DNA from: a virus
DNA: 61,963 nt
Strand: one strand, 5' to 3'
Virus record (IMG/VR): IMGVR_UViG_3300036790_000395
Span: 1-61,963 of that record
This document shows positions 1-61,963 of the stretch, in pieces (within the stretch, counting starts at the first letter, position 1; each line of letters starts with the position of its first letter). The position numbers and the translations under genes are program-made. The notes below the pieces were generated by a model, which saw nothing but the letters and a program-made list of their open reading frames with translations, was not told the origin of the DNA and did no database searches.

Positions 1-96
1 CGCGCCATCGGAATAGACGTTCGTGAAGTCCTCCTCCAGCGCGCCCATCACTAGCTTGGTCTGTCCGGCGCTGGTGGGTTGGATAGGCATATTTCC
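1..96. repeat. Terminal direct repeat, left copy (circular contig join)
   Basis: The first 96 bases match the last 96 (61868-61963) except at position 78 (g here, a at 61945). The DNA polymerase frame continues across the join, so this is redundancy of a circular or circularly permuted molecule rather than a true end. The difference turns a Ser codon (right copy) into Pro (left copy) in a conserved polymerase segment. Confidence 0.93.
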
Positions 97-1833
97 AGCC
101 TGACGTAATCCTTGAGACCGAATCCACGAGAGCGCTGAATGTGTTTCAGGAACCCGTCGAATTCGCCCAAATAGATCCCACACGTACCCGTACCGTCGCG
201 CTCGGTAATGCTGTAGTTCCATATAAGCGCGCACCTCGGGGTAGAGTCCGAACCAGCGCTCAATAAAGTCATCACATTCTTCCTCCGTCCAAAACAGTTT
301 CGACAGCGCGAGCTGCGCTTGCAGCCCTATGGCGGTCGCGCCGTAACAGTTGCTTACTAACTTGCCTTCGACCGTGAAGCGTCGGCGCGGCCCTGCATTG
401 AGGATGTCGAAGACCGGCCCATAGGCTTCTTGGGCAGATACGGCCCACGCGGCACTCTTTGCAGAATTTCCTGCCAAGACACTCCATTCAACAAGTTGTC
501 GGTCGAGATCATCGCTTCCCGCCTGCAGGCCGAGCAGACTACCCGTACCGCACGATACCCTTTGTACCTCTCGATCTCCGTCGAAATAACCGTCAGCGTA
601 TCCAACGGGAGTGACTTCACGAGCCGTAACAGCAAGCCGAGATCTTTCGGCCAGGGCTTCAGCGAGCGGTATTCTTCTGCCGCTCTGTAGCCATACTTTA
701 TGGTCTGGAGTTGCCCAGATTCCATCGTGTTTAATTACCTCCTTGTATCCTTTGAAAATCACTCCATCGTGCGAGACGAATTCGACGCCGTCCCATAGTT
801 TCATCTGTCTGGTGACGTGCTCAATCGGCACTAAGCCCTGATCTGTGAGGACCCGTTGGCCGCCGAGTAGACATATCATAAAATTCACGTTCTTCGTCGG
901 CAGCCGTTTGTAGAGCGCGAAGTCCGCCCAATCGATCTTCTGCTCCGGCGTGAGTTTGCCTTGCTCTTTCAGCGAGGCCAGCAGCGCGTAGTGGTCGTAG
1001 TTGAGGCCGAACACGCGGCAGGCTGAATAGAGATGGATGTCCTTGTCTTCCTGGTACGCCGAGATCATCGAGTGCGCGCGGGCGCAATGCGCCAGATCGC
1101 GCAGCTCGATCTGTGAGAAGTCACTGCTAACCAGCCGCGTGCCGGGGGAGGCGAGGAACGCCATGCGGATGCGTCCGCCGAGTTCCGAACGGGCTGGTAT
1201 TTGTTGCAGGTTGGGATTTCTACTAGCGAATCTGCCCGTCTCGGTGCGGGTCATGGGGAATTCGGTATGCACGCGCCATGTAGACTCTACATGCGGCAGC
1301 TCGCACACTGGACACGAGCCGTCAGAGTTGCGAGGATGGTAGCGCGCCTTCTTGGGGAGGGAGTCAGCGAAGGCCGACTTGAGCTTCGACCGTTCGCGGT
1401 ACTCCAACACTTTATGGACAACAGGGTGATCGTCTCTGCAGAGTTCGAGCTGTTTCTTCCCGGTGCTGACAAGCCCATCCGCTGTAGTCTTCAGATCCCG
1501 ACCGTGGCCGACTTTCAACGCATCAAACAAAAGGGTCCGGATCTGTACGGCAGAGTTTGCGTTGAAAGCGACGGGGCCGAGTTCGCCCTCCACTTCAGCA
1601 GCCGCCTCGGCAAAAGCATGCAGGCGCTCGGCGGGCAAGTGACTAGCGATCTCACGCTCCAGCCCGGCCATTTGGGAACCGAGTTCGGCTGAGAAGTCCT
1701 GTAGGTAGGGGATGTCTATCGCGATGCCGTAGCGCTGCATCCTACGGACCATTGGGACGGGGAGCAGGTCCAAGCGCCGGATGTTTTCGAGATCGGGACG
1801 GCCTGTTAGTTTGACTCCTCCAAAGAGACTCAT
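1..1833 (-). CDS. DNA polymerase, family A (polymerase domain only), split by a mini-intein; runs off the window start
   Basis: Replicative DNA polymerase of the Pol I type. Starting from ATG at 1833, which overlaps the upstream stop as ATGA, the frame is open to base 1 and resumes from 61867 to a stop at 61670, about 676 codons in all. Removing the 175-codon intein leaves about 501 residues, the size of a palm-fingers-thumb unit with no exonuclease domain. Visible motifs are TGRFASRNPNLQQIP, motif A (SSDFSQIELRDLAH, catalytic Asp), motif B (R-LPT-K-NVNF-MI then CYGA after intein removal) and motif C (HDQLMVE) in the part beyond the join. The missing 3'-5' exonuclease is probably supplied by the UDG-exonuclease gene at 3054-4412. 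A 15-bp palindrome (1278-1292) lies inside the frame and encodes HVEST. The gene is last-but-one in a tightly overlapping leftward operon. Confidence 0.93.
   Translation of the reverse strand, partial: MSLFGGVKLTGRPDLENIRRLDLLPVPMVRRMQRYGIAIDIPYLQDFSAELGSQMAGLEREIASHLPAERLHAFAEAAAEVEGELGPVAFNANSAVQIRTLLFDALKVGHGRDLKTTADGLVSTGKKQLELCRDDHPVVHKVLEYRERSKLKSAFADSLPKKARYHPRNSDGSCPVCELPHVESTWRVHTEFPMTRTETGRFASRNPNLQQIPARSELGGRIRMAFLASPGTRLVSSDFSQIELRDLAHCARAHSMISAYQEDKDIHLYSACRVFGLNYDHYALLASLKEQGKLTPEQKIDWADFALYKRLPTKNVNFMICLLGGQRVLTDQGLVPIEHVTRQMKLWDGVEFVSHDGVIFKGYKEVIKHDGIWATPDHKVWLQSGRRIPLAEALAERSRLAVTAREVTPVGYADGYFDGDREVQRVSCGTGSLLGLQAGSDDLDRQLVEWSVLAGNSAKSAAWAVSAQEAYGPVFDILNAGPRRRFTVEGKLVSNCYGATAIGLQAQLALSKLFWTEEECDDFIERWFGLYPEVRAYMELQHYRARRYGYVWDLFGRIRRVPETHSALSWIRSQGLRQAGNMPIQPTSAGQTKLVMGALEEDFTNVYSDGA
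349..873 (-). other. Mini-intein (Hint domain) inside the DNA polymerase
   Basis: About 175 codons separate the two halves of polymerase motif B. The segment opens with Cys in CLLGGQRVLTDQGLVPIEHV, a block A splice junction. Block B follows as WATPDHKVW with the usual T-x-x-H. It closes with a block F/G-like stretch, FDILNAGPRRRFTVEGK then LVSN, followed by Cys as the +1 residue. The penultimate His of most inteins is replaced by Ser. Nothing resembling a LAGLIDADG or HNH homing endonuclease is visible and the size fits a splicing-only element. It interrupts the most conserved active-site helix, the usual kind of intein site. Confidence 0.9.
1278..1292. repeat. 15-bp dispersed palindrome, copy 1 (centre C)
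   Basis: ATGTAGACTCTACAT, a perfect inverted repeat about a central C that extends to 17 bp with the flanking C and G. It lies inside the polymerase gene, reading HVEST on the coding strand. Confidence 0.85.
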
Positions 1834-2339
1834 AACGACTCCCCAAAAACAAGCGAGCGCCAGTATGGCACTGAAAAAAGCCGGTAGAGACGCAGACCAG
1901 TCTCATAATCGGTCTCAATCACTTTGATGACATAGCCGACTTTGCGCAGTTCAGATACGCGGCTGGAATACTTCAGAGCGATGTCAGCCAACTCGCGCGT
2001 GTCGGTTATGCCCTGCTGCAAGCGCGCCAGTATCCGCGTGCTCTGTGCCGCTAGACGGTCTGCTTCAAACGGATGCACCGTAACGTTAACCGGAATGCTT
2101 CTGCCATCAGGCTTCCGCGCAGTCTCCAGTCTCTCGATCCAGCTCTCCTTTTCGGCATCGCGCAGCACCCGCCCAAGAGTGATCTCGTCTTCGCGCGTGT
2201 ACCCACTCGGAAAGTGAAGCCACACATCGGGGATCGTTAGGTACTGGTTAGCCTGCGCGGTCAGAAAGACCGCCTCCATTGCGGCGGCCTTCCATTCCTT
2301 CGTCGCCGATTTGTATGAGCGCAGGCCGTTCTCGCTCAT
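1830..2339 (-). CDS. Winged-helix DNA-binding protein (hypothetical)
   Basis: 169 residues of unknown function, directly upstream of and overlapping the polymerase gene (ATGA), so probably co-translated with it. The C-terminal half (about residues 105-165) reads like a winged helix: ILARLQQGITDTRELADIA, then YSSRVSELRKVGYVIKV and a YRLF strand, the pattern used by phage HTH domains to bind DNA duplex. The N-terminal part (MEAVFLTAQANQYLTIPDVW) may be a second HTH. A role in replication control is inferred from position only. Confidence 0.7.
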   Translation of the reverse strand: MSENGLRSYKSATKEWKAAAMEAVFLTAQANQYLTIPDVWLHFPSGYTREDEITLGRVLRDAEKESWIERLETARKPDGRSIPVNVTVHPFEADRLAAQSTRILARLQQGITDTRELADIALKYSSRVSELRKVGYVIKVIETDYETGLRLYRLFSVPYWRSLVFGESL

Positions 2340-2533
2340 CGGTAGACCTTGCCGACCTCCACATTGGTGATGCCGCTGCCATTCGAAGTGTTCATCATCT
2401 GGTATTCATAAGCGTCGCGCCAGCGTTTGTAGTCGCGCTCCGTGTAATACTCTTTGACCAGCTTCTTGCCGCGTACCGTCAGCACGATCTGCCACACGAC
2501 GCGCGGGGGAGGCGTTATACCTTTCCTTTCCAT
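2336..2533 (-). CDS. Small hypothetical protein
   Basis: 65 residues if it begins at the ATG for MERKGITPPPR, which has GGAGAG about 8 bases upstream. An in-frame ATG at 2560 gives 74 residues but has a poorer ribosome site. It is basic and Tyr-rich in the middle (KEYYTERDYKRWRDAYEYQ) and resembles no family I can name. It overlaps its neighbours at the 3' end, inside the replication operon. Confidence 0.55.
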   Translation of the reverse strand: MERKGITPPPRVVWQIVLTVRGKKLVKEYYTERDYKRWRDAYEYQMMNTSNGSGITNVEVGKVYR

Positions 2534-2574
2534 CAGCGCTCTCCAAGATCGGTTCGGCATTGCGAGCGTTCCCA

Positions 2575-3057
2575 CTATTGCTGTTCCTCCGCGCGCTTCT
2601 CTTCCACCGGTAGTTCGCCTTTGCCGTTGCAGGTTTCGCAATCGACCGGATCGAAGCCTCTACCGCTGTTTTCCACGCTGCAGGTACAGTCGGCTTGCGG
2701 CTGCTCGCACGCGAAGCAGACGACGCCTTTACCTAAGCAGGAAGGGCAGGGACGGGCTTCTGCGTCCGGCAGCAGGAGCGGCTTATCCTCTTCCGGCGCT
2801 GGTTCCTCGTGCAGCAGGATGCCGATCAGCAGCCCGAAGCGGAAGTTCGCGAAGGCGGATAGCCGCATGGCGTTGCGTGTGGCAGTCAACGGATTGCCGG
2901 TGCGCGTCTGCGGGCTGTAGATGGCTTCGTGGATTAATCCGACGACGCGCTCCCGGATGGCTTCATTCGAGGAGGCGGCCTCCAGTTCTTCTATGTGCTC
3001 TTTGCCCCACGTTTGATACTTGACGGGCAAGGATTCAGCGATCTCTTGTAAGTTCAT
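2575..3057 (-). CDS. Hypothetical protein with DnaJ-like zinc-binding Cys pairs
   Basis: 160 residues. The C-terminal third carries CPSCLGKGVVCFAC, CTC and CETCNGKG. The C-x-x-C-x-G-x-G pairs are those of DnaJ-type zinc-finger repeats, so zinc binding is likely, but no J domain is present. The helical N-terminus (NLQEIAESLPVKYQTWG) is unplaced. The start overlaps the stop of the UDG-exonuclease gene by ATGA. The function is unknown; it may be an adaptor or scaffold for the replication proteins. Confidence 0.75.
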   Translation of the reverse strand: MNLQEIAESLPVKYQTWGKEHIEELEAASSNEAIRERVVGLIHEAIYSPQTRTGNPLTATRNAMRLSAFANFRFGLLIGILLHEEPAPEEDKPLLLPDAEARPCPSCLGKGVVCFACEQPQADCTCSVENSGRGFDPVDCETCNGKGELPVEEKRAEEQQ

Positions 3058-4412
3058 GTGTCACGGTCCTCATCAGCTATTTCGAAGAAGCGATCACGCC
3101 TCCTTCGCTCCAACTCGACCGCCGTTTGGCCGGTCCAGTCGGCATCTCCGCAGGCGTAGGTAACGGCCTTCGCGAGCGGGGCGTTGGCAATGCCCAAAAT
3201 CGGGTAGCGCCCGATCCTGGCTTCGATATGAGCGGCGGCGTGATGGTTCGCGTCGTCACTCCAGAATTCGTCGAGCCGCTCCCACGGGTCGTAGTCGGAT
3301 GACTTATCGGTGTGCTGCAGCAGGCGGTTGATTAGCTGTTCGAGCGGACCCTTCTTGACCGTCTCGCGGATCTTGGTTTTAAGGCGTACTACGTCGATCA
3401 GCGAGAGGTCCGCGCGGGCGATATCGAGCGCTTCGACCAGCCAGCAGACGAGCGCTTCGATGGAATACGGGCGCACGACATCATCCCATGAGGTCATCGT
3501 GAACCCAAATAGTCGGTAGACCAAGGGTTTTAAGCCCTGCGGGAGATTACCGAGATGGAAGGCTTCTTGGAGGGTGTCGCGGAAACGCGGCGGATGAATG
3601 CCCATCTTCGCGAGCACATCGAGATCATGGACGGCAAAATGCAAGACCGCTTCGAAGTCCCATAAGTCGCCGAAGAAATGATTGAGCGTCTCTAGCGGAT
3701 CTTCATGTGTGGCGCGAATCAGACGAGCGCTGCCGGGCGCGATGCTGAACTGCACGCTCCAGGGCACGCCGCCGTGGTCTTCCGTGTCGATGGATAAGAG
3801 GGAGGTATCAGCGGAGCGCAGGTAGGCGCTTACTTCGTCTGGTGTGTCGGCAATTTTGTAGTCGGTCGGGTACGGCTTCTTGTCTCGTGTAGACTCTACA
3901 CGGCGTTTGTTCAGTTGCCCCCAATCTTCGAGCAACTGCGTCATCCAACGCGATTCGTGCAGGCCCAATGCCGGGTGATACATGGGCACGATCCAGCCCC
4001 GGTAATCGTACAGCTCGCCCCACTGCGGTATGCCGTGGTGCATGTCGAGCTTGATGGAGGGAACGAGGCGGCAGGCCGAGCCGCCCATCAGGATGATTAG
4101 AGAGGGATCTGTTCTTTGTATCTCTTTAGGGAGGTGATGAGCCGAGCAACAATCGATCTCGCGAGGCGTAGGCGTTCTATTCGCATCGGCCCAACACAGC
4201 ACAGTATTGGTAATGCGCACCTCAGAACGCGACAAGCCAGCCAGAGGAAGATAAGTTGCATTAAGTTCTTCACCGGTCTTGCCTATGAAGACTCGACCGT
4301 ACTTGTTTTCGTTACCGCCAGGGCGTTCGCCGATGATCAGGACGGGCGCGGGCGAGGGGCCATCTGGAGGCAGCGGGCGATAGCGGCGCGGGCAGACTTC
4401 ACACGGGATCAT
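3054..4412 (-). CDS. Uracil-DNA glycosylase (family 4-like) fused to a DnaQ/PolA-type 3'-5' exonuclease
   Basis: 452 residues in two domains. Residues 1-165 look like an iron-sulfur UDG: Cys pair CEVC at the start, GERPGGNENKYGRVFIG (motif 1, uracil pocket), ITNTVLCW with CC further on as the other cluster ligands, and the motif YHPALGLH. Residues about 190-450 look like a Pol I-type proofreading exonuclease: SIDTEDHGG (Exo I, D-x-E), LHFAVHDLDVLAKMGI (Exo II) and RDTLQEAFHLG followed by LKPLVYRLFGF. The substrates would be uracil in DNA and mismatched 3' ends. The polymerase gene of this phage lacks an exonuclease, so this protein probably proofreads for it. A 15-bp palindrome (3887-3901) sits at the linker and encodes RRVESTRD. 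Confidence 0.87.
   Translation of the reverse strand: MIPCEVCPRRYRPLPPDGPSPAPVLIIGERPGGNENKYGRVFIGKTGEELNATYLPLAGLSRSEVRITNTVLCWADANRTPTPREIDCCSAHHLPKEIQRTDPSLIILMGGSACRLVPSIKLDMHHGIPQWGELYDYRGWIVPMYHPALGLHESRWMTQLLEDWGQLNKRRVESTRDKKPYPTDYKIADTPDEVSAYLRSADTSLLSIDTEDHGGVPWSVQFSIAPGSARLIRATHEDPLETLNHFFGDLWDFEAVLHFAVHDLDVLAKMGIHPPRFRDTLQEAFHLGNLPQGLKPLVYRLFGFTMTSWDDVVRPYSIEALVCWLVEALDIARADLSLIDVVRLKTKIRETVKKGPLEQLINRLLQHTDKSSDYDPWERLDEFWSDDANHHAAAHIEARIGRYPILGIANAPLAKAVTYACGDADWTGQTAVELERRRRDRFFEIADEDRDT
3887..3901. repeat. 15-bp dispersed palindrome, copy 2 (centre C)
   Basis: GTGTAGACTCTACAC, perfect about the central C. It lies exactly in the inter-domain linker of the UDG-exonuclease gene. 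Confidence 0.9.
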
Positions 4413-4614
4413 CGACCCTCCGCTCCTGCCAGCTCTTGCCGTTGTAGATGTAGCGGCATCGGCTGCAGACTGCGCTAAGGTCGGCTGGCAGCGAGCGCTG
4501 CAGGAAGGGGGGCGGTGCCGAGCGCGAGACGCCGCAGAGCGCTTTCTGCTGGCCGTCCTTCACGAAATGCCAGAGCGCGTAGCGGATGCGGTAGCGGGTC
4601 CACTTGCCTTTCAT
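4399..4614 (-). CDS. Small Cys-containing hypothetical protein
   Basis: 71 residues. The start follows AGGAAG and overlaps the upstream stop (AAATGA). It has a basic N-terminus (MKGKWTRYRIRY) and C-x25-C-x-x-C (ALCGVS, CSRCRYIYNGK), possibly a small zinc ribbon. It overlaps the UDG-exonuclease start by 14 bases. No family recognised. Confidence 0.6.
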   Translation of the reverse strand: MKGKWTRYRIRYALWHFVKDGQQKALCGVSRSAPPPFLQRSLPADLSAVCSRCRYIYNGKSWQERRVDDPV

Positions 4615-4916
4615 TTAGGCTTCCTGGCGCGTTTGGCGGCGGCGCGCTTCCGCGCTGGTTTGGCTGACTTGACAGACTGCTTGGCACGCGGCGCAGGGGG
4701 CACTTTGCGCAAGGTCTTTGCCATACGCTTCTTCTCTTTCCTAAGCCGTTTGTTCGGCTCTTCCCGTTGCTCGGGGCCGCCTGTAATCTCATCCAACAGC
4801 GCGTAGAAGCGCGTGATAGCGTTGTCTTCACACTGCCGTGCCGAGTATCCGTTGCGGGCCGCTGTCATCATGCGATCCGCCTCAATCTTCAACTGGTTTT
4901 TCTGATCGTCTGTCAT
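4611..4916 (-). CDS. Hypothetical protein with Lys/Ala-rich, histone-like tail
   Basis: 101 residues. The first 50 form an acidic and polar helix-rich part. From residue about 55 the chain is almost entirely Lys, Arg, Ala and Pro (for example RLRKEKKRMAKTLRKV), like an H1-type tail. Non-specific DNA binding is likely from charge; no further function can be given. It overlaps both neighbours by four bases, as is usual in this operon. Confidence 0.65.
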   Translation of the reverse strand: MTDDQKNQLKIEADRMMTAARNGYSARQCEDNAITRFYALLDEITGGPEQREEPNKRLRKEKKRMAKTLRKVPPAPRAKQSVKSAKPARKRAAAKRARKPK

Positions 4917-5185
4917 TTGAACGTCCTCATCTGCATCAGCCGCCGCTCGATATACCAGCGCGCTTTTTCGAGTTCGGTCTTCTCGTCTTCGCCGGGCTTC
5001 TTGCCCGCGCGCAGCAAATACTTCACGGCGTTGCCGGTGCTGTAATCGAGGCCGAACGCTTCGATCACGTCGATCACCTGCAGGCCCTTCGCGCCGTGGT
5101 AATGCGCCGGGTTGATCTTGTCTATCGGCGGCGGTGTCTGCTCAATCGGCGGGGGCGCGGGTGATAGGGCTTGTTCTTCCGCCAT
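4913..5185 (-). CDS. DUF3310 family protein (nucleotide-kinase-associated phage protein)
   Basis: 90 residues from the ATG for MAEEQALSP; a longer upstream frame is only read-through of the neighbour. After a Pro-rich N-terminus comes the DUF3310 signature: NPAHYHG, LQVIDVIEAFGLDYSTGNAVKYLLRAG broken here as LQVIDVIEAFGLDY then GNAVKYLLRAGKK, and KARWYIERRL. The family is common in phages near replication genes and its biochemical role is unsettled. The start overlaps the upstream stop by one base. Confidence 0.85.
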   Translation of the reverse strand: MAEEQALSPAPPPIEQTPPPIDKINPAHYHGAKGLQVIDVIEAFGLDYSTGNAVKYLLRAGKKPGEDEKTELEKARWYIERRLMQMRTFK

Positions 5186-5439
5186 CAGTCGAGTACCTCG
5201 AAGCACTGCTGGATCTCGCTCTTCGACAGCTCTTCGAGCGCCGTGATCGTGAAGTCGAACTCGGGGTTCGAGTTCACCCAATCGACCGCTTCGCGCTCGT
5301 AGTCGAATATGTCGTCGCGCCGACCGGGATTCACAACGCCGATGTCTTTCAGCATCAGCAACAACTTGAGATGCTGGTTACGGGTTGACGGGTCCGCGCG
5401 CCAATCGGTATTCTCTCTTTTGGGAACTGGTTTAGGCAT
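5185..5439 (-). CDS. Hypothetical protein
   Basis: 84 residues starting at MPKPVPKRENTDW, with AAAGGAG upstream. It is polar and acidic at the C-terminus (ALEELSKSEIQQCFEVLD). No family recognised. It is the first gene after the 5.44-6.03 kb non-coding repeat region. Confidence 0.6.
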   Translation of the reverse strand: MPKPVPKRENTDWRADPSTRNQHLKLLLMLKDIGVVNPGRRDDIFDYEREAVDWVNSNPEFDFTITALEELSKSEIQQCFEVLD

Positions 5440-5470
5440 TTACGCCTTATCTCCTTTCATCGATTCAAAA

Positions 5471-6022
5471 TTCCTCACCAGACCTCAACCGGATGGATGA
5501 GAGATGAATCATTGCGAAGCATCCACACCTTGCACCGCCATAGCCCACCGGATCATTCCGAAAACCATGACCCAAACTCGCCTTACCTCACGTCTAACCG
5601 CGCCAGTCATTACCCGACCATCGCATTCCGAAGCTCGCCGAAGCAGAAATCTATAAGAGCGAAAATCCATACCGACGCCAAAGCTCGCCTGATACCGCCT
5701 GAGCTTTCCACACCCGGCCATCCTTGCCAACCGCACGTAGATTTATAAGAGCTAGAAATCCTTACCACAGCTAACCGGGCCGGAACCCACCTGATACCAG
5801 CAGTCCACTACCGACACAACCCGACACGACCGAGTGCCTGCCGCAGCACGCCGAACCATAGGAAATTTGGAATAAATAGCATTGAATCCAGACCATAGCC
5901 GTCCTTACCAGATGCGAGCTGTCCTGACCAGAGGTGTATTTGTAAAAAGAAATGCGACATATCCTCACCAAAACCGTTCCGCACCCTTTTGAAGCCTCTG
6001 CATACCCCGGCCCGCCGTACCA
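5471..6022. repeat. Non-coding region with an array of about 12 degenerate 10-bp repeats
   Basis: Between the genes ending at 6028 and starting at 5439 no convincing gene is found; frames here lack ribosome sites and family features. On the plus strand a 10-mer near RTCCTNACCA recurs at 5471, 5665, 5720, 5759, 5886, 5901, 5921 and 5961, with weaker variants (CGCCNNACCA, GCCTTACCTC) at 5580, 5849 and 6013. Several copies follow an AT-rich stretch; 5650 and 5740 share TATAAGAGC before the repeat. The spacing is irregular, 15-110 bp. Possible roles are an iteron-like origin, a multi-site operator or an RNA. Confidence 0.55.
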
Positions 6023-6027
6023 GACCG

Positions 6028-6651
6028 TCACAATCTGAAGGATTCGAACTTCGTTACTTGAAACCGGCCAAACGTAGGCCGGAAGTCGCCGACGCCGCAG
6101 AGCTTACCGGAGTACTGAATGCAGTCGTTTAACTGCTGCGGCGAGATGTACTCAGGCAGCAAAACCTGCACGAGCACCTTCACCTTCCAGCCCGCCATCA
6201 ATGCCGGTCGCTGCCGAGTGATGCCGTTACGCTGCACCATCACGCGGCGCTGGTCGAGGTAATCCCAGTTCTTCTTGTCGATGCCGAGCGAACACAGTTC
6301 GTCGATCACGACGATGCCCGCCTTATATAGATCCGCAGCCGACTTGCGCGGCGAGCGAGGATCTTGTCTGAATTTCGCGGCTCCAATCATCGCCATGCGG
6401 AAGTGTTCTCCAGGGATGCAAAGTTCCCCTCGGCCATTCCGATAGACGTATGACTCTACGTCGTCTTCTTTCTTCGCCTTGCTGCCTTTGGCGGCTTTGC
6501 TCTTCGCTTCAACCGCCTCACAGGACCAACGATGGTAGAGGAACGGCGCGGTGCCGATCACCTCGATCTCTGCAGCGTAGGGCTGCTCGAACGAGATGAT
6601 TTTGTTCGCATCATTCGATACGGGTTCAATTGCATTAAGAGTTGCGCTCAT
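6028..6651 (-). CDS. Conserved phage hypothetical protein
   Basis: 207 residues. The Lys-rich stretch around residues 48-62 may be a linker. The C-terminal half has a pattern seen in several uncharacterised phage proteins: GITRQRPALMAGWKVKV and GKLCGVGDFRPTFGRF. No enzymatic motif is visible. It overlaps the XPF-like nuclease gene by four bases (ATGA), so the two are probably co-expressed and may act in the same DNA transaction. Confidence 0.7.
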   Translation of the reverse strand: MSATLNAIEPVSNDANKIISFEQPYAAEIEVIGTAPFLYHRWSCEAVEAKSKAAKGSKAKKEDDVESYVYRNGRGELCIPGEHFRMAMIGAAKFRQDPRSPRKSAADLYKAGIVVIDELCSLGIDKKNWDYLDQRRVMVQRNGITRQRPALMAGWKVKVLVQVLLPEYISPQQLNDCIQYSGKLCGVGDFRPTFGRFQVTKFESFRL

Positions 6652-7409
6652 CGTATTTCAGCCTTTCTGTTATGGAGAAGTTCAACAACTTCTTTGGCGA
6701 TGGTCTTTCCAATACCAGGAACAGTTCGCCAATCTTGTTCGGTTGCCGATACCATCTCGGCAACGCTCTTAAATCTCTTGCCCACGTCCCATGCGCGGCG
6801 GTCGATACCGGGCAACTGCGCCGCGACCTTCTCGACCACGCCCGGCTCGCGCGAACGGAACATCACTTTGCCGGGCTGCTCGGCGGCTGCCGGGTTGCGC
6901 GTGTAGAGCTGGTCGTGCGAATGGTGCGAGTCGAATGGCTTCTGCCACCAGTGATAACGGGAGGCGTAGAGCGCGGCGGTCTCGGCGGTGCCTGCCGAGC
7001 GCAGGATGATCACTCGGCCCATCACTTCCAAAGAGGAGAGGTAGCTGTCGAGTTGGCGGAAATTGACGCCGCGCCCGCGCGAGAACATGGATCGCCACTG
7101 ACCCTCGAACACTTCGATGCCGCCCGTCCGGTCGGGCCGCCAGAGACCTTCGACGAGCAGGTAGACGTAATCGTAGGAGTCCCACATGCCGTGCAGTTGA
7201 TGGCCGGATAACCGGCGCGAGGTCATGGAGGTGATGAGGTCCGGCAGGCGCTTGCGCTCGATGCCGACCATGATCGGTTTGTTGCCGGGGCCGGAGCCTT
7301 CGAACGAGCAGTCGCCGAAGTCGAGGTGAGCTACTTCAATGGACAGGTCGTAGATCGCTAAGCAGCGACGGAGAGCGGTGTCTTCGCGGTCGTCAAGTAC
7401 AAGGCACAC
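6648..7409 (-). CDS. XPF/ERCC4-type structure-specific endonuclease with helix-hairpin-helix
   Basis: 253 residues from a GTG start with GGAGG about 8 bases upstream. The N-terminal half is an ERCC4 nuclease domain: LVLDDRED, then GIERKRLPDLITSM (the ERK-x3-D metal-binding core). The C-terminus carries tandem helix-hairpin-helix motifs: AAQLPGIDRRAWDVGKRF and WRTVPGIGKTIAKEV. Family members cut branched or flapped DNA. Here it probably processes recombination or replication intermediates together with the Sak4-like ATPase and exonuclease further along the operon. Confidence 0.88.
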   Translation of the reverse strand: MCLVLDDREDTALRRCLAIYDLSIEVAHLDFGDCSFEGSGPGNKPIMVGIERKRLPDLITSMTSRRLSGHQLHGMWDSYDYVYLLVEGLWRPDRTGGIEVFEGQWRSMFSRGRGVNFRQLDSYLSSLEVMGRVIILRSAGTAETAALYASRYHWWQKPFDSHHSHDQLYTRNPAAAEQPGKVMFRSREPGVVEKVAAQLPGIDRRAWDVGKRFKSVAEMVSATEQDWRTVPGIGKTIAKEVVELLHNRKAEIR

Positions 7410-7444
7410 GATACCCTCCGAGAGCTGATCTCAAAGGGAATTTT

Positions 7445-7630
7445 TGTAGTCGATTTGTAGTTGGTGGGTGCGGATTATGTGAAATATGCGAACTATGCGT
7501 TAATAGAATCAGTAAGTTACAGATTCTAAAACGATGCGCACGGTTCAAATCCCACCAGCCGCCCCACCTAAATCCCTTTAAAATCAATAAGTTAGCAGTA
7601 GCAAGAAAAAACTGTAGTCGATTTGTAGTT
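7445..7630. other. attP: Candidate attP: tRNA 3'-end core flanked by integrase arm repeats
   Basis: The core (about 7542-7566, GGTTCAAATCCCACCAGCC and on to CCCCA) reads as the T loop, 3' T-stem strand, acceptor 3' strand, discriminator C and CCA of a tRNA. The 5' T-stem strand is absent, as expected when only the 3' end of a host tRNA is carried. C73 and the implied GCGGCTG 5' acceptor strand fit tRNA-His best. Flanking it are two identical 18-bp direct repeats, TGTAGTCGATTTGTAGTT (7445-7462 and 7613-7630), and an inner pair AATCARTAAGTTA (7507-7519, 7582-7594), which look like arm-type sites. The integrase gene starts 24 bases later. Confidence 0.85.
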
Positions 7631-7653
7631 TTGACGTGATAGAGTTGCCCTAG

Positions 7654-8838
7654 ATGGCTATTGAACTTTACCGGCGTCACGGCGTCTCCTGTAAGTACCC
7701 TCCCAGTCAAAGAACACGCGAACATCGAAAATGTTCGTGCCCGGTATGGGGCTTCGGCTACCTCAACGGCAAGAAGTTCGCCGATCAAACGCTGCACACC
7801 CGCATGTGGGGCGAGGCCGAGCGACTCATCGCAAGTTGGGACGAAGACCATAAGAAGGAGGAGTCCGACCGCCGCAAAACGGTGCCGGTGCCGGTAGCCA
7901 TCGAGAAGTACCTCGCGCACTGCAAGGTCGAGAACAACAACGCCGACTCGACGCTGAAGAGCTACACGAAAAGCCTCTCGCACTTCGAGAAGTTCGTCAT
8001 CGAGCAGGGCGTCAAGATGATCGCTGATGTGAACACTCAGACCATCCGCGACTTCCTCTCCACGCGCGCAGAGTACACGCCGAAGACCCGGCGCAAGGAG
8101 CTGGAGCACGTTCGCTTCTTGCTGTGGTTCTGCGTCTCGCAGGGCTGGATCGAAAACAACCCGGCATCCGGCCACGGGGAAGGGAAGAGCAAGGCGATCC
8201 GCATCAAGGTGCCGAAGGGCGGCAGCTACCAGCCCTTTACCGAGGAAGAAGTCGAGCGCTTGCTGCAAGCCGCCGAAACGATCAACAACAACAACAAGCG
8301 CTGGATCAATCGGGCGCGTCTGCGGGCGAGAGCGATGATCCTTGTGATGTGCTACTCGGGCCTGCGCATCTCGGACGTTGCAACCTTGCGGCGCGATGAA
8401 GTTCAGCCGACCGGCCTGATGAAAGATCACATGCTCGTCAAGACCAAAGTTCTGCATTGGACACGGTTCGGGGAGGATACATTGCGGGCGCTGTTGGCAC
8501 TCCCCGTCGAGAGTGAGTACTTCTTCTGGTCCGGCCCCAAGGAGTCTAAAATGACTACTTGCTGCGGAACCATGCGCCGCACGCTGTCTAGCATTGGCAA
8601 GCGGACAAGCATCGCGGTGCATCCGCATCGATTCCGCAACACCTTCTCGCTGCGGGTGATGGATGAGACCAATGATATTCGGACTCTGCAGCAATTGCTT
8701 GGTCATCAGAACCTCAGCAGCACACAAGCCTATTTGCACAACAGCACCAAGCAGGACCAACACCTGCACGACACACTGGCGAAAATCCAGCCAGGAGGAA
8801 AGGTAATCCAGATGCCGAGTAAGAGTAAATCCGCATAG
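7654..8838 (+). CDS. int: Tyrosine site-specific recombinase, phage integrase
   Basis: 394 residues. The N-terminus (RRHGVSCKYPPSQR, CSCPVWGFG) is a Cys-containing segment of the type common in Acidobacteriota integrases. A SAM-like core-binding domain covers about residues 75-160. The catalytic domain shows Arg in CYSGLRISDV, HPHRFRNTF (H-x-x-R), LLGHQNLSSTQAYLH with the second His, and the nucleophilic Tyr. It lies next to the attP-like region and is convergent with an excisionase-like gene, so it is the integrase of this temperate phage. No Shine-Dalgarno is evident just before the ATG. Confidence 0.94.
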   Translation: MAIELYRRHGVSCKYPPSQRTREHRKCSCPVWGFGYLNGKKFADQTLHTRMWGEAERLIASWDEDHKKEESDRRKTVPVPVAIEKYLAHCKVENNNADSTLKSYTKSLSHFEKFVIEQGVKMIADVNTQTIRDFLSTRAEYTPKTRRKELEHVRFLLWFCVSQGWIENNPASGHGEGKSKAIRIKVPKGGSYQPFTEEEVERLLQAAETINNNNKRWINRARLRARAMILVMCYSGLRISDVATLRRDEVQPTGLMKDHMLVKTKVLHWTRFGEDTLRALLALPVESEYFFWSGPKESKMTTCCGTMRRTLSSIGKRTSIAVHPHRFRNTFSLRVMDETNDIRTLQQLLGHQNLSSTQAYLHNSTKQDQHLHDTLAKIQPGGKVIQMPSKSKSA

Positions 8839-9114
8839 TCAGCTCGCCTTGTTCTTCAGCCGCTCGTAAACACGATTGGCTACTGATAGCGGGATGCGCA
8901 GAGAGATGCGCACCCGCTTATTTTTTGTCTTAGGCTTCGGTTTAACAACATCCGGCTCATCCACGAACAGCCCAAAGATGTAGTTCTCGCTGAACCCCCA
9001 CCGATCCGCAAGGTCTACGCATTTGAAATGCGGCTCGAAAGCGGCCTCTAGAGCGCGTCTGGTCTCGGAGCTATCCTCACTGCCCATCGGCTTTTTAGGT
9101 GTGTCGGTCATCAA
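8839..9114 (-). CDS. Excisionase-like HTH DNA-binding protein
   Basis: 91 residues. The middle (FKCVDLADRWGFSENYIFGLF) is a MerR/excisionase-type HTH followed by VDEPDVVKPK. The end, RISLRIPLSVANRVYERL, matches the RIP-x-S-V-x-x-R-V pattern of small HTH proteins that accompany integrases in Acidobacteriota-type elements. Its stop codon abuts the integrase stop, so the genes converge. Likely role: directing excision, or controlling the integrase. Confidence 0.7.
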   Translation of the reverse strand: MMTDTPKKPMGSEDSSETRRALEAAFEPHFKCVDLADRWGFSENYIFGLFVDEPDVVKPKPKTKNKRVRISLRIPLSVANRVYERLKNKAS

Positions 9115-9332
9115 TGCACCGTCCCTCCCGAACCCGTTACGCCGTACTCGACCGCGTTGCGCGTCAACCAGCGGCTCATCTCAGTCTTCGCCGGTTCGTG
9201 CTCCAGCACCCAACAGAGCGCGTTGCGCGCGCCGAGTAACAGGTCTTGCTGCTCCTTCGTCAGATCCCGGTCGCGGGCGAGGCGCGTCGAGAAGATGTCG
9301 TGCGCGCGCTGAATGTCTGCGATGTTCTTCAT
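9111..9332 (-). CDS. Small hypothetical protein
   Basis: 73 residues starting at MKNIADIQRAHDI, where GGAGAAAGG precedes the ATG; a longer frame upstream has no ribosome site. Charged helices: LARDRDLTKEQQDLLLGARN and LEHEPAKTEMSRWL. It overlaps its upstream neighbour by four bases. No family recognised. Confidence 0.65.
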   Translation of the reverse strand: MKNIADIQRAHDIFSTRLARDRDLTKEQQDLLLGARNALCWVLEHEPAKTEMSRWLTRNAVEYGVTGSGGTVH

Positions 9333-9595
9333 ACGCCTTTCTCCATCTGCCGTTTGAGCAGGCAATACATCAGAGACATGCCGACCAGCGAGATCGAGAA
9401 GTACTGTTCGGTGCGCACCTTTAAGCTCGGAGCCAGATGCTCGGCGAGGAAGGCGGCGAAATCTTGTATCGCGGGCTGCTCGCGCTGAAAGTACGCCTGA
9501 TTCAGCAGGTTGATATTCGGTATGTCGCACATCAGTTCATTCACGGTCTCGTGCGTGATACGGGGGAATACGATCTTCGCTGCCGGTTCGCTCAT
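9329..9595 (-). CDS. Small hypothetical protein
   Basis: 88 residues starting at MSEPAAKIVFPRI. The ATG overlaps the stop of the Sak4-like gene (ATGA), giving translational coupling. A weakly hydrophobic C-terminal stretch (YFSISLVGMSLMYCLL) could be a buried helix or a membrane anchor. Function unknown. Confidence 0.65.
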   Translation of the reverse strand: MSEPAAKIVFPRITHETVNELMCDIPNINLLNQAYFQREQPAIQDFAAFLAEHLAPSLKVRTEQYFSISLVGMSLMYCLLKRQMEKGV

Positions 9596-10341
9596 GCTGC
9601 CTCCCACTCTGGATAAATGTTGATCGCCAAATTGTCGAACGTGATCAGGTCGTCTACGAGCAGCTTCTCGCCGATCAGCTCGGGCGCGTCCTGGCACATC
9701 TTCACCGTCAGCCCGAATTCCTTGTTGGCGTAGGTCTGCTCGATGATCACGTTCACGTAGTAGTCGAGCTTCGACCAGCCCGCCCACTCGAACCTGCCGG
9801 TCGGCTTATCATTGCGCCAGATCTCCTTCGCCTGATGCGTAATCAGCAGGTTCTTCTCTTGCAGCGCGTTCAGGATGTCGCGCATCTCCTGATTGGCCGG
9901 GCCGCGATCACGCGGCATGATGCGCTGCGCGCGCCCGAAGTGCGCGAACTCGATGTCCTCCCACAATTGCGTGCCGGAGTCGATCATCACCGAGGCGATA
10001 TCCTTGCGCTCGGCGAACGAGAAGATGGCGTCTTTGATCGCCGTCAGGTGCTTGGTGTAGAACTCCATCGCCTGCTCGGGCTTCATCAGAGCGACCTCCA
10101 TCGGCTTGGCGTGGCGTATGAAGTCTTCTTTCGGAAAGTAGATCTTCTTACCGAGCTTCTCGTTGGCCCGCGCGATGGTGCGGCGCGTTTTGCGGTCGAG
10201 TGGGATAACGCCGATGGGCGGCGGCATGGAGGTTCCCAAGAGTGTCTTACCGCTGCCCGCTTCGCCGAAGGAGCCGATAGCCAATTTGTCGGATGGGACT
10301 TCCGACACTTCCACGAATTGCGCGCGGGCGTGCTCTTTCAT
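9592..10341 (-). CDS. Sak4-like RecA-fold ATPase (single-strand annealing recombinase)
   Basis: 249 residues. Walker A is GEAGSGKTLLG at about residue 26 and a Walker B-like strand is SVMIDSGTQLWED. A motif near LLITHQAKEIW and the overall length fit the AAA_24/Sak4 group of phage ATPases, shortened RecA-fold proteins that promote single-strand annealing with an SSB. The XPF nuclease and PD-(D/E)XK exonuclease in the same operon support a recombination role. Confidence 0.8.
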   Translation of the reverse strand: MKEHARAQFVEVSEVPSDKLAIGSFGEAGSGKTLLGTSMPPPIGVIPLDRKTRRTIARANEKLGKKIYFPKEDFIRHAKPMEVALMKPEQAMEFYTKHLTAIKDAIFSFAERKDIASVMIDSGTQLWEDIEFAHFGRAQRIMPRDRGPANQEMRDILNALQEKNLLITHQAKEIWRNDKPTGRFEWAGWSKLDYYVNVIIEQTYANKEFGLTVKMCQDAPELIGEKLLVDDLITFDNLAINIYPEWEAA

Positions 10342-10853
10342 CCGGCGAGCACCTCCGCGATGACGGCTTCGAGTTCCGCCCGCTCGATATGGCCGAAGGC
10401 GGGCGGGTGTGTAGACCCGCTGCTAACTACCTTGATCTGACTCGGCGAGAGGAAGCGGTCGAACCCGTAGCCCCGGCCCCAAGCCTCTGTACGAAGGTTC
10501 AACCGTTCCAACACTTTCAAGAAGAACTCGGTCGGCTGTAAAACGTTTGAAACATTTCGTGTAGACTCTACACGTGGTTCTTCCGTGCTAATCTCTTGCG
10601 GCGGCGGCTCGGCGTCCAATGCAGCAGGCCGGTCCAACCACACGACCGGCAGGTGCTCGCCACGGTCATCGTATTGCTTCATATTTCTCTGCAGATGATC
10701 GCGGCTGCGCGCTACCCAGATGGTGATCACCAGCCGTTGCAGCCTGATCCGAATCGGCCTGCCGACGTTCAGCAGCTCGAAAGCGGAATCCGCCGTCATG
10801 CCGATGCCCAAGTAATGGGTGCCGCCTATCTCCTCGGCGGCGCTCGCGATCAT
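10338..10853 (-). CDS. Hypothetical protein
   Basis: 171 residues with a compact N-terminal domain (about 1-90, IRIRLQRLVITIWVARSRDHL), a Pro/Glu-rich linker and a C-terminal domain (FLKVLERLNLRTEAWGRGYGFDRFL). The linker contains a 15-bp palindrome encoding PRVESTRN. It overlaps the Sak4-like gene by four bases. No family recognised; recombination context only. Confidence 0.6.
   Translation of the reverse strand: MIASAAEEIGGTHYLGIGMTADSAFELLNVGRPIRIRLQRLVITIWVARSRDHLQRNMKQYDDRGEHLPVVWLDRPAALDAEPPPQEISTEEPRVESTRNVSNVLQPTEFFLKVLERLNLRTEAWGRGYGFDRFLSPSQIKVVSSGSTHPPAFGHIERAELEAVIAEVLAG
10559..10573. repeat. 15-bp dispersed palindrome, copy 3 (centre C)
   Basis: GTGTAGACTCTACAC, perfect, in the linker of the 171-residue unknown gene. 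Confidence 0.9.
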
Positions 10854-11323
10854 TGTTCTGCATATCCTTTCTTTCTTAGAGACGGTGTGAACACAGCTTC
10901 CAGCGGAGATGCGCCTTTCTTGAGCCGCTTTATGATTGCCGAGTAGTGAATCTCAGCACGCTTTGCCCAATCCGTTACGCAGAGCGTCTCGCCGCCGATA
11001 GTGATTAACTGATTCCGTCTTGTGTTTCTGCTTTGGACCGTTGGGATAGACCAACGGACGTTTCCTGGTTCGTAGTTACCGTCGTTCTTTTCGCGATCTA
11101 GTGAATGCTGAGAGCTTGGCCGAGGCCCTACATCCAGAAGAAAACACATAAAATCATCCCACTGCGGACAGATCGTTATGCCACGCCCGCCGTAGTCTTT
11201 GAAACGCTTATTCTTTGGATTCAAACAGCGCTGTCGCATATTCACCCACGCGCTATACTCCGGCGTGTCCGCTCCGATTCCGTGTTGTAACTTGCCAGTC
11301 TTATTCGGCATAGCCTTTGGCAA
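10850..11323 (-). CDS. HNH-like homing endonuclease family protein
   Basis: 157 residues. It matches the phage family with the order RCLNPKN, DYGGRGITICPQW, a pattern Gly-x-x-Pro-x(6)-LDRE (GPRPSSQHSLDREKNDG), then GNVRW and QSRN. Members are HNH-type nucleases or their derived DNA-binding forms. The C-terminal part (LCVTDWAKRAEIHYSAI then KRLKKGASPLEAVF) is the HTH module that often follows for target recognition. It probably moved into the operon as a free-standing homing gene. Confidence 0.75.
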   Translation of the reverse strand: MPKAMPNKTGKLQHGIGADTPEYSAWVNMRQRCLNPKNKRFKDYGGRGITICPQWDDFMCFLLDVGPRPSSQHSLDREKNDGNYEPGNVRWSIPTVQSRNTRRNQLITIGGETLCVTDWAKRAEIHYSAIIKRLKKGASPLEAVFTPSLRKKGYAEQ

Positions 11324-11924
11324 TCGCTCTTTGCTTATTCGCTAGCAGCATCTTGCCGGTCTTTTCGATCTCTTCGTCGGAGAATTGAAGTAGATACCGC
11401 ATGTAGATCGGCCCTGAACCCCTGTAATCACCATTGATAAATGCGACGTGCCAGCGGCAGAAGCGGAAGCCATAGCCCCATAAGTAGCCTCGGCCCTGGT
11501 GCATCCAATACCATTCGTCCACGAAGTCGCGGCCCTCACGGACCTTCTTCCAGGTCAACTTGAATTCTTCGAGGCAGGGCGCGTCTTGATACGACGAGAT
11601 GCCGTCGCAGGTCATCGCGATGCCTTCTTCGATCAGCTCGCCCGGCTGCCAGTCGATCTCCGGGTAGAGAGAGACGGCGAACTCTTCCCACGCTAAGCCG
11701 AGCGCCATACGCAACGGCATCTCTTCTTCGTCGAGATCCGCCAACGCCCGCATCAGGCCGCCTTCAAGGGCGACGTAGCGGAGGATGCCACTCAAATGTA
11801 TACCGGACGAACGTGTAGGCTCGACGAGGTGGCCCTTTTTCGTCATGGGGCGCGCGATTGGCGAGCGGCTGCGTAGATCGGTCCGCTCCAAGCTGATTTT
11901 CGTTTCGTCGAGTATGATCGGCAT
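11301..11924 (-). CDS. PD-(D/E)XK exonuclease (YqaJ/RecB-like)
   Basis: About 207 residues from the ATG with CCGGAG 7 bases upstream. The active-site pattern is visible: GLAWEEFAVSLYP, IAMTCDGIS (metal Asp) and CLEEFKLTW (E-x-K). It ends in WHVAFINGDYRGS and a charged helix, as in phage recombination exonucleases that resect double-strand ends. With the Sak4-like ATPase it could form a two-component recombination system. A decayed copy of the palindrome lies at 11813-11827. Confidence 0.8.
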   Translation of the reverse strand: MPIILDETKISLERTDLRSRSPIARPMTKKGHLVEPTRSSGIHLSGILRYVALEGGLMRALADLDEEEMPLRMALGLAWEEFAVSLYPEIDWQPGELIEEGIAMTCDGISSYQDAPCLEEFKLTWKKVREGRDFVDEWYWMHQGRGYLWGYGFRFCRWHVAFINGDYRGSGPIYMRYLLQFSDEEIEKTGKMLLANKQRAIAKGYAE

Positions 11925-12012
11925 ATTCAATCTCCGGTAGCCCGCGAGCGGCGAGACGCGCGTTGAGTGAACGCACGATACCCACTAGCGCGCGGCGCGA
12001 TTCTGCGTCCAC
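11764..12012 (-). CDS. Possible small gene overlapping the exonuclease start
   Basis: 82 codons from a GTG start with AAGGAG 7 bases upstream. The first 30 residues (MDAESRRALVGIVRSLNARL) look protein-like and precede the exonuclease start. The rest overlaps the exonuclease gene by about 160 bases and looks like a shadow. Either a genuine overlapping small gene or a short coding stretch broken near the exonuclease start. Confidence 0.35.
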   Translation of the reverse strand: MDAESRRALVGIVRSLNARLAARGLPEIEYADHTRRNENQLGADRSTQPLANRAPHDEKGPPRRAYTFVRYTFEWHPPLRRP

Positions 12013-12108
12013 GCAATGACTCCTTTCGGTACTGTTGAAATGAAGCCCAAAGAGAGGGGCGCGCGATTAGGGGGTTCAGTTCTAACAAGCACACCCCAAA
12101 CTCGATGG

Positions 12109-12145
12109 CCGGGCCGGAAAGATGTTGGAGGAGCAACCGGCCCGG
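12109..12145. terminator. GC-rich inverted repeat downstream of the gene at 12188-13129
   Basis: Perfect 9-bp arms CCGGGCCGG and CCGGCCCGG with a 19-base loop, in the 175-base gap between two leftward genes. There is no T run after it on the minus strand, so it may be an attenuator, a processing site or an operator rather than a strong intrinsic terminator. The rest of the gap shows nothing clear. Confidence 0.4.
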
Positions 12146-12187
12146 TTCTGACGAAAGGCGCTGCTGACGCCCTACGCAGAGAGGAAG

Positions 12188-13129
12188 TTAAGCGGCGGCG
12201 TCCTCGTCGCTCTTCGAGAAGGTGAAGGTGTCGCCGTCGTAGTCGAAGCCGAGTTCCGCGCCTTGCTCGATCAGGAACTCATCCGAGCGGAACAGGTCTT
12301 GCACAGCCTTATCGTATTTTTTGTCGCGTGATTTGTCACGGACCAAGCGGGAGTAGGCCATCGAGGCGAACTTCTTCGAGTCGCGTGTTTCACCGGCCAA
12401 TTCTTTGGTGAGTGCAGATAATATGCCTTGCGCGATGGCGGTTGGATCGTTGCCATTGGAGGCGGCGGCTGCTGCTGCCGTTGTTGCTGCGGCTGGTGCA
12501 GCGGTAGTGGCTGGTTTCGCAGTAGATGTAGAGGTGGTTGCCTTCCCGGCTGGCTTCTTCGCCGCTTTCTCGTAGGGGAACACCATGATCTTGTCCACTA
12601 CTAGATAGTTCGGCTCGACCTCGCGCCCGCCGATGTTGGTCTTCGCGCCCTTCTGCGTGATGCCGTGAAAGATCGTGCCTTCCAGATCCGGCAGGTAGGC
12701 GTCCTTCAAGATGTCGGGCTTAAAGCCATGCTCTTCGAGCGAATGAAGGAAAGTCGCGAAAGCGCTATGGTTATTGATCTGGACGCCATCCCCGCCGAAC
12801 ACCGTGTTGCCCTCGGTGCCGAGTTCGGGGCCGAGATCGGACGGGTCCGCGTCTTCCCGCGAGGCTGCTTGACCAGGGCGCATGCGGGTCAAGTCTTTCT
12901 CGATGCGCAGGATCTTCTCCATCGGCTCATCGTCGGTCGGCTTGAGCTGCTCGTCTACTCGCTGCAGCTTCAGCAGGGCCGCCAAGAACTCGGGAAACTG
13001 CTCGCCGCTCTCGCGGTTGGGCGGATACTGAAACACTATCGTGCGCGCCTTTTCGATACGTGCGGTTCCCTCCGTGAACCCTAATTTGGGTTCGTAAAAG
13101 TCCGCTGAGGCAAAGCTCATCTTCGGCAT
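12188..13129 (-). CDS. Hypothetical DNA-metabolism protein with Ala/Thr-rich linker and acidic tail
   Basis: 313 residues. The N-terminal 180 form a folded domain (GFKPDILKDAYLPDLEGTIF, VEPNYLVVDKIMVFPYE). A low-complexity Ala/Thr linker follows (about 190-235), then a C-terminal domain (ILSALTKELAGETRDSKKFA). The chain ends with SKSDEDAAA, an acidic tail recalling those that SSB-like proteins use to recruit partners. Position between the exonuclease and the helicase suggests an SSB or recombination role, but no OB-fold signature can be assigned by eye. Confidence 0.55.
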   Translation of the reverse strand: MPKMSFASADFYEPKLGFTEGTARIEKARTIVFQYPPNRESGEQFPEFLAALLKLQRVDEQLKPTDDEPMEKILRIEKDLTRMRPGQAASREDADPSDLGPELGTEGNTVFGGDGVQINNHSAFATFLHSLEEHGFKPDILKDAYLPDLEGTIFHGITQKGAKTNIGGREVEPNYLVVDKIMVFPYEKAAKKPAGKATTSTSTAKPATTAAPAAATTAAAAAASNGNDPTAIAQGILSALTKELAGETRDSKKFASMAYSRLVRDKSRDKKYDKAVQDLFRSDEFLIEQGAELGFDYDGDTFTFSKSDEDAAA

Positions 13130-13222
13130 TGAAAAAAATGCCTCCTTTTCCTATTCAATTTTTCGGGATGTCCTCGTTAGCGCGGTTTCGTACTGTTTAA
13201 GAGTACTGGAACTGCAATAAGG

Positions 13223-14851
13223 CTACGATAGACCCTTTGGTACTTGTCGCGCAAGAGGGGATGTTAACTTTTCTGCCGGATCGGGCAAAGTATTTTGCTT
13301 GTAGATCTTAAACCCGTCTGGAAAGAACTGCTTGCCAAATACTTGAGCCATAGTAAAGTTGCTGTCGAGAATAAACGTCTCGCAGCGGTCGTCGGCGGCG
13401 CGGCGGCCCCGGCCTACCATTTGCACTAGCTCTAAGATGGCGGTGTAGTAGCGATAGCTCTTGTCTTTCAGCCGCTCGCGCATGACGCGCGACTCACTGT
13501 AAGCGAAGGGCATTTTCGGGATGATCTGGTACTCGCACTGGTCGTATACGAAATCCCATCCGGTGGCATAGGATGGCGAGATCAATACTGCCGGTGGAGC
13601 GGCGGCGCGGAAGCGGCGAGCGGTATCGACAGCATCCGACGCTTTCTCGTGGTGATACATGTAGCGCGCGTATTTACTGCGTGCCAATAACAGGCGCATC
13701 CGCTGATAGCTGACCGTATGGATGATGCCTTTGCGATCCTTACGGGAAGCAATGATTTCATCGATACGGTCAACGATGCGCTGGTAATCTTGATCGGTCG
13801 AGCGGAATCCCATTCGAGCAGTGGGCAGGAAGTAGACCAAGCCCCGGTTCGGCGGCCAGCCATTACTGAATTCGCGGAAGTCGTACTGGTCTTTGGGCAG
13901 TCCGAGCAGGGAGAGAGTGTACGGTCGCAGCGTGGCGCTTAGCAGTAGAATGCGCTCCACGTTGCTGAACAGGAGAGAGCTGTAGCGTCCCGGCCAGATA
14001 GCGTCGAATACGACGTGCTCCCCGGCAGCCTCCCAAGTCCAGTTGTTATCCATCGAGAGGATAGCAGACAGCTTTTTCTTCAAGTTCTCCAGTTGCGTGT
14101 AACGCGGCTCCTCCTGGCGCGCCTCGGCGACGCTAGAGTATAGGTGCTTCAAGCGGTTCAGCTCATCATTGATTCCTTTCGCGCGGGCGGTCGCCCACTT
14201 CTTCCAGCCGTCGCCCGATGGTTCGCTCATCAGGCCGGACGCGGCAGGCTCGGGCGGGGTGTCGAGATCCGAGATCGGCACCGATACCTGGAGAAAGCGG
14301 CTCAGCTCTTCCATCGCGCTATGCGCTTCGTCGCAGATCAACAGCTCGACGGGCGGCCCGTCCGGGTAGCAGAGAGCGGTCGGGGAGCTGCGCCGGGAGT
14401 GCAGCCAGTAGGAGTAATTGGTCGAGACCAGATTAGAGTGCTTCGCCCGCTCCAACGCCTCGAAATACGGGCAACCGGAGTTGTTGCGCCGCGAGCAGCC
14501 TTGCTCGGTGCCGTACTCGCAGGAAACATTCCGGCGTAACTTTGTCGTGTAGACTCTACACGGATAATTGGCTACCCCCCGGATATCGACCATCCCCGAG
14601 GGCGCGAAGTCGGTTACTATTTGGTCCTGTAACCCTTTAGTTGCAGTAAGATAGACGGCTCGCAGGGCGGCGCTTTTGGCAGTCGAGACGCCGATCAGCG
14701 ACTTGCCGATGCCGGTTGGGGCGGCTAAAGCGATGATCGCGGCGGGCGAAGACTGGATGTGATCGATGGCTTCCGCCTGCGTAGGCCGGTACTCGGCGAA
14801 TTTGGGCGGCAGGCCCAAGTCGGCAGGCGATATGTCGAGCAGCAGACTCAT
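13223..14851 (-). CDS. Superfamily 2 DNA helicase, DinG/XPD (Rad3)-type with iron-sulfur Cys cluster
   Basis: 542 residues. Q-like YRPTQAEA, Walker A AAPTGIGKSLIG, motif Ia YLTATKGLQDQIV, Walker B LLICDEAHSA and motif VI LVQMVGRGRRAADD. Between I and II are Cys residues at NYPC, VSCEYG, GCSRR and GCPYF, spaced like the 4Fe-4S ligands of XPD and DinG. Family members unwind 5'-3' and act on D-loops, forks or RNA-DNA hybrids. A 15-bp palindrome (14547-14561) encodes CRVYT right in the Fe-S region, so the site is tolerated even there. Confidence 0.9.
   Translation of the reverse strand: MSLLLDISPADLGLPPKFAEYRPTQAEAIDHIQSSPAAIIALAAPTGIGKSLIGVSTAKSAALRAVYLTATKGLQDQIVTDFAPSGMVDIRGVANYPCRVYTTKLRRNVSCEYGTEQGCSRRNNSGCPYFEALERAKHSNLVSTNYSYWLHSRRSSPTALCYPDGPPVELLICDEAHSAMEELSRFLQVSVPISDLDTPPEPAASGLMSEPSGDGWKKWATARAKGINDELNRLKHLYSSVAEARQEEPRYTQLENLKKKLSAILSMDNNWTWEAAGEHVVFDAIWPGRYSSLLFSNVERILLLSATLRPYTLSLLGLPKDQYDFREFSNGWPPNRGLVYFLPTARMGFRSTDQDYQRIVDRIDEIIASRKDRKGIIHTVSYQRMRLLLARSKYARYMYHHEKASDAVDTARRFRAAAPPAVLISPSYATGWDFVYDQCEYQIIPKMPFAYSESRVMRERLKDKSYRYYTAILELVQMVGRGRRAADDRCETFILDSNFTMAQVFGKQFFPDGFKIYKQNTLPDPAEKLTSPLARQVPKGLS
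14547..14561. repeat. 15-bp dispersed palindrome, copy 4 (centre C)
   Basis: GTGTAGACTCTACAC, perfect, inside the helicase gene. It is read in a different frame from copies 1-3 (Cys-Arg-Val-Tyr-Thr). Confidence 0.9.
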
Positions 14852-14972
14852 CGACTCATCTCTCGTTCAGCAATTCAACCGTAACGAAGCGGCGGGCGGC
14901 TGTAAAGGGGTTCGCGAAACATTTTTGCGGAAACAGAACGAAAAGTTTTCGGGAAGTTTTCGAGTGGATCTG

Positions 14973-16160
14973 TCAGTTCTGGAAATAGCCATTCATGCCC
15001 TCGCGCAAACGCTCTTTGGCCCAATCGGATATCGACCAGCGCGCTACGTCGGTGCGCGCCACGAGGGAATGGATATGCAGCTCTTCGAGCGAGCGGCGCA
15101 CGGTGCTTTGCGAGACGTGCGTCAGATCGGCGATCTCGGAAGTGGAAGAGGAGCCGTTCAGAATGGCGTTCAGCACATTGCGGCGCGCGCCCGGCAGAGA
15201 GTCGAACGAGCACTTGCGCAGGATGCGCCAGGAGTCTTCTTCATCGACGCCGATGTAGCGCAGGGCGGCCAGCATTTTGCCGAGCGCCAATGCGATGCGG
15301 GTTGGGTATTCGCCGGTCGAGGCTTGGATTACTTCGTGGGTGTAGCGGTCGCGTGCTACTGCGGAGCGGCCATGCGCGGCGAACTGCGCGAAGGCGACTA
15401 CACGTTGCTTGTCGTGCGAGTCGAGCGGCGGCAGTTCGATGGGGGAAGTCCAGTCGAGTGAGAGTTCTTCTGAAAACAGAACAAGTAGCTTTTGAAGACA
15501 CTCGCTCAGATCTTCGCGGTCGTTTTTGCCGAGCGCGTTGTACGCCTCCGACCAGCCGTCCGAACCGTCGTAACGGTAGAACAGAAAGCGCTCGCCCATG
15601 TCGGCGATCAGCTCGTGATGGTGATCGATAGTCTCGGTCGAGCCGGTGAAGACGGCACATTTGCCTTCCCAATGCTCGCGGCTGCCGCCGTCCGAACCGA
15701 CCGGGCGGGTCCAGCGTCCGTCGTAGACTTCGCGGAATGCGGCGAGCAGGGAGCGTAGGGTTTCGTTCGGCAAAGACAGAATGCTGGTGAACTCCTTGAT
15801 TACGAGCGCGCCCCGGTCGCCGATCTCGCGTAAGAGACCTCCGGTAGAGGCGGCAGTGCGCTCGCGCTTCTTCGAGCCGGATAGTAACGCGCCGACGCCG
15901 GTAATGGCACCGCCTTCGACAATGCCGGGCAGCGAGAGCAGAGAGTTCAGGAGTTCGCTCTTGCCGCAGCCGGGCGGCCCGATCAGCATCAACCAGACCG
16001 GGCGGCCTGCCGCGTAATTCGCGACCACGGAGGCGGCTAATACGTACAAAGGGTATGGGCGTGGGAAATGCAAGTAATCTTGCATGCGGCTCGCAAGCCG
16101 GTAAATCGGTGTATAGCCGTGCGCGAGCGGAGAGGTAGTGAACGATACTTTGCGTCTCAT
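14973..16160 (-). CDS. AAA+ ATPase with C-terminal winged helix (helicase or helicase-loader type)
   Basis: 395 residues. Walker A is LIGPPGCGKSELLNSLLSLP, a Walker B-like strand is GALVIKEFTSIL (Lys-Glu rather than Asp-Glu), and a sensor is CAVFTGSTETID. The last 90 residues include a winged helix, SSTSEIADLTHVSQSTVRRS then LEELHIHSLVAR. Proteins like this act on replication origins or as DNA-translocating ATPases. The atypical Walker B should be noted. It stands alone with about 120 bases before the helicase gene. Confidence 0.75.
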   Translation of the reverse strand: MRRKVSFTTSPLAHGYTPIYRLASRMQDYLHFPRPYPLYVLAASVVANYAAGRPVWLMLIGPPGCGKSELLNSLLSLPGIVEGGAITGVGALLSGSKKRERTAASTGGLLREIGDRGALVIKEFTSILSLPNETLRSLLAAFREVYDGRWTRPVGSDGGSREHWEGKCAVFTGSTETIDHHHELIADMGERFLFYRYDGSDGWSEAYNALGKNDREDLSECLQKLLVLFSEELSLDWTSPIELPPLDSHDKQRVVAFAQFAAHGRSAVARDRYTHEVIQASTGEYPTRIALALGKMLAALRYIGVDEEDSWRILRKCSFDSLPGARRNVLNAILNGSSSTSEIADLTHVSQSTVRRSLEELHIHSLVARTDVARWSISDWAKERLREGMNGYFQN

Positions 16161-16260
16161 CAGTTAGTCAGCGATAGCTAACGCGCGGCGAGCGGGTAGG
16201 CCGGGGCGGGATGTGGGTCTGAAGCTAGGAGTTCCGCGAACGAGGTCCGCCCCGGTGGTT

Positions 16261-16280
16261 GGGAGGTTTGACAACCTCCC
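16261..16280. promoter_or_regulatory. Perfect 8-bp inverted repeat in the 16.16-16.37 kb gap
   Basis: GGGAGGTTTGACAACCTCCC: arms GGGAGGTT and AACCTCCC around a 4-base loop. No T run follows, so an operator or an RNA hairpin in the leader of the AAA+ gene is as likely as a terminator. Confidence 0.4.
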
Positions 16281-16316
16281 GCTCGCAAACGTTAGTTGAG
16301 ACCACCATAAAGCAGA

Positions 16317-16339
16317 AAGGGGGCGTTTGTCGCCCCCTT
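16317..16339 (-). terminator. Rho-independent terminator after the Uma2 gene
   Basis: Stem AAGGGGGCG / CGCCCCCTT with a 5-base loop. On the minus strand it is followed by a T-rich stretch (TCTGCTTT). It lies about 35 bases past the stop of the leftward Uma2 gene and would end the ParB-Uma2 transcript. Confidence 0.75.
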
Positions 16340-16372
16340 CGCTGAAGATTTCTGCCGGTTTTTGCGTTTAAT

Positions 16373-16912
16373 TTACAGAGCTGTTTCCGGTAGGTTCGAG
16401 AACAGCTTCGGCACGTCGATCACCACCGCGCCGAATGTCAGACGGGAAGACTCGGTGAGCGGATCGGAATCCGGGTAGCAGCGAAAGACTCCCTGCGGGC
16501 CGCGCTTCGGCAAGATCACCCAACACTCGGGCACGCCTGCGCGGTGGTATTCATCGCACTTATCGAAGAGATCCCGCCCGGTTTGGCCGGGTGAAAGGAT
16601 CTCGACGCAAAGCAGTGGCGGATCGATGAGGATACCGCCTTCGAAACGAGCGGCGGCGAACACTACCAGATCGGGTATGCGCAAGTTGCCGTTGATCAAG
16701 CAATCCAATTGCTGCACGGCGTTGAATTCGCCGTAGTGTTCTTGCAGCAATTTCAGGATGCGGGCTTGAATGATCTGGTGCAGATATTTGGGCAATGGTT
16801 TCTCGCACGCCGCGCCGTCTATCACTTCGACGTTATAGACGGCGCTCTTCCGCGCGGCTAGCTGAATTGCTTCGAGCGCGGCGACTTCGGCGATCACGGA
16901 TGCCTGACTCAT
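16373..16912 (-). CDS. Uma2 family (DUF820) PD-(D/E)XK endonuclease
   Basis: 179 residues. Signature segments are LRIPDLVVFA (catalytic Asp), PPLLCVEILSPGQT (Glu) and DLFDKCDEYHRAGVPECWVI. This family is abundant in Cyanobacteria and also in Acidobacteriota, and is predicted to be a restriction-like nuclease of unknown target. It overlaps the ParB stop by four bases, an odd partnership: the two may act together, or the nuclease is a cargo gene. Confidence 0.85.
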   Translation of the reverse strand: MSQASVIAEVAALEAIQLAARKSAVYNVEVIDGAACEKPLPKYLHQIIQARILKLLQEHYGEFNAVQQLDCLINGNLRIPDLVVFAAARFEGGILIDPPLLCVEILSPGQTGRDLFDKCDEYHRAGVPECWVILPKRGPQGVFRCYPDSDPLTESSRLTFGAVVIDVPKLFSNLPETAL

Positions 16913-17952
16913 GCGGTCTTCCTGCGGCGCGAAATGCGTTCGTCAATCGCGCTCAGCCGGTTGCGCAACTGGCGGTCCGTGCCCTGCCCGGCTGCGTACT
17001 TCTGCACGTAGAAGGAAGCGAATTCCGTTACCTCGTCCGAGTACGAATCGGTCGATTCGAGCACCTCGCTCCAAAAGTCGAGCAGCTCGCCCCTGGTCCT
17101 CGGTTTGGTGGTCGTGTCGAGTTCCCTGGCTGCCTTGAGGACATGTTTGCGTTTGACCTTGCCTTTTTCCGCCTCGTCAGCGGCCTCCTCGGCGTCGCGT
17201 GGAGTGCCCCGCTTTGGAGCGGATTGGGGGGTAGATTCGTCCGCAGCGGCCTTGCTGGCCTTACCACTGGCAGCCTTGGTCAGGTGTGGCTTAGAGCGCT
17301 CTTCCTCCTCGGCCAGCTCCTCGGCACGCGCTGCGACCTCTTCTTGCCGTTTAGTTTCTTCAGCTTCCATCAGATCCAGGGCCGACTGCCGGGAGAAGAC
17401 GCCGGAATGGACCTTGGATTGCAGGGACTTTGGCAGCGTGAGCAGCTTGGCGTGCTGCGAAATGGTCGCCCGCGAGACGTGCAAAAACTCACCGACGCCT
17501 TTCGTCCAATCCGGGCCGTCGAAGCCTTTGCGCTTCTTGACTTCCATGATCAGATTCGCGAACTCAATCGGCGAGTTGTTGCGCCGGTGCATGTTCTCGT
17601 AGATCGCGCTCGTCCATGCGTCATCATCCGACTTCTGCGTGAGGATCGCGGTCAGCGGGAAAGGAGCGCCTGTTTGCTTCTCGATCAGTTGCGCTGCCGC
17701 AAAACGGCGGCGGCCAAAGGTCACGAAGTAGTAGCCGTTCTCCGGGGCCTTGCGCACCTGCAGCGGTTGCAGTTGGCCCTGCTCGAACATGGAGCGCGCC
17801 AGATCGTCGATCTGCGCATCTTCGTCTTTCGGCGGCAGGCCCATGCGCACATCGGTCTGCGGATCGGGTTTGAGCTGGTCGAGCGTCAAGCGGATCAGCT
17901 CGCCTTGCAGCGCGGTACTCGCGGGGGCTTTTTCAATCGTGGGTTTTGGCAT
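16909..17952 (-). CDS. parB: ParB/Spo0J-family DNA-binding protein
   Basis: 347 residues. ParB N-domain: IDDLARSMFEQGQLQPLQVR, FGRRRFAAAQLIEK (counterpart of G-E-R-R, the CTP-binding region) and IYENMHRRNNSPIEFANLI. HTH: VGEFLHVSRATISQHAKLL. A long charged segment follows (about 215-290) before the C-terminus. ParB proteins bind palindromic centromere sites and partition plasmids or prophages. No ParA is visible anywhere, so the role may be regulatory, or partition may use a host ATPase. It is a candidate binder of the dispersed 15-bp palindromes. Confidence 0.9.
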   Translation of the reverse strand: MPKPTIEKAPASTALQGELIRLTLDQLKPDPQTDVRMGLPPKDEDAQIDDLARSMFEQGQLQPLQVRKAPENGYYFVTFGRRRFAAAQLIEKQTGAPFPLTAILTQKSDDDAWTSAIYENMHRRNNSPIEFANLIMEVKKRKGFDGPDWTKGVGEFLHVSRATISQHAKLLTLPKSLQSKVHSGVFSRQSALDLMEAEETKRQEEVAARAEELAEEEERSKPHLTKAASGKASKAAADESTPQSAPKRGTPRDAEEAADEAEKGKVKRKHVLKAARELDTTTKPRTRGELLDFWSEVLESTDSYSDEVTEFASFYVQKYAAGQGTDRQLRNRLSAIDERISRRRKTA

Positions 17953-17958
17953 TCGAAA

Positions 17959-18399
17959 TTACCTCTTTTTTCTGCGTGCCTCCCGCTCTCGGCTTTTGTA
18001 GAGCGACAGTACGTAATTAGCATCTTGATCCAACACCTCGGCTAAGCGCAATATCAACTCGGCGGAAGGACGGCTAGTACCGGCCAGCACTTTGCCCAAA
18101 TGCGACTTGGTGATGCCGAGCCGGTCGGCGGTTGCCGAGATGTTCAGATCGGGGAATTTGGCGGATCGACGCCCGCGCTGCTCGCCTCCGTGCTGCACGG
18201 CATGACGGCCACGAGTCGGCTGCGGGATCTCGTCGTAGTCGGCGGGCCGCTGCCATGTAGCTTTACGCACTTGCGGGGCGGCTGCCGTGCGGCGCTTCGT
18301 GGAAGTGGCTGCCTTGCGGCGGGTGCTGTTGGCGGCGGGCATGGCGTCTACTCGTGATGCTACGTGTTCGGCGGGCGATTGTCTAGATGGGTTCTGCAA
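17959..18399 (-). CDS. Xre/Cro-type HTH regulator with basic N-terminal extension
   Basis: 146 residues from a TTG with GAGGAG 12 bases upstream; an ATG at 18342 would give 127. The C-terminal HTH reads NISATADRLGITKSHLGKVL then AGTSRPSAELILRLAEVL. The first 85 residues are disordered and Lys/Arg-rich. It is placed between ParB and a divergent promoter region that holds one palindrome. Candidate repressor or candidate binder of the dispersed sites. Confidence 0.75.
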   Translation of the reverse strand: MQNPSRQSPAEHVASRVDAMPAANSTRRKAATSTKRRTAAAPQVRKATWQRPADYDEIPQPTRGRHAVQHGGEQRGRRSAKFPDLNISATADRLGITKSHLGKVLAGTSRPSAELILRLAEVLDQDANYVLSLYKSREREARRKKR

Positions 18400-18706
18400 G
18401 TTTTGGTACGACTCCTCATTTTATTTTCGAGTTGGTACTACGACTGACTGCGCATTTCGATTGGCCGGGTAGCGGCGGAAGCATCTGTTCTGCCGGTTAC
18501 ATTCCTGAACGAGACATGTAGACTCTACACGGCTGAAGCTGCTATGAATGAACTGACCTACTTGTTAGAGGTAGAACACTACTTGTTATTACAAACGCTA
18601 TATATATAGGTCTTTATTTAGTACCGATAGAATGCGCACGTGAGTGCGCAGGAAAGTATAGCTATATGCGGAAATCTATAACAAGATGGTGACTGGAGAC
18701 TCCTAT
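18400..18706. promoter_or_regulatory. Divergent control region between the HTH gene and the plus-strand gene
   Basis: A 307-base gap containing palindrome copy 5, the AT-rich run CTATATATATAGG (about 18599-18611) and the inverted repeat TGCGCACGTGAGTGCGCA (about 18633-18650). It separates leftward from rightward transcription and looks like an immunity-type operator region. I could not assign individual -35 and -10 boxes with confidence. Confidence 0.5.
18516..18530. repeat. 15-bp dispersed palindrome, copy 5 (centre C)
   Basis: ATGTAGACTCTACAC, one arm base off perfect, in the divergent control region upstream of the HTH gene. Confidence 0.88.
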
Positions 18707-19297
18707 ATGTCCGAACCTGATGTATTTGAACAGTTTATGGCTCGCGAAGGCCAATCTAAAGGCCCTTCAGATAAACCCATTGAGAATAATACTAATAAGA
18801 AGTTGTTGCCTTTGCAATTGAACGAGGAGCGATTCAAGCGCCGCGAGCTGTTCGCGCCCGGCACCCGGCTTTTATACCTAGAAGTGTTAGAACGAGTGCT
18901 CAGTAATGAAAATAACAGTTCTAGCGGCACGGGAATGTACCTGTGCCGGTGCCATGCCCCCCGGCCAGGAGGGGGAGAATGCGGTCGGACGGTGCCGATT
19001 TCGTACCACCGGCTGTACTATTCCCGGCCCGAAAGCTGCGGCTGCGTGCCCAAACAACGGCATCCAACCGTGTGCTACGAGAACCTGCTGATCGAGCGGA
19101 TCGAGGTGCTGCGTTGGGATTACAAAGACAAATTATGGGAGTGTTTGTGCCACGAATGCGCGCGTTTGATGTACCGCAAGAGCATCACCGATATACGAGC
19201 GCTTGCACATACTTGCGAGGGGCATGAGGTGGCTTACCTGCCGGTCAGTCGAGGAACTTCTCGACATGCGCGAAGAACTCGCTCGGCCTCAGCTTGA
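18707..19297 (+). CDS. Zinc-binding DNA-binding protein (AP2/HNH-associated Cys module)
   Basis: 196 residues from the ATG of MSEPDVFEQF, with CTGGAG upstream. After a charged N-terminus comes a Cys module: LCRCHAPRPGGGECGRTVPI, then SRPESCGC. This is the zinc-binding part that in phage AP2/HNH proteins precedes the DNA-binding domain. A second Cys group is CLCHEC. No nuclease motif is visible, so it may be a DNA-binding remnant or a regulator. It is the only plus-strand gene between 8.8 and 24.9 kb and is convergent with an Xre gene (53-base overlap). Confidence 0.7.
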   Translation: MSEPDVFEQFMAREGQSKGPSDKPIENNTNKKLLPLQLNEERFKRRELFAPGTRLLYLEVLERVLSNENNSSSGTGMYLCRCHAPRPGGGECGRTVPISYHRLYYSRPESCGCVPKQRHPTVCYENLLIERIEVLRWDYKDKLWECLCHECARLMYRKSITDIRALAHTCEGHEVAYLPVSRGTSRHARRTRSASA

Positions 19298-19577
19298 GAG
19301 AATTACAGAGCTGGTGGACAGTGCGGATCGTGGGGCTGCGGCGGCCCCGTTCTAGTAGGGATACGTATGTGCGATCCATGCCGCACAGATCGGCCATTCC
19401 CTCTTGGGACAGACCTCGGATCGCGCGCTGTTGGCGTAGCGCTCGACCGAAGGCGATATCGATTTTAGAACGCACATACTTCTTCTCTAGTCGCTTCAGA
19501 CTGTACTCGTTGTACCGCATGATGGTCCGATCTCGTAAGAGCGCGAGATCAGGAAAGCAACGGACAAGAGTACACAT
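19245..19577 (-). CDS. Xre-family HTH transcriptional regulator
   Basis: 110 residues. Classical Cro/C1-type domain: FGRALRQQRAIRGLSQEGMA then DLCGMDRTYVSLLERGRRSP and LCNSLKLRPSEFF. It begins ten bases after the stop of the recombinase gene with only a weak AGG before the ATG; an ATG at 19520 (MRYNEYS) is the alternative start. Likely lysogeny or copy control; another candidate binder of the dispersed palindromes. Confidence 0.85.
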   Translation of the reverse strand: MCTLVRCFPDLALLRDRTIMRYNEYSLKRLEKKYVRSKIDIAFGRALRQQRAIRGLSQEGMADLCGMDRTYVSLLERGRRSPTIRTVHQLCNSLKLRPSEFFAHVEKFLD

Positions 19578-19586
19578 CTTTGTAAC

Positions 19587-20546
19587 CTAAAGGCTGAAAT
19601 AATCGCCAGCGTTGGCCTGCTCGCCGCTGTTGGTATAGCGCTCGGTAGTAGAAACCGAGGAGTGCCCTAAGCTCTTCTGAATCACGTCGAGCGGCGCGCC
19701 GTGCTTGCGGGCCAACTTGGCGTAGCTTCTGCGCAGATCGTGCGGCGCGCAGGTCAGGCCCGCTGAGGCAGAATGCTGCAGGACAATGTTCCAGATGCCC
19801 GAGGCGGATAAACTGGTGCCTATTCTGCCATCCGCACGGATGGAGCGGACCACTCGTCCGTTTGGATCTAGCGCATTTTTCCAGTCCAACACAATGGACA
19901 TCACCCACGCCGGAATGGCGATAGTGCGCAATCGGTTGCCTTTGCCTAGTAGATCTACGATATAGGGGCGGCCTTCGCGTTGTGCGATCTGCGACCAGTC
20001 CAATCGGGATAGCTCGTCGCGCCGGATGCCCGTTCCAAGCAATAGTGCGAGCACTGCGCGGTCGCGGCGGCCACGCAAGATGGTTGGGTCCGGGGCGTTC
20101 AGTAGTGCCTGCGCCTGCTGTTGTGCCAGCCAATTGCCCGCGCGCGTACCGCGTAACTTGCGAGCCTTGATTGTGCCGATAGAGAAGGATGTGCCGTAGT
20201 CGATCCAGCCGTGCGCGGCGCTCTGTTGTGCCAACCGTTTGCAGGCTGAGAGCGCTTGGTTGTGCGAGCTGGTCTCCTGCACGGCTGCGACGTAGTGCTC
20301 GACCGACTCGCGAGATACTACGAATCCATTAGTGCCGAGGAACTGGAGATACCCGGTCAGGTGCCGCGTGTAGACTCTACACGAGTGCGGCGACAGGCCG
20401 GAGAGAGAGGCGGCCAACACTCGTTTCTCGGTATCCCCTAGCAGCACTCGTTCTGCTGACGCAGAACTAGCGTGCTGCCAACGATGGACCTCGGCCTGCG
20501 GCCTCGGTCCAAAGCTATCCGCGATTGCGCTTAGTGCTTCTTCCAT
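19587..20546 (-). CDS. Second tyrosine recombinase (XerC/D-like)
   Basis: 319 residues, starting at MEEALSAIADSFGP, which overlaps the end of the small membrane protein gene. Core-binding domain about 45-140. Catalytic residues: Arg in GTGIRRDELSRL, Lys in LLGKGNRLR, CAPHDLRRSY (H-x-x-R), LGHSSVSTTERYT (second His and Tyr). All are present, so it should be active. A phage that already has an integrase may use this enzyme for dimer resolution, partition-related recombination or inversion. Palindrome copy 6 encodes CRVYTRHL between the two domains. Confidence 0.9.
   Translation of the reverse strand: MEEALSAIADSFGPRPQAEVHRWQHASSASAERVLLGDTEKRVLAASLSGLSPHSCRVYTRHLTGYLQFLGTNGFVVSRESVEHYVAAVQETSSHNQALSACKRLAQQSAAHGWIDYGTSFSIGTIKARKLRGTRAGNWLAQQQAQALLNAPDPTILRGRRDRAVLALLLGTGIRRDELSRLDWSQIAQREGRPYIVDLLGKGNRLRTIAIPAWVMSIVLDWKNALDPNGRVVRSIRADGRIGTSLSASGIWNIVLQHSASAGLTCAPHDLRRSYAKLARKHGAPLDVIQKSLGHSSVSTTERYTNSGEQANAGDYFSL
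20368..20382. repeat. 15-bp dispersed palindrome, copy 6 (centre C)
   Basis: GTGTAGACTCTACAC, perfect, in the N-terminal part of the second recombinase gene. Confidence 0.9.
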
Positions 20547-20659
20547 TGGTTGATGAACTCCTTCGTGTAGCCGATAACGACCGCTACCACCGTGATTCCG
20601 GCCCATAGTGCCAGCAGCGACAAAATGACGTAGACGACGATCAGGAAGATGCCGATCAT
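20531..20659 (-). CDS. Small single-span membrane protein
   Basis: 42 residues. It begins MIGIFLIVVYVILSLLALWA, then a further hydrophobic run (ITVVAVVIGY) and a charged end (TKEFINQWKKH). The whole first 30 residues are membrane-compatible, probably one or two spans. ATG sits 4 bases after the stop of the next gene upstream and is preceded by GGATAGCACT. The stop overlaps the recombinase start. Function unknown. Confidence 0.65.
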   Translation of the reverse strand: MIGIFLIVVYVILSLLALWAGITVVAVVIGYTKEFINQWKKH

Positions 20660-20663
20660 AGTG

Positions 20664-20885
20664 CTATCCGTTCATCCCGGTGCGCTGCTTTAACGCGGCA
20701 ATATCCGCGTAGAACTGCTTCAGATCGCCTTGAATCACTTCGAGCGTATGCTCGATCTTGTCGAGCCGTTTCTCCATCAGCTCGAAGCGCTTGTTGTTGA
20801 GTATTAGTGCGGTGATCGCGACGCCAGCCGTGGAACCGGCAGTCGCGACAGACGTTATGATAGCCGTTAAAATGTTTGCATCCAT
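20664..20885 (-). CDS. Membrane-anchored coiled-coil protein
   Basis: 73 residues: an N-terminal hydrophobic segment (ILTAIITSVATAGSTAGVAI then TALIL) followed by a heptad-like charged helix (LMEKRLDKIEHTLEVIQGDL). The shape resembles small phage membrane proteins used in lysis or superinfection exclusion, but the early-side position argues against lysis. The ribosome site and start codon are buried in structured RNA A (20882-20941). Confidence 0.7.
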   Translation of the reverse strand: MDANILTAIITSVATAGSTAGVAITALILNNKRFELMEKRLDKIEHTLEVIQGDLKQFYADIAALKQRTGMNG

Positions 20886-20941
20886 AGTGCCTCCATTCGA
20901 TCCAATGACAACGCCAGTGGATCTAGGTGGAGCCGCTATGG
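20882..20941 (-). ncRNA. Structured RNA motif A, sequestering the ribosome site of the 73-residue gene
   Basis: Read on the minus strand: CCAUAG, CGG, CUCCA, CCUA, a hairpin GAUCCA/UGGAUC, GAA, UGGAG, GCA, CUAUGG. P1 (CCAUAG/CUAUGG) holds the start codon and P2 (CUCCA/UGGAG) holds the Shine-Dalgarno. The unpaired bases AUAGCGG, C-Y-UAG, CGAA and GGCACUA are shared with motif B at 21853-21915, while the hairpin differs in sequence but still pairs. It is not a hammerhead, twister or pistol by my reading. Confidence 0.65.
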
Positions 20942-20942
20942 G

Positions 20943-21845
20943 CTATCGCGTATGCGCCGGGAAGCCGTAATCGAAGCCGAGCGCTTCAACGTCCCTCTTG
21001 AACTCCTCCATGAGCTTCGGTAGCCGTTCCTGCAGCTTGGCGCGCAGCTCGCGAGGTTCTACGCTGAGTTCTTCGTCGGTCGCGTCCGGCCATACGGCAG
21101 CGTGCCGCGCGTGGTCTAGCTCGCGTTTCTTGCCCTCGCTCCACGCAGTCGGGATCTCGACGAATTCAATCGTGCAGGTGTTAAGTGCCTCGGTGAATTC
21201 CTCGGCTTCGGTGCGGTCGTCGAATGGGCATTCGTGCCACTTGGTTGCCTCGTATCCCACAAGCGAGTACTTCGGTTCGAACTTGTAATTGTCGCCCGTG
21301 CGCTCTTCGTGGGCTATCGGGAATAGTTGGAACTCGCCGGTTCCGACGCGCGACTTGATGAAGTTGTAGAACTTAGTGCTCTTGATGCGGTGTGTAACGG
21401 GCACGCCGTTGAAGCGCACGCCGTAGCTGTAGCTGCTCGGCTCGCCTGCTCGGCGGCCCCATGCGTCTCTATCGGCTGCGGCGTATAGTGCGTTAGCCTC
21501 ATAGTGCATCGGTCCATCGGTAGACGTTAGGTGCCACTTCATGAACGGTCGCAGCTCGGGAAACACGAACTCGATTAGCTCGGTGATCTGCCCGCATGCG
21601 CCTCCTTCCTTAGTGCCATCGCTCACCGATCCCGTTATGCTCAGCGTGCAGTGCCCGTTCTTGCAGTCGTCATCAAATCGGATTAGGGCATTCACCCGGA
21701 TGCCGGTGCCCTTGTAAGCCCGGTATTGTGCCAATTCTCCCGTCAGATCCTTATTCGCCACGCCCCGCGAGAGGGTTAGATACTGGATCTTTCGCTCGCG
21801 GTCTTGGACGAACCGCTTCTCTGTTTTCTCTTCCATCGTCAACAT
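20943..21845 (-). CDS. Conserved phage hypothetical protein (about 300 residues)
   Basis: 300 residues from the ATG of MLTMEEKTEKRF, with AGGAGG directly before it; an ATG 24 bases upstream is less well placed. Soluble, no membrane segment. The segment MKWHLTSTDGPMHYEANALY recurs in uncharacterised phage proteins of similar size. No catalytic motif recognised. It is preceded by structured RNA B and contains several copies of the GCACTA hexamer in different frames. Confidence 0.75.
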   Translation of the reverse strand: MLTMEEKTEKRFVQDRERKIQYLTLSRGVANKDLTGELAQYRAYKGTGIRVNALIRFDDDCKNGHCTLSITGSVSDGTKEGGACGQITELIEFVFPELRPFMKWHLTSTDGPMHYEANALYAAADRDAWGRRAGEPSSYSYGVRFNGVPVTHRIKSTKFYNFIKSRVGTGEFQLFPIAHEERTGDNYKFEPKYSLVGYEATKWHECPFDDRTEAEEFTEALNTCTIEFVEIPTAWSEGKKRELDHARHAAVWPDATDEELSVEPRELRAKLQERLPKLMEEFKRDVEALGFDYGFPAHTR

Positions 21846-21852
21846 AGTGCCT

Positions 21853-21915
21853 CCTGTTAGTGCCTCCATTCGGACTGCCGACCGTGCCGACCGTCCTAAG
21901 TGGAACCGCTATAGG
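21853..21915 (-). ncRNA. Structured RNA motif B, upstream of the 300-residue gene
   Basis: Same plan as motif A: CCUAUAG with CUAACAGG (P1, imperfect), CGG, UUCCA/UGGAG (P2, with a U-G pair where A has C-G), CUUA, hairpin GGAC/GUCC where A has GAUCCA/UGGAUC, then GAA and GGCACUA. The stem changes that keep pairing, with fixed loops, argue for an RNA-level function. P2 includes the first of two GGAGG sites. It starts just after the stop of the upstream gene. Confidence 0.6.
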
Positions 21916-21916
21916 T

Positions 21917-22363
21917 TTAGCGCGCTCCGCGAGACATCTTCATCTCATCGGCATAGTGCGTATAGGCTTCGTCCTCGGTGCGCTCTATCGGGTATGAATC
22001 GAACTCATGCGGCCCGAAGTAGCTGAGCAGATCCCAATAAACGAGAGCACGTTTCATCGGTTCAGTCGATAGTGCGTCTTCTCTGTAGCTGGCCTCATCC
22101 TGCCCGCACGATTGTGCGACTTCTGTCAACTTTTCAAACCACCATTCATGTTGCGCATTGTTCTCTAACAGAACGCGATACTCATTCAACTTGGTCGCGC
22201 CTTCTGTTTTGTGCCATTGTTCGTCTGATCCAGGTTCGAACCATGTCAGCTCTGGTCCATAAACTCCTGTTGTATCGATGTAGACGAAGCCTCCACCATG
22301 CGCGATAGGATCGACATCTCCAATGTGCCCTACGCATTTCCATTCCGGTTGTTGTGTACTCAT
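21917..22363 (-). CDS. Hypothetical protein
   Basis: 148 residues starting at MSTQQPEWKCVGHIG. Acidic, with DGLY-like and Trp-rich strands (TWFEPGSDEQWHK), no membrane segment and no motif I recognise. Its ribosome site GGGAG is the 3' strand of stem I of hammerhead ribozyme 3, which lies directly upstream. Confidence 0.65.
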   Translation of the reverse strand: MSTQQPEWKCVGHIGDVDPIAHGGGFVYIDTTGVYGPELTWFEPGSDEQWHKTEGATKLNEYRVLLENNAQHEWWFEKLTEVAQSCGQDEASYREDALSTEPMKRALVYWDLLSYFGPHEFDSYPIERTEDEAYTHYADEMKMSRGAR

Positions 22364-22368
22364 AAAGT

Positions 22369-22424
22369 CTCCCGATCCGCATAGTGCGGATTTCGTCGTC
22401 TTTCAGCGGTACTCATCAGGGGAG
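22369..22424 (-). ncRNA. Hammerhead ribozyme 3 (type I), upstream of the 148-residue gene
   Basis: Minus strand: stem I CUCCC/GGGAG, core CUGAUGA (22419-22413), a weak stem II closed by G-C and U-A, GAAA (22394-22391), stem III UCCGCA/UGCGGA with loop CUA, and cleavage triplet AUC. The predicted cut lies between 22374 and 22373, just before GGGAGACUUUAUG, so cleavage would leave the Shine-Dalgarno at the very 5' end. The 5' part overlaps the end of the 61-residue gene, where CUGAUGAG is also coding, which may explain the poor stem II. Confidence 0.8.
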
Positions 22425-22588
22425 TTTAGTCGAAGCTCGAACTCAAGCTTGTGGTATGCTTCGATAGTTTGCTTTTGCAGCGGGCTATTGGGAAACTGCC
22501 TTAGTGCCAAATTTTGAAGCTTTAGGATCTTCAACTGAGTTGAATCGACACTAGCCAAGATACTTGCTACAGATCTTTTGGTTCGCAT
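22403..22588 (-). CDS. Small hypothetical protein
   Basis: 61 residues, MRTKRSVASILASVDS and a helix-rich body (LQNLALRQFPNSPLQKQTIE). It starts within the stop of the upstream gene (TAATG), so it is translationally coupled. Its last codons coincide with the conserved core of hammerhead ribozyme 3. Function unknown. Confidence 0.6.
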   Translation of the reverse strand: MRTKRSVASILASVDSTQLKILKLQNLALRQFPNSPLQKQTIEAYHKLEFELRLNSPDEYR

Positions 22589-22959
22589 TACTCTTCACTT
22601 CCATATTGCGCATCGATAACCGCGAAGTACTCATTCGATTCGAACTCTAGAATGCAGTCTGCTACACTCGGGAACTTGCGAACATCCATAGTGCGAGTTC
22701 GGGTAACCCGCTCGCCGTTCGATAGCGTCTTAGTGCGACTAAATGTTACTTCTGCATCCGCGATACTTGCATCTTGAAAGTCGCCATCATTCGTAATGTG
22801 CAACACCATATCGCGCAATGTAGGCTGACTGCCATCCGAATAGTGAGTGAACGGGTACTTTTGATTGGATGCCTTGAAGGACTTGGCGCAAGTGCAAGCA
22901 GGCATCCATATCTTACCGCCGATGATACCCGAGATAATAACTGATGTATTACTGCTCAT
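22588..22959 (-). CDS. Hypothetical protein
   Basis: 123 residues. It begins MSSNTSVIISGIIGGKIWMP, then a beta-rich body with VTFSRTKTLSNGERVTRTRT. No family recognised. The ribosome site UGGAGAG is supplied by the 3' strand of stem I of hammerhead ribozyme 2. Confidence 0.65.
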   Translation of the reverse strand: MSSNTSVIISGIIGGKIWMPACTCAKSFKASNQKYPFTHYSDGSQPTLRDMVLHITNDGDFQDASIADAEVTFSRTKTLSNGERVTRTRTMDVRKFPSVADCILEFESNEYFAVIDAQYGSEE

Positions 22960-22964
22960 ATACT

Positions 22965-23016
22965 CTCCAGACGTGCGGATCGCACGTTTCGACTCTTGTA
23001 AGTCTCATCAGTGGAG
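22965..23016 (-). ncRNA. Hammerhead ribozyme 2 (type I), upstream of the 123-residue gene
   Basis: Complete consensus on the minus strand: stem I CUCCA/UGGAG, CUGAUGA (23011-23005), stem II GACUU/GAGUC with loop ACAA, GAAA, stem III CGUGC/GCACG with loop GAUCC, and cleavage triplet GUC. All core bases are canonical. The predicted cut is between 22970 and 22969, giving an mRNA that begins UGGAGAGUAUAUG, i.e. Shine-Dalgarno at the 5' end. It starts right after the stop codon of the preceding gene. Stem I also hides the ribosome site until cleavage. Confidence 0.95.
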
Positions 23017-23220
23017 TTACTCGACTTCGATAAACTCAGGCGTGGGATAACCTTCCCCCGGTTCCATGCTGTAAAGCGATAACATCTCGGCATCCCCTTG
23101 AGCGAATGCCATCTGAGCAGGTGTGTAATCGTCGAAGTACTCGCGGTCGGTATCGCCCGGTTTTAGCGTCAAGAATCCTAGCAGTGCTCGCAACGTCTCA
23201 TTTGAATCCGTGGCATGCAT
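23017..23220 (-). CDS. Hypothetical protein, probably the 3' part of a frameshifted gene
   Basis: 67 codons from MHATDSNETLRALLGF to the stop just before ribozyme 2. No ribosome site precedes this ATG. The frame is open further upstream (…SGEDFCCSPMHAT) to a TAG, and the well-placed ATG at 23276 is in another frame. A single indel near 23255-23262 would join MKHDSL to this frame. Acidic, soluble; function unknown. Confidence 0.5.
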   Translation of the reverse strand: MHATDSNETLRALLGFLTLKPGDTDREYFDDYTPAQMAFAQGDAEMLSLYSMEPGEGYPTPEFIEVE

Positions 23221-23276
23221 CGGAGAACAGCAGAAGTCTTCACCGGAGAAACATGACGTAAACTATCGTGTTTCAT
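23178..23276 (-). pseudogene. Short frame at the expected start of the 23017-23220 gene
   Basis: 32 codons beginning MKHDSLRHVSPVKTSAV. Its ATG has the standard UGGAGAG ribosome site of this operon, left by the ribozyme relic, yet the frame soon stops and overlaps the next one. Either a genuine small overlapping gene, a site of frameshifting, or a sequencing or real indel that broke the gene. Confidence 0.4.
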
Positions 23277-23281
23277 GATCT

Positions 23282-23302
23282 CTCCAGACTGCTGTTGTGG
23301 AG
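23282..23302 (-). ncRNA. Core-deleted hammerhead relic
   Basis: The minus strand keeps CUCCA, then CAACAGCAGUC, then UGGAGAG and AUG. Stem I, the end of stem III and the GUC triplet are in place, but CUGAUGA, stem II and GAAA are missing. The position (right after a TAA stop and before a start codon) is identical to ribozymes 1 and 2, so this looks like a ribozyme that lost about 30 bases of catalytic core. Confidence 0.7.
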
Positions 23303-23650
23303 TTAAGCGTAATTGCCACGTTCTATAATGTCTCCCCAACATCCAACTTTGAAGCCGCGACCGTGAACGTATAGCAGGGTAACTTTGTAAGTATCACCCG
23401 AGTTAACATACTCGATAGCGGGCGATTTTTGGCCCTTACCTGCGTCGATATATTCATGCCCATGTAGGTTAAGGATTCCGCTGACCTCTTCCAATTTCTC
23501 GCAGCGTTTCAAGGCGCTATTCTCTAAGACCGCACGTATCAGTTTCGCTCTATCCCGCGCGGATTGATCAGACCTCGGATCGTTCAGACCTCCGGTATAG
23601 CGGGTAGTTAGTAACTCCAAGGTCTTAACACTCGGTAGATTTCGTCTCAT
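23303..23650 (-). CDS. Hypothetical protein
   Basis: 115 residues from MRRNLPSVKTLELL. A longer frame would start inside ribozyme 1 and is rejected. Basic N-terminus, then LRARDRAKLIRAVLEN-like charged helix and a beta-rich C-terminus (TYKVTLLYVHGRGFKVGCWG). No family recognised. Ribosome site UGGAGAG follows the predicted cut of ribozyme 1 with about 10 bases to the ATG. Confidence 0.6.
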   Translation of the reverse strand: MRRNLPSVKTLELLTTRYTGGLNDPRSDQSARDRAKLIRAVLENSALKRCEKLEEVSGILNLHGHEYIDAGKGQKSPAIEYVNSGDTYKVTLLYVHGRGFKVGCWGDIIERGNYA

Positions 23651-23660
23651 CTCAATTTCT

Positions 23661-23710
23661 CTCCAGACTGCCCTATGGCAGTTTCGTCCCATCAGGACTC
23701 ATCAGTGGAG
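23661..23710 (-). ncRNA. Hammerhead ribozyme 1 (type I), upstream of the 115-residue gene
   Basis: Minus strand: stem I CUCCA/UGGAG, CUGAUGA (23705-23699), stem II GUCC/GGAC with loop UGAUG, GAAA (23685-23682), stem III CUGCC/GGCAG with loop AUAG, triplet GUC. All conserved positions are present. The predicted cut is between 23666 and 23665. Stems II and III differ in sequence from ribozyme 2 yet pair fully, while core and stem I are identical: strong covariation evidence. It begins right after the TAA of the upstream gene. Confidence 0.95.
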
Positions 23711-23974
23711 TTAGTCGCCGTAGAAGTTCTCGCAAGATACTTCAATCTGTATCGCGCGTACCTCGGTGCGCTCAACGAGAGCTATCATTCGATCCCACGC
23801 GCGCGCCAGGGCATTCACCTGCCTATCAATCGCGCGATAAGCTGCCTTATCGTTATGATCAGTAACGTACTGCGGTAGGATCTCAGCGGCCATGCTCACT
23901 TCGTTATCCCTGCGTGAACGCAGATCCGCGACAATCGCCGCTAACTGCTCTGATACATGCTCGATCTTCACCAT
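23711..23974 (-). CDS. Helical hypothetical protein
   Basis: 87 residues, MVKIEHVSEQLAAIVADLRS then DKAAYRAIDRQVNALARAWD. Predicted all-helical, near the head of the leftward operon. The start lies 14 bases after the stop of the 25-residue frame, with GAGAGAATGAATC before ATG. Function unknown; the position suggests an early gene. Confidence 0.65.
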   Translation of the reverse strand: MVKIEHVSEQLAAIVADLRSRRDNEVSMAAEILPQYVTDHNDKAAYRAIDRQVNALARAWDRMIALVERTEVRAIQIEVSCENFYGD

Positions 23975-23988
23975 GATTCATTCTCTCC

Positions 23989-24066
23989 TCAATCGCAGAT
24001 AATTACAATATCACCAGTACTAGACCTTAGCGTCTCGCCTAACTCGATGAAGTTCTTCTTACTCAT
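23989..24066 (-). CDS. Possible 25-residue leader peptide or small protein
   Basis: The ATG is preceded by AGAGGAGAG. The frame reads MSKKNFIELGETLRSSTGDI and ends VIICD. It is the first frame after a good leftward promoter candidate (24107-24133). It is too short to classify: a leader peptide, a small regulator, or the start of a lost gene. Confidence 0.45.
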   Translation of the reverse strand: MSKKNFIELGETLRSSTGDIVIICD

Positions 24067-24106
24067 CTGCTCTCCTCTGCGGCTGCCTATCGGCTGCCTA
24101 TTTCAG

Positions 24107-24133
24107 AGTATAGCTTGTGGCTGTGTGCGTCAA
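24107..24133 (-). promoter_or_regulatory. Leftward promoter candidate
   Basis: On the minus strand TTGACG (24133-24128) and TATACT (24112-24107) are separated by 15 bp, slightly short of the optimum. It faces the small-gene operon and lies 41 bp upstream of the first start codon. Palindrome copy 7 is centred about 60 bp upstream, where a regulator could act. Confidence 0.55.
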
Positions 24134-24911
24134 CAAATACTTTCCAAGCAGGCTATAGGACTATCCTGAGAAATGGCGCGGTCTGTGTAGACTCTACACA
24201 GCCTGCTCCCGGATCTCTTCTCGGGCGGGTTGGTGCGGGCTATGGTATCGGGTAGCCGTGCTATACTCACGGGTAAGGGGCGCTGCATCCACACCCTATC
24301 CGTTGATCGTAACGCGCGTATGGGTAGCGCGTGCATAGCTCCTTAGGAAGCTAATCGCAAGCGCTGTACATACCTCTCGCCGATAGCGCCTGCTCTGTGC
24401 TCTGCTAAGTGCCCATAGCGCGTAAGCTAGCCTAACGCGCGCGCGCCATCACGTACTCACGATATTACTACTTATCGTCACTACGTTACCTGTTATCAAC
24501 AACTTACGTATCTACACCCCTGCTCCTCTAGGTATACGTCCGGCTGCGGCGCTGAGCAGCGCCTATACGCGCGCGCGAGAGCTGCGCGGAATTGTCCAGG
24601 GGTGACGGGCCTGCGCCAGTGCCTTGACTTTGCAGATCTACGATTTTTTGGTCGGCGCTTTTTTGCCGGTCGGATTTTTTGGGTGCTATGATTTTTCGAG
24701 GGCCGTACGGAAAGAACGGCGTGCAGTTAGCTCAATTCTAGATAAGGGCGACCGGCTCTCCCTCATATCCTCGGATCTGCGGCCCTGCTATCCTTATCAT
24801 CGGGCCGGTCCCGTTTGGGCGCTTATATCAGATCTGCTTCGGGAACTCCCGGCCCGCGCAATCAATGAGCCTGAATGTCCGCCGCCCGTAGGCGCGCGAC
24901 GTCAGGCGACC
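24134..24911. other. Divergent non-coding region, candidate origin or control region
   Basis: No convincing gene. Contents: palindrome copy 7; a DnaA-box-like TTATCAACA (24493-24501) in an AT-rich pocket between GC-rich alternating runs (about 24437-24447 and 24570-24581); hairpin GGCGCTGAGCAGCGCC (24548-24563); and four runs of T at roughly 16-18 base intervals between 24642 and 24695, embedded in near-repeats of GGTCGG. Gene direction and palindrome polarity both switch here, which suits a replication origin. Confidence 0.45.
24185..24199. repeat. 15-bp dispersed palindrome, copy 7 (centre C)
   Basis: GTGTAGACTCTACAC, extending to 17 bp with flanking T and A. Upstream of the leftward promoter candidate. 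Confidence 0.92.
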
Positions 24912-24917
24912 TATATA
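24912..24917 (+). promoter_or_regulatory. Rightward -10 box (TATAAT), apparently giving a leaderless mRNA
   Basis: A perfect TATAAT lies only 10 bases before the ATG at 24928, so transcription would start at or within a few bases of the start codon. No convincing -35 box and no Shine-Dalgarno are visible. Confidence 0.5.
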
Positions 24918-24927
24918 ATGGCTTGGT

Positions 24928-25317
24928 ATGAACAAAATGGCGCTAACCAAATCAGACGGCTCGCGGGCACTGTCGCTGGTGCTCGAACCCGGCAACCTGC
25001 ATCGGCTGCAGCAGGGCGATCCGATCAAGCTGTGCGTGCATGAGCTGTTCCCGGACGGCATCCCGCGCAAGCTCGATCTGCTCATCTCCTTCAGCGAGAC
25101 GCCGATAGCGGATGCGCGCGAATTGGCGAAACACGCGGAAGTCGCGTTTGACGACCGCTCGCGTGTGACCAAGAAGCCGCACTGCCCCGAATGCCGCTCG
25201 ACTATCGAGCAATTGGGCGTGTGGAAGAATGAGTCGCCGGTCGCGCTCACCTTCTGCCCTTCCTGCGGCTGCGTCTTTGGCGCGCTTGACTCTGTTGCGT
25301 TCAAGCAGGCGGAATGA
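24928..25317 (+). CDS. Zinc-ribbon hypothetical protein
   Basis: 129 residues, MNKMALTKSDGSRALSLVLE. The C-terminal third has CPECRSTIEQLG and FCPSCGCVFGALD, a C-x-x-C pair set typical of a zinc ribbon. First gene of the rightward operon, possibly translated from a leaderless mRNA. The stop overlaps the next start. Confidence 0.7.
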   Translation: MNKMALTKSDGSRALSLVLEPGNLHRLQQGDPIKLCVHELFPDGIPRKLDLLISFSETPIADARELAKHAEVAFDDRSRVTKKPHCPECRSTIEQLGVWKNESPVALTFCPSCGCVFGALDSVAFKQAE

Positions 25318-25586
25318 GTAAAGATCAATCAGATCCGCGCCGTACCGATATGCTACAAGACGATATCCCCGAGCTGCGCGGCAAGTCGCCCGACGAACTG
25401 CGCTTCTGGCGGCTCATCGAGTCGCGCGAGCCGGACGGCGACTACAACGAGAACATCGCGCTCGCCTGCGGGCACCTGATATTTACTGTCGGCCAGCCGC
25501 CCGAGCTGCAGTATATGTTCTGCGCTCAGTGTTTACACGATTGGCTCGAAGCCGAGCGCAAGGCCCGTGTAGAGTCTACATCATGA
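25314..25586 (+). CDS. Small Cys/His hypothetical protein
   Basis: 90 residues. IALACGHLIF and FCAQCLHDWLEAER give a possible C-x-H…C-x-x-C zinc site, like half a RING or zinc ribbon. The last residues (ARVESTS) are encoded by palindrome copy 8. It overlaps its neighbours by four bases on each side. Confidence 0.65.
   Translation: MSKDQSDPRRTDMLQDDIPELRGKSPDELRFWRLIESREPDGDYNENIALACGHLIFTVGQPPELQYMFCAQCLHDWLEAERKARVESTS
25567..25581. repeat. 15-bp dispersed palindrome, copy 8 (centre G)
   Basis: GTGTAGAGTCTACAT, one arm base off perfect. First copy with a central G, just right of the divergence point, two bases before the next start codon. Confidence 0.88.
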
Positions 25587-25972
25587 TGGTTGATTCCGAG
25601 TGGTTGGTTGAGCGTATCGATGCTTGGCTGTCCTACCTCGACAAGCTACCCCATCGCACGCCAGCGAACGACGCCGATAAGCAGTTGTATGCGGCTGGCT
25701 TAATAGACATGGCTGAGCATATCCGAGAGGGCATTATGCAGGAAGGCGACTGGCAGGGGCTACGGGAGTTCTTGGGCGACGCCGCGCCAGCCAGCCTGCC
25801 CAAGCACGGTTGGGGCGCTGTAGACTCTACACCAGACATCCCTAACATCGTCTGCCCGCAATGCGGCGCGCGCTCCTATCATCCGCAGGATGTTAGCGAG
25901 CGCTACTGCGGCCACTGCCATCAGTTCCACGCCGAGATGCGTGTAGGCTCTACACCAAAGGAATCTCTATGA
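25583..25972 (+). CDS. Zinc-ribbon hypothetical protein
   Basis: 129 residues from the ATG in ATGATGG that overlaps the upstream stop. N-terminal helical domain (WLVERIDAWLSYLDKL), then a linker encoded by palindrome copy 9 (GAVDSTPDIP), then a zinc ribbon CPQCGARSYH and RYCGHCHQFH. Its end contains a one-mismatch palindrome (copy 10, MRVGSTPK). Confidence 0.65.
   Translation: MMVDSEWLVERIDAWLSYLDKLPHRTPANDADKQLYAAGLIDMAEHIREGIMQEGDWQGLREFLGDAAPASLPKHGWGAVDSTPDIPNIVCPQCGARSYHPQDVSERYCGHCHQFHAEMRVGSTPKESL
25818..25832. repeat. 15-bp dispersed palindrome, copy 9 (centre C)
   Basis: CTGTAGACTCTACAC, one arm base off; in the linker of the zinc-ribbon gene. Confidence 0.85.
25941..25955. repeat. 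15-bp palindrome, degenerate copy 10
   Basis: GTGTAGGCTCTACAC, one mismatch in the left arm, near the 3' end of the zinc-ribbon gene. Confidence 0.7.
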
Positions 25973-26355
25973 AGAACATAGCCCCCGGCGAGCGCTACAC
26001 CGAATGGGTCAGCGGCGTGAATCAGCGCGGCGAGCCATTCATTCAACTTGCGCAGATCCGTGATGGCAAGCGCATCCTGCTCGGCCAGATGACGCCGAAC
26101 GAGGCGCGCTCGCTCGCGATGCAAGGCATCGAAGCGGCGGAAGCTGCCGAGACGGACGCCTATATGTGGAAGTTCTTCAAGACTCGCATGGAGCTGCAGG
26201 ACGCGCAGGTCGCCGCGTTTATCGCCGACTTCCGCGACTTCCGCGCGCAGTTCGGCACCTCCGAGCCGACCTCGCCCGAGCACTGGAACGCCGTCATGGA
26301 TGAGATCGCCCGCGCCCGCACGGGTAAGTCCTTCGACCCGACGAAGAAGCAATGA
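25969..26355 (+). CDS. Hypothetical protein
   Basis: 128 residues. The N-terminus (MKNIAPGERYTEWVSGVNQR then GEPFIQLAQIRDGKRILLG) looks like a small beta domain, and the rest is helical and acidic. It overlaps the upstream stop. No family recognised. Confidence 0.65.
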   Translation: MKNIAPGERYTEWVSGVNQRGEPFIQLAQIRDGKRILLGQMTPNEARSLAMQGIEAAEAAETDAYMWKFFKTRMELQDAQVAAFIADFRDFRAQFGTSEPTSPEHWNAVMDEIARARTGKSFDPTKKQ

Positions 26356-26361
26356 GCTTCT

Positions 26362-26376
26362 GTGTAGACTCTCCAT
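26362..26376. repeat. 15-bp palindrome, degenerate copy 11
   Basis: GTGTAGACTCTCCAT, two arm positions changed, immediately after the stop of the 128-residue gene. Confidence 0.55.
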
Positions 26377-26389
26377 CAGACTAGCTATC

Positions 26390-26404
26390 TACTACTTAGT
26401 AGTA
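26390..26404. promoter_or_regulatory. Second 15-bp perfect palindrome TACTACTTAGTAGTA
   Basis: Arms TACTACT and AGTAGTA around a central T. The arms recall operators of the BlaI/MecI repressor family (TACTACA…TGTAGTA). Single copy noticed. It lies between two rightward genes and 14 bp from a degenerate copy of the dispersed palindrome. Confidence 0.5.
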
Positions 26405-26759
26405 ACTTCCCGCAAACTCAGGTAGTGGTCAGACAGGTGCCTTTCGAATGTACTGTGCCACTGACGGTCTAATTTGCATACGCTGTGCTAATGACCGCTC
26501 GTCGGGCTTCGCCCGCCTCGCGCTATCGCCTGCGGTTGCGGTTGCGCGCTGTCGGTTGCGCTAAGCGGCAGTGCCGCCCGTAGGACCGGAAGCTCGGAGC
26601 GCTATCGCCTGCGGTGCGACATGCTGGAGGTGTCTTTAGCACGGTGAAATCTGCTGATTCAGGCCGAAATGTTGGCTGCTGCCCTTCCCTTCCACCGTCG
26701 TGCGCCCTACTCTTATAGAGGATGGCACCGGGGCCGCCATAAACCTATAGGAGATACAG
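26405..26759. other. Non-coding gap before the 123-residue gene
   Basis: Holds a GGGC-TTCG-CCC hairpin (about 26503-26513), a 16-bp direct repeat GCGCTATCGCCTGCGG (26520-26535 and 26599-26614) and a GCGGTT-rich stretch. No gene or tRNA fits. It may carry the promoter and leader of the gene at 26760, which has AGGAGA close to its ATG. Confidence 0.45.
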
Positions 26760-27131
26760 ATGTCATCAGCTTCCTTTTCAGACGTGCAGTCGTTGGTGAA
26801 CCAGATCCAGAACGATAATACGGCGCAGAACAACGCGATCTCGGCGCAGATCGGCGAAGTCAGCACCTTGCTGACGGATTATGCGGCCCGCGCGCAGCAA
26901 GGCAACCCCCCTAACGCAAGCGATCTGCAGCAAGTCGTCTCACAACTGCGGTCGGTCGATTCGTTGATCCAGTCGAACACCGCTAACGTGCAGGCTTCGG
27001 CGAATCAGGTCGCGTCGGCGGACCCGAACGCAGCAGCGAATCAGCAATCGACCGGCAGTCAGCAATCGTTTATTCCGTCGCAGAGCGGCCCGGCTACGCA
27101 GGCAGCTACCGGACAAACCACTACTTCTTAA
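26760..27131 (+). CDS. Gln/Asn/Ser-rich coiled-coil protein
   Basis: 123 residues. Residues 1-85 form a heptad-like helix (FSDVQSLVNQIQNDNTAQNN), then a disordered Gln/Ser/Thr-rich tail. Very low in Lys and Arg. It sits alone between a long leader and a strong terminator, with a good ribosome site (TAGGAGATACAG), so it is probably made separately and abundantly. Possible virion or assembly factor; the function is not recognisable. Confidence 0.65.
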   Translation: MSSASFSDVQSLVNQIQNDNTAQNNAISAQIGEVSTLLTDYAARAQQGNPPNASDLQQVVSQLRSVDSLIQSNTANVQASANQVASADPNAAANQQSTGSQQSFIPSQSGPATQAATGQTTTS

Positions 27132-27202
27132 TCCAAGAGGAGATAGTTCGCGCGCTCGGGCCACTATTCAGCAAAGAGCGTGTTTTTCTCCTTCACCTCT
27201 AC

Positions 27203-27239
27203 GGGGGGGCGTTTTGCATCGTGACGCCTCCCCATTTTT
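27203..27239 (+). terminator. Rho-independent terminator
   Basis: GGGG-GGCG paired with CGCC-T-CCCC, followed by ATTTTTG. It lies 70 bases past the stop of the coiled-coil gene. Confidence 0.8.
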
Positions 27240-27333
27240 GCGTATGCACAAACCTGCCGAAATTGCGCTTTTTTGTGAGAGGAAGGAGCGAGGAATCGCA
27301 CCTATCCAGCACTTCTCTATTAGAAGGCCCGTT

Positions 27334-27609
27334 ATGGAACTACAGAAGCAGATGATCCCGCTCGGAGTAGCGGCGATGGTGGGGTATGCTCTCTGCTCGC
27401 TGACTTACAACGCCGGGAGCAAGGTGCAGTCGGCGGATTCGAATGTGGCCTTCCTGACCGCGCGCGTCGATGGAGTCGAGAAGGTAGTCAAGGAGTCAAC
27501 CGACGACCGGAAGCTCGATCACGACTCGCTGATCAAACTGCAGGCCGATGACGATTCGATGAAGCAGTTGATCGCTCGTATTGACGCGCGCACAACGGCG
27601 GTGAAGTAA
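27334..27609 (+). CDS. Membrane-anchored coiled-coil protein (possible lysis component)
   Basis: 91 residues from MELQKQMIPLG. One N-terminal membrane span (IPLGVAAMVGYALCSLTYN), then a charged helical body (VDGVEKVVKESTDDRKLDHD). This matches the shape of an inner-membrane spanin or an accessory lysis protein. It overlaps the next small membrane gene, which looks like a holin. Confidence 0.6.
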   Translation: MELQKQMIPLGVAAMVGYALCSLTYNAGSKVQSADSNVAFLTARVDGVEKVVKESTDDRKLDHDSLIKLQADDDSMKQLIARIDARTTAVK

Positions 27610-27791
27610 TGACCTCGAAGATCGATTCTGGCGGCGGGCACTTGCTGATCGTGCTCGCTATCTATCTGTCCGGTGTGGCTTTGTACCTTGCGCATGTGGA
27701 CTACGGCAAAGAGGTGATGGCGGGCGCTCTTGGCAGCTTGTGGACGCTGTTGCAACTCCGACGAGGCCAGCCCGCCGATCAGCACCAATAA
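27609..27791 (+). CDS. Holin-like small membrane protein
   Basis: 60 residues with two hydrophobic stretches (LLIVLAIYLSGVALYLAHV and VMAGALGSLWTLLQL) and a polar tail (RRGQPADQHQ). Size and shape fit a class II holin, consistent with the membrane/coiled-coil gene upstream; the peptidoglycan hydrolase candidate lies far away (39286-39834). Confidence 0.6.
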   Translation: MTSKIDSGGGHLLIVLAIYLSGVALYLAHVDYGKEVMAGALGSLWTLLQLRRGQPADQHQ

Positions 27792-27810
27792 GACTTTTAG
27801 GAGTAACATA

Positions 27811-28026
27811 ATGACCAAATTCATACAATTGCTATCAGCCATCCTACCGTTCGAAGAGGCAGTGTTGCCGATCTTCATTCATAACGCGCAGTCGCAGAAA
27901 GTTACCGGGATCATCATGGTTGGCGAGTCCATCGCGGCTTCGGTCGCAACCGAGATCACGGCGGCTAGTTTGGCGAGTGCGAAAGCACAGCCCGCTCCGG
28001 CTGCCGCCGCCACGACCGCCAACTAG
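27811..28026 (+). CDS. Small hypothetical protein
   Basis: 71 residues from MTKFIQLLSAILPFEE, with TTTTAGGAGTAAC before the ATG. Helical, with an Ala/Pro-rich tail (AKAQPAPAAAATTAN). It has no clear membrane span; perhaps amphipathic. Last rightward gene before the inverted cassette. Confidence 0.6.
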   Translation: MTKFIQLLSAILPFEEAVLPIFIHNAQSQKVTGIIMVGESIAASVATEITAASLASAKAQPAPAAAATTAN

Positions 28027-28031
28027 AGTTC

Positions 28032-28046
28032 GTGTAGAGTCTACAC
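28032..28046. repeat. 15-bp dispersed palindrome, copy 12 (centre G)
   Basis: GTGTAGAGTCTACAC, perfect, in the 24-base gap between two convergent genes. Confidence 0.92.
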
Positions 28047-28050
28047 GGAC

Positions 28051-30144
28051 TCAGCAGCAGCCCATCATCATCTGATTGTGTTGGTAGGCACCGACGCACG
28101 GCACCGCGCCGATGTCCTGCCCATCCGTGCCCGCCTGCCGTAAGCTCGTATTCTGAGGGGCGAACCCGGCACGAATCCAGGTCCATAAAAGCTTGATCGC
28201 ATCCACGTTCGATAGCTGGAGCGCCGTATTCGAGAAGGTGTTCGGTAATCCGTTCGCTCCCTGCGCTACGCCGTTGCGGATCGACTGCAGCGACGCGAGT
28301 TCCCAATACTGCCGCCACGTCGCGGCGGTTCCACCAGGGATCGAGCTACCCGGCTCGCTGCTCGCGGTGCTTTTCACGTGCGTCTGAATGCAGCGGAAGT
28401 TAACCACCGTCGCGCCGTAATATCCTGCGTTGTTGTTCGACACGATCTGCCCGACTGTGAAGGTGTCGGTTGAGCCATGCGACGCCCATGTGGAAGGGGC
28501 GACATTGCCGAGACAGACGGTATCGAAGGTCGGTGTATTCCGCGTCGTATCCACGAACATCGGATTGACGCCGTTCAGATCATGCACTCCCGGACTGCCG
28601 CTGAGCTTACTGATGTAGCCGTTCGCCTGACCCGTGCAGTTGGGCCGACCCACTATGCCGCCCGGCGTGGTGCTGAAGGCCGTCGTCAGCAGCACGTTCC
28701 ACTTACAATTGCGATCAGCGTTGGCCGGGAGATAGGCATTTTGGACCGGACTCGCCTGAAAGCCGTCATCCGAGATCAACCAGCCGCGAGGATTCACGTT
28801 GTAGGCCGGATAATCCCACGCAATGTTGCTCTTGAAGTTCAGAATCGAGCCTGCGCCGACCGCGCCGGTCTCGCTGTGATTCCAGCCCTGAATCCCGGAA
28901 AGGTAAGTACCGTGCTGATAGTCGGTCTGCGGCTTCGGAGCGCCGACTCCGAAATGCGTCACTGGTGTACCGGGATTATCGAAGACGCAATTCGGAATAT
29001 GCAGGCTGTTCTTCATCGTCATAGTGACGGTGGAAGCCGGGACACTAGCGGTAGTCAGGAAGCAGTCGCCTTCGTTATCCACATCGGTGCATTCAAAGAT
29101 GATGCCGTTGAAGGTCACATTGAAGTTGGCGCTGCCGAAACAGTAATGCGGGTTATTGGTGACTCCTGTGATATCGTGCTGATCGAACACCCACACGGTA
29201 TTACTGACATCTCCTGCTGGAATGGAGCCGCCCTGCCGCATCGTGCGGAAGAAGTTGTTCGTGAAGGTGGCCCACTTCAGAGAACTCGATGCAACGTTCA
29301 TCACCATGTCGAAGAAGAAGCAGGTCTGAAATGTCGCGCCTGCCATCGTGGTAGGAGACACCCCGGCCCCGCCGAAGTTCACGTCGAAGACGACGTTCGT
29401 GTAAGTAGCAAAGGCAGTGATCGCGGAGTTAAAGTTAGCCCCGAGCGAATTGATGAACAGTACGTTCGTGAAGGTCGCGGTTCCGTTCGCGGAGCTGATC
29501 TGCGACCCGCAACCGATTTGACCGCAGGTGTCAAACGTACAATTCGTGATCGATACGTTTACCTTGTTGACATTGAACGAGGCGTACCAACAGGTCATAG
29601 TAGCCGTGCCGATCCGCAGAAAGTTACACCAAGTCGCCGTGATGTTACCCGCCGCCGACGTGCCAACGATGCCCCCATTTCCACCATTCACATTCGATTG
29701 GAAGTAGCAGGGGTTCGCTTGTGCGCCGTTCGCCACGAGGCTGAGGCCATAAACAAATCCGCCAGTGTTATTAAAGAACCTATAATTTACCGCGAATGGG
29801 CTGGCTTCCTGCGAGGCGTCAAATTCGAAGATCGACCCTGCGTTGAGCGTCAGGCCCGTAACCACGTTGGCAAAGCCGGTATTTGCGTAGAGATCGCCTC
29901 GGCAAGTGAGCTTCACACCCGCCGCAATGGTGAGAGTCCCGCCCGTGCCGAGCTGAATAGCTGCCGGGTTGCCGCCGCTGGCCCAATTCCCGTTCGACGC
30001 GCCGACCGTCGTATTGACATCGACCACGACGGGCCGCGTGAGCACAACCGTATCGCCGTTCTTCGGAACTACTCCACCTGACCAAGTGGAAGTTGCCGAC
30101 CAGTTGCCGCCGACGCCGCTCGTTGTGGAATTGATCGCCGCCAT
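28051..30144 (-). CDS. Tail fibre or tailspike protein (parallel beta-helix)
   Basis: 697 residues. The N-terminus (GGNWSATSTWSGGVVPKNGD, then TVVL) is the entry strand of a G8/beta-helix fold. Repeating short strands with Asn ladders and TFTNV/ATFTN-type turns run through about residue 360. The C-terminal region carries Trp and Gly-rich strands and ends NQMMMGCC. No catalytic motif is identified. Likely receptor binding or polysaccharide recognition. Unlike other structural genes it is read leftward, as the last gene of an inverted cassette. Confidence 0.8.
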   Translation of the reverse strand: MAAINSTTSGVGGNWSATSTWSGGVVPKNGDTVVLTRPVVVDVNTTVGASNGNWASGGNPAAIQLGTGGTLTIAAGVKLTCRGDLYANTGFANVVTGLTLNAGSIFEFDASQEASPFAVNYRFFNNTGGFVYGLSLVANGAQANPCYFQSNVNGGNGGIVGTSAAGNITATWCNFLRIGTATMTCWYASFNVNKVNVSITNCTFDTCGQIGCGSQISSANGTATFTNVLFINSLGANFNSAITAFATYTNVVFDVNFGGAGVSPTTMAGATFQTCFFFDMVMNVASSSLKWATFTNNFFRTMRQGGSIPAGDVSNTVWVFDQHDITGVTNNPHYCFGSANFNVTFNGIIFECTDVDNEGDCFLTTASVPASTVTMTMKNSLHIPNCVFDNPGTPVTHFGVGAPKPQTDYQHGTYLSGIQGWNHSETGAVGAGSILNFKSNIAWDYPAYNVNPRGWLISDDGFQASPVQNAYLPANADRNCKWNVLLTTAFSTTPGGIVGRPNCTGQANGYISKLSGSPGVHDLNGVNPMFVDTTRNTPTFDTVCLGNVAPSTWASHGSTDTFTVGQIVSNNNAGYYGATVVNFRCIQTHVKSTASSEPGSSIPGGTAATWRQYWELASLQSIRNGVAQGANGLPNTFSNTALQLSNVDAIKLLWTWIRAGFAPQNTSLRQAGTDGQDIGAVPCVGAYQHNQMMMGCC

Positions 30145-30146
30145 AT

Positions 30147-30512
30147 TTATGCAGGCGTCGTGCCGTAATTCACTACCACTTGAGCCGCCGCGACTGCCGT
30201 TGTATCCGTGTCGGCCATACCGCCCGTGATCGCGAAGGCGAACCCGTTCGAGAGCTTGATGCCGCCGCCCGGTACGTTGCTGCCTGCGCCGTTCAGGTTG
30301 CCGGGAATCAAGAAGACGAGCTTCGGTACATCGGTGCCGACTGTCGGCGCTGACGCCTTGTCGTAGATCTTGAAATACGCAGGCGTCGAGCCGATCTGCC
30401 CCAACGAAAGCATGTTGATCAGTGTCGCGACGCTCGTAACAGAGGTCGCATTCGTGGTCGCTGCCGATATCAGTTTGTTGGGAGTGTAGGGTGCGGGAGG
30501 GATATAAGACAT
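30147..30512 (-). CDS. Small virion protein, decoration or fibre-associated
   Basis: 121 residues. It follows the pattern of a common phage structural family: YFKIYDKASAPTVGTDVPKL, then PGN and GFAFAITGGMADTDTTAVAA. Such proteins are found near tail or capsid genes. Close to the tail-fibre gene (2 bases), so probably part of the same structure. Confidence 0.75.
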   Translation of the reverse strand: MSYIPPAPYTPNKLISAATTNATSVTSVATLINMLSLGQIGSTPAYFKIYDKASAPTVGTDVPKLVFLIPGNLNGAGSNVPGGGIKLSNGFAFAITGGMADTDTTAVAAAQVVVNYGTTPA

Positions 30513-30522
30513 CGTTCAGCTC

Positions 30523-30948
30523 CTAGAAGATCCACCATGTACTCGTCGCCGATTCCCAATGCAGCTCATAGGCCGTGTTGGTCGGCACATTCACCGTCGA
30601 ATTACCCTCGATGTTCTGGCCGCTGTTCGCCGCCAAGGTGCAGGTGTTACCCGATGTAGAGTCTACACGCTTGAACTGAACCACCTGATACTGACTCGGT
30701 GTAACGGGCATGGTATCGGTGACCGAGTTGCTCGCGGCGCTGCAGACTATCACTCCGTCCGAAGTGGTCATCAGATCCGTCGCAGCCGTGACGCGCCGTA
30801 GGGTAGCGCTCGCGCCCCCTCCTCCCCCGCCTGACGAGGGCTGCTGAATCCCGCCGCCGAGATCCTGCGCGTACACAATGCCGAGAGTGACGAGGATAGT
30901 CGCGAGCAGCAACAATAACGGACTGTTGAGTTTTATTGGACGGTCCAT
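30523..30948 (-). CDS. Secreted or membrane-anchored small protein
   Basis: 141 residues. N-terminal hydrophobic segment LLLLLATILVTLGIVYAQ after a charged start, like a signal peptide with A-Q cleavage. A Gly-rich linker follows, then a beta-rich domain (SDGVIVCSAASNSVTDTMPV, TAYELHWESATSTWWIF). Palindrome copy 13 encodes FKRVDSTSG. Export of phage proteins in a tail-fibre cassette is unusual. Confidence 0.65.
   Translation of the reverse strand: MDRPIKLNSPLLLLLATILVTLGIVYAQDLGGGIQQPSSGGGGGGASATLRRVTAATDLMTTSDGVIVCSAASNSVTDTMPVTPSQYQVVQFKRVDSTSGNTCTLAANSGQNIEGNSTVNVPTNTAYELHWESATSTWWIF
30654..30668. repeat. 15-bp dispersed palindrome, copy 13 (centre G)
   Basis: ATGTAGAGTCTACAC, one arm base off, inside the secreted-protein gene. 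Confidence 0.87.
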
Positions 30949-31340
30949 GTCACTACGCCCCCGACAGTCGGTGAAGTTCCGGTGATCACTAAGCAGACTG
31001 CCGCTCCGCTCGGCGCGAACGGTCCGGCGACCGGCCCTGGCGAGATCGCGAAGGTCACGACGTTCTGATACGCGCCGGTGATATTCGCGGTGCCCGTCCC
31101 GCAGTTACTCCCTGTTCCTGACACCAACTGCACCGTGATAGCGACCGAGGAACTCAGCGATAAATGACAGATGCGTATCTGCTGGCCGGTCACGAGCGGA
31201 ACAATCTGCGAAGTACCGGCAGCCGCGACACTGATAGCAGCCTGCCCTGAACAGACGCCGGTCGAGGTTCCTTGCGCGAAGAGGCCGGGGCACCATAACA
31301 GGAGGGCGGCGACTGCTGCGAGGAGGCGTAAACGTACCAT
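30933..31340 (-). CDS. Secreted small protein with four Cys
   Basis: 135 residues. Clear signal peptide: MVRLRLLAAVAALLLWCPGL then FAQG, with an A-x-A-like site. The mature part is small, beta-rich and has Cys at VCSGQ, RICHLS, SNCGTG and AVCLV, suggesting disulfides. Stop overlaps the next gene's start by about 16 bases. The function is unknown: a surface-exclusion or envelope protein, or a virion component matured in the periplasm. Confidence 0.65.
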   Translation of the reverse strand: MVRLRLLAAVAALLLWCPGLFAQGTSTGVCSGQAAISVAAAGTSQIVPLVTGQQIRICHLSLSSSVAITVQLVSGTGSNCGTGTANITGAYQNVVTFAISPGPVAGPFAPSGAAVCLVITGTSPTVGGVVTWTVQ

Positions 31341-31412
31341 TCCCTCTCAGCCTAGACCCGAGCGGGCGACCGGCGCTAGGGGGTGAATGAAGATTTCGGT
31401 CGAACTCGGCGG

Positions 31413-31712
31413 TTATTTTGGTAGCCCGATCCCTCGGATGCCATCCGGCCCGATGCGCGTGTTGCCGCGTGTAGAGTCTACACGGGAGATGCCGGACGCG
31501 CCCTGAAAGGCTGATCGGCCAGCCGTGCGGAACAGCAGCCCCGCTGCTTGGTCTTCACGATACGCGCGGATAAGCTGCTGTATCTCATTCTGCAACGCAG
31601 CTAGCTTCTCTGTTTGTCTGAAGTCGCCGCGCTCCCGCGCCAGCGTGATGTAGATATCGAGCGACTGCGCGTCTCGATCCAGCTTATTGATAAGCCGTTG
31701 TACTTCCTTCAT
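31413..31712 (-). CDS. Small coiled-coil protein
   Basis: 99 residues; the first 60 are a charged helix (VQRLINKLDRDAQSLDIYIT, LAALQNEIQQLIRAYRED), then a Gly-rich tail. Palindrome copy 14 encodes ISRVDSTRGN in the tail. No family recognised; perhaps a chaperone or connector for the fibre. Confidence 0.6.
   Translation of the reverse strand: MKEVQRLINKLDRDAQSLDIYITLARERGDFRQTEKLAALQNEIQQLIRAYREDQAAGLLFRTAGRSAFQGASGISRVDSTRGNTRIGPDGIRGIGLPK
31469..31483. repeat. 15-bp dispersed palindrome, copy 14 (centre G)
   Basis: GTGTAGAGTCTACAC, perfect, in the small coiled-coil gene. Confidence 0.92.
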
Positions 31713-31730
31713 TGCAAAAGTCTCTAACCG

Positions 31731-31940
31731 TCACCATGTCTGCCACGGAGCCTCCTTAACGATATGCAGCTTGTCGCCGATGATCCTGGCGTGGAAGAAC
31801 GCTTTCACCCGACTGCCCATCAGCCGGTCGAGCTTGCGCGTTACCGGGAACAACTCTTCAAGGGATTTATCTTTATTGCTGACGTGCGCTTCGAGTACGC
31901 GCGAGTTGGTCGAGAGCGGCATCTGTACCTTGACGATCAC
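31731..31940 (-). CDS. Small hypothetical protein
   Basis: 69 residues, MIVKVQMPLSTNSRVLEAHV, SRVKAFFHARIIGDKLHIV. It overlaps the 339-residue gene by four bases, so is coupled to it. No family recognised. Confidence 0.6.
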   Translation of the reverse strand: MIVKVQMPLSTNSRVLEAHVSNKDKSLEELFPVTRKLDRLMGSRVKAFFHARIIGDKLHIVKEAPWQTW

Positions 31941-32956
31941 CCTGCGCTCCCCGGCTTCCAGAACGGCTCGATCCAGATCCGCTTATGCAGGCTCAGCTTC
32001 GGCCCGTGCGCCTGCTCCCGGTAATGCCCGCGTACCCAATGCGACATCGGGCTGGCATGCGTTCCGCCGTGATCTACGCTCTCGCGCCGCAGCCGGTAAT
32101 CCCCGCCAATCACTGCCGGACTCCAGAACTCGCGGGGCCGGTCGCTGCCTTTCTTCGCCGCAACTTTCTTCTCCAAGACCGAATGCCGCAGCAGATCAGG
32201 GCGCGCTTCGAGTAGCACCAGCAGGCCGAAGATCATGTGCGCGACCTTCGCGCCGAATGCGGTATCGGCTAGCGTGGTAGTGGGCGAACTCAGCCAACCG
32301 GATGAATGCGAATTCTCGTCAAAGCGCAGCGCCATTGCGTCGAGCTTCGTCAGGTCTACTTTAGGGATTGCGTTATACGGGATGTTCCAGTGGTGGAAAT
32401 ACTCATTGGTCTTCGCCATCAGCGTCATTGCGCCGTTCACCGATGCCCATGTACACGGCCCGTATGGGATGAAGCTCGGCGTATCGACGCCGATCTTATG
32501 CTGCGCGAAGCTAATGAAGGAAGCCTCGCCTTCTTCGGGATGGATCAGAAAGCCTTTCGGCAGCATGAACGTCATGCTTGGCAGCGGCAGCGGATTGGCC
32601 GCGAAGTCGAACTCGATAGGCGGCACCGTCTGCCGTACCGCTTCCGCGAGATCGCGCCCGACCCAATAGGTCGGCACGTGGTACTTGACCGCCTGCACGG
32701 CCCATAGCATCTCGTACTTCTCGCTCTCGCCCACGAAGTCCATCTCGATCTTCTTCGCGATGCCGTAGATCTCGCGGGAGACCTCTTTGGGCGAGTAGTA
32801 TTCGTTCGGCTTATAGTCGCTGTAAATCTTGGGATAGCAGCGATGCCAGAGTTCGCTATCGTGGCACTCGACAAACGCCCACATCTTGCGCCGCTCTGCA
32901 ATCGATATGTCTGCTTCTTTAACCAGCTCTTGCGTCAGGAAAAGATTATCGTCCAC
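31937..32956 (-). CDS. Conserved phage hypothetical protein
   Basis: 339 residues. The C-terminus SHWVRGHYREQAHGPKLSLH then KRIWIEPFW is a small motif (RGH-x-R-x-Q…W-I-x-P) that recurs at the ends of diverse phage and toxin-like proteins. The middle is helical with Phe/Trp-rich segments. Function unknown. It is the second gene of the inverted cassette. Confidence 0.65.
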   Translation of the reverse strand: MDDNLFLTQELVKEADISIAERRKMWAFVECHDSELWHRCYPKIYSDYKPNEYYSPKEVSREIYGIAKKIEMDFVGESEKYEMLWAVQAVKYHVPTYWVGRDLAEAVRQTVPPIEFDFAANPLPLPSMTFMLPKGFLIHPEEGEASFISFAQHKIGVDTPSFIPYGPCTWASVNGAMTLMAKTNEYFHHWNIPYNAIPKVDLTKLDAMALRFDENSHSSGWLSSPTTTLADTAFGAKVAHMIFGLLVLLEARPDLLRHSVLEKKVAAKKGSDRPREFWSPAVIGGDYRLRRESVDHGGTHASPMSHWVRGHYREQAHGPKLSLHKRIWIEPFWKPGSAG

Positions 32957-32981
32957 TCATCACCGTTCAGCTTTTGTTGAA

Positions 32982-33869
32982 TTATAACTCTACTTCGCCG
33001 TTCACCAGCGCTAGTACGTCTTCGTTCAGTTTATCCCGCTGCTGCAGGTGGACCGTCCATCCATGCATATACAGAATCCCGGTACTTTTCAGGCGTCTCC
33101 ACTCATTCATCAGGATCTTCTCTGGCATGAGTTTCTTGAAGGCGACCCACAACATGCGGCCCCGGTGGAACTCCTTGAGTAGTTCTGTAGTCCAGTACGG
33201 GATAGAGTCGCTCATCACCCGCGCAACCGCCGCCCAATCCGACTCGTCAACCGGCCTATCGTACAGGTAAGCCCGCCGCGCCGCGAGCGCTATTAGGGAT
33301 CGAACGAGCGTCTCCCAATCCCGCAGCGATGGCGACAACCGCTGCAGCAGCTCGCTCCAATACAACAGCGATCTCGGCGGGTCCGGCAACGTCAGCGGCG
33401 GCTGGCCGCGCCAACGGGTATCGAGCGCCCGCTTGGTAGCCTCCCTCAGACGCAGCACACCAGCCTCATTCACCGGCACCGTCGCCGGGTTCTTCACCCG
33501 CAGGCGCGAACACCTTTGCAGCAGATACGGATACAGCCTCGGTCGCGTAAACACCGGCAGCGTGTAGTTCGGCTCGACGAACACCTTCGGCCCTTTTTCG
33601 TTCAGCACCCGCATCAGGATGTCGCCCGCTTTCCGGGAGTGCATGACGCGCATCATCGGCAGCGGGATCACTTCCGCGCCCTGCAGGTTGAACCATGCCT
33701 GCTCGGTATTGAGGCTATAGTACGTGGTCTCGACGATGAGCCACGGATACGGCAGCGGGCATTCCACCTGCGCGGCCAGCAGGATTTCTATCGCCAGCCG
33801 GTCGCTCACCCCGTAATCGGCATTGACGGTTAACCAGCAATCTTCGACTCGTTCTTCAAAAGAGATCAT
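32982..33869 (-). CDS. Hypothetical protein
   Basis: 295 residues. The segment ILMNEWRRLKSTGILYMHGW near the end may be a winged-helix strand. The rest has Arg-rich helices and no P-loop. First gene of the leftward cassette; its start lies 66 bases from the divergent rightward gene, so the cassette promoter should lie around 33870-33935. Confidence 0.6.
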   Translation of the reverse strand: MISFEERVEDCWLTVNADYGVSDRLAIEILLAAQVECPLPYPWLIVETTYYSLNTEQAWFNLQGAEVIPLPMMRVMHSRKAGDILMRVLNEKGPKVFVEPNYTLPVFTRPRLYPYLLQRCSRLRVKNPATVPVNEAGVLRLREATKRALDTRWRGQPPLTLPDPPRSLLYWSELLQRLSPSLRDWETLVRSLIALAARRAYLYDRPVDESDWAAVARVMSDSIPYWTTELLKEFHRGRMLWVAFKKLMPEKILMNEWRRLKSTGILYMHGWTVHLQQRDKLNEDVLALVNGEVEL

Positions 33870-33935
33870 TTTCGACTTTTATTGTGGGCGCGCATGTTGC
33901 AATGCCGTCAAGAGCGCGCGAACATTTTAAGTGAA

Positions 33936-34535
33936 ATGCCACTGCCTTCGAAGTTGACCTACAACGATCTCTCGGGCGATGAGATCAAACACGTCCTGGT
34001 CGAGCGCTTCAAGGCGAAGCTCGACGAGGTGCCGTATCTTCAGAAGCACATTACCCTGCCGCGCGTGCGGATGGATCTGAGCGTCATTCTGACGCAATTC
34101 GCCGATCAGGACCAAACCGAGACGCCGCTGGAGATCTTCGATCAGGTCGAGGTGCTCTCCGATACGGTCGATGCCTCCCGGCGCGGCTTGAAGCCGGACC
34201 AGATCCGCGAGTCTTCTGGATTGCCGATCCCGACGCCGATCCGCGATCAGTTCGGCGTGCGCGATGAAATGGTGCCAACCGACAACCGGCAGGTCGTACC
34301 GCCGCCGACTACCGCGCGCCGCGTCGAGAACGCCCGCATGACGATGGCGAACGGCGCAGTGATAGACCGGACCGGCGACACTCCGCAAGGCCGTGAATCG
34401 ACCGTCGTAACGCAGGACTTCGGCCCGGCTGGCTTATCGCACGGCAACTTCAACCGGCCCGAGATGGACTGGCGCAACACCGGCCAGCGGGACGGCGGCA
34501 GAGTAGCCCCGCCGCGTCTGCCGGATAAGGAGTAG
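33936..34535 (+). CDS. Hypothetical protein at the head of the late operon
   Basis: 199 residues from MPLPSKLTYNDLSG; ATGs upstream (33894) are possible. Helical N-terminal half (EIKHVLVERFKAKLDEVPYL), Pro/Gly-rich C-terminus. Possibly a packaging accessory factor by position. No recognised domain. Confidence 0.6.
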   Translation: MPLPSKLTYNDLSGDEIKHVLVERFKAKLDEVPYLQKHITLPRVRMDLSVILTQFADQDQTETPLEIFDQVEVLSDTVDASRRGLKPDQIRESSGLPIPTPIRDQFGVRDEMVPTDNRQVVPPPTTARRVENARMTMANGAVIDRTGDTPQGRESTVVTQDFGPAGLSHGNFNRPEMDWRNTGQRDGGRVAPPRLPDKE

Positions 34536-34537
34536 AC

Positions 34538-35074
34538 ATGGTGATCGACTTAATCCGCAACGCTATGGAGGTGTTTACGCGACACGAGAAAATGCACACC
34601 GGCACGCTGGTCGAATACACGCCGCGCGAGGGCGAGCAGTCCTATCCGGCTGTCGTGATGCAGGAATGGCCGGACGGCAGCCTGCAACTGTATGCGCTGC
34701 ACTTCGAGAACTCGCATCAAGTGCGCAGCGCTCATCCTTCGCAGGTGAAGCCGATCTTGGACCCGCGCCATATCGTCGCGCTGATGGTGCAGTACGACCA
34801 GCACGATCAACGATTAGCCGTTCTGGAGAAGCAGGTGGACACTCTACTGGCGCATATCCGCGATTTGACGAGCGCTAAGGAGACGGCCAAACCGGCTCGT
34901 GTAGAGTCTACACGGGAACTGCCAAATGCCTCTCCCGCTGCCGCCTCTCCCGCCCTGGAGGAGAACCCGGATGCCCTACCTCAGACCGGCACGGTCGTTC
35001 CTGAAGGCGCGGATCAAGCCGTCGAAGAGAAGAAGCCGCGCAAAGCCAGTTGGGCATCCAAATCAACGACATGA
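34538..35074 (+). CDS. Hypothetical protein with SH3-like N-terminus and coiled coil
   Basis: 178 residues. Residues 18-75 look like a small beta barrel (HTGTLVEYTPREGEQSYPAV, LQLYALHFENSHQVRSAHPS). Residues 80-115 are a coiled coil (YDQHDQRLAVLEKQVDTLLA). After that comes a disordered acidic and Pro-rich tail in which palindrome copy 15 encodes ARVESTREL. Function unknown. Confidence 0.6.
   Translation: MVIDLIRNAMEVFTRHEKMHTGTLVEYTPREGEQSYPAVVMQEWPDGSLQLYALHFENSHQVRSAHPSQVKPILDPRHIVALMVQYDQHDQRLAVLEKQVDTLLAHIRDLTSAKETAKPARVESTRELPNASPAAASPALEENPDALPQTGTVVPEGADQAVEEKKPRKASWASKSTT
34899..34913. repeat. 15-bp dispersed palindrome, copy 15 (centre G)
   Basis: GTGTAGAGTCTACAC, perfect, in the disordered tail of the 178-residue gene. 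Confidence 0.92.
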
Positions 35075-35562
35075 GTCTGATCAGCTTCACCCGCAATCTC
35101 GAAGCGAAGCATCTGCCCGAGCAGTGCGCCGAAGTGATCGCGATCCTATCCCGTATAGCAGACGCTTTAGAGCGGCTCGCCGGTCCTATGCCAACGGCCC
35201 GCGGCACGGTACAGTACAAAGCCGATCTGAAAGATTTGATCCAGCCCGAGAGCGAGACGGCGGATGCCATCAACCACGAATTGGAGCTGTTCGCGAATAA
35301 CGCCAACGTGCAGATCGACAGCGAAGCCTTCATCAAATCTATAATCGAGTATGAAAAGCAGGTAATGGATGTCTACGGAAAAGACGCGATCCTCGAACTC
35401 CCGTGGAACAAAGCGGCGGGCGGGAGCCTCTTCCAAGCTGACGCTGGTCAAAGAGATGCGCAGCCGCAAGGCGCGCGCCGCACAGCCGACCGAGAACCCC
35501 CGCCCGGTGGCCCACAAGAAGAGGGGCAAGCGGGAGGAGACGCAGTTAACGAGGCTGAGTGA
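35071..35562 (+). CDS. Hypothetical protein, 3' end overlapping the next gene
   Basis: 163 residues from MSLISFTRNLEAKHL, overlapping the upstream stop (ATGA). The first 100 are helical and protein-like (AEVIAILSRIADALERLAGP). The last 65 overlap the next gene by 194 bases and are Gly/Pro/Gln-rich, like a shadow of it. Either a real long overlap or an annotation limit. Confidence 0.6.
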   Translation: MSLISFTRNLEAKHLPEQCAEVIAILSRIADALERLAGPMPTARGTVQYKADLKDLIQPESETADAINHELELFANNANVQIDSEAFIKSIIEYEKQVMDVYGKDAILELPWNKAAGGSLFQADAGQRDAQPQGARRTADREPPPGGPQEEGQAGGDAVNEAE

Positions 35563-36163
35563 CGGCTGCTCGACGCTGCTCTCTATCGCCTTCCGCAAGA
35601 TCGAGCCGACTTGGCGCAACTACATCGAGTACGCCGCCTACGCCGCCAAAGAGGGCGACGAGGATATGCAGAAGGTGGTCGATGTCTATAACGCGCTGCC
35701 GCCCAAAGAGAAGCACACGATCATGCCGGAGCAAGTCTGTTCACTCGCCGGTATCCTGCCGGGCCTGCTGGTTGCCGCCGTCAGCCGCTATTATTGGGAG
35801 AACCGGCATGCCGAGAGCGTCATCAGCATTTCGACCGAGCACCCCAAGGTATTAGACGCGACCGCGCTGTTTGCGAAGACGCTGCTGCACGCCGAGAAGG
35901 ACCGCGAACTGTTCTTCCGGCTGAGCGGATCGCTGCCCGATAAGAAGGGGGCGTCGATTGTGATCAATGCCAATCCGCAGTTCGCGAACGTGAGCAATTC
36001 CCCGTCGCCCGCTGGCGCGAATGGGTTTCGACCGATGGATCAACGAGTGATTGAGATGGGCAAGTTGCTGGACTCGCCCGATGAGGACAACATAGTATCC
36101 GTGCCGCTGTTTGGACAAAACACGGCAGATGTACTCCCCGAAAACGATACAGCAGAAGATTGA
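35369..36163 (+). CDS. Probable terminase small subunit
   Basis: 264 residues. A strongly basic, Lys/Arg-rich first 60 residues (TKRRAGASSKLTLVKEMRSR) precede a helical domain (TLLSIAFRKIEPTWRNYIEY, PEQVCSLAGILPGLLVAAVS). Its position directly upstream of and overlapping the large terminase gene is the main ground for the call. There is no clear HTH. The start is uncertain because the ribosome site is weak. Confidence 0.55.
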   Translation: MSTEKTRSSNSRGTKRRAGASSKLTLVKEMRSRKARAAQPTENPRPVAHKKRGKREETQLTRLSDGCSTLLSIAFRKIEPTWRNYIEYAAYAAKEGDEDMQKVVDVYNALPPKEKHTIMPEQVCSLAGILPGLLVAAVSRYYWENRHAESVISISTEHPKVLDATALFAKTLLHAEKDRELFFRLSGSLPDKKGASIVINANPQFANVSNSPSPAGANGFRPMDQRVIEMGKLLDSPDEDNIVSVPLFGQNTADVLPENDTAED

Positions 36164-38330
36164 TCGTTGGTGCGCTGCCCCGCTGAAGCCGGGGGAGCAG
36201 AAGCGCTTCACGCCCGAATACCACTCCCTCGCCGCCTGCGAGCAGGGCGTGGCACATCTGAACACGCTCGTCGAGCAGGACTTCGAGCATGACCGGATCG
36301 TAGCCGCGCGCGACCCGAACAAGCGGCCCGAAGAGACGCTGGAAAAAGACGAGGTGCGCTGGATCGAGAACGAAACATTACTCTGCCGAATTGATTTTCG
36401 CTACTTCATCAACCATTACGTATTCATCAAGAACGAAGAGGATCAGGTCTGCCGGATGCGGCCCTGGAAGTCGCAAGAGATCTTCCTGGACATCGTAGGC
36501 GAGATGGAGGAAGAGGGCCTCGCGATCTTCCTGCAGGTCTTGAAGGCGCGCCAGTTGGGCATCTCGCGCATCATCTCGCTGATCCTGCTGCACCGCGTCA
36601 TCTTCTTCGCGAACATCAACGCCTTCATGGCGTCGAGCACTGAGGCGAAGACCGGCCTGCTGTTCGACATGGCGGACTTCGTACTCGACCGGCTGCCCTG
36701 GTGGATGCGCCCGACTGAGAAGTTCCGGCGCGAGAACAAACTGCTCGAACTCTACAACGGCTCGGGCGTCACGCTGCAGCACGGGCAGCAAGGTACAGGT
36801 ATCGCTCGTGGAACAACGCCTACTGTGGCACATATTTCGGAGCTTGCCGAATTTGACGACCCTTCTTCTCTTATCGACTCATCGCTCCTTCGAGCTATGC
36901 ACCCTAGTGTTCGTTCTTTTCTTGCTCTTGAGGGCACTGCGGAAGGGATCTTGAATTGGTGGCACAAGAAATGGAAGTCTAGTAAAGCTCTCTGGCCGGA
37001 GCGCCGGGGCAGGTTGCGGCCACTCTTCCTGCCCTGGTTCGTCGGGGGCCTCTACCCGAAGAAGGTCGATCTGAAGGCTCGTCCGGTGCCGCCGAACTAC
37101 GCCGAAACGATGCTGCCGTGGGCGAAGGCGCACGCACAGATGGCGGCTGAATACGTGCATTCGACCGACTATCTGCGGCGGCATTTGGGCGACAACTGGC
37201 AGATGCCTATCGAGCAGATCTGGTACTACGAATCCGAGCGCGACATGGCGATCCGCGAAGGCCGCCTGTCGCGATTCCTGCAGGAGATGCCCGCCAATGA
37301 CGATGAAGCTTTTCAATCTACAAACATCAGTGTCTTTGACACGGACACTATTGTCTACTATCGAGACAACGCCCATCGACAGCCGCTCGCAGGCTGCTAT
37401 GGACTTCGAGGCCCGAGTGAGTACCTGCCTGCGCGACTGCAACCAAGCCCTCTTCTCATTGATAGCTCTCTACCGCCGATCCCTATCGTTGCCGACTGGC
37501 AGGGATCAACCGGACACCCGATAGAGTTCGAGTTAGTCCCGCTGCGCTTCGACGGCTGGTCGCTCGAAGACGACTCCTCTTCGATAGACAAGATCTACAT
37601 CTGGGAGCACCCGATGCCGGGCTACACCTACGGCCTCGGCGCGGACACGTCAGACGGCATCGGCAAGGACCGGACGGTAGTCGAAGGCGTGCGCAAAGGC
37701 TCGATCTACGGACCGACGCGGCAGGTGTTCGAATTCGCTTCGTCGAAGATGAACGCCCTCGACAGCGTACCGTTCCTGCTGGCGCTCGGCACCTACTACT
37801 CCGTGCCCGATGACGACGGCGAGCTGATGCAGCCGCGTATGGCTATCGAGTGCCGGGGGCACGGCGACCAAGCGCAGAACATCTTGCGCATGCTCGGCTG
37901 GCGCAACTTCCATCCCTGGATCGATAAGCAGATAGACGACAAGAAGCCGAATTTGGGCAAGTTTCACAAGCTCGGCGTATTCACGAACGAATGGTTCCGC
38001 TCGGGCTTGATGGAAATGATGATGAAGATGCTGCGGGACTGCGAGATCGAGATCTGCAGCCCCTTCTTCGTGCGCGAGATGGAGAGCTTAGAGGGCGACG
38101 AGTTCAGCCAATCTCTGCGCGCCGCGTATGGCGGCAATGACGACCGCTTCATGGCGTTGGGCTTCATCGTGGTCTCGTTATTCCGCTTCGACGCGGAGCA
38201 GTTCCGATCCGCGCGCATCAAGGCGTATAGCGGCAAGCCAGCGCTGGCCCGCGCCAAGCTGAGGGAGTATGCCTCCTGGCCCGAGAGCTGGCAGACCAGG
38301 AACGATCAAGGGATTTATGTTGAACATTAA
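36129..38330 (+). CDS. terL: Terminase large subunit (packaging ATPase/nuclease)
   Basis: About 733 residues from the ATG of MYSPKTIQQKIDRW; a TTG at 36111 is an alternative start. N-terminal ATPase: AIFLQVLKARQLGISRIISL (Walker A-like), ISELAEFDDPSSL (Walker B-like acidic pair), LALEGTAEGILNWWHKKW (coupling motif). C-terminal RNase H-like nuclease: YGLGADTSDGIGKDRTVVEG and GGNDDRFMALGFIVVSL with the metal-binding Asp residues. It translocates DNA into the procapsid and cuts concatemers. The portal follows after four small genes. Confidence 0.9.
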   Translation: MYSPKTIQQKIDRWCAAPLKPGEQKRFTPEYHSLAACEQGVAHLNTLVEQDFEHDRIVAARDPNKRPEETLEKDEVRWIENETLLCRIDFRYFINHYVFIKNEEDQVCRMRPWKSQEIFLDIVGEMEEEGLAIFLQVLKARQLGISRIISLILLHRVIFFANINAFMASSTEAKTGLLFDMADFVLDRLPWWMRPTEKFRRENKLLELYNGSGVTLQHGQQGTGIARGTTPTVAHISELAEFDDPSSLIDSSLLRAMHPSVRSFLALEGTAEGILNWWHKKWKSSKALWPERRGRLRPLFLPWFVGGLYPKKVDLKARPVPPNYAETMLPWAKAHAQMAAEYVHSTDYLRRHLGDNWQMPIEQIWYYESERDMAIREGRLSRFLQEMPANDDEAFQSTNISVFDTDTIVYYRDNAHRQPLAGCYGLRGPSEYLPARLQPSPLLIDSSLPPIPIVADWQGSTGHPIEFELVPLRFDGWSLEDDSSSIDKIYIWEHPMPGYTYGLGADTSDGIGKDRTVVEGVRKGSIYGPTRQVFEFASSKMNALDSVPFLLALGTYYSVPDDDGELMQPRMAIECRGHGDQAQNILRMLGWRNFHPWIDKQIDDKKPNLGKFHKLGVFTNEWFRSGLMEMMMKMLRDCEIEICSPFFVREMESLEGDEFSQSLRAAYGGNDDRFMALGFIVVSLFRFDAEQFRSARIKAYSGKPALARAKLREYASWPESWQTRNDQGIYVEH

Positions 38331-38463
38331 AGTCGCTATTTGCATGGAATGCGGCGGTCAAATCTTACCGGAGTGGACGAAAGAGCACTTCGACGAGGAA
38401 CACAATGTTGTCGAGTTTGAACAGGGGTATGCAGAATTGTTACCACCGGAGTCCGCTGATTAA
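38317..38463 (+). CDS. Small zinc-finger-like protein
   Basis: 48 residues, MLNIKVAICMECGGQILPEW then HFDEEHNVVEFEQ. CMEC and two His suggest a small zinc site (C-x-x-C…H-x5-H). It starts inside the end of the terminase gene. Function unknown. Confidence 0.6.
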   Translation: MLNIKVAICMECGGQILPEWTKEHFDEEHNVVEFEQGYAELLPPESAD

Positions 38464-38470
38464 GGGGGCC

Positions 38471-38485
38471 GTGTAGAGTCTACAT
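38471..38485. repeat. 15-bp dispersed palindrome, copy 16 (centre G), overlapping a start codon
   Basis: GTGTAGAGTCTACAT; the last AT is the beginning of the ATG of the KTSC gene. No ribosome site lies at normal distance. Confidence 0.9.
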
Positions 38486-38714
38486 GAGAATCGCGCAGTC
38501 GAGCCATATTTACGGGCACGAGTACGATCCGCAAAGCCGCCGTCTGGTGATCCAGTTCACCAACGGGGCTATTTACAGTTACGAAGGCGTTCCGCCGACT
38601 GAGTACCACAATATGGCGCAATCCAACAGCGCCGGTCAGTATTTCCATTCGAAGATCAAAGGCCGCTACGAGACCAATATGGTCGCTGCCGGGGCCGCCA
38701 TGAGGAGAAAATGA
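38484..38714 (+). CDS. KTSC domain protein
   Basis: 76 residues. Signature: SSHIYGHEYDPQSRRLVIQF, TNGAIYSYEGVPPTEYHNMA, SAGQYFHSKIKGRYE, closely following the KTSC pattern (S-x-I…G-Y-D, F-x-N-G-x-x-Y-x-Y, Y-F…I). KTSC proteins occur as small phage proteins or as lysyl-tRNA synthetase appendages, with possible RNA binding. Its start codon is part of a dispersed palindrome. Confidence 0.88.
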   Translation: MRIAQSSHIYGHEYDPQSRRLVIQFTNGAIYSYEGVPPTEYHNMAQSNSAGQYFHSKIKGRYETNMVAAGAAMRRK

Positions 38715-39289
38715 TCATCTGCCCGAACTGCGAACAGCAGCTTCTATCGTCCGACTATTACACGGTGCGCGACTCGGAGAACATCGTCGCGCGCTGCGGC
38801 AAATGTAACGGTCCGTTCGACCCGCTGCTGATCTACTACAACGGCTCGACCGCTAAGAAGTTCGACCCTATCGTGCTGCACGTCTCAAACGAAGACCCGA
38901 ATCAGATCTCGTTCCCTGGCCGCTCGGACGAAGCGGTAGCGGAAGGCTATCACAAGGTCGAGATCACCAATCTGCGGGAAGCCGATCAGTGGACGAGCCG
39001 CATCAACCACTACGAGAAAGGCGTCACCGAAGGCTACCGGCAATCGGAGAAGCAGTATTGGGATGAAGTCACGGCGCAGCGCCGGGCTGACATCCGCGCG
39101 CGCATCGGCGACAACCCGAAAGCGAAGGCGTTGTTCGAGCAGGTGCAGAAGTTCGTGGACGCCAAGCGCGCCCGGCGCTATTCGAAGAAGCTCGACCCGC
39201 GCGGGCACTTCCAGGTGATTGCGTATGACTCGTCCAACCGCATGAGCCATTGCGATGTGACGACCGGATGGAAGGAGAAGAAAGCATGA
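38711..39289 (+). CDS. Zinc-ribbon hypothetical protein
   Basis: 192 residues. An N-terminal zinc ribbon (ICPNCEQQL, CGKCNGPF) is followed by a helical charged body (WDEVTAQRRADIRARIGD, KALFEQVQKFVDAKRARRYS). It overlaps both neighbours by four bases. It probably functions with packaging or head assembly. Confidence 0.65.
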   Translation: MIICPNCEQQLLSSDYYTVRDSENIVARCGKCNGPFDPLLIYYNGSTAKKFDPIVLHVSNEDPNQISFPGRSDEAVAEGYHKVEITNLREADQWTSRINHYEKGVTEGYRQSEKQYWDEVTAQRRADIRARIGDNPKAKALFEQVQKFVDAKRARRYSKKLDPRGHFQVIAYDSSNRMSHCDVTTGWKEKKA

Positions 39290-39834
39290 GCGCTGATTTG
39301 ACTAATGAACAGAAAACCGATCTGCTTATGGCGGCGCGACTCGCCGTCGCGTCCGAACAGAAGACCGGCTTCCCGGCGCGGCTAACGGTTGCGCAGTGGG
39401 CGGAAGAGAGCGGATGGGGCCGGTATCAGCCGGGCTGCAATTGCTTCGGCATCAAGGCGTACCAGGGCTGCCACGGCACGCAGACCCTCTTTACGCATGA
39501 GTACGTCCATGAGCACCTGAAAGCGATCAATCAGGTGTTCGCCACGTTCCCGAATCTGGAGGAGTGCTTCGACTATCACGGCCAGCTCATCACCGAAGCG
39601 CCGATCTACCGTGCGGCGTGGACGGATTATCTCAAGCGGACGCTCGACCCGGAGCTGCTCATCCGCGACGTGGCGGTGCATTATTCGCCCGGCAACCTGA
39701 ACTACGCCTCGCACGTGATCGCGCTGATGCGCGACGCCAACGTGATCTCGGCGGTCGCTACCGCGCAGCAGGAGGCGGCTGCACAACTGCAGGCAAAGGC
39801 AGAACCGGCTAAGCCCGAACAGGCAGAAGCGTAA
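39286..39834 (+). CDS. Glucosaminidase (GH73/FlgJ-like) peptidoglycan hydrolase, endolysin or virion lysin
   Basis: 182 residues from MSADLTNEQKTDLLM. Catalytic region AQWAEESGWGRYQPGCNCFG with the Glu of the GH73 motif (A-x-x-x-E-S-G-W-G), followed by FATFPNLEECFDYHGQLI and YSPGNLNYASHVIALM. It cuts the glycan of peptidoglycan. It lies between packaging genes and the portal, away from the holin-like gene at 27.6 kb, so it may be the endolysin or a virion-associated lysin. No signal peptide; Ala/Glu/Lys-rich tail. Confidence 0.85.
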   Translation: MSADLTNEQKTDLLMAARLAVASEQKTGFPARLTVAQWAEESGWGRYQPGCNCFGIKAYQGCHGTQTLFTHEYVHEHLKAINQVFATFPNLEECFDYHGQLITEAPIYRAAWTDYLKRTLDPELLIRDVAVHYSPGNLNYASHVIALMRDANVISAVATAQQEAAAQLQAKAEPAKPEQAEA

Positions 39835-41963
39835 TGGCGTTCTCGATCATCCAGCGCGACTTCGACAGTGGCTACATCTGTCCTCGTCCCTTCGACCTCT
39901 CGGGCAACATCAAGTTCTCGCGCGATAAGCTGCTCTCGTGGACGAACGATGTCGTGACGGATGGCCGCTCTTATCTGCGCCTGCAGCCCGCCTATAAGTA
40001 CATCGACGACGGCTTGAGTCTGGTGAACGGCGATCTGGAGAACGTCCCGAATGCCGCTCTTTCCGACTACACCGCCGAGATGACAGTCCGCAACTTGAAG
40101 GAGCTGGTCGCCGCGCAGACCAACATCCGCGTCATCCCGGCCTTCAAAACCGAGATCCCCGAGTTCGAGAAGCAGCAGGACATCTTGAACAAGAGCTTCA
40201 TGGGCTGGCAGAACGGGACGTTCTTCGACCGGCGCTTACGCAAAGGCTGGCAGTACGCCTCGGCAACCGGCACCGGCTACATCGGCCTGCGGTATGACGC
40301 GCACTATTGGCGCAAGGGCAAAGGCGACATCGTGTGCGACGCCTACGGGCCGCTCGACGTACTGCCGATAGGCATGGGCCGCCAGCACGATCTGCAGAAG
40401 GCTTACGCGGTCGCACTGCGCGTTGAGACGCCGCTGCATGAAGCATGGCGGCTATTCCCGACCTACGCGGATAAGATCAAGGCTTCCCGCGAGAACGCCA
40501 AAGGCCGGGGCACCGTAACCTCGCGCGCGGTGAAATTCGCGTCCGCCGCGCTGCGCCGATTCGGGGCCGGGCTGACCAACGAACACGAAGCAGCGCCGTG
40601 GGAGATGGTCGATATCTACTACATCTATGTAGATGACGACTCGGTGAACAACACCGGGCAGCCAATGGCGATGGGCGAGGTAGGTACGAGCTGGTATTAC
40701 ACGGTGCCTTACGTCGGCCAGGATTTGAAAGTCGGCGAGACGAAAGCAGGGCAGCCGATCACGCGCAAAGCGGTGTTCGAAGACTGCTATCTGTATCCCA
40801 ACAAGCGGCTGGTGATCGCGACTGACGACGTGGTGCTCAACCCCGATCCGATTACGCAGGTTAGCCCCTACTGGCACTCGCGCGTGCCGGTCGTACAACT
40901 GCGGGCGGATGACTGGCCTTGGACCTTCTTGGGCTTCCCGGTGACGCGCGGCGGCCTGAACTTAGAGAAGAACTCGAACAAGGTGATGCGCGGCATGATC
41001 GACGCCATGAACGCCCGTCTGTCGCCCCCGCGAGCCTTCGACCGCAACGCGGTGAGTCAAGGGCTGATGCGCGCAATGGATACGCGCGTGCCGAACCAGA
41101 TGGTCGGCATGGACTTCACGTTCGGGTCCGACTCGCCGGTCCGGCCCTTCCTGCCGGTCAATCATTACGAGTTCCCGGCGTTCTACTCCGAGGTCATTCA
41201 GCAGATCGAGCAGCGCATGACGCATCAGATGGGCGTGGCGGACGCTGCGGCAATGGCGCGCGCGCGGCAACTACCCAGTGGAGATTCTGTGGAAAAGATT
41301 ATGGAATCTCTCGGGCCGCTCATCAAGGACATGAGCCGCAACATGGAGGAGTCGATACGCGGCATCGGCGAGATATGGAAGTCCAATTTCTTTCAGTTCT
41401 ATACCGCCAAGCGGCGGATGCAATTGCTTGGGCCGGATGGCTTATCGGAAGAGGACTTCGATTTCGATCCCGGTAATCTGATCCCGAACTCCGAGACCGT
41501 CGTCGAGATGAAGCAGATGGGCGTCGCCGAAGGCGTGCCGTACTTTGACCGCGCCAAGTGGCACAAGGATAACTTCACCTTCAGCGTGACGCCGTACTCG
41601 CTGCACGAACTCAACTCGATGACGCGGCGGCTGTTCATCCTGCAGCTCTCGAAGGCGGGCTTCCCGCTCGACTGGTGGACGATGGCCGATATGTTCGATG
41701 TCAAGAACTTCGGCCCGGTGCCGAATTTCGAAGACCCCGAGACCGGCGAGCAGCGGCCCGCGCAGACGGTATTAGAGCGTTGGACTTGCCAGATGGAAAT
41801 GATGGCCCATATCCAAGCCGCGAATCAGCAGCAGCAGGGAGGGCCAGCTCACGCGGGAAAAAAAGGTCCAGGTAGGCCAGGAACGGGTGCGCAGCCACCT
41901 TCACTTGAGCAGAAAAGTACGGATGCTGGCACCAGATCAACGATACGGGAGAGCAAGCGATGA
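39834..41963 (+). CDS. Portal protein
   Basis: 709 residues. Typical of podovirus-like portals: NDVVTDGRSYLRLQPAYKYI, ASATGTGYIGLRYDAHYWRK, DAYGPLDVLPIGMGRQHDLQ, and a long region with QIEQRMTHQMGVADAAAMAR. The C-terminus is disordered (Gln, Gly, Pro, Lys-rich). It forms the dodecameric DNA channel at the capsid vertex. Start overlaps the lysin stop. Confidence 0.88.
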   Translation: MAFSIIQRDFDSGYICPRPFDLSGNIKFSRDKLLSWTNDVVTDGRSYLRLQPAYKYIDDGLSLVNGDLENVPNAALSDYTAEMTVRNLKELVAAQTNIRVIPAFKTEIPEFEKQQDILNKSFMGWQNGTFFDRRLRKGWQYASATGTGYIGLRYDAHYWRKGKGDIVCDAYGPLDVLPIGMGRQHDLQKAYAVALRVETPLHEAWRLFPTYADKIKASRENAKGRGTVTSRAVKFASAALRRFGAGLTNEHEAAPWEMVDIYYIYVDDDSVNNTGQPMAMGEVGTSWYYTVPYVGQDLKVGETKAGQPITRKAVFEDCYLYPNKRLVIATDDVVLNPDPITQVSPYWHSRVPVVQLRADDWPWTFLGFPVTRGGLNLEKNSNKVMRGMIDAMNARLSPPRAFDRNAVSQGLMRAMDTRVPNQMVGMDFTFGSDSPVRPFLPVNHYEFPAFYSEVIQQIEQRMTHQMGVADAAAMARARQLPSGDSVEKIMESLGPLIKDMSRNMEESIRGIGEIWKSNFFQFYTAKRRMQLLGPDGLSEEDFDFDPGNLIPNSETVVEMKQMGVAEGVPYFDRAKWHKDNFTFSVTPYSLHELNSMTRRLFILQLSKAGFPLDWWTMADMFDVKNFGPVPNFEDPETGEQRPAQTVLERWTCQMEMMAHIQAANQQQQGGPAHAGKKGPGRPGTGAQPPSLEQKSTDAGTRSTIRESKR

Positions 41964-42086
41964 AGCCGGTGGGGAATCTTATCTACAGGCGTCCCGAATC
42001 CTCCAGCCTATGCATCAGGGTCGAACTGATGCTAGTCGTGCTGGAATCCCCCTTACCGTCTGTTACGACCGGCCAATCTGCATTGT

Positions 42087-42560
42087 ATGTCAGGCGTTAA
42101 ACAATTAAGCGTTCGACAGGGCTGCTATCTGGCAGGCGTCTTCGACTGCATGGGAGAGCTGCACTTCGACCGCATCACTGCGTTCGGCAACCTCTACACC
42201 TTCTACAGTCCGGTGGTCGCCGTCCGCTCGCCGGACAAACCGCTGATCGCGCGCCTGCATTCGGACTTCGGCGGGCTGTTCCGAGGCAGCAAGACCATAT
42301 CGGTGATCTACTGGCGGAAGCGCGAACGGGCGGCGGTTCTACGCGCCATGATCCCGCACTTGCTACTCAAGCGCGAGCAGGCAGAGCTGCTGCTCGAATT
42401 CATAGAGCACCTGACGATAGATGGCCGCGACCATATGCCCGAAGAGCGGGCACGCCGGGCAGAGATTATCGAGGAGGTAGATAGGCTAAATGCCAGCACA
42501 AAAGCACACCAAGAAAGCGAACAGCGCCAAGAAGAAGAGACAGTGGCAGCGCGTAGTTGA
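42087..42560 (+). CDS. LAGLIDADG-like homing endonuclease
   Basis: 157 residues. QGCYLAGVFDCMGELHFDRI is a LAGLIDADG helix with the catalytic Asp or its equivalent; strands and a recognition region follow (VVAVRSPDKPLIARLHSDFG), and then RAMIPHLLLKREQAELLLEF, the usual closing helices. Single-motif forms dimerise. It lies free-standing between portal and scaffold genes, a classic homing position. The final 30 residues (KAHQESEQRQEEETVAARS) overlap the next small gene. Confidence 0.75.
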   Translation: MSGVKQLSVRQGCYLAGVFDCMGELHFDRITAFGNLYTFYSPVVAVRSPDKPLIARLHSDFGGLFRGSKTISVIYWRKRERAAVLRAMIPHLLLKREQAELLLEFIEHLTIDGRDHMPEERARRAEIIEEVDRLNASTKAHQESEQRQEEETVAARS

Positions 42561-42654
42561 CAGCGTAGAGTCGCGCGGCGGTGACCGCGCCTCGGCCATC
42601 ATCCAAGCCAACGGCGTACTGAAGAATCGCGGTCGCCGCCACAAGAAGCGGTAG
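42490..42654 (+). CDS. Small very basic protein
   Basis: 54 residues, MPAQKHTKKANSAKKKRQWQ and an ending NRGRRHKKR. GAGGAGG lies about 12 bases before the ATG. It overlaps the homing endonuclease gene by 71 bases in another frame. One of four small Lys/Arg-rich proteins in this operon. Confidence 0.65.
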   Translation: MPAQKHTKKANSAKKKRQWQRVVDSVESRGGDRASAIIQANGVLKNRGRRHKKR

Positions 42655-42656
42655 CC

Positions 42657-42671
42657 GTGTAGACTCTACAT
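42657..42671. repeat. 15-bp dispersed palindrome, copy 17 (centre C), overlapping a start codon
   Basis: GTGTAGACTCTACAT; the last AT starts the ATG of the 71-residue gene. Same arrangement as copy 16. Confidence 0.88.
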
Positions 42672-42885
42672 GAACAATGGGAAGCCCCAAAATGGCATCG
42701 ACGCGCAACGGCTAGCCGGTCAGAAGCCGGATAAGGTCCGCCAGGAGATCGTCTTCCCGGTCGCGACGCTCGACGACGTGCTCGCTTCCATCCGGCGCGC
42801 GGGCGGAACCGGCGAGCTGAAGATCAATTTCCGCAACGGACAAGCGCGCGGCGAGGCCAAATGGGCGGGCGTCGTGAAAGAGTGA
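42670..42885 (+). CDS. Small hypothetical protein
   Basis: 71 residues, DKVRQEIVFPVATLDDVLAS and GELKINFRNGQARGEAKWAG. No family recognised. There is no ribosome site at a normal distance; the start codon is part of a palindrome. Confidence 0.6.
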   Translation: MNNGKPQNGIDAQRLAGQKPDKVRQEIVFPVATLDDVLASIRRAGGTGELKINFRNGQARGEAKWAGVVKE

Positions 42886-43050
42886 GCTAATTCGTCTCAA
42901 CAATTCTTCTCGTTTTCAGCGGATTATTTTGGCGCAAGGCTTGCATCGCTGCTCATCCTCGCTTACTCTGTGACTGAAGAGCGCGGATTACCGATAGTTC
43001 TTTGATGCCTCATCATCGTTGAACGACCCTTCAGCAAGGTCAGCGAATTC

Positions 43051-43113
43051 GGCCCGTATCCAATCACCTTTACCCCCGGTCAGAGGTGTGCGGATACGGG
43101 CCGTTTTGTTTTT
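43051..43113 (+). terminator. Strong rho-independent terminator
   Basis: Perfect 11-bp stem GGCCCGTATCC / GGATACGGGCC with a 30-base loop, then GTTTTGTTTTT. It would separate the portal and homing genes from the scaffold and capsid transcript, although the hairpin is large and may act partly. The rest of the 42.89-43.35 kb gap shows one small gene (43183). Confidence 0.75.
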
Positions 43114-43182
43114 CGGCTAGCCCGTTGGCGTCTTGAAACCAAGTACCGATAGCCGAAGGCAGTCGGAGAAAGGAGCTAAGCA

Positions 43183-43248
43183 ATGGAGTTCAATACTGAG
43201 CACGTAGCTAGCAGGCGCGGTCGGCATCGCGGCAAAAAGCGGCGCTAA
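43183..43248 (+). CDS. Very small basic peptide
   Basis: 21 residues, MEFNTEHVASRRGRHRGKKR plus R. AAGGAG lies 7 bases before the ATG. It resembles the ends of the basic proteins at 42490, 46968 and 48195. It may be a real peptide made in quantity ahead of the scaffold, or a leader. Confidence 0.45.
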   Translation: MEFNTEHVASRRGRHRGKKRR

Positions 43249-43354
43249 CCCAACCAAGTAATGGGCGGGGCTAGCACGACTAACACCGGCTGCCCCGTCC
43301 AAAACCGTTAACCGTAAGCACTGTAGAGGAACAACCCTTCACTTCGTACCGAAT

Positions 43355-43678
43355 ATGCCGATTCTACCCGGCGCTGCCTCGACAAGCCAAGACCAGGACA
43401 CGGCGCTGAATTCGCCTCCGCAGGCCAGTCCATCTATGCTGGCCGGAGACTCGGGAGCAGCGTCTCCCGATCAAGCGCAACCGAACTCCAATGAAGGTCT
43501 GAAGCAAGTCACGCAGCAGGTACGGCAGCTCCTCGTCACAACGATGGATCTGGCCCGGCAGTTTCCCGCTGCCGCGCCAGCCTTTCGCAAGGCGACCGAA
43601 GGACTCCGCGCAGGGCTGAAATCAATCGTATCGAACCCCGGCCAACCTGAACCCCCGGCACCGGACATCGGAGGCTAG
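43355..43678 (+). CDS. Hypothetical protein
   Basis: 107 residues. Disordered Ser/Pro/Gln-rich N-terminal half, helical middle (QVRQLLVTTMDLARQFPAAA), Pro-rich end. It resembles a head-assembly accessory. No ribosome site can be seen near the ATG. Confidence 0.5.
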   Translation: MPILPGAASTSQDQDTALNSPPQASPSMLAGDSGAASPDQAQPNSNEGLKQVTQQVRQLLVTTMDLARQFPAAAPAFRKATEGLRAGLKSIVSNPGQPEPPAPDIGG

Positions 43679-43743
43679 CCAATATCGATGTCTCGGGGAT
43701 ACTTCAGCGCGGCGGGGGATCAGCAACCCGAAAGGACTGAACC

Positions 43744-44757
43744 ATGCCAGTAGATCAAGCGACACTCGACCGTTACATCACGGATGTGGCGGGCGACGAC
43801 CAGGATCTCGCCAAGATGTTGCGCGAGCAGATCGGCTCGAAGCCGGAAGCCGCGACCAGATTCGTTGGTGGATTCACGCGCACCCAAGACTATACGCAGA
43901 AGACGCAGGCGCTCGCGGCGGACAAGCAGAAGTTCGAAGCGGCGCAGGTGGATTATGAAGCCCGCATTACGCAGGCCGACGCGGAGAAGGACAGGATCAT
44001 GCGGGATCTCGCGAACGAGCGGATCTCGGCATCGCGAGCCACGGCGTTACTCAAGACCGTCAAGGAAGCCTATGGGCTGACCGACAACGATCTACCCGGT
44101 ATAGACGACATCAAGCAGACCCAACAGCAGGGGCGCGTTGTAGACTCTACACCGGATATCGACGAGCGGCTGAAGTCGTTCAAACAGGACATTCTCTCCG
44201 AGATCAACAAGGTGTTGATTCCTGAGATCAGCGGTCTCGCCAAAATACCGACCATCTGGAACCATATCGAGCGCGAGCACCAGCAGCTATTTGGTAAGCC
44301 TCTATCGCAGAAGGAATCCGACGACATTCTCTCTGAGGCAAGCAAGAAAAATCAATCGCTCGTCTCCGTTTGGCAGGACAGGTACAGTGTAGCCGATAAG
44401 CGGCTCGAAGTCCGCGACGAGGGCAACAAATCGAAGTGGCGGCAGGAGTGGGAAGACGAGCAAGCGAAGAAGAACCAAGAACTCGCGCTGCAGGGCGTTC
44501 GGCCCGGCACCGAGGATGAGTTCCTGCGCGAGCGTCAGTCGCCCATCTTCCGCAAGAACTTCATGCCGCAAGACGCAGAGGGCGATAGCGGCAATACCAG
44601 CAGCAACAACGGCAACACCAGCAAGCAGGCTCCCCCGGTGCATAACGATGCAGAGCGGGAGCGGCTAGGCGGCGCAGAACGCGCAGCCGCGAAATTCATG
44701 GAGCGCAGGCGCAACGGCATCCCCTTCGGGCAGCCGGAAACACGCAAGGCTTCGTAA
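43744..44757 (+). CDS. Scaffolding protein (probable)
   Basis: 337 residues, mostly charged helix and coiled coil (TQALAADKQKFEAAQVDYEA, ADAEKDRIMRDLANERISAS), with a polar disordered C-terminal region (GDSGNTSSNNGNTSKQAPPV). It directly precedes the capsid gene, as scaffolds do. Palindrome copy 18 encodes RVVDSTPDID in the middle of the chain. Confidence 0.75.
   Translation: MPVDQATLDRYITDVAGDDQDLAKMLREQIGSKPEAATRFVGGFTRTQDYTQKTQALAADKQKFEAAQVDYEARITQADAEKDRIMRDLANERISASRATALLKTVKEAYGLTDNDLPGIDDIKQTQQQGRVVDSTPDIDERLKSFKQDILSEINKVLIPEISGLAKIPTIWNHIEREHQQLFGKPLSQKESDDILSEASKKNQSLVSVWQDRYSVADKRLEVRDEGNKSKWRQEWEDEQAKKNQELALQGVRPGTEDEFLRERQSPIFRKNFMPQDAEGDSGNTSSNNGNTSKQAPPVHNDAERERLGGAERAAAKFMERRRNGIPFGQPETRKAS
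44138..44152. repeat. 15-bp dispersed palindrome, copy 18 (centre C)
   Basis: TTGTAGACTCTACAC, one arm base off, inside the scaffold gene. Confidence 0.85.
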
Positions 44758-44776
44758 CGACTGATAAGGAGAAAGC

Positions 44777-45928
44777 ATGGCAGATCCCATTCTTGATGAG
44801 ATCAATTTAACTACTTTGCCAGAAATCAACGATTCCTGCATCGAAGACCTCTTCTTCATGGGATCTGTTTTGCAGGCGCACTTACGGGCGAAGTGTCTCG
44901 TTCCCTTCAAAGGGGGCGCGTATACCCGCAACACCTTCCTCTACAACCCGCTGAACGGCGGCGCGTACTCGAAGGGCGTCGGCGGATTCAACCTATCGAA
45001 GCCGAACACGCTCGGCGGCACTCTGTTCGACCCCCGATTCTATCTCGTTATGGTCGTCGAGTACCTGGAAGACATCGACGTGCTCAACACAGGTGATCTA
45101 TCGGTGTTCTCGTTGCTAGAAACCGATATGGCGAACGCCTACCAAACGATCTCGGCGATCATGGCGCTCGACATCCAGCAGAACGGCCAGTTCGCGCCGC
45201 GCACGATCAACATCAACGGTTGGGTTGAAGCGATCAACGACGGCATCGTGCCTTCCTGGGACGGCAACGTTTACACGTCCTACGGCACCGCGCCAAGGAA
45301 TGCGAACGTGCGGCGAGCGCTCAACGGCAACGTGTTTTGGGCTGGTACGCCCGCAGGCGCAGCCGGACCGATCAGCTATCCGCTGCTGAACGCGGCGTAC
45401 AACCTCGCCCGGCGCGGCAAGGATGAGCCGGATCTGTTCTGCGCGAACAAACCGCTGGTTGGGTTCATCGAGAACCGCATGCAGCCGCAGCAACGATTCG
45501 GCCAAGATAGCGCATCTGTCCGCGATCCGTTCTTCGGGGCGACCGGCTTCCGCTTCAAGAACGCGCTGGTCATGCAGGACGACTATTTCCCGTCCGCTCT
45601 CGGGTATCCGTACTCCGATCCGACATGGGGCGGCTTGGGCAACAACCAGACCGGCACGATCAGCTATACCCCGCCGACCACGGCACCGAACAACTTCCCG
45701 AATTCAGCGTCAGGCGTCTCGCAACTGACGGTCGGCGAAGTCGGCGTGTTCTTCAACACGTCGCGCATCAAGTTCCGCATCTCGAATTCGAAGGAGTTCG
45801 GCTTCAACCCGACCGACTTCATTCGCAGCGCAGACTCAACGCGAGTTGCCAGTCAGCTCAAGGCTGCAGTGAACATGGAGTTCACCGCGCCCTGGTCGAA
45901 CGTGCAGCTCTACGGGGTGAACGGGTAA
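44777..45928 (+). CDS. Major capsid protein
   Basis: 383 residues, MADPILDEINLTTLPEINDS. Soluble, with Gly/Asn-rich loops and an ending typical of HK97-fold proteins in this position (ISNSKEFGFNPTDFIRSADS, then VNMEFTAPWSNVQLYGVNG). GGAGAAAGC precedes ATG. It sits directly after the scaffold and before a decoration-like gene. The fold is inferred from order and size, not a signature motif. Confidence 0.8.
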   Translation: MADPILDEINLTTLPEINDSCIEDLFFMGSVLQAHLRAKCLVPFKGGAYTRNTFLYNPLNGGAYSKGVGGFNLSKPNTLGGTLFDPRFYLVMVVEYLEDIDVLNTGDLSVFSLLETDMANAYQTISAIMALDIQQNGQFAPRTININGWVEAINDGIVPSWDGNVYTSYGTAPRNANVRRALNGNVFWAGTPAGAAGPISYPLLNAAYNLARRGKDEPDLFCANKPLVGFIENRMQPQQRFGQDSASVRDPFFGATGFRFKNALVMQDDYFPSALGYPYSDPTWGGLGNNQTGTISYTPPTTAPNNFPNSASGVSQLTVGEVGVFFNTSRIKFRISNSKEFGFNPTDFIRSADSTRVASQLKAAVNMEFTAPWSNVQLYGVNG

Positions 45929-45954
45929 GCGGAAAGGAGAACAAGGAGAAAATC

Positions 45955-46590
45955 ATGCCTGGAATCACTGGATTTCCGAACCCTTCATTCAAGCTCATCA
46001 GCGGCTATCTCAACGGCGAAAACCTATCGGCCTTGGGCGTTGCGGCCCCTGCTTCGTCCGGGATGCTCGTATCGACTTACGGCGGCTTCTTGGGCGGCAA
46101 GTGGGCGCTCTCTGCCGACGATGCGCTCAAGATGTCGAACACCACGACAGGGACGCTTTACGGCGGCCTCTATCAGTGCGTCAAGACCAGCGCCACGGCG
46201 CTCGCCAACCCGTCGCGCGGTCGGCTAGTGTTTTGGGACACGACGGCAGCCGAAGACACTTACCAAGTCTGTCAGGACGAGACGCAGAACGGCGGACTGC
46301 CCGAGTTTGCCGGAGTGCTGCTCAACACGGTAACGCCCGGCAATTACACCTGGATTCAGATTGCAGGCCGGGCCACGCTGCAGCTACGCGCATCGATCAC
46401 ATCTGCGACGCGCTTCATCGGCTGGTCGGGTGCAGGCTCGGGTGTCGATAACGCTACCGCAGACGGCATCGCAGCCAATGCTAGCTTTACTCCTGCGTTG
46501 ATTACCGGCTTGCTCGGTTTGGGCGAAGCGGTAGCCGCAAACGGCGCACTCGCTATCGTGAACCTGCGTAATCTGATCTTGCGTCAATAA
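45955..46590 (+). CDS. Capsid decoration or head fibre-like protein
   Basis: 211 residues from the ATG with AAGGAGAAAATC; the longer frame upstream is a shadow. It is Gly/Ala/Thr-rich with beta character: VSTYGGFLGGKWALSADDAL, then LPEFAGVLLNTVTPGNYTWI and QIAGRATLQL, features of capsid-decorating proteins. Close to the capsid gene. Confidence 0.6.
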   Translation: MPGITGFPNPSFKLISGYLNGENLSALGVAAPASSGMLVSTYGGFLGGKWALSADDALKMSNTTTGTLYGGLYQCVKTSATALANPSRGRLVFWDTTAAEDTYQVCQDETQNGGLPEFAGVLLNTVTPGNYTWIQIAGRATLQLRASITSATRFIGWSGAGSGVDNATADGIAANASFTPALITGLLGLGEAVAANGALAIVNLRNLILRQ

Positions 46591-46599
46591 GGAGTATCG

Positions 46600-46953
46600 A
46601 TGGCATACGATGGCAGCTATCCCGCACCTCCCGGTAATAAGCCGGTCTCGATTGTTGACGTAGCAGGCCCGTCGAGCTACACGCAGATCACGCTCTCAAC
46701 CGGCGCTGCGCCAAGCGGCGGGCAGGCAGTCAGCGCTCGACACTTTGGTCTGACGGCGCTCGAACGTATCGAGGCGGGCCGCTCAGACGACGGCACTTAT
46801 CAAATCGTCGCGTATCTGACGCCCTTCAACAAGAACGGCACCTCGCCCGGTGCCGTGCTGCAGTGGATCGTTGCATCCACCGGGGCGCAGGCAGCAGCGA
46901 ACGCGAATCTATCGGCGCGCACCGTCCGGCTGTACGCGCAGGGCGCTTACTAA
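46600..46953 (+). CDS. Hypothetical virion protein
   Basis: 117 residues, beta-rich (VSIVDVAGPSSYTQITLSTG, GTYQIVAYLTPFNKNGTSPG). AAGGAG precedes ATG. It lies between capsid and adaptor genes. No family recognised. Confidence 0.6.
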   Translation: MAYDGSYPAPPGNKPVSIVDVAGPSSYTQITLSTGAAPSGGQAVSARHFGLTALERIEAGRSDDGTYQIVAYLTPFNKNGTSPGAVLQWIVASTGAQAAANANLSARTVRLYAQGAY

Positions 46954-46967
46954 AAAAAGGAGACAAC

Positions 46968-47111
46968 ATGCGGCGGAATGGCATCGGACACATGCAGAAT
47001 AAGAACCTGTCGTCTCGACGAACACTCGAACGGAACGGCAGAGGGGTGCGCGGCCCGGCTCGCGGCAAGATGGGCCACGGTCGCGGCGGTCGGGTAAAAC
47101 GGGGCAGATAA
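46968..47111 (+). CDS. Small Arg/Gly-rich basic protein
   Basis: 47 residues, MRRNGIGHMQNKNLSSRRTL ending GHGRGGRVKRGR. AAGGAG precedes ATG. Extremely basic (Arg and Gly account for nearly half), so nucleic-acid binding is likely; it may be packaged with DNA. One of four such genes in the operon. Confidence 0.65.
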   Translation: MRRNGIGHMQNKNLSSRRTLERNGRGVRGPARGKMGHGRGGRVKRGR

Positions 47112-47117
47112 GGCCCC

Positions 47118-47132
47118 GTGTAGAGTCTACAC
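47118..47132. repeat. 15-bp dispersed palindrome, copy 19 (centre G)
   Basis: GTGTAGAGTCTACAC, perfect, between the basic-protein gene and the adaptor gene. Confidence 0.92.
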
Positions 47133-47154
47133 GGAGTAACGGAAAGGAGCGCGG

Positions 47155-48192
47155 GTGCCACTGCAGAACCTAGTCGGCGAGCTTTTGGGCGATTTCCCGC
47201 GCTTTCCGCCGTTGTATGCGCAGAGCGTCATCAACCGGGCTTGGACGCGGATACGCGATATCCGCCTTTGGAGCTGGCAGGTCGTACCGGATGCGCAGAT
47301 CTTCGCGCCGGATCTCATCCAGGTAGGAACTGTCTCGACAACCTCGTTCTCAACCACTATCACGGCGAACTCGGCGGCGGCGGCAGCTTTGAATGCGGCA
47401 GCGGCCTATCCGCCGATCTTTGGAATGGTAGGAGTCGGAAGACAGATCCGTATCGGCGTGGGCCAGCAGACGGGCGTCTATGCGTCGAATGGCCCCTACT
47501 ATCACATCCTCAATTGGGACGGCACTTCGGTGCTCACTATCGACAGGCCGTTCGGCGAGGGTACTGTAACAGGTGTCGGATTCCAGGTGTTCAAAGCGGT
47601 CTACGCCGCGCCGTCGAATCCGGCTACCGGGCTGCCGACGCCAAGCGGCGCGTACATCAAGTTGTTCTCACTGACAAACAAGAACAACGGGTCCAACATT
47701 CCGCCGAATCGGCTCAACATCTCGCACGAGTGGCTGAACCGGCACGATCCGCAGCGGTCGTCTTCCGGCGATCCGACGCTCGCGGCCAATTACGGCACGG
47801 CATTGTTCGAGCTGTACCCGTACCCGGTCGCGGCGGCGACCTATTATGTGGACTATTACAACCGCTGGCCGGATCTGTCGCCGACGCAAGATCTGCCGCA
47901 GGTGCCGTATGGCCTGCAGGTGTGCATGATGGATCTCGCGAAGTCGTTTGCCTGCCAGTGGGCGGCAGCGAATGCCGCGACCTTTCCCGAGCTGCAGCAG
48001 ACCAACTGGATCGCTACGCAGTCGGTGTACCGGCAGGATTACGCGGACGGTCTGAAGCAGTGTCTCAAGCAGGATGACGAGATGATGCCGCAACTGCCGT
48101 TCCTGACGCGCGGATTCCTCGGAATGCAGGCGTTGCCTCCTGGCGGTGAGTGGCTGCAGAGTCACGATATCGCCAATCCGTATATGAGTTGA
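47155..48192 (+). CDS. Head-tail adaptor-like structural protein (tentative)
   Basis: 345 residues from a GTG with AAAGGAG upstream. The start, QSVINRAWTRIRDIRLWSWQ, follows a pattern seen in connector proteins (helix, then Trp-rich turn). The body is beta-rich with a helical end (MMDLAKSFACQWAAANAAT). Position after capsid and before tail genes suits an adaptor. Not certain. Confidence 0.55.
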   Translation: MPLQNLVGELLGDFPRFPPLYAQSVINRAWTRIRDIRLWSWQVVPDAQIFAPDLIQVGTVSTTSFSTTITANSAAAAALNAAAAYPPIFGMVGVGRQIRIGVGQQTGVYASNGPYYHILNWDGTSVLTIDRPFGEGTVTGVGFQVFKAVYAAPSNPATGLPTPSGAYIKLFSLTNKNNGSNIPPNRLNISHEWLNRHDPQRSSSGDPTLAANYGTALFELYPYPVAAATYYVDYYNRWPDLSPTQDLPQVPYGLQVCMMDLAKSFACQWAAANAATFPELQQTNWIATQSVYRQDYADGLKQCLKQDDEMMPQLPFLTRGFLGMQALPPGGEWLQSHDIANPYMS

Positions 48193-48194
48193 GT

Positions 48195-48341
48195 ATGCCT
48201 ATCAATCGTAGATCGCAAGCGAGACGCGGCTATCTCCAACGCGGAGCAGCCCGCAAATTCGATGTCGCCAAACATATGGGCGCGACAGTCGAAACAGAAG
48301 CCTCCGAGCTGAAGAAGAAGCGCGGCGGCAAGAAACGTTAG
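48195..48341 (+). CDS. Small basic protein
   Basis: 48 residues, MPINRRSQARRGYLQRGAAR and an ending SELKKKRGGKKR. Basic like the genes at 42490, 43183 and 46968. Starts two bases after the adaptor stop. Confidence 0.6.
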   Translation: MPINRRSQARRGYLQRGAARKFDVAKHMGATVETEASELKKKRGGKKR

Positions 48342-48357
48342 AAAGGAGAAATGATTT

Positions 48358-48552
48358 ATGGCAAATGGTGACGCCAAAGTTGCAGGACGGCTCGGGCCGC
48401 TGCGCTCGCCGATGGCTGATAACGTGATCACGCGGGGGCCTTTGAATCCCCCGATTGGCGCGAATACGACCATCCCCGGCACGGCCCCGAAAGCTGCACC
48501 GATCCGCAGCCCGTTGCAAGGCCAACCCACTAAGAATTGGAAGAACAAGTAA
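48358..48552 (+). CDS. Small Pro-rich hypothetical protein
   Basis: 64 residues, MANGDAKVAGRLGPLRSPMA, disordered and Pro/Gly-rich, ending QPTKNWKNK. AAAGGAG upstream. Perhaps a structural or regulatory peptide. No family recognised. Confidence 0.6.
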   Translation: MANGDAKVAGRLGPLRSPMADNVITRGPLNPPIGANTTIPGTAPKAAPIRSPLQGQPTKNWKNK

Positions 48553-48577
48553 CCTCTAACTCTATAAAGCGGCTCAA

Positions 48578-48616
48578 GGGGAGCGGGAGGCAGTGCTTCC
48601 CTCTCCCCATTTTTTC
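48578..48616 (+). terminator. Rho-independent terminator
   Basis: Stem GGGGAG-c-GGGA paired with TCCC-t-CTCCCC, followed by ATTTTTTC. It lies between the Pro-rich gene and the DUF3309 gene and separates head from tail genes. Confidence 0.8.
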
Positions 48617-48619
48617 GTT

Positions 48620-48778
48620 ATGATCCTACTCATTCTTATCGTTCTGTTGTTTATGATCTTCGGCTCAGCACCCATCTACCCGTACTCGCGTGGTTGGGGC
48701 ATGGCTCCGTCCGGTGTGTTCGGATTCATCATGCTGGTGCTTTTGCTTCTATTGGTCTTCGGATACATCCCGCGTTAG
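48620..48778 (+). CDS. DUF3309-like small membrane protein
   Basis: 52 residues. Two hydrophobic helices (MILLILIVLLFMIFG and IMLVLLLLLVFGYIPR) around YPYSRGWGMAPSG. The order LLILIVLL…YSRGWG-x-x-P-S-G…LLLLLV is the DUF3309 pattern found in many proteobacterial chromosomes. Function unknown. It begins right after the terminator, so may have its own promoter or be read through. Confidence 0.75.
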   Translation: MILLILIVLLFMIFGSAPIYPYSRGWGMAPSGVFGFIMLVLLLLLVFGYIPR

Positions 48779-48788
48779 CCCGCTCACC

Positions 48789-49838
48789 ATGCTTGAATTC
48801 ATGGATGGGTTCGACCACTACACCGGCAATACCAACATTGCGCGCAAGTGGGACACCACGAGCGGCGGTTCCGGGACAGACTTTCCTGCAGGCCGCTTTG
48901 GGGGAAACTGCTTCCAGTTCGGGCCGGGGGGCAGCGGTCCGAGCTTGACGCAAGGACAGCTCGCCTCGGTCGCAACGCGCACGGTCGGGTTCGCCTGCAA
49001 ACTAGGGTCCATTGTAGAAGGCTGGATATTCTTCTCGTTCCTGGACGCGGGCAATAATCAGGTAGACTTACGCCTCCACACGACCGGCGCGATCTACGTC
49101 ACGCGGAACGGGGCCACGCTCGCCACTACCTCACACGTCATTCCAACCGGGCTGTGGTGCTATATCGAGTTTCAGGCGACCATCGGCACGGCAAACGGCG
49201 CTTTCAGCTTGAAGGTGTGGGGGCTTGGCGCGAGCGATGGTGTTTGGCTGACCGCCTCCGGCGTCAACACGCAGAACACAATTAACGCCTCGATGGATGG
49301 TGTTTCGTGGAACGGCGACGACTCGAACCCGACCATCTACATCGACGATGTGTATGTTCTGAACTCGTCCGGCGCGGCGAACAATAACTTCTTGGGCGAG
49401 TCGCGCATCCTAATGAACCTGCCCAATTCGGATGATACGGCTACCCCTGGCACGAATCTACAATGGACACCGAACAGCGGCAGCAACCATTACTCTTGTG
49501 TAGACGACACGCCGACCCCGGATGACGACACGAGCTACGTGTCGAGCGCTACCGCTGGTCAGATCGACACCTACAAATACCCGGCTCTCTCGCCGACCGG
49601 CGCGATTGCGGGGGTGCAGAACGTACTCTGTGCCCGCAAGGACGATGCCGGGGTGCGCTCGATCAGCTCCGAATATCGGTCGGCAGCCGGGGCCAATTAT
49701 GATGGCGCAATTGCCTTCTCGCCCAACTCTTCGTATCTGATGTTCCGGCAGATCTACGAGAACGATCCGGCGACTAATGGCCCTTGGTTCCTGGCGAATC
49801 TAAACGGCGCTGAATTCGGCATCAAGTGCGTTGCATAG
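48789..49838 (+). CDS. Virion protein with lectin-like beta-sandwich (tentative)
   Basis: 350 residues from MLEFMDGFDHYTG. The pattern GFDHYTG…KWDTTSG…VGFACKLG…WIFFSFLD…QVDLRLHTTGAIYVTRNG is typical of concanavalin-like domains in phage structural proteins. Probably a tail or head surface protein. The preceding frame beginning at 48690 is a shadow. Confidence 0.65.
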   Translation: MLEFMDGFDHYTGNTNIARKWDTTSGGSGTDFPAGRFGGNCFQFGPGGSGPSLTQGQLASVATRTVGFACKLGSIVEGWIFFSFLDAGNNQVDLRLHTTGAIYVTRNGATLATTSHVIPTGLWCYIEFQATIGTANGAFSLKVWGLGASDGVWLTASGVNTQNTINASMDGVSWNGDDSNPTIYIDDVYVLNSSGAANNNFLGESRILMNLPNSDDTATPGTNLQWTPNSGSNHYSCVDDTPTPDDDTSYVSSATAGQIDTYKYPALSPTGAIAGVQNVLCARKDDAGVRSISSEYRSAAGANYDGAIAFSPNSSYLMFRQIYENDPATNGPWFLANLNGAEFGIKCVA

Positions 49839-49841
49839 GAG

Positions 49842-51368
49842 ATGGCGAACCGGCTTACACAGTTCGCAGTGGAGAACCTGCAAGCGGGCGGGAATCCCCG
49901 CGCGCGCGTCACGCAGGTTGCCTATGAAGTCTTAGAGCGGCTGAGCGTACCGCCCCCGCCGTCGCCGCCAGCCCCGGCATCGTCGGTCGCGCAGACGGCC
50001 CCGCTCGTGCCCGGCTATACGCAACTGACGCAGGCGGGCGCGTTGACGATCTTGGGGCGGCGGTTAGGTGATCCGAACTTCATCTATTGGTCGCAGGGCG
50101 AACTCCGGTTGTATATCGCCGAGGCGCTGCGCACGTGGCAAGCGTTAACAAGCTGGTATCGCGCGCGCTCCACCATCAGCAGCGCCAGCAGCCAACAGTG
50201 GTACGACTTGGCGAGCGTCGATAGCGGGGCTTATGGTTACCATCTGGCCGACACGGATCTGCTGGCGGTGATGCTCTATCATCTGCTCGAAGCGCAACTG
50301 TCCGGTACGACATGGGCGGGCACGGCGCAGTTTAGCTTAGCGCTCTGCCAGGGCGCGATTCAGAACCGCATCAACAAATTCCTGGCCGACAGCGGCGCGG
50401 TCGTGTATCGTGTGCTGCAACCATCTGGGACACTGACCGGCGACGGGCGGGTGCTGATCCAGCCTACCTTCATCGACGTGCGGCGGATGGTATGGACACC
50501 GGGCAGCGGAGCAAGCAGCGTATTGTGGCGCGAAGACGAATGGGGGATGAGCGCGTTCCTGATGAACTGGCGCGCGCCGGGCACGCCGCAGGTGTATTCG
50601 CAAGCAGCCGCGCCTCCAGCGAACGTGCAGCTCGCGCCGCCTCCCGCGAGTGCCGGAACACTCGATATGCTGCTCGTCCCGACCGGACCGCACCTGAACA
50701 TACCGGGCGGCTCGACGGTCTTGCCGGTACCGGACGATTTCACATGGGGGATCAAGTGGGGCGCGTTGGCCGATCTGCTGTCCTCCGATGGCGTCGCGCA
50801 AGATGAGGCGCGCGCGGCCTATTGCGAGCAGCGTTATCAGCAGTGCGTGCAACTAGCAAAGATCTTCCCGGCAGTGCTGCAGGTCTCGATCAGCGGCGCG
50901 CCGGTTTGGATCGGCAGCGTATGGGAATTGGACGCCTACTCAACCGGCTGGCAGAATGCGGCGGCTGGTACGCCGGGTTTTGCCGGATTAGCAGGCCGCA
51001 ACCTGTTAGCGCTCTCGCCGCCGCCGTCCGGGTCGAACGCGGTGACGCTCGATCTGGTGCAGAACATCCCGGTGCCGGGAACGGATACCGATTACCTGCA
51101 GGTGCCGGGCGACGTGCTGCCGGTGCTGATCGATTACATCATCCACCTAGCGAGCTTCAAGATGGGCGGCCAGGAGTTCGCGCAGACGCAACTGCAGATG
51201 ACGAATTTCCTTCTGACAGCGGGCGCGTACAACAACCGGCTGCGGCAGCTTGCGACTTACAACGATGCGCTGCGCTCGTCGGCGCTGCGGGACTACGATC
51301 AGAACCCGAGGCTCGATAACCCGCTGCTGACGGCCTATTCGCCGAGTGGAGCTGGCAATGGCAAATAA
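49842..51368 (+). CDS. Large structural protein
   Basis: 508 residues. Pro-rich linker at 35-60, then a helical and beta domain with LYIAEALRTWQALTSWYRAR and LLEAQLSGTTWAG, and a C-terminal region with helices (LIDYIIHLASFKMGGQEFAQ). It begins after the surface protein and overlaps the next start. Possibly a tail-tube or connector subunit; no family recognised. Confidence 0.65.
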   Translation: MANRLTQFAVENLQAGGNPRARVTQVAYEVLERLSVPPPPSPPAPASSVAQTAPLVPGYTQLTQAGALTILGRRLGDPNFIYWSQGELRLYIAEALRTWQALTSWYRARSTISSASSQQWYDLASVDSGAYGYHLADTDLLAVMLYHLLEAQLSGTTWAGTAQFSLALCQGAIQNRINKFLADSGAVVYRVLQPSGTLTGDGRVLIQPTFIDVRRMVWTPGSGASSVLWREDEWGMSAFLMNWRAPGTPQVYSQAAAPPANVQLAPPPASAGTLDMLLVPTGPHLNIPGGSTVLPVPDDFTWGIKWGALADLLSSDGVAQDEARAAYCEQRYQQCVQLAKIFPAVLQVSISGAPVWIGSVWELDAYSTGWQNAAAGTPGFAGLAGRNLLALSPPPSGSNAVTLDLVQNIPVPGTDTDYLQVPGDVLPVLIDYIIHLASFKMGGQEFAQTQLQMTNFLLTAGAYNNRLRQLATYNDALRSSALRDYDQNPRLDNPLLTAYSPSGAGNGK

Positions 51369-54300
51369 AGACTGGTCGCGCAATCCGGGTAAAGGCAAGT
51401 TCGCTTATCTTGGCGTCGATCTGCACAACCCGCCCGATCTCATCCGCCAGGGCCGCGCGCCGTATCTGTTGAACGTATCGCCGAACGTCGCGCAAGGAGC
51501 GCTGCAGCCGCGCGCGGGTACAACGGCGGCGGGCACGACGGGCGTCAACAGCCCAATCCATAGTCTGAAGCGGGTTAATAATTCCGTGCCCGGCGCGTCG
51601 AATCCGTGGCTGCGGTTTGCAGGCGTGGGAGCGAGTCTCTATCGCGCTCTGGCAGGCGCGCCGACGACGTATAGCCTGCTGACGAACGGCTTCAGTGGCA
51701 ACCCCCTGTCGCTCATCCCATTCCGGCCTCCGCAGTCGCCCGAGACATGGCTGTATGCGTATGACAGCGCGCAGCAGAAGAAGTTCCGAACAGATGGCTC
51801 GACTATCCAGAATATCGGCATCCTACCGCCGACCTTAGCTCCAAGCGTGCGCCGTGGAGCGCCGCAGATGAACATCGTATTGGACGCAGGCGTGCCGACT
51901 GGATGGGTAGGCAGCGGTAGCGCGGCTAATCCGACGCTGCAGAACCGGCTGCCGTCCAGTGGTTGCACGGTGAGTCAGATCCTCTACGATGTCGGCTCGA
52001 CCGGCTGGTGCAACGTGGTGCCGAGCAACAGTGACGCTCTGATCGGGATTGGCTCGCGCTTCATCTTCAGCGGCTCTTCGGAGATCTCGACCGTATGGCA
52101 GACCTTCCCGGCGCTGAGCGGCACGACGGCAGCGGGAATCTTGTTCGATAGCGGCTCGACAGGCATGTGTACCGTCACGCCGACGACCGCGACGCAAGGG
52201 CTGCAGCGCAATCATCTGATCCAGGTTGGCGCGAACTGGACGCGCGTGCTGAGTGTCACCGAGGGGCCGGATGGGAGTTACAGCTTCCGCTGCTCGCTGG
52301 CAGGCACGGCGAGCACGGGTTCGGTTATCAACATCCCGTTCAGCTTCCGCTGCCTGCCGCTCGGGACACACGCGACTGGAGAGACGCTTACGAGTTATGC
52401 GTTGCAGTCAGCGTGTACGGCTGGCAACGGGCTGATCTCGAACAGCTCAATCGGCACGCTCGATCTGACGCAGCTTACCCCGGCGAATAGGCCGCTGACG
52501 GCAGACGATTACATGCATGTTTCTTTGCTGGTCGATAATCCGGCAAACGTGACAGAAGTACACATTTTGTTGGACGTGGACGAGACCACGAACGATTTCA
52601 ACCACAACTACTACTATTTCATCGTCCGGCAGAATGACTTCCAAGCGGCGGCGACCGGCGCGGCTGGCATCGTCAATACGAATCTGACGGCGCTGAGCAA
52701 CGCGCTCGCGAGCAACGATCTACCAGATAGCGGCGTGCCGAACGCGGCGCAGTCACCGTACCCGGCTGCGGCGTTGGGAACGTCGAGTCCGCCGTCGCCC
52801 GCGCAGTTGTCGCCGGGGAGCAGCCAATGGTTCGAGCTGGTGTGCAAGATCAACGATCTGACGCGCGTCGGAAGCGACTCGGCGACCGGCCTCAACAATG
52901 TGAAGGCTATCGGCGTACTCGTGATCGCGAGCGGCTCGTGCAACGTGAGCTTCGGTTCGTGGTGGGTCGAGGGCGGCTACGGCCCCGACTGCAACTACAA
53001 CAGCTACGGCAATCAGGGCCAACCGATCCTGTACCGCTATCGCTATCGTTCTAGTCTGACCGGCGCGATCTCGGACGTTTCGCCAGCGACCCGAAATGGC
53101 GATCTGACGATGCGCAATCCGCTGATCCCGTTCGTCACGGCTTCGCCCGACGCGCAGTGCGATCTGATCGACATCGAGCGCAATGGTGGAACGTTCGACA
53201 CATGGCATCGTTGCATGACGGTCGCGAACGTGACGAATGAATACGCGGATACGACCGAAGAGGAGGTCGCGGCTGCGGGTGATCCATTAGAGCTGCTGCA
53301 GTATGCGCCCTGGCCGGTGACGGATAAGCCGAGGTCGGGGGTGTGCAACATCACCGGCACGCATGTCGAATGGGTGTCGGGCGATCAGTTCAATATGAAC
53401 TGGATTCGAGGTGTAGAATTCATCGTCAATAACCAGACCTATACGCTGTACGCGCCGCCCACTTCCGACAGCGTGCTCGACACGGCAGAGAATATCGGTA
53501 CCTTCGCGAATGTCGCCTTCATCATCCCGGAAGCGACGATCTGCGGGCAGCCTTTACCCTATGCCTGCGGGCCGTTCGATGGGCGGATGTGGGCAACCGG
53601 CGATCCTTACAATCCGGGGCTGCTCTACTTCTCGAATCCGTACAACCCGGATTCGGCAAGCGACCAGGGCTATATCGAGGTCACTAGCCCGTCAGAACCG
53701 CTGCTGATGCCGGTCATTTACGAAGGCGCGGTGTACGTCTTCTCGGCGCAGGCAGTGTACCGTGTAGAGTCTACACCAGGGCAGGCGAACCCGTATGCGG
53801 CATATAAATTGGGCGCGATCCCAAGCGGATTGGCAGCCCCGTGGGCGGTGAATGCGGACGGGCCGCTGCTGGTATGGCTCGGCAGCGATGGAATCAATGG
53901 AATGGCGGCTAACGGCGCGGCGCAATCGCTTACGAAGGACGATTTGACGCCGCTATTCCCGATTGAGTCGAGGCCGGGGCTGCAGGTCGGCATCGCGGCC
54001 TATACTCTCAGCCCACCTGATTACACAGAGCAGCAGTGGTTGCGGTTGAGCTACGCCTATGGCATGTATTTCTTCGATTACATCGACATCGACGGCAATT
54101 ACAGCACCTTCACCTTCGACCCGGACTCGAAAGGTTGGGTGCCTTATCTGTACGCCACAGCAACGGTCGCGCTGCATTACGAAGAGGAAGGCATTGCGGA
54201 CCCATTTACTCTCTGCGGCAAGTCGGACGGCACGCTGTCGGTGATATCGGGCGCAGCCGACGATGAGGGCGCGGCGTTCTCCTGCGTGGTGGTGACGCCT

Positions 54301-54399
54301 GCCGACGATCAGGGCGAGACAAGAGCTAGAAAGCAGTACGGCGACATGATGCTCGACTATCAGACACAGACGGGCGAGGGCGGGGGCGGCGGCGGATGA
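51358..54399 (+). CDS. Very large structural protein, tail or stopper complex
   Basis: 1013 residues from the ATG of MANKDWSRNPGKG, with GGAG at 7 bases. Largely beta-strands with Ser/Thr/Gly-rich repeats (GCTVSQILYDVGSTGWCNVV, a near repeat at TAAGILFDSGSTGMCTV). The later half has a propeller-like run (YEGAVYVFSAQAVYRVE, YAAYKLGAIPSG). Palindrome copy 20 encodes YRVESTPGQ. It ends in a poly-Gly tail. Probable tail hub or beta-propeller; not a recognised family. Confidence 0.65.
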   Translation: MANKDWSRNPGKGKFAYLGVDLHNPPDLIRQGRAPYLLNVSPNVAQGALQPRAGTTAAGTTGVNSPIHSLKRVNNSVPGASNPWLRFAGVGASLYRALAGAPTTYSLLTNGFSGNPLSLIPFRPPQSPETWLYAYDSAQQKKFRTDGSTIQNIGILPPTLAPSVRRGAPQMNIVLDAGVPTGWVGSGSAANPTLQNRLPSSGCTVSQILYDVGSTGWCNVVPSNSDALIGIGSRFIFSGSSEISTVWQTFPALSGTTAAGILFDSGSTGMCTVTPTTATQGLQRNHLIQVGANWTRVLSVTEGPDGSYSFRCSLAGTASTGSVINIPFSFRCLPLGTHATGETLTSYALQSACTAGNGLISNSSIGTLDLTQLTPANRPLTADDYMHVSLLVDNPANVTEVHILLDVDETTNDFNHNYYYFIVRQNDFQAAATGAAGIVNTNLTALSNALASNDLPDSGVPNAAQSPYPAAALGTSSPPSPAQLSPGSSQWFELVCKINDLTRVGSDSATGLNNVKAIGVLVIASGSCNVSFGSWWVEGGYGPDCNYNSYGNQGQPILYRYRYRSSLTGAISDVSPATRNGDLTMRNPLIPFVTASPDAQCDLIDIERNGGTFDTWHRCMTVANVTNEYADTTEEEVAAAGDPLELLQYAPWPVTDKPRSGVCNITGTHVEWVSGDQFNMNWIRGVEFIVNNQTYTLYAPPTSDSVLDTAENIGTFANVAFIIPEATICGQPLPYACGPFDGRMWATGDPYNPGLLYFSNPYNPDSASDQGYIEVTSPSEPLLMPVIYEGAVYVFSAQAVYRVESTPGQANPYAAYKLGAIPSGLAAPWAVNADGPLLVWLGSDGINGMAANGAAQSLTKDDLTPLFPIESRPGLQVGIAAYTLSPPDYTEQQWLRLSYAYGMYFFDYIDIDGNYSTFTFDPDSKGWVPYLYATATVALHYEEEGIADPFTLCGKSDGTLSVISGAADDEGAAFSCVVVTPADDQGETRARKQYGDMMLDYQTQTGEGGGGGG
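53762..53776. repeat. 15-bp dispersed palindrome, copy 20 (centre G)
   Basis: GTGTAGAGTCTACAC, perfect, inside the 1013-residue structural gene. Confidence 0.92.
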
Positions 54400-55247
54400 A
54401 CCTGAATATCTACTACGACAATCTGCTGCTCTCGTCCTCGACCTTCACCCCGGATGTCGAAGCGACGCGCACGCAGCAGTTCTACGATCTCGGACTGGAT
54501 AGCGTCTCGGCGCACCGCAATATCGGCGCGGTGATCACGTTCGCGAGCAACGAGCTGACGGTTCTATATGAGTGGCAGCCGAGCTTCATTCCCGAGCCGG
54601 AGGACACGATTGATCGCCCGACTGACTGGATGGACGCCGGAACGATCCACTACAAGTTCATCCACGGCTGCCGGATTCAGGCCGATACGGCGGGTGTCGC
54701 AAGGACCGTGCAGGTGCAGTATGACGGCGGAATCAACGGGCCGGTCTTGACGGTGAACCATGCCGGTGAGTTGGTTCTGCCGTACTCGTTCCCGCCGTTC
54801 AAGGCGAGATTGCTAAGGCTGGTGCCGACCGATCCGAACGAATGGCGGCTATGGGGCGTGCAATGGGAGTTCGACATCGAGCCGGACCCGGCTGATTATT
54901 GGGTTACGCAGACGACCAGCTTCGGGTTCGCGGGGTATGGACATATCCGGGATTTCGAATTGGCGTATGCAACGGTCAATGCGGGCGCGAACCTACTGAT
55001 GATCGTCGATGGAGTGTCGAACACGATAGCGGCGGCCCTGCCATCGACGGGAGGGAATGAGGTCAAGAGTTACTTCCCCGCGCCGCCGCTCAAGGGTAAA
55101 TTGTTTCAGTTGTATCTGACCGGCAATCAGGTGCAGTTGTACCTGAAGGACTGCGAATTCAGGATGAAGCAGTGGGGCGCGGACCAGTACGCGGTGCTGA
55201 AGCCGGTGGGCGATGAGAGCGTGACGAGCGGAGGCGCGAGATTGTAA
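54396..55247 (+). CDS. Structural protein
   Basis: 283 residues, beta-rich (MNLNIYYDNLLLSSSTFTPD, HAGELVLPYSFPPFKARLLR). It overlaps the stop of the 1013-residue gene, so is coupled. Probable tail component; no family recognised. Confidence 0.6.
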   Translation: MNLNIYYDNLLLSSSTFTPDVEATRTQQFYDLGLDSVSAHRNIGAVITFASNELTVLYEWQPSFIPEPEDTIDRPTDWMDAGTIHYKFIHGCRIQADTAGVARTVQVQYDGGINGPVLTVNHAGELVLPYSFPPFKARLLRLVPTDPNEWRLWGVQWEFDIEPDPADYWVTQTTSFGFAGYGHIRDFELAYATVNAGANLLMIVDGVSNTIAAALPSTGGNEVKSYFPAPPLKGKLFQLYLTGNQVQLYLKDCEFRMKQWGADQYAVLKPVGDESVTSGGARL

Positions 55248-55594
55248 TGGGGCGTGTTCGAACAGGCAATCCGACTTCGCTCGCGAATAACTCCAGCATT
55301 CCGCTGCAGATCCAGCGGGCGCTGCGCAAGACTGCGGTGAACGGGCGGCAAGAGCAGGAAGGCGCTCAGACTCAGAGCGCGCCTGATCAGAAGTTGAGCG
55401 TGGCAGAGATGCAGCGCGTGACGCAGTACGTGAGAGCGCAGTTGCAGGGCAGCGGCGCATTAGGCGCGCAGATTGGGCTAGCGGCCAACAAACCGGGCGG
55501 GCTGACGGTGCAGCAGGCGGGCTATCTGTATTGGGAATCGGACACCAATCACATGCGGGTGTGGAACGGCTCGACGTGGGGCACAGTCTCGTGA
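55247..55594 (+). CDS. Small virion-associated protein
   Basis: 115 residues, polar Gln-rich N-terminus. The end (QAGYLYWESDTNHMRVWNGS) matches the tip segment common in phage tail and adaptor proteins (a G-x-x-Y-W-x-S-D-T…W-x-G motif). The start overlaps the previous stop. Confidence 0.6.
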   Translation: MGRVRTGNPTSLANNSSIPLQIQRALRKTAVNGRQEQEGAQTQSAPDQKLSVAEMQRVTQYVRAQLQGSGALGAQIGLAANKPGGLTVQQAGYLYWESDTNHMRVWNGSTWGTVS

Positions 55595-55660
55595 CGAATT
55601 CAGCGGTTTTCTTCACGGAGGGACTAGCGGAGAGCGCGCGAAGAAAGGTGAAATAGAGAT

Positions 55661-55999
55661 ATGGCAGCAGATACACCAAGCGGTTACACGAGTGGAACGG
55701 TGAGCATCGCGGCTGGCACGGCGCTGCAGTTGGGGCCGCTGATTCAGCAGCAGGTAGACGCGAATGCGGCGATGGCGGCGCAGCTCATCTCTATACAGGC
55801 GGACGGCGCGAACACAACGCCGATCCTGATCGGGATGGACAAGAACGTCGGCAGCGGCTCGCCCGTGAAGTACGGGTTCGGCCTCGCGTCGGGCCAGGAC
55901 CGGAGCTATAGCGGCGCTGCCGCGAATCCGATCAGCATTGGGCGCTTCTACGTGTTCAGTAATGCGAATGCAGTACTGCACGTCGAGATCTTTCCGTAA
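55661..55999 (+). CDS. Hypothetical virion protein
   Basis: 112 residues, beta-rich with Ala/Gly/Ser loops (TALQLGPLIQQQVDANAAMA, SGQDRSYSGAAANPISIGRF). No family recognised. AAAGGTGAAATAG precedes ATG. Confidence 0.6.
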   Translation: MAADTPSGYTSGTVSIAAGTALQLGPLIQQQVDANAAMAAQLISIQADGANTTPILIGMDKNVGSGSPVKYGFGLASGQDRSYSGAAANPISIGRFYVFSNANAVLHVEIFP

Positions 56000-56012
56000 G
56001 ACGATGAGACTC

Positions 56013-56027
56013 GTGTAGAGTCTACAC
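56013..56027. repeat. 15-bp dispersed palindrome, copy 21 (centre G)
   Basis: GTGTAGAGTCTACAC, perfect, between two structural genes, 19 bases before the next ATG. Last copy before the join; none in the following 7 kb. Confidence 0.92.
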
Positions 56028-56045
56028 GGGTAGGTGAAAGAGGGT

Positions 56046-56729
56046 ATGGCGAACGCGCAATCAAGTATCTATGGCGGGCTAGCTTCAGGCGGCGTGAACC
56101 AGTTCGGGTTCAAGCCGCAAAGCGTGCAGGATTCGAACCAGATGGCGAACTTCCTGCAGTCGTCCGAGAACTCGTCGATGACGGGCGGGGCGCAGAACTT
56201 GGCGGGCGGGGCCGGGATACTGCAGAGCGGCCAAAGTACGACCGGCCAGGGCATACAGGCGTTGTCGCCGGTCCTGCAGTATTTGACGCAACTCACGAAG
56301 GGCGACCAGGGCGACATCGCGCAGGCGACGCAAGGGCAGACCAATCAGATCAAGGATTCGTTCGCGGCCATCAGGAACATGATCAGCGCGCAGCCGAGGG
56401 GCGGGGGCAAGGCGGGCGTGCTGGCCGAAGCGCCATATCAGCAGGAGAAGCAGATCGGCGATCTGCAGCAGGGAGCGCGGGCCGGAGCGGCTAATCAGTT
56501 GGGCAACGTCGCGAATAGCTTGGCGGGATTGGGGCTGCAGCAGCAGAACGTTGGGTTGGGCGAGCAGGGTCTCGGGTTGAGTCAGCAGAGTTTGGCGCTG
56601 CAGACGGCGTTGAGTCAGCGCGGGCAAAACGTCGAAGAGCGAGCCGCTACTGAGCAGATGATCGGCAACCTTGTAAAAGGCGCGTCAGATGTCGCGAGCG
56701 CCGCTCTCCCAAAGTCGAAGACCAATTAA
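56046..56729 (+). CDS. Gln/Gly-rich internal virion protein candidate
   Basis: 227 residues from MANAQSSIYGGLASGGVNQF. Low-complexity Gln, Gly, Ser and Leu content with heptads (GLQQQNVGLGEQGLGLSQQS). Such composition recalls the small internal or ejected virion proteins of podoviruses. AGAGGG precedes ATG. Followed by two larger candidate ejection proteins. Confidence 0.55.
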   Translation: MANAQSSIYGGLASGGVNQFGFKPQSVQDSNQMANFLQSSENSSMTGGAQNLAGGAGILQSGQSTTGQGIQALSPVLQYLTQLTKGDQGDIAQATQGQTNQIKDSFAAIRNMISAQPRGGGKAGVLAEAPYQQEKQIGDLQQGARAGAANQLGNVANSLAGLGLQQQNVGLGEQGLGLSQQSLALQTALSQRGQNVEERAATEQMIGNLVKGASDVASAALPKSKTN

Positions 56730-56747
56730 TCGGAATGAGGTAAGCCA

Positions 56748-58757
56748 ATGGCGGGAGCGTTTGAAGGCTACATGGATGGCGTCTCCAGGAATATCCTGCA
56801 GGCGAAGCAGCAGGCCCATGAAGACGAGATGGAACATCTGCACTCGCAGATGGCGATATTCTCGAAGCTATCGCAAGACAAGGATATACAAAACGACCCG
56901 AATGCGCGTGCCCATCTGATGGATCTGATGCTGCACAATGCACAGGGCGGTTTGTGGAAGGCTAAGCAGAAGCGCGATCAGCAAGTTCAGAAGGACGGGA
57001 ACCCTGGACACTTCCATATCCTCGGGCACATGCTTGCGACCTTGGGCGGCGGACTCGGCAAGGGATCAGGCGGCGGCATCGGGCCGAGGCAGTTAGCCGA
57101 TTCGGATATGGGATTTACCGGCGCGAACAATCTGACCAGCAGCAGCCCACAACAGGCGGACATTAAAGACGGCCAGCTCGTAACACGTGGGACGGGTGCT
57201 GAGCGGTCGCTGGCAGTGCCGGGTCAGGGAGTGTATGGCGCGTTCAAAACGCCCGAGCAGCGGCAGCAACTCGACGAAAAGCTGCAGGATGTTGCTTCGC
57301 AGCGCCAGTCAGCGCGCGATCAGACGCAGCAAACAGCGCAGCTCAAGCAGAAGGACGATTGGGTAGATAGTCAGGTATCGAGCGGCGCGTTGACGCAGGA
57401 GGAAGGCGCGCGTTACAAGGCCGAGGCACGCGGGTTGAAGCCGCAGACACTATCGGCTAGTATGCTGCCGAAGCTCGGTTGGGCTAAGGTGTCAGGGCAA
57501 GACAAGATCGTTCCGGGACGGGTCGATCCGATGACCGGCGCGTTCACGACGTTAACAGGCAAGGTGCTCGACGCGAGCACTATCGAGAACGTCGGCACCG
57601 GCAAAGCGCCGACCGTGCAGGACTATCGAGGGATGCTCGGGCAGTTGAAACAGGCTCAAGAGATCCTGGCGAACCCGGATGCTCCGGTGACGCAGAAGAC
57701 GGCTGCGCAGGAGTTCGTAGATAACTGGAATGCGCAGATCTACAGCAGGCAGGTGTCAGCAGCGCGCGGCGGCCAGCAAATGAATGTCACCACGCAGGAG
57801 TCGGGCGTCGGTCCTGGTGGAGCCGGGCCGAGCGCAGGACGGTATAACGCACCTGCTACGCCGAGCGCAGGGGCGAGCGCGGGAGCCGCTTCTAATGTCA
57901 CACCCATAAGGCCGAGCCGGGCCTCTGCAGGGATGCCAGCGCCCGGCAGAGCATCGGCACCAGCAGGCGGCGCGAAGCCAGCGCAGGCCGCGTCTGCAGC
58001 GGGTAAGGGGCCTTATCCGACCGGCAGAAGTCCGCAGGAGCTATCGCAGCTCGCGAGCAGCAATCCGTTAGTAGGCCGGTCTATCGATACGTTTCTTGGC
58101 ACACTAGCAAGCCGGGCGAGCGGAGCGTCGGCTATCGGGTTAGAGAAGGGGTTGGACATCCTCAGCAACTACACCGGCATCAACCGGCAGGAGTTGAGCG
58201 AAGAGAAGACCGAGCGCGACTCGACCAAGAAGGCGGTCGATATCGACGTAGCGCGACGCAACGGGTATGAAGGCGCGGCGAGTCAGGTCGAAGCGATGGG
58301 CAAGGTCGTGCAGGACGTGCGCAAGAAGGTTGGCAGCAACCCGGTGCTTATTCAGAAGGCCATCAACAATTTCAACAATAATGTTTGGAGTGATCCGAGC
58401 ACGGCTGCACTGCAGACGGCGATACAAGGTTGGGTCAGCTCCTACTCGCGCGCCATCTCGGGCGGTGTGATGAGCAAGGCGCAGACGCAGGTATCGGCAC
58501 TCGAAGCTGCTGAGAAGATCATGACGGCGCAGATGACGGCCCCGACGATTGACGCGGTGATCGATCAAGGGAAAAAGGAGTTAGAGGCCGAACGGCAATC
58601 GATAGACGGAAATCTCAACGCGCGGCGTAAACAGCTCGCCGGGCCTATCGGGTCGTTCGTACATCCTGAATGGTTCGAGAAGAAGAAGACAACGACGCCA
58701 GGGTTCACCGGCACGCCGAAAACTGCCGATGAATTCTTGAAGAAACACGCGAGCTAG
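56748..58757 (+). CDS. Internal virion (ejection) protein candidate
   Basis: 669 residues. Mostly helical, Gln/Lys-rich at the start (NILQAKQQAHEDEMEHLHSQ), disordered Gly/Ser/Pro-rich middle (about 340-420), and helical C-terminus (VGSNPVLIQKAINNFNNNVW). The position between the Gln-rich protein and the BECR protein fits a DNA-ejection apparatus; no family recognised. Confidence 0.6.
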   Translation: MAGAFEGYMDGVSRNILQAKQQAHEDEMEHLHSQMAIFSKLSQDKDIQNDPNARAHLMDLMLHNAQGGLWKAKQKRDQQVQKDGNPGHFHILGHMLATLGGGLGKGSGGGIGPRQLADSDMGFTGANNLTSSSPQQADIKDGQLVTRGTGAERSLAVPGQGVYGAFKTPEQRQQLDEKLQDVASQRQSARDQTQQTAQLKQKDDWVDSQVSSGALTQEEGARYKAEARGLKPQTLSASMLPKLGWAKVSGQDKIVPGRVDPMTGAFTTLTGKVLDASTIENVGTGKAPTVQDYRGMLGQLKQAQEILANPDAPVTQKTAAQEFVDNWNAQIYSRQVSAARGGQQMNVTTQESGVGPGGAGPSAGRYNAPATPSAGASAGAASNVTPIRPSRASAGMPAPGRASAPAGGAKPAQAASAAGKGPYPTGRSPQELSQLASSNPLVGRSIDTFLGTLASRASGASAIGLEKGLDILSNYTGINRQELSEEKTERDSTKKAVDIDVARRNGYEGAASQVEAMGKVVQDVRKKVGSNPVLIQKAINNFNNNVWSDPSTAALQTAIQGWVSSYSRAISGGVMSKAQTQVSALEAAEKIMTAQMTAPTIDAVIDQGKKELEAERQSIDGNLNARRKQLAGPIGSFVHPEWFEKKKTTTPGFTGTPKTADEFLKKHAS

Positions 58758-58761
58758 ATCC

Positions 58762-61059
58762 ATGCCGATGACCATTGACGAAGCGACCTCGCAGCAGGAC
58801 TTCTACCGGCTGCCGCGCGATGAGCAGGCGAAGGTGCTCGGGTCCATCGAGCCGGACTTCAACGGCCTAGCGCCTATCGAGCAGAACAAGGTGCTCGGCA
58901 AGTATCACCTGAAGTTCATGCAGGGGCAGAAAGCGCCGACCGGCGACAGCGGCGATAGTGTGCCGGGCGTCGGCGGTCAAATCATGGAAGGTTTAGAGGG
59001 CTTGGGCGGGGCCGTCATAGGAGCGGTCGAGGGCATCCCTACGCAATTGCGCCAAATGGCCGTGATGGCTGATTACGCTGCGCCCCCTGAAGAGAAGATG
59101 CGCGTCGTACATGAGGTCATGGATCAGCCAACCGAGGAGGGTAAGAAAGCAATCGCCGCGTTCCAGCAGGGCAAGTACCTCTCGGCGGGTAAGCACGCAA
59201 TCGGAGCGGTGCCGGTATTTGGCGCGCCTGCCGAAGACATCATCGACGATGCGCGGAGCGGTCATGCGGGGCGGGCAATAGGCAAGACGCTTGGTCTCGC
59301 AGCGCCGATTGTCTTACGCGAGGAGATCGGAGCGGGCGCGAGCAAAGCTGGCGGCGTCGCAGCGGATGCTGGCAAGGCGTTCTTCAAGAAGGATTTCGAA
59401 GTCGCGTCGAGCAAGGCATGGGGCTTCACGCCGAGTCAAGAGGAGATGGGCGCGCAGAGCGAAGACGCGGCAGCCTATATCAAGGAGACCAACGGCGGTA
59501 AGAGAATCACCACCAACAAAGAGCACATCGCGGCGGCGCAGAAAGCTAACAAGCGGCTGACGGATCTCTACGATAGCTGGATGCAGAGCGCCAAAAAGCG
59601 CGGCGCGGTGATCGACGGCAATCAAGTACTCAAGGCTACTTGGGACGCGCTCCCCGACACGGTGAAGAGCGGCGAACCGGCGAAGGCGAAGGTCGTCATG
59701 CAACGGGCGCGGCGGCTGTTTGCCGATAAGAAGCTGACGCCCGAGCAAGCCGACCAGTACCGGCGCGAGCTGACGAGCGATCTGAAGGGCTTCTACGACG
59801 CGACGACCGGCAAGCAATTGTCGGTGATGAATGGCACCTCGTATCAAAGTGTGGTGTTGGCGCAGCGGGATGCACTCGCGAATGGCCTCTATGAAGCGCT
59901 CGATCCGGTCAACGGCGGCACGGGGCCACGCAACATCCGGCAGATGCAGAAGAGTGTTATCGATCTGCTCGACGCGGGCCGGAAGCGAACAACGATGGCG
60001 GCGGCCAGCAAGCCGGTTAGTAAAGCGGCGGCTGCTCCTGGAATAGCAGTGAACGCAGTGAAGTCTGTAGCAGCGCCCGGCTTTGGCATCATGCGCGGGG
60101 CGGATCTGCTCAACCCGCGAACGCTATTCGCCGGTTCGGTAGACCCGTGGGTGCGGAAAGCGTATGAGGCGGCCGGCAAGCCGAAAGCTACTCTGAGCGG
60201 GCCGCCGTCGTTTACGCCAAGAGCATTATTGGGTAAGGCGTCTGTGATCACGCCGCCGCCAGCCGACACCAGCGGGCCGGTGCCGGGCAGAACGCAGCCG
60301 GAATGGACGCAGCCGCAGTCGAAGAGATTGCTAGGACCGGCGCGCGGCAAGCTAGTAACACCTCCGAGCGGCCAGCCGATTGTGACGGAGCCGCCGCCAG
60401 GGAGCTATCCGGTCTCGGGGCCGCTGCCAAGACAGTATCCACGCGGCAGCGGAGTGAACCGGCTGTTAGGGGAGCCGACACAGGTACAGCAGCCGGGCTT
60501 CGCGGTGCAGGATATGCATCCTATCACTGACCCGGTGACAGGCAAGATCACTCACGTTACCGAAGATTGGAAACGAGGGCAGATCCCGGCAAGCGAAGCG
60601 CTGAAGAAACACAGTCAAGACTTCAACGCGAAGCCGGGTAGCAAAATCACCACTCCGCAGTTTCGCGCAATGGAAAGTCTTCGCTCGGGCGGCCCCGTCG
60701 ATCTCGGCCCACGAGGCCCGGTGTACCATGCCTATCGAGGGAAGCCTGCCGAAGCGATCTCATTTCTGCAGCGCGCTAAGAAAGGTACCGTACCGGGCGC
60801 GTTCTACAACCCGGAGGTTGGCGAGATCGATCTGCCGTGGGGCAATCGAGAAGCAGGGCTGAGGCATATCATCGATAAGCATGTACGCGGGCAGAAAGAT
60901 CTCAAACTTGCGGATCTTCCAGAACAGATGGCGAATATGAAAGTCCTCAAACGGGAAACGGATCGTGTCCTCCTCGGCAGCTCGACGCACAGAGGGGTCG
61001 TGAGGCTCGACTTCAACGCAGAGACGAATCGCTGGCTACTGACCGCGTTCGAAAAATGA
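58762..61059 (+). CDS. Large virion protein with C-terminal BECR-type (barnase/EndoU/colicin E5-like) nuclease domain
   Basis: 765 residues. An N-terminal helical body and a Pro/Gly-rich middle precede a C-terminal domain of about 100 residues with the phage BECR pattern: PGAFYNPEVGEIDLPWGNRE, AGLRHIIDKHVRGQKDLKLA, and HRGVVRLDFNAETNRWLLTA. Members are fused to ejected phage proteins and are predicted RNases that act on host RNA after injection. His in IIDKH and the charged strand residues would be catalytic. Last gene of the late operon. Confidence 0.8.
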   Translation: MPMTIDEATSQQDFYRLPRDEQAKVLGSIEPDFNGLAPIEQNKVLGKYHLKFMQGQKAPTGDSGDSVPGVGGQIMEGLEGLGGAVIGAVEGIPTQLRQMAVMADYAAPPEEKMRVVHEVMDQPTEEGKKAIAAFQQGKYLSAGKHAIGAVPVFGAPAEDIIDDARSGHAGRAIGKTLGLAAPIVLREEIGAGASKAGGVAADAGKAFFKKDFEVASSKAWGFTPSQEEMGAQSEDAAAYIKETNGGKRITTNKEHIAAAQKANKRLTDLYDSWMQSAKKRGAVIDGNQVLKATWDALPDTVKSGEPAKAKVVMQRARRLFADKKLTPEQADQYRRELTSDLKGFYDATTGKQLSVMNGTSYQSVVLAQRDALANGLYEALDPVNGGTGPRNIRQMQKSVIDLLDAGRKRTTMAAASKPVSKAAAAPGIAVNAVKSVAAPGFGIMRGADLLNPRTLFAGSVDPWVRKAYEAAGKPKATLSGPPSFTPRALLGKASVITPPPADTSGPVPGRTQPEWTQPQSKRLLGPARGKLVTPPSGQPIVTEPPPGSYPVSGPLPRQYPRGSGVNRLLGEPTQVQQPGFAVQDMHPITDPVTGKITHVTEDWKRGQIPASEALKKHSQDFNAKPGSKITTPQFRAMESLRSGGPVDLGPRGPVYHAYRGKPAEAISFLQRAKKGTVPGAFYNPEVGEIDLPWGNREAGLRHIIDKHVRGQKDLKLADLPEQMANMKVLKRETDRVLLGSSTHRGVVRLDFNAETNRWLLTAFEK

Positions 61060-61063
61060 CTAA

Positions 61064-61153
61064 TAGACTACCTATCGAGCGGTGTTCCCCCAGTGCCCGA
61101 ATCTTGAGTTTTGCCCAAGTGATGCCACGGACAATCCGACATCAGGTAGTCTA
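61064..61153. terminator. Inverted repeat between convergent operons
   Basis: TAGACTACCT (61064-61073) and AGGTAGTCTA (61144-61153), a perfect 10-bp pair 70 bases apart in the 139-base gap between the convergent late and replication operons. No T run adjoins. It could form a large bidirectional terminator or a recombination or packaging site. Confidence 0.4.
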
Positions 61154-61198
61154 CATTCCAATCATAAGCATTCCGCGCGTGCAACGGGTACTGGTACG

Positions 61199-61666
61199 TT
61201 AATCGAACTCGATGAAGCGGGCATCGACGTAAGGCTTCGACTCCTTATACGACGCCTTGATGACCTCCGGGTCCACGCCGTTCTCGATCAGCATCCCTTT
61301 GTTGAGCGACGACCGGGTGCGCTCGCCCGAATACTGCAGGCCGAATTTACCGAAGCGCATGCCGGGCAGCGACCAGTCGCGCGCGATCCCGGAGAGCTGC
61401 TGCTTGATCTCGACGAGGCGCTCGGCGGTCTCGTCCTGCCGCTCGGTTAGTTCGTGCGCTTCTTCGAGAAGCTCTTTCGTGAGATCCATCGTCGGCTGAT
61501 CGTCGATGACAGAGATAAGAGGCAGGTGCGAATTCTCCGCAAGGTAGCGGCGTTTGCGAGGTCCGCCTTCCTCCTCTTCTTCATCGCCGGGCGGTACAGG
61601 TCGCGCAGATTGTACAGGCTTCTTCGGTGGTTTGGGTTCATCTCGCTTCATTGCAGGTTTCGGCAT
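61199..61666 (-). CDS. Hypothetical protein at the end of the replication operon
   Basis: 155 residues. Charged disordered N-terminus (Pro/Lys-rich then GDEEEEEGG), helical middle (LTKELLEEAHELTERQDETA), and an ending GVDPEVIKASYKESKPYVDA. It lies just after the polymerase stop, so it is the last leftward gene. It may be a DNA-binding or polymerase accessory. No family recognised. Confidence 0.65.
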   Translation of the reverse strand: MPKPAMKRDEPKPPKKPVQSARPVPPGDEEEEEGGPRKRRYLAENSHLPLISVIDDQPTMDLTKELLEEAHELTERQDETAERLVEIKQQLSGIARDWSLPGMRFGKFGLQYSGERTRSSLNKGMLIENGVDPEVIKASYKESKPYVDARFIEFD

Positions 61667-61669
61667 CGT

Positions 61670-61963
61670 TCATCCTTTTTGCCATCTCTCTAGAATCTCT
61701 CCGTCTGATTTCACCGGCACGCGAAACAGGCGTTCGCCGGTCGCTTCATCGTCCATAACAGTCGAGAAGCGATGCGTCATAATGTCGCGGATATCATCCG
61801 CTGAATCTTCATCGGCCTCGACCATGAGCTGATCGTGGATCGTCAGCAGCGGCCACACCCACGCGCCCGCGCCATCGGAATAGACGTTCGTGAAGTCCTC
61901 CTCCAGCGCGCCCATCACTAGCTTGGTCTGTCCGGCGCTGGTGGATTGGATAGGCATATTTCC
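61670..61963 (-). CDS. DNA polymerase family A, C-terminal part (continues from position 1)
   Basis: The frame holds motif C (PLLTIHDQLMVEADEDSADD, with the catalytic Asp replaced by Gln after HD) and ends QKG. It reads in phase with the polymerase at 1-1833 across the 96-base overlap. The HDQ instead of the usual HDE is notable; a second Glu lies three residues later. Confidence 0.9.
   Translation of the reverse strand, partial: GNMPIQSTSAGQTKLVMGALEEDFTNVYSDGAGAWVWPLLTIHDQLMVEADEDSADDIRDIMTHRFSTVMDDEATGERLFRVPVKSDGEILERWQKG
61868..61963. repeat. Terminal direct repeat, right copy
   Basis: 96 bases identical to 1-96 except at 61945 (a for g). This copy encodes NMPIQST, the more canonical polymerase sequence. 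Confidence 0.93.

Follow-up and report, generated by a model that had tools for sequence, protein, structure and literature searches.

Between the genes of a phage operon we observed an RNA element, motif 2, whose stems covary around a fixed internal loop. It is situated between the stop codon of one gene and the Shine-Dalgarno sequence (SD) or start codon of the next, and at matching junctions of related phages its place is taken by other types of elements, hammerhead ribozymes among them. Motif 2 is real and, on present data, narrow in distribution. The reading that we consider somewhat better than even is that of an intercistronic hairpin which masks the ribosome site, is coupled to the upstream stop codon, and represents the non-hammerhead counterpart of the hammerheads. 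The window, that is, the whole stretch of 61,963 nucleotides of the virus record IMGVR_UViG_3300036790_000395, contains two copies; these and the genes they precede are as follows.

20883..20940, minus strand: motif 2 copy A, before the 73-aa gene (descriptor match, fold, covariation); P1 20940-20936/20887-20883, P2 20932-20928/20895-20891, P3 20923-20918/20904-20899, internal loop CCTA 20927-20924 and GAA 20898-20896
21858..21913, minus strand: motif 2 copy B, before the 300-aa gene (descriptor match, fold, covariation); P1 (3 bp) 21911-21909/21860-21858, P2 21905-21901/21868-21864, P3 21896-21893/21875-21872, internal loop CTTA 21900-21897 and GAA 21871-21869
20664..20885, minus strand: 73-aa gene downstream of copy A, with a weak match to PHROG 1863
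20943..21845, minus strand: 300-aa gene downstream of copy B, with relatives 37-41% identical

Copy A reads CATAG-CGG-CTCCA-CCTA-GATCCA...TGGATC-GAA-TGGAG-GCA-CTATG, its 3' end being the start codon of the 73-aa gene, and copy B reads TATAG-CGG-TTCCA-CTTA-GGAC...GTCC-GAA-TGGAG-GCA-CTA, followed by the 300-aa gene. The shape is a two-stem rod with a total of 17-21 bp and a 4/3 internal loop, GAA being directly 5' of UGGAG. A descriptor comprising a 5-bp P2, the loop C[CT]TA, a P3 with a minimum of 4 bp, and GAA matched the window exactly twice, at copies A and B, vs 0.04 matches expected per dinucleotide-shuffled window, and for both copies the described fold is the minimum-free-energy as well as the centroid structure (z of -3.95 and -2.81 against dinucleotide shuffles). 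Hence the claim of the initial annotation that the minus strand carries two copies with compensatory changes is borne out, as is its description of P2 (YUCCA/UGGAG), of the loop CYUA/GAA and of a P3 that differs between the copies yet is paired in both (GATCCA/TGGATC; GGAC/GTCC). The flanks it had included in the motif fared differently: AUAGCGG is indeed present in both window copies, but is common to these only, while GGCACUA was set outside motif 2, because GCACTA is a separate repeat with 22 copies on that strand and the copies in a second phage have GGTTCAC and GGTGCCC in its place. P1 has 5 bp in copy A, but only 3 bp (UAG/CUA) in copy B.

A lack of further covarying homologues had been named beforehand as the refuting outcome, and motif 2 passed this test narrowly, with two such homologues in one other phage (the L046 record, which is G001, 63 kb), each directly before an ATG:

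L046 copy one: GTGTGA-GA-TTCCA-CCTA-GGAGCAG...CTGCTCC-GAA-TGGAGG-TTCACATG
L046 copy two: CGCTTCCA-CATA-GGAGCCG...CGGCTCC-GAA-TGGAGGTG-CCCATG

The loop CNUA/GAA is common to all four copies, and the stems differ by compensatory changes. In the four-copy alignment, 90.6% of the cells are paired vs 75.5% in shuffles (none of 500 shuffles is as high), six pairs are changed on both sides vs 2.5 in shuffles, and sliding the pairing partners along the alignment abolishes the signal. With four sequences that are probably two duplicated pairs, the covariation appears good but not overwhelming. If the copies resembled each other through recent duplication only, with no selection for structure, one would expect flanks or stems shared within each phage, and these exist (AUAGCGG in the window; GGAGC..GCUCC in L046); however, the window copies differ wholly in P3 and the L046 copies in P1, yet these stems are still paired, and the two phages share the loop and the geometry, so that this explanation is already disfavoured and very improbable.

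The covariance model scores the four copies, the same ones from which it was built, at 60-73 bits, and in 824 kb of phage DNA it yielded nothing beyond them below E = 2.7. Rfam (release 15) gave no match in the window above the gathering threshold and nothing on motif 2 even at E up to 10. In a sample of 297 genomes from a single bacterial phylum, the one to which a Bryobacterales MAG belongs, neither the covariance search for motif 2 nor the hammerhead pattern gave a match; a blastn comparison of the element with 50,697 phage records was negative, and motif 2 was absent from the examined stretches of other phages with relatives of the 300-aa protein. A scan of IMG/VR with the pattern TCCACYTAG..CGAATGGA produced 76 contigs with an exact match, among them one real new phage, L046. 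The CATAG version of the scan produced 10 contigs (only L046 convincing, L106 doubtful), the TCCC/GGGAG version 25 contigs, none convincing, and a pattern of the G005 type only G005 itself; one scan of genome contigs gave 13 matches, none convincing. The best-looking of the unconvincing matches, L147, located before an Hsp20 gene, was dropped: CCTCCACATAGG together with an upstream CTTGAAA resembles a sigma-32 promoter, and therefore the 5' arm of that hairpin would not be transcribed. The idea of an RNA thermometer fell together with this candidate.

The position of the window copies relative to the adjacent genes is defined by the following features.

20943..20945, minus strand: stop codon TAG that closes the 300-aa gene, separated by 2 nt from the 5' arm of copy A
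21917..21919, minus strand: stop codon TAA that closes the 148-aa gene, separated by 3 nt from the 5' arm of copy B
21850..21855, minus strand: AGGAGG, the SD of the 300-aa gene, outside the hairpin, before the ATG at 21845

Three of the four motif 2 copies start within or right after the upstream stop codon (TAGCCCATAG.., TAAACCTATAG.., TGTGAGATTCCA), as is characteristic of a stop-coupled hairpin, and the SD-like UGGAG lies in the 3' arm. The SD and/or the AUG is paired in the stem, as in hairpins that mask ribosome sites: the SD or AUG is masked in three copies, where the predicted probability of the SD being unpaired is 0.00-0.03 (0.00 in copy A), compared with 0.28 in copy B, which is predicted to be masked in part. 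P2 had been said to mask the SD, and in copy A it does; in copy B it does not cover the working site, since a normally spaced SD (AGGAGG) lies 3' of the hairpin. The masking of the AUG by P1 in copy A holds, as the 5-bp stem CAUAG/CUAUG covers it.

If motif 2 is a masking hairpin coupled to the stop codon, it would begin at or just after the stop of one gene and end at the ribosome site of the next, which its outer stem (P1 and P2) would hide. A ribosome finishing the upstream gene would then occupy the 5' arm, the 3' arm would be released, and the downstream small gene would be translated in step with its upstream neighbour. The folding models give mixed support for such stop-dependent translation. 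When the 5' arm is held open, the modelled SD accessibility in the L046 copies increases from 0.03 to 0.62 and 0.74, the second copy being a folding test only, as no stop is really at that place; in the ribosome-at-stop model of copy A, the AUG opens from 0.00 to 0.49 and the SD stays paired (0.01). Against the coupling, the working SD of copy B lies outside the hairpin, the SD of copy A would remain paired in the model, some 70 nt separate the second L046 copy from the DUF932 stop, and there are only four strict copies in two phages, the copies within each phage being probably duplicates.

The same operon contains three type-I hammerheads and what is likely the relic of a fourth.

23661..23710, minus strand: type-I hammerhead 1, preceded by a TAA stop; the 3' strand of its stem I contains GGAG
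22965..23016, minus strand: type-I hammerhead 2, preceded by a TAA stop; the 3' strand of its stem I contains GGAG
22369..22424, minus strand: type-I hammerhead 3, with the upstream stop codon inside the ribozyme and GGAG in the 3' strand of stem I
23282..23302, minus strand: coreless stem I, CTCCA-CAACAGCAGTC-TGGAG, after a TAA stop, a likely hammerhead relic

No terminator- or promoter-like site was found between the window hammerheads and the motif 2 copies, in keeping with the earlier placement of both in one operon. The putative relic, TAACTCCA-CAACAGCAGTC-TGGAG-AG, consists of a hammerhead stem I with an SD and no core, before an ATG at about 23277.

In 21 hammerheads from five phage records (the window, G004, G013, G014, G015) the position of the in-frame stop codon of the upstream ORF was recorded; in 18 it falls within a range that reaches from 11 nt upstream of the CUGANGA core to 1 nt into it, and in two more it lies slightly further into the core. 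In most of these hammerheads stem I also contains the SD of the next gene; in G014 no SD is present in stem I, and a longer leader follows. The pattern for hammerheads with a GGAG-bearing arm was found in four contigs, including G004, which has eleven hammerhead-core matches and is a relative of G001 (their DUF932 proteins are 65% identical). In the open full-text literature we found no description of this stop-codon register of phage hammerheads, nor of a non-hammerhead element in their place.

A helicase is common to the window phage and G001-G006 (31-40%), and several of these phages have ParB-like and other replication-region genes in common as well; they therefore form one loose clade of uncultured phages, whose matching junctions can be compared. 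Behind DUF932 there is a hammerhead in G004 (with the DUF932 stop UGA inside the CUGAUGA core), CTTCA-TCA-[P3]-GAA-TGGAG in G005, motif 2 some 70 nt on in G001, and a plain hairpin in G006. In the window the 123-aa gene is led by a hammerhead, and its homologue in G005 (41% identical) by a plain hairpin; downstream of this gene lies the coreless stem I in the window and TAACTCA-CTA-GGCTACG...CGTAGCC-AA-TGGGAG in G005. Thus, an equivalent slot holds a hammerhead in one phage and motif 2 or a looser rod in another, and the suggestion of the initial annotation that the element is a riboregulator at ribosome sites in a hammerhead operon gains support from both its position and this exchange. Its other two suggestions, a protein-binding operator and an uncharacterised ribozyme, are neither borne out nor refuted. 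In phages of this clade, structured RNA is found at junction after junction directly after the stop, be it a hammerhead, a rod like motif 2 or a plain hairpin at equivalent junctions, and the exchange makes the role of the phage hammerheads directly testable. If the coreless counterpart fulfils the same function, selection may act on control of the ribosome site and not on cleavage; if motif 2 also cuts, it would be a new ribozyme.

Multiple type-I hammerheads between prophage genes are known, and the role proposed for them is to cut transcripts into mRNAs of one gene each (Perreault et al. 2011, PMC3088659). They resemble motif 2 in occupying the same junctions, in the CUCCA/UGGAG stem I with the SD in its 3' strand and in the placement of the stop codon, but motif 2 lacks the CUGANGA core, stem III and a known cleavage site. 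None of the four copies contains the core CUGANGA...GAAA, all reading CNUA...GAA, and the three stems and the UH cleavage site before the 3' strand of stem I are absent from motif 2. As a counterpart, motif 2 would share its slot, in the operon and in relatives, with type-I hammerheads having the same stem I arms, whose cleavage, by analogy with the hammerhead family, would leave the SD at the new 5' end. Motif 2 might even be a hammerhead descendant without stem III and the catalytic core; the path from CUCCA-CUGAUGAG-[II]-CGAAA-[III]-UC-UGGAG to CUCCA-CNUAG-[P3]-CGAA-UGGAG is suggestive, although unproved.

The invariant CNUA/GAA loop implies a further structural or recognition role and counts against simple masking, which needs no fixed loop; protein binding, RNase III or catalysis may therefore be involved. 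If catalysis were the case, motif 2 would be a new minimal self-cleaving ribozyme with CNUA/GAA as the active loop, freeing the SD by a cut beside GAA/UGGAG. A fixed loop with covarying stems would be expected then, as would the hammerhead slot and the CUCCA/UGGAG arms shared within the operon and clade, and the RAGATH approach reportedly uncovered new ribozyme classes through their association with hammerheads and twisters. However, only seven loop nucleotides are available, Rfam gives no match and the hammerhead core is missing. The twister-sister-like (lantern) ribozymes also have two stems around one small internal loop region, but their loop strands are GCUC^AA and GCYAG (letters taken from residue numbers in PMC11620745), and motif 2, with CNUA/GAA in all copies, has no conserved CA cleavage dinucleotide in the loop, so that this identity was ruled out. 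The loops of the G005 rods are related but not identical (CUA/AA, UCA/GAA), and such drift makes a strictly conserved active site less likely. We therefore regard self-cleavage as unlikely, and the fuller proposal, of a very small new ribozyme class that would replace hammerheads at phage gene junctions and release each cistron by cutting beside the SD, as at least as doubtful. A loop of the sarcin-ricin or loop-E type was considered from UA/GAA by eye and is not claimed.

Cleavage could also be due to a protein. The RNase III sites between T7 early genes consist of an asymmetric internal loop between two stems, each about 8-12 bp long, and are cut in the loop. Motif 2 is likewise an intercistronic rod with an asymmetric loop, and its helix length and loop geometry (17-21 bp, 4/3) would be compatible with processing in the loop that separates the cistrons. 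On the other hand, P3 of copy B has only 4 bp before a mismatch, and we know of no loop sequence that RNase III requires; we consider such a processing site rather unlikely. Alternatively, a phage or host protein bound to the CNUA/GAA loop could block the ribosome site, making motif 2 a translational operator. A fixed loop with free stems at ribosome sites would fit this, but there is no candidate binding protein, the genes downstream of motif 2 are unrelated between the window phage and L046, and the copies are sparse, which makes an operator quite improbable.

Translational-coupling hairpins of bacterial and phage operons similarly have the SD and start codon paired and the upstream stop at the 5' arm; to our knowledge, they lack a conserved internal loop and do not alternate with ribozymes, whereas motif 2 has the one and does the other. 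Another known case is the extended start-associated sequences (ESAS) of Cluster K mycobacteriophages, inverted repeats at the ribosome sites of a subset of small genes (Pope et al. 2011, PMC3203893). The link of inverted repeats to ribosome sites of small phage genes is common to both, but the ESAS arms have a conserved sequence and precede a 13-bp start sequence, while motif 2 has variable stems, a fixed loop and the SD within the stem. The 13-bp start sequence GGGATAGGAGCCC with conserved 17-bp repeats (PMC3203893) is absent at the motif 2 copies.

The 300-aa protein belongs to a widespread family with no Pfam match, its relatives being found in phages of Pseudomonas, Achromobacter and Providencia. 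Among cultured phages, the closest terminase relatives in the collection (32.7%) infect the acidobacterium Tunturiibacter, which gives no more than a hint of the host of the window phage.

Several other repeats were observed in these phages. In the window the GCACTA copies lie at 19900-22800 on the minus (coding) strand, where 0.8 are expected, with none on the other strand; they occur in all three reading frames and often as GCACTATG at start codons. In G002 (the record of L112), at 7761-10303 on the minus strand, there are 13 GCACTA (0.5 expected), all GCACTAT, also around the integrase. The repeat is perhaps a signal at the level of RNA or ssDNA. L046 carries another two-copy junction hairpin at about 5030-5085 and 5550-5601 on the plus strand, TAGTC-TGACATAY-[P3 with loop GTGACAG]-..GAGGT-GACTATG, with the stop codon in the 5' arm and the start codon beside the 3' arm; the CATGAGGTAACTTATG leader in G005 is related to it. 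Finally, the palindrome TGTAATSATTACA is repeated in at least 11 places in L046, in hammerhead stems II and III of G004 and in leaders of G005, serving also as a hairpin inside hammerheads and junction elements.
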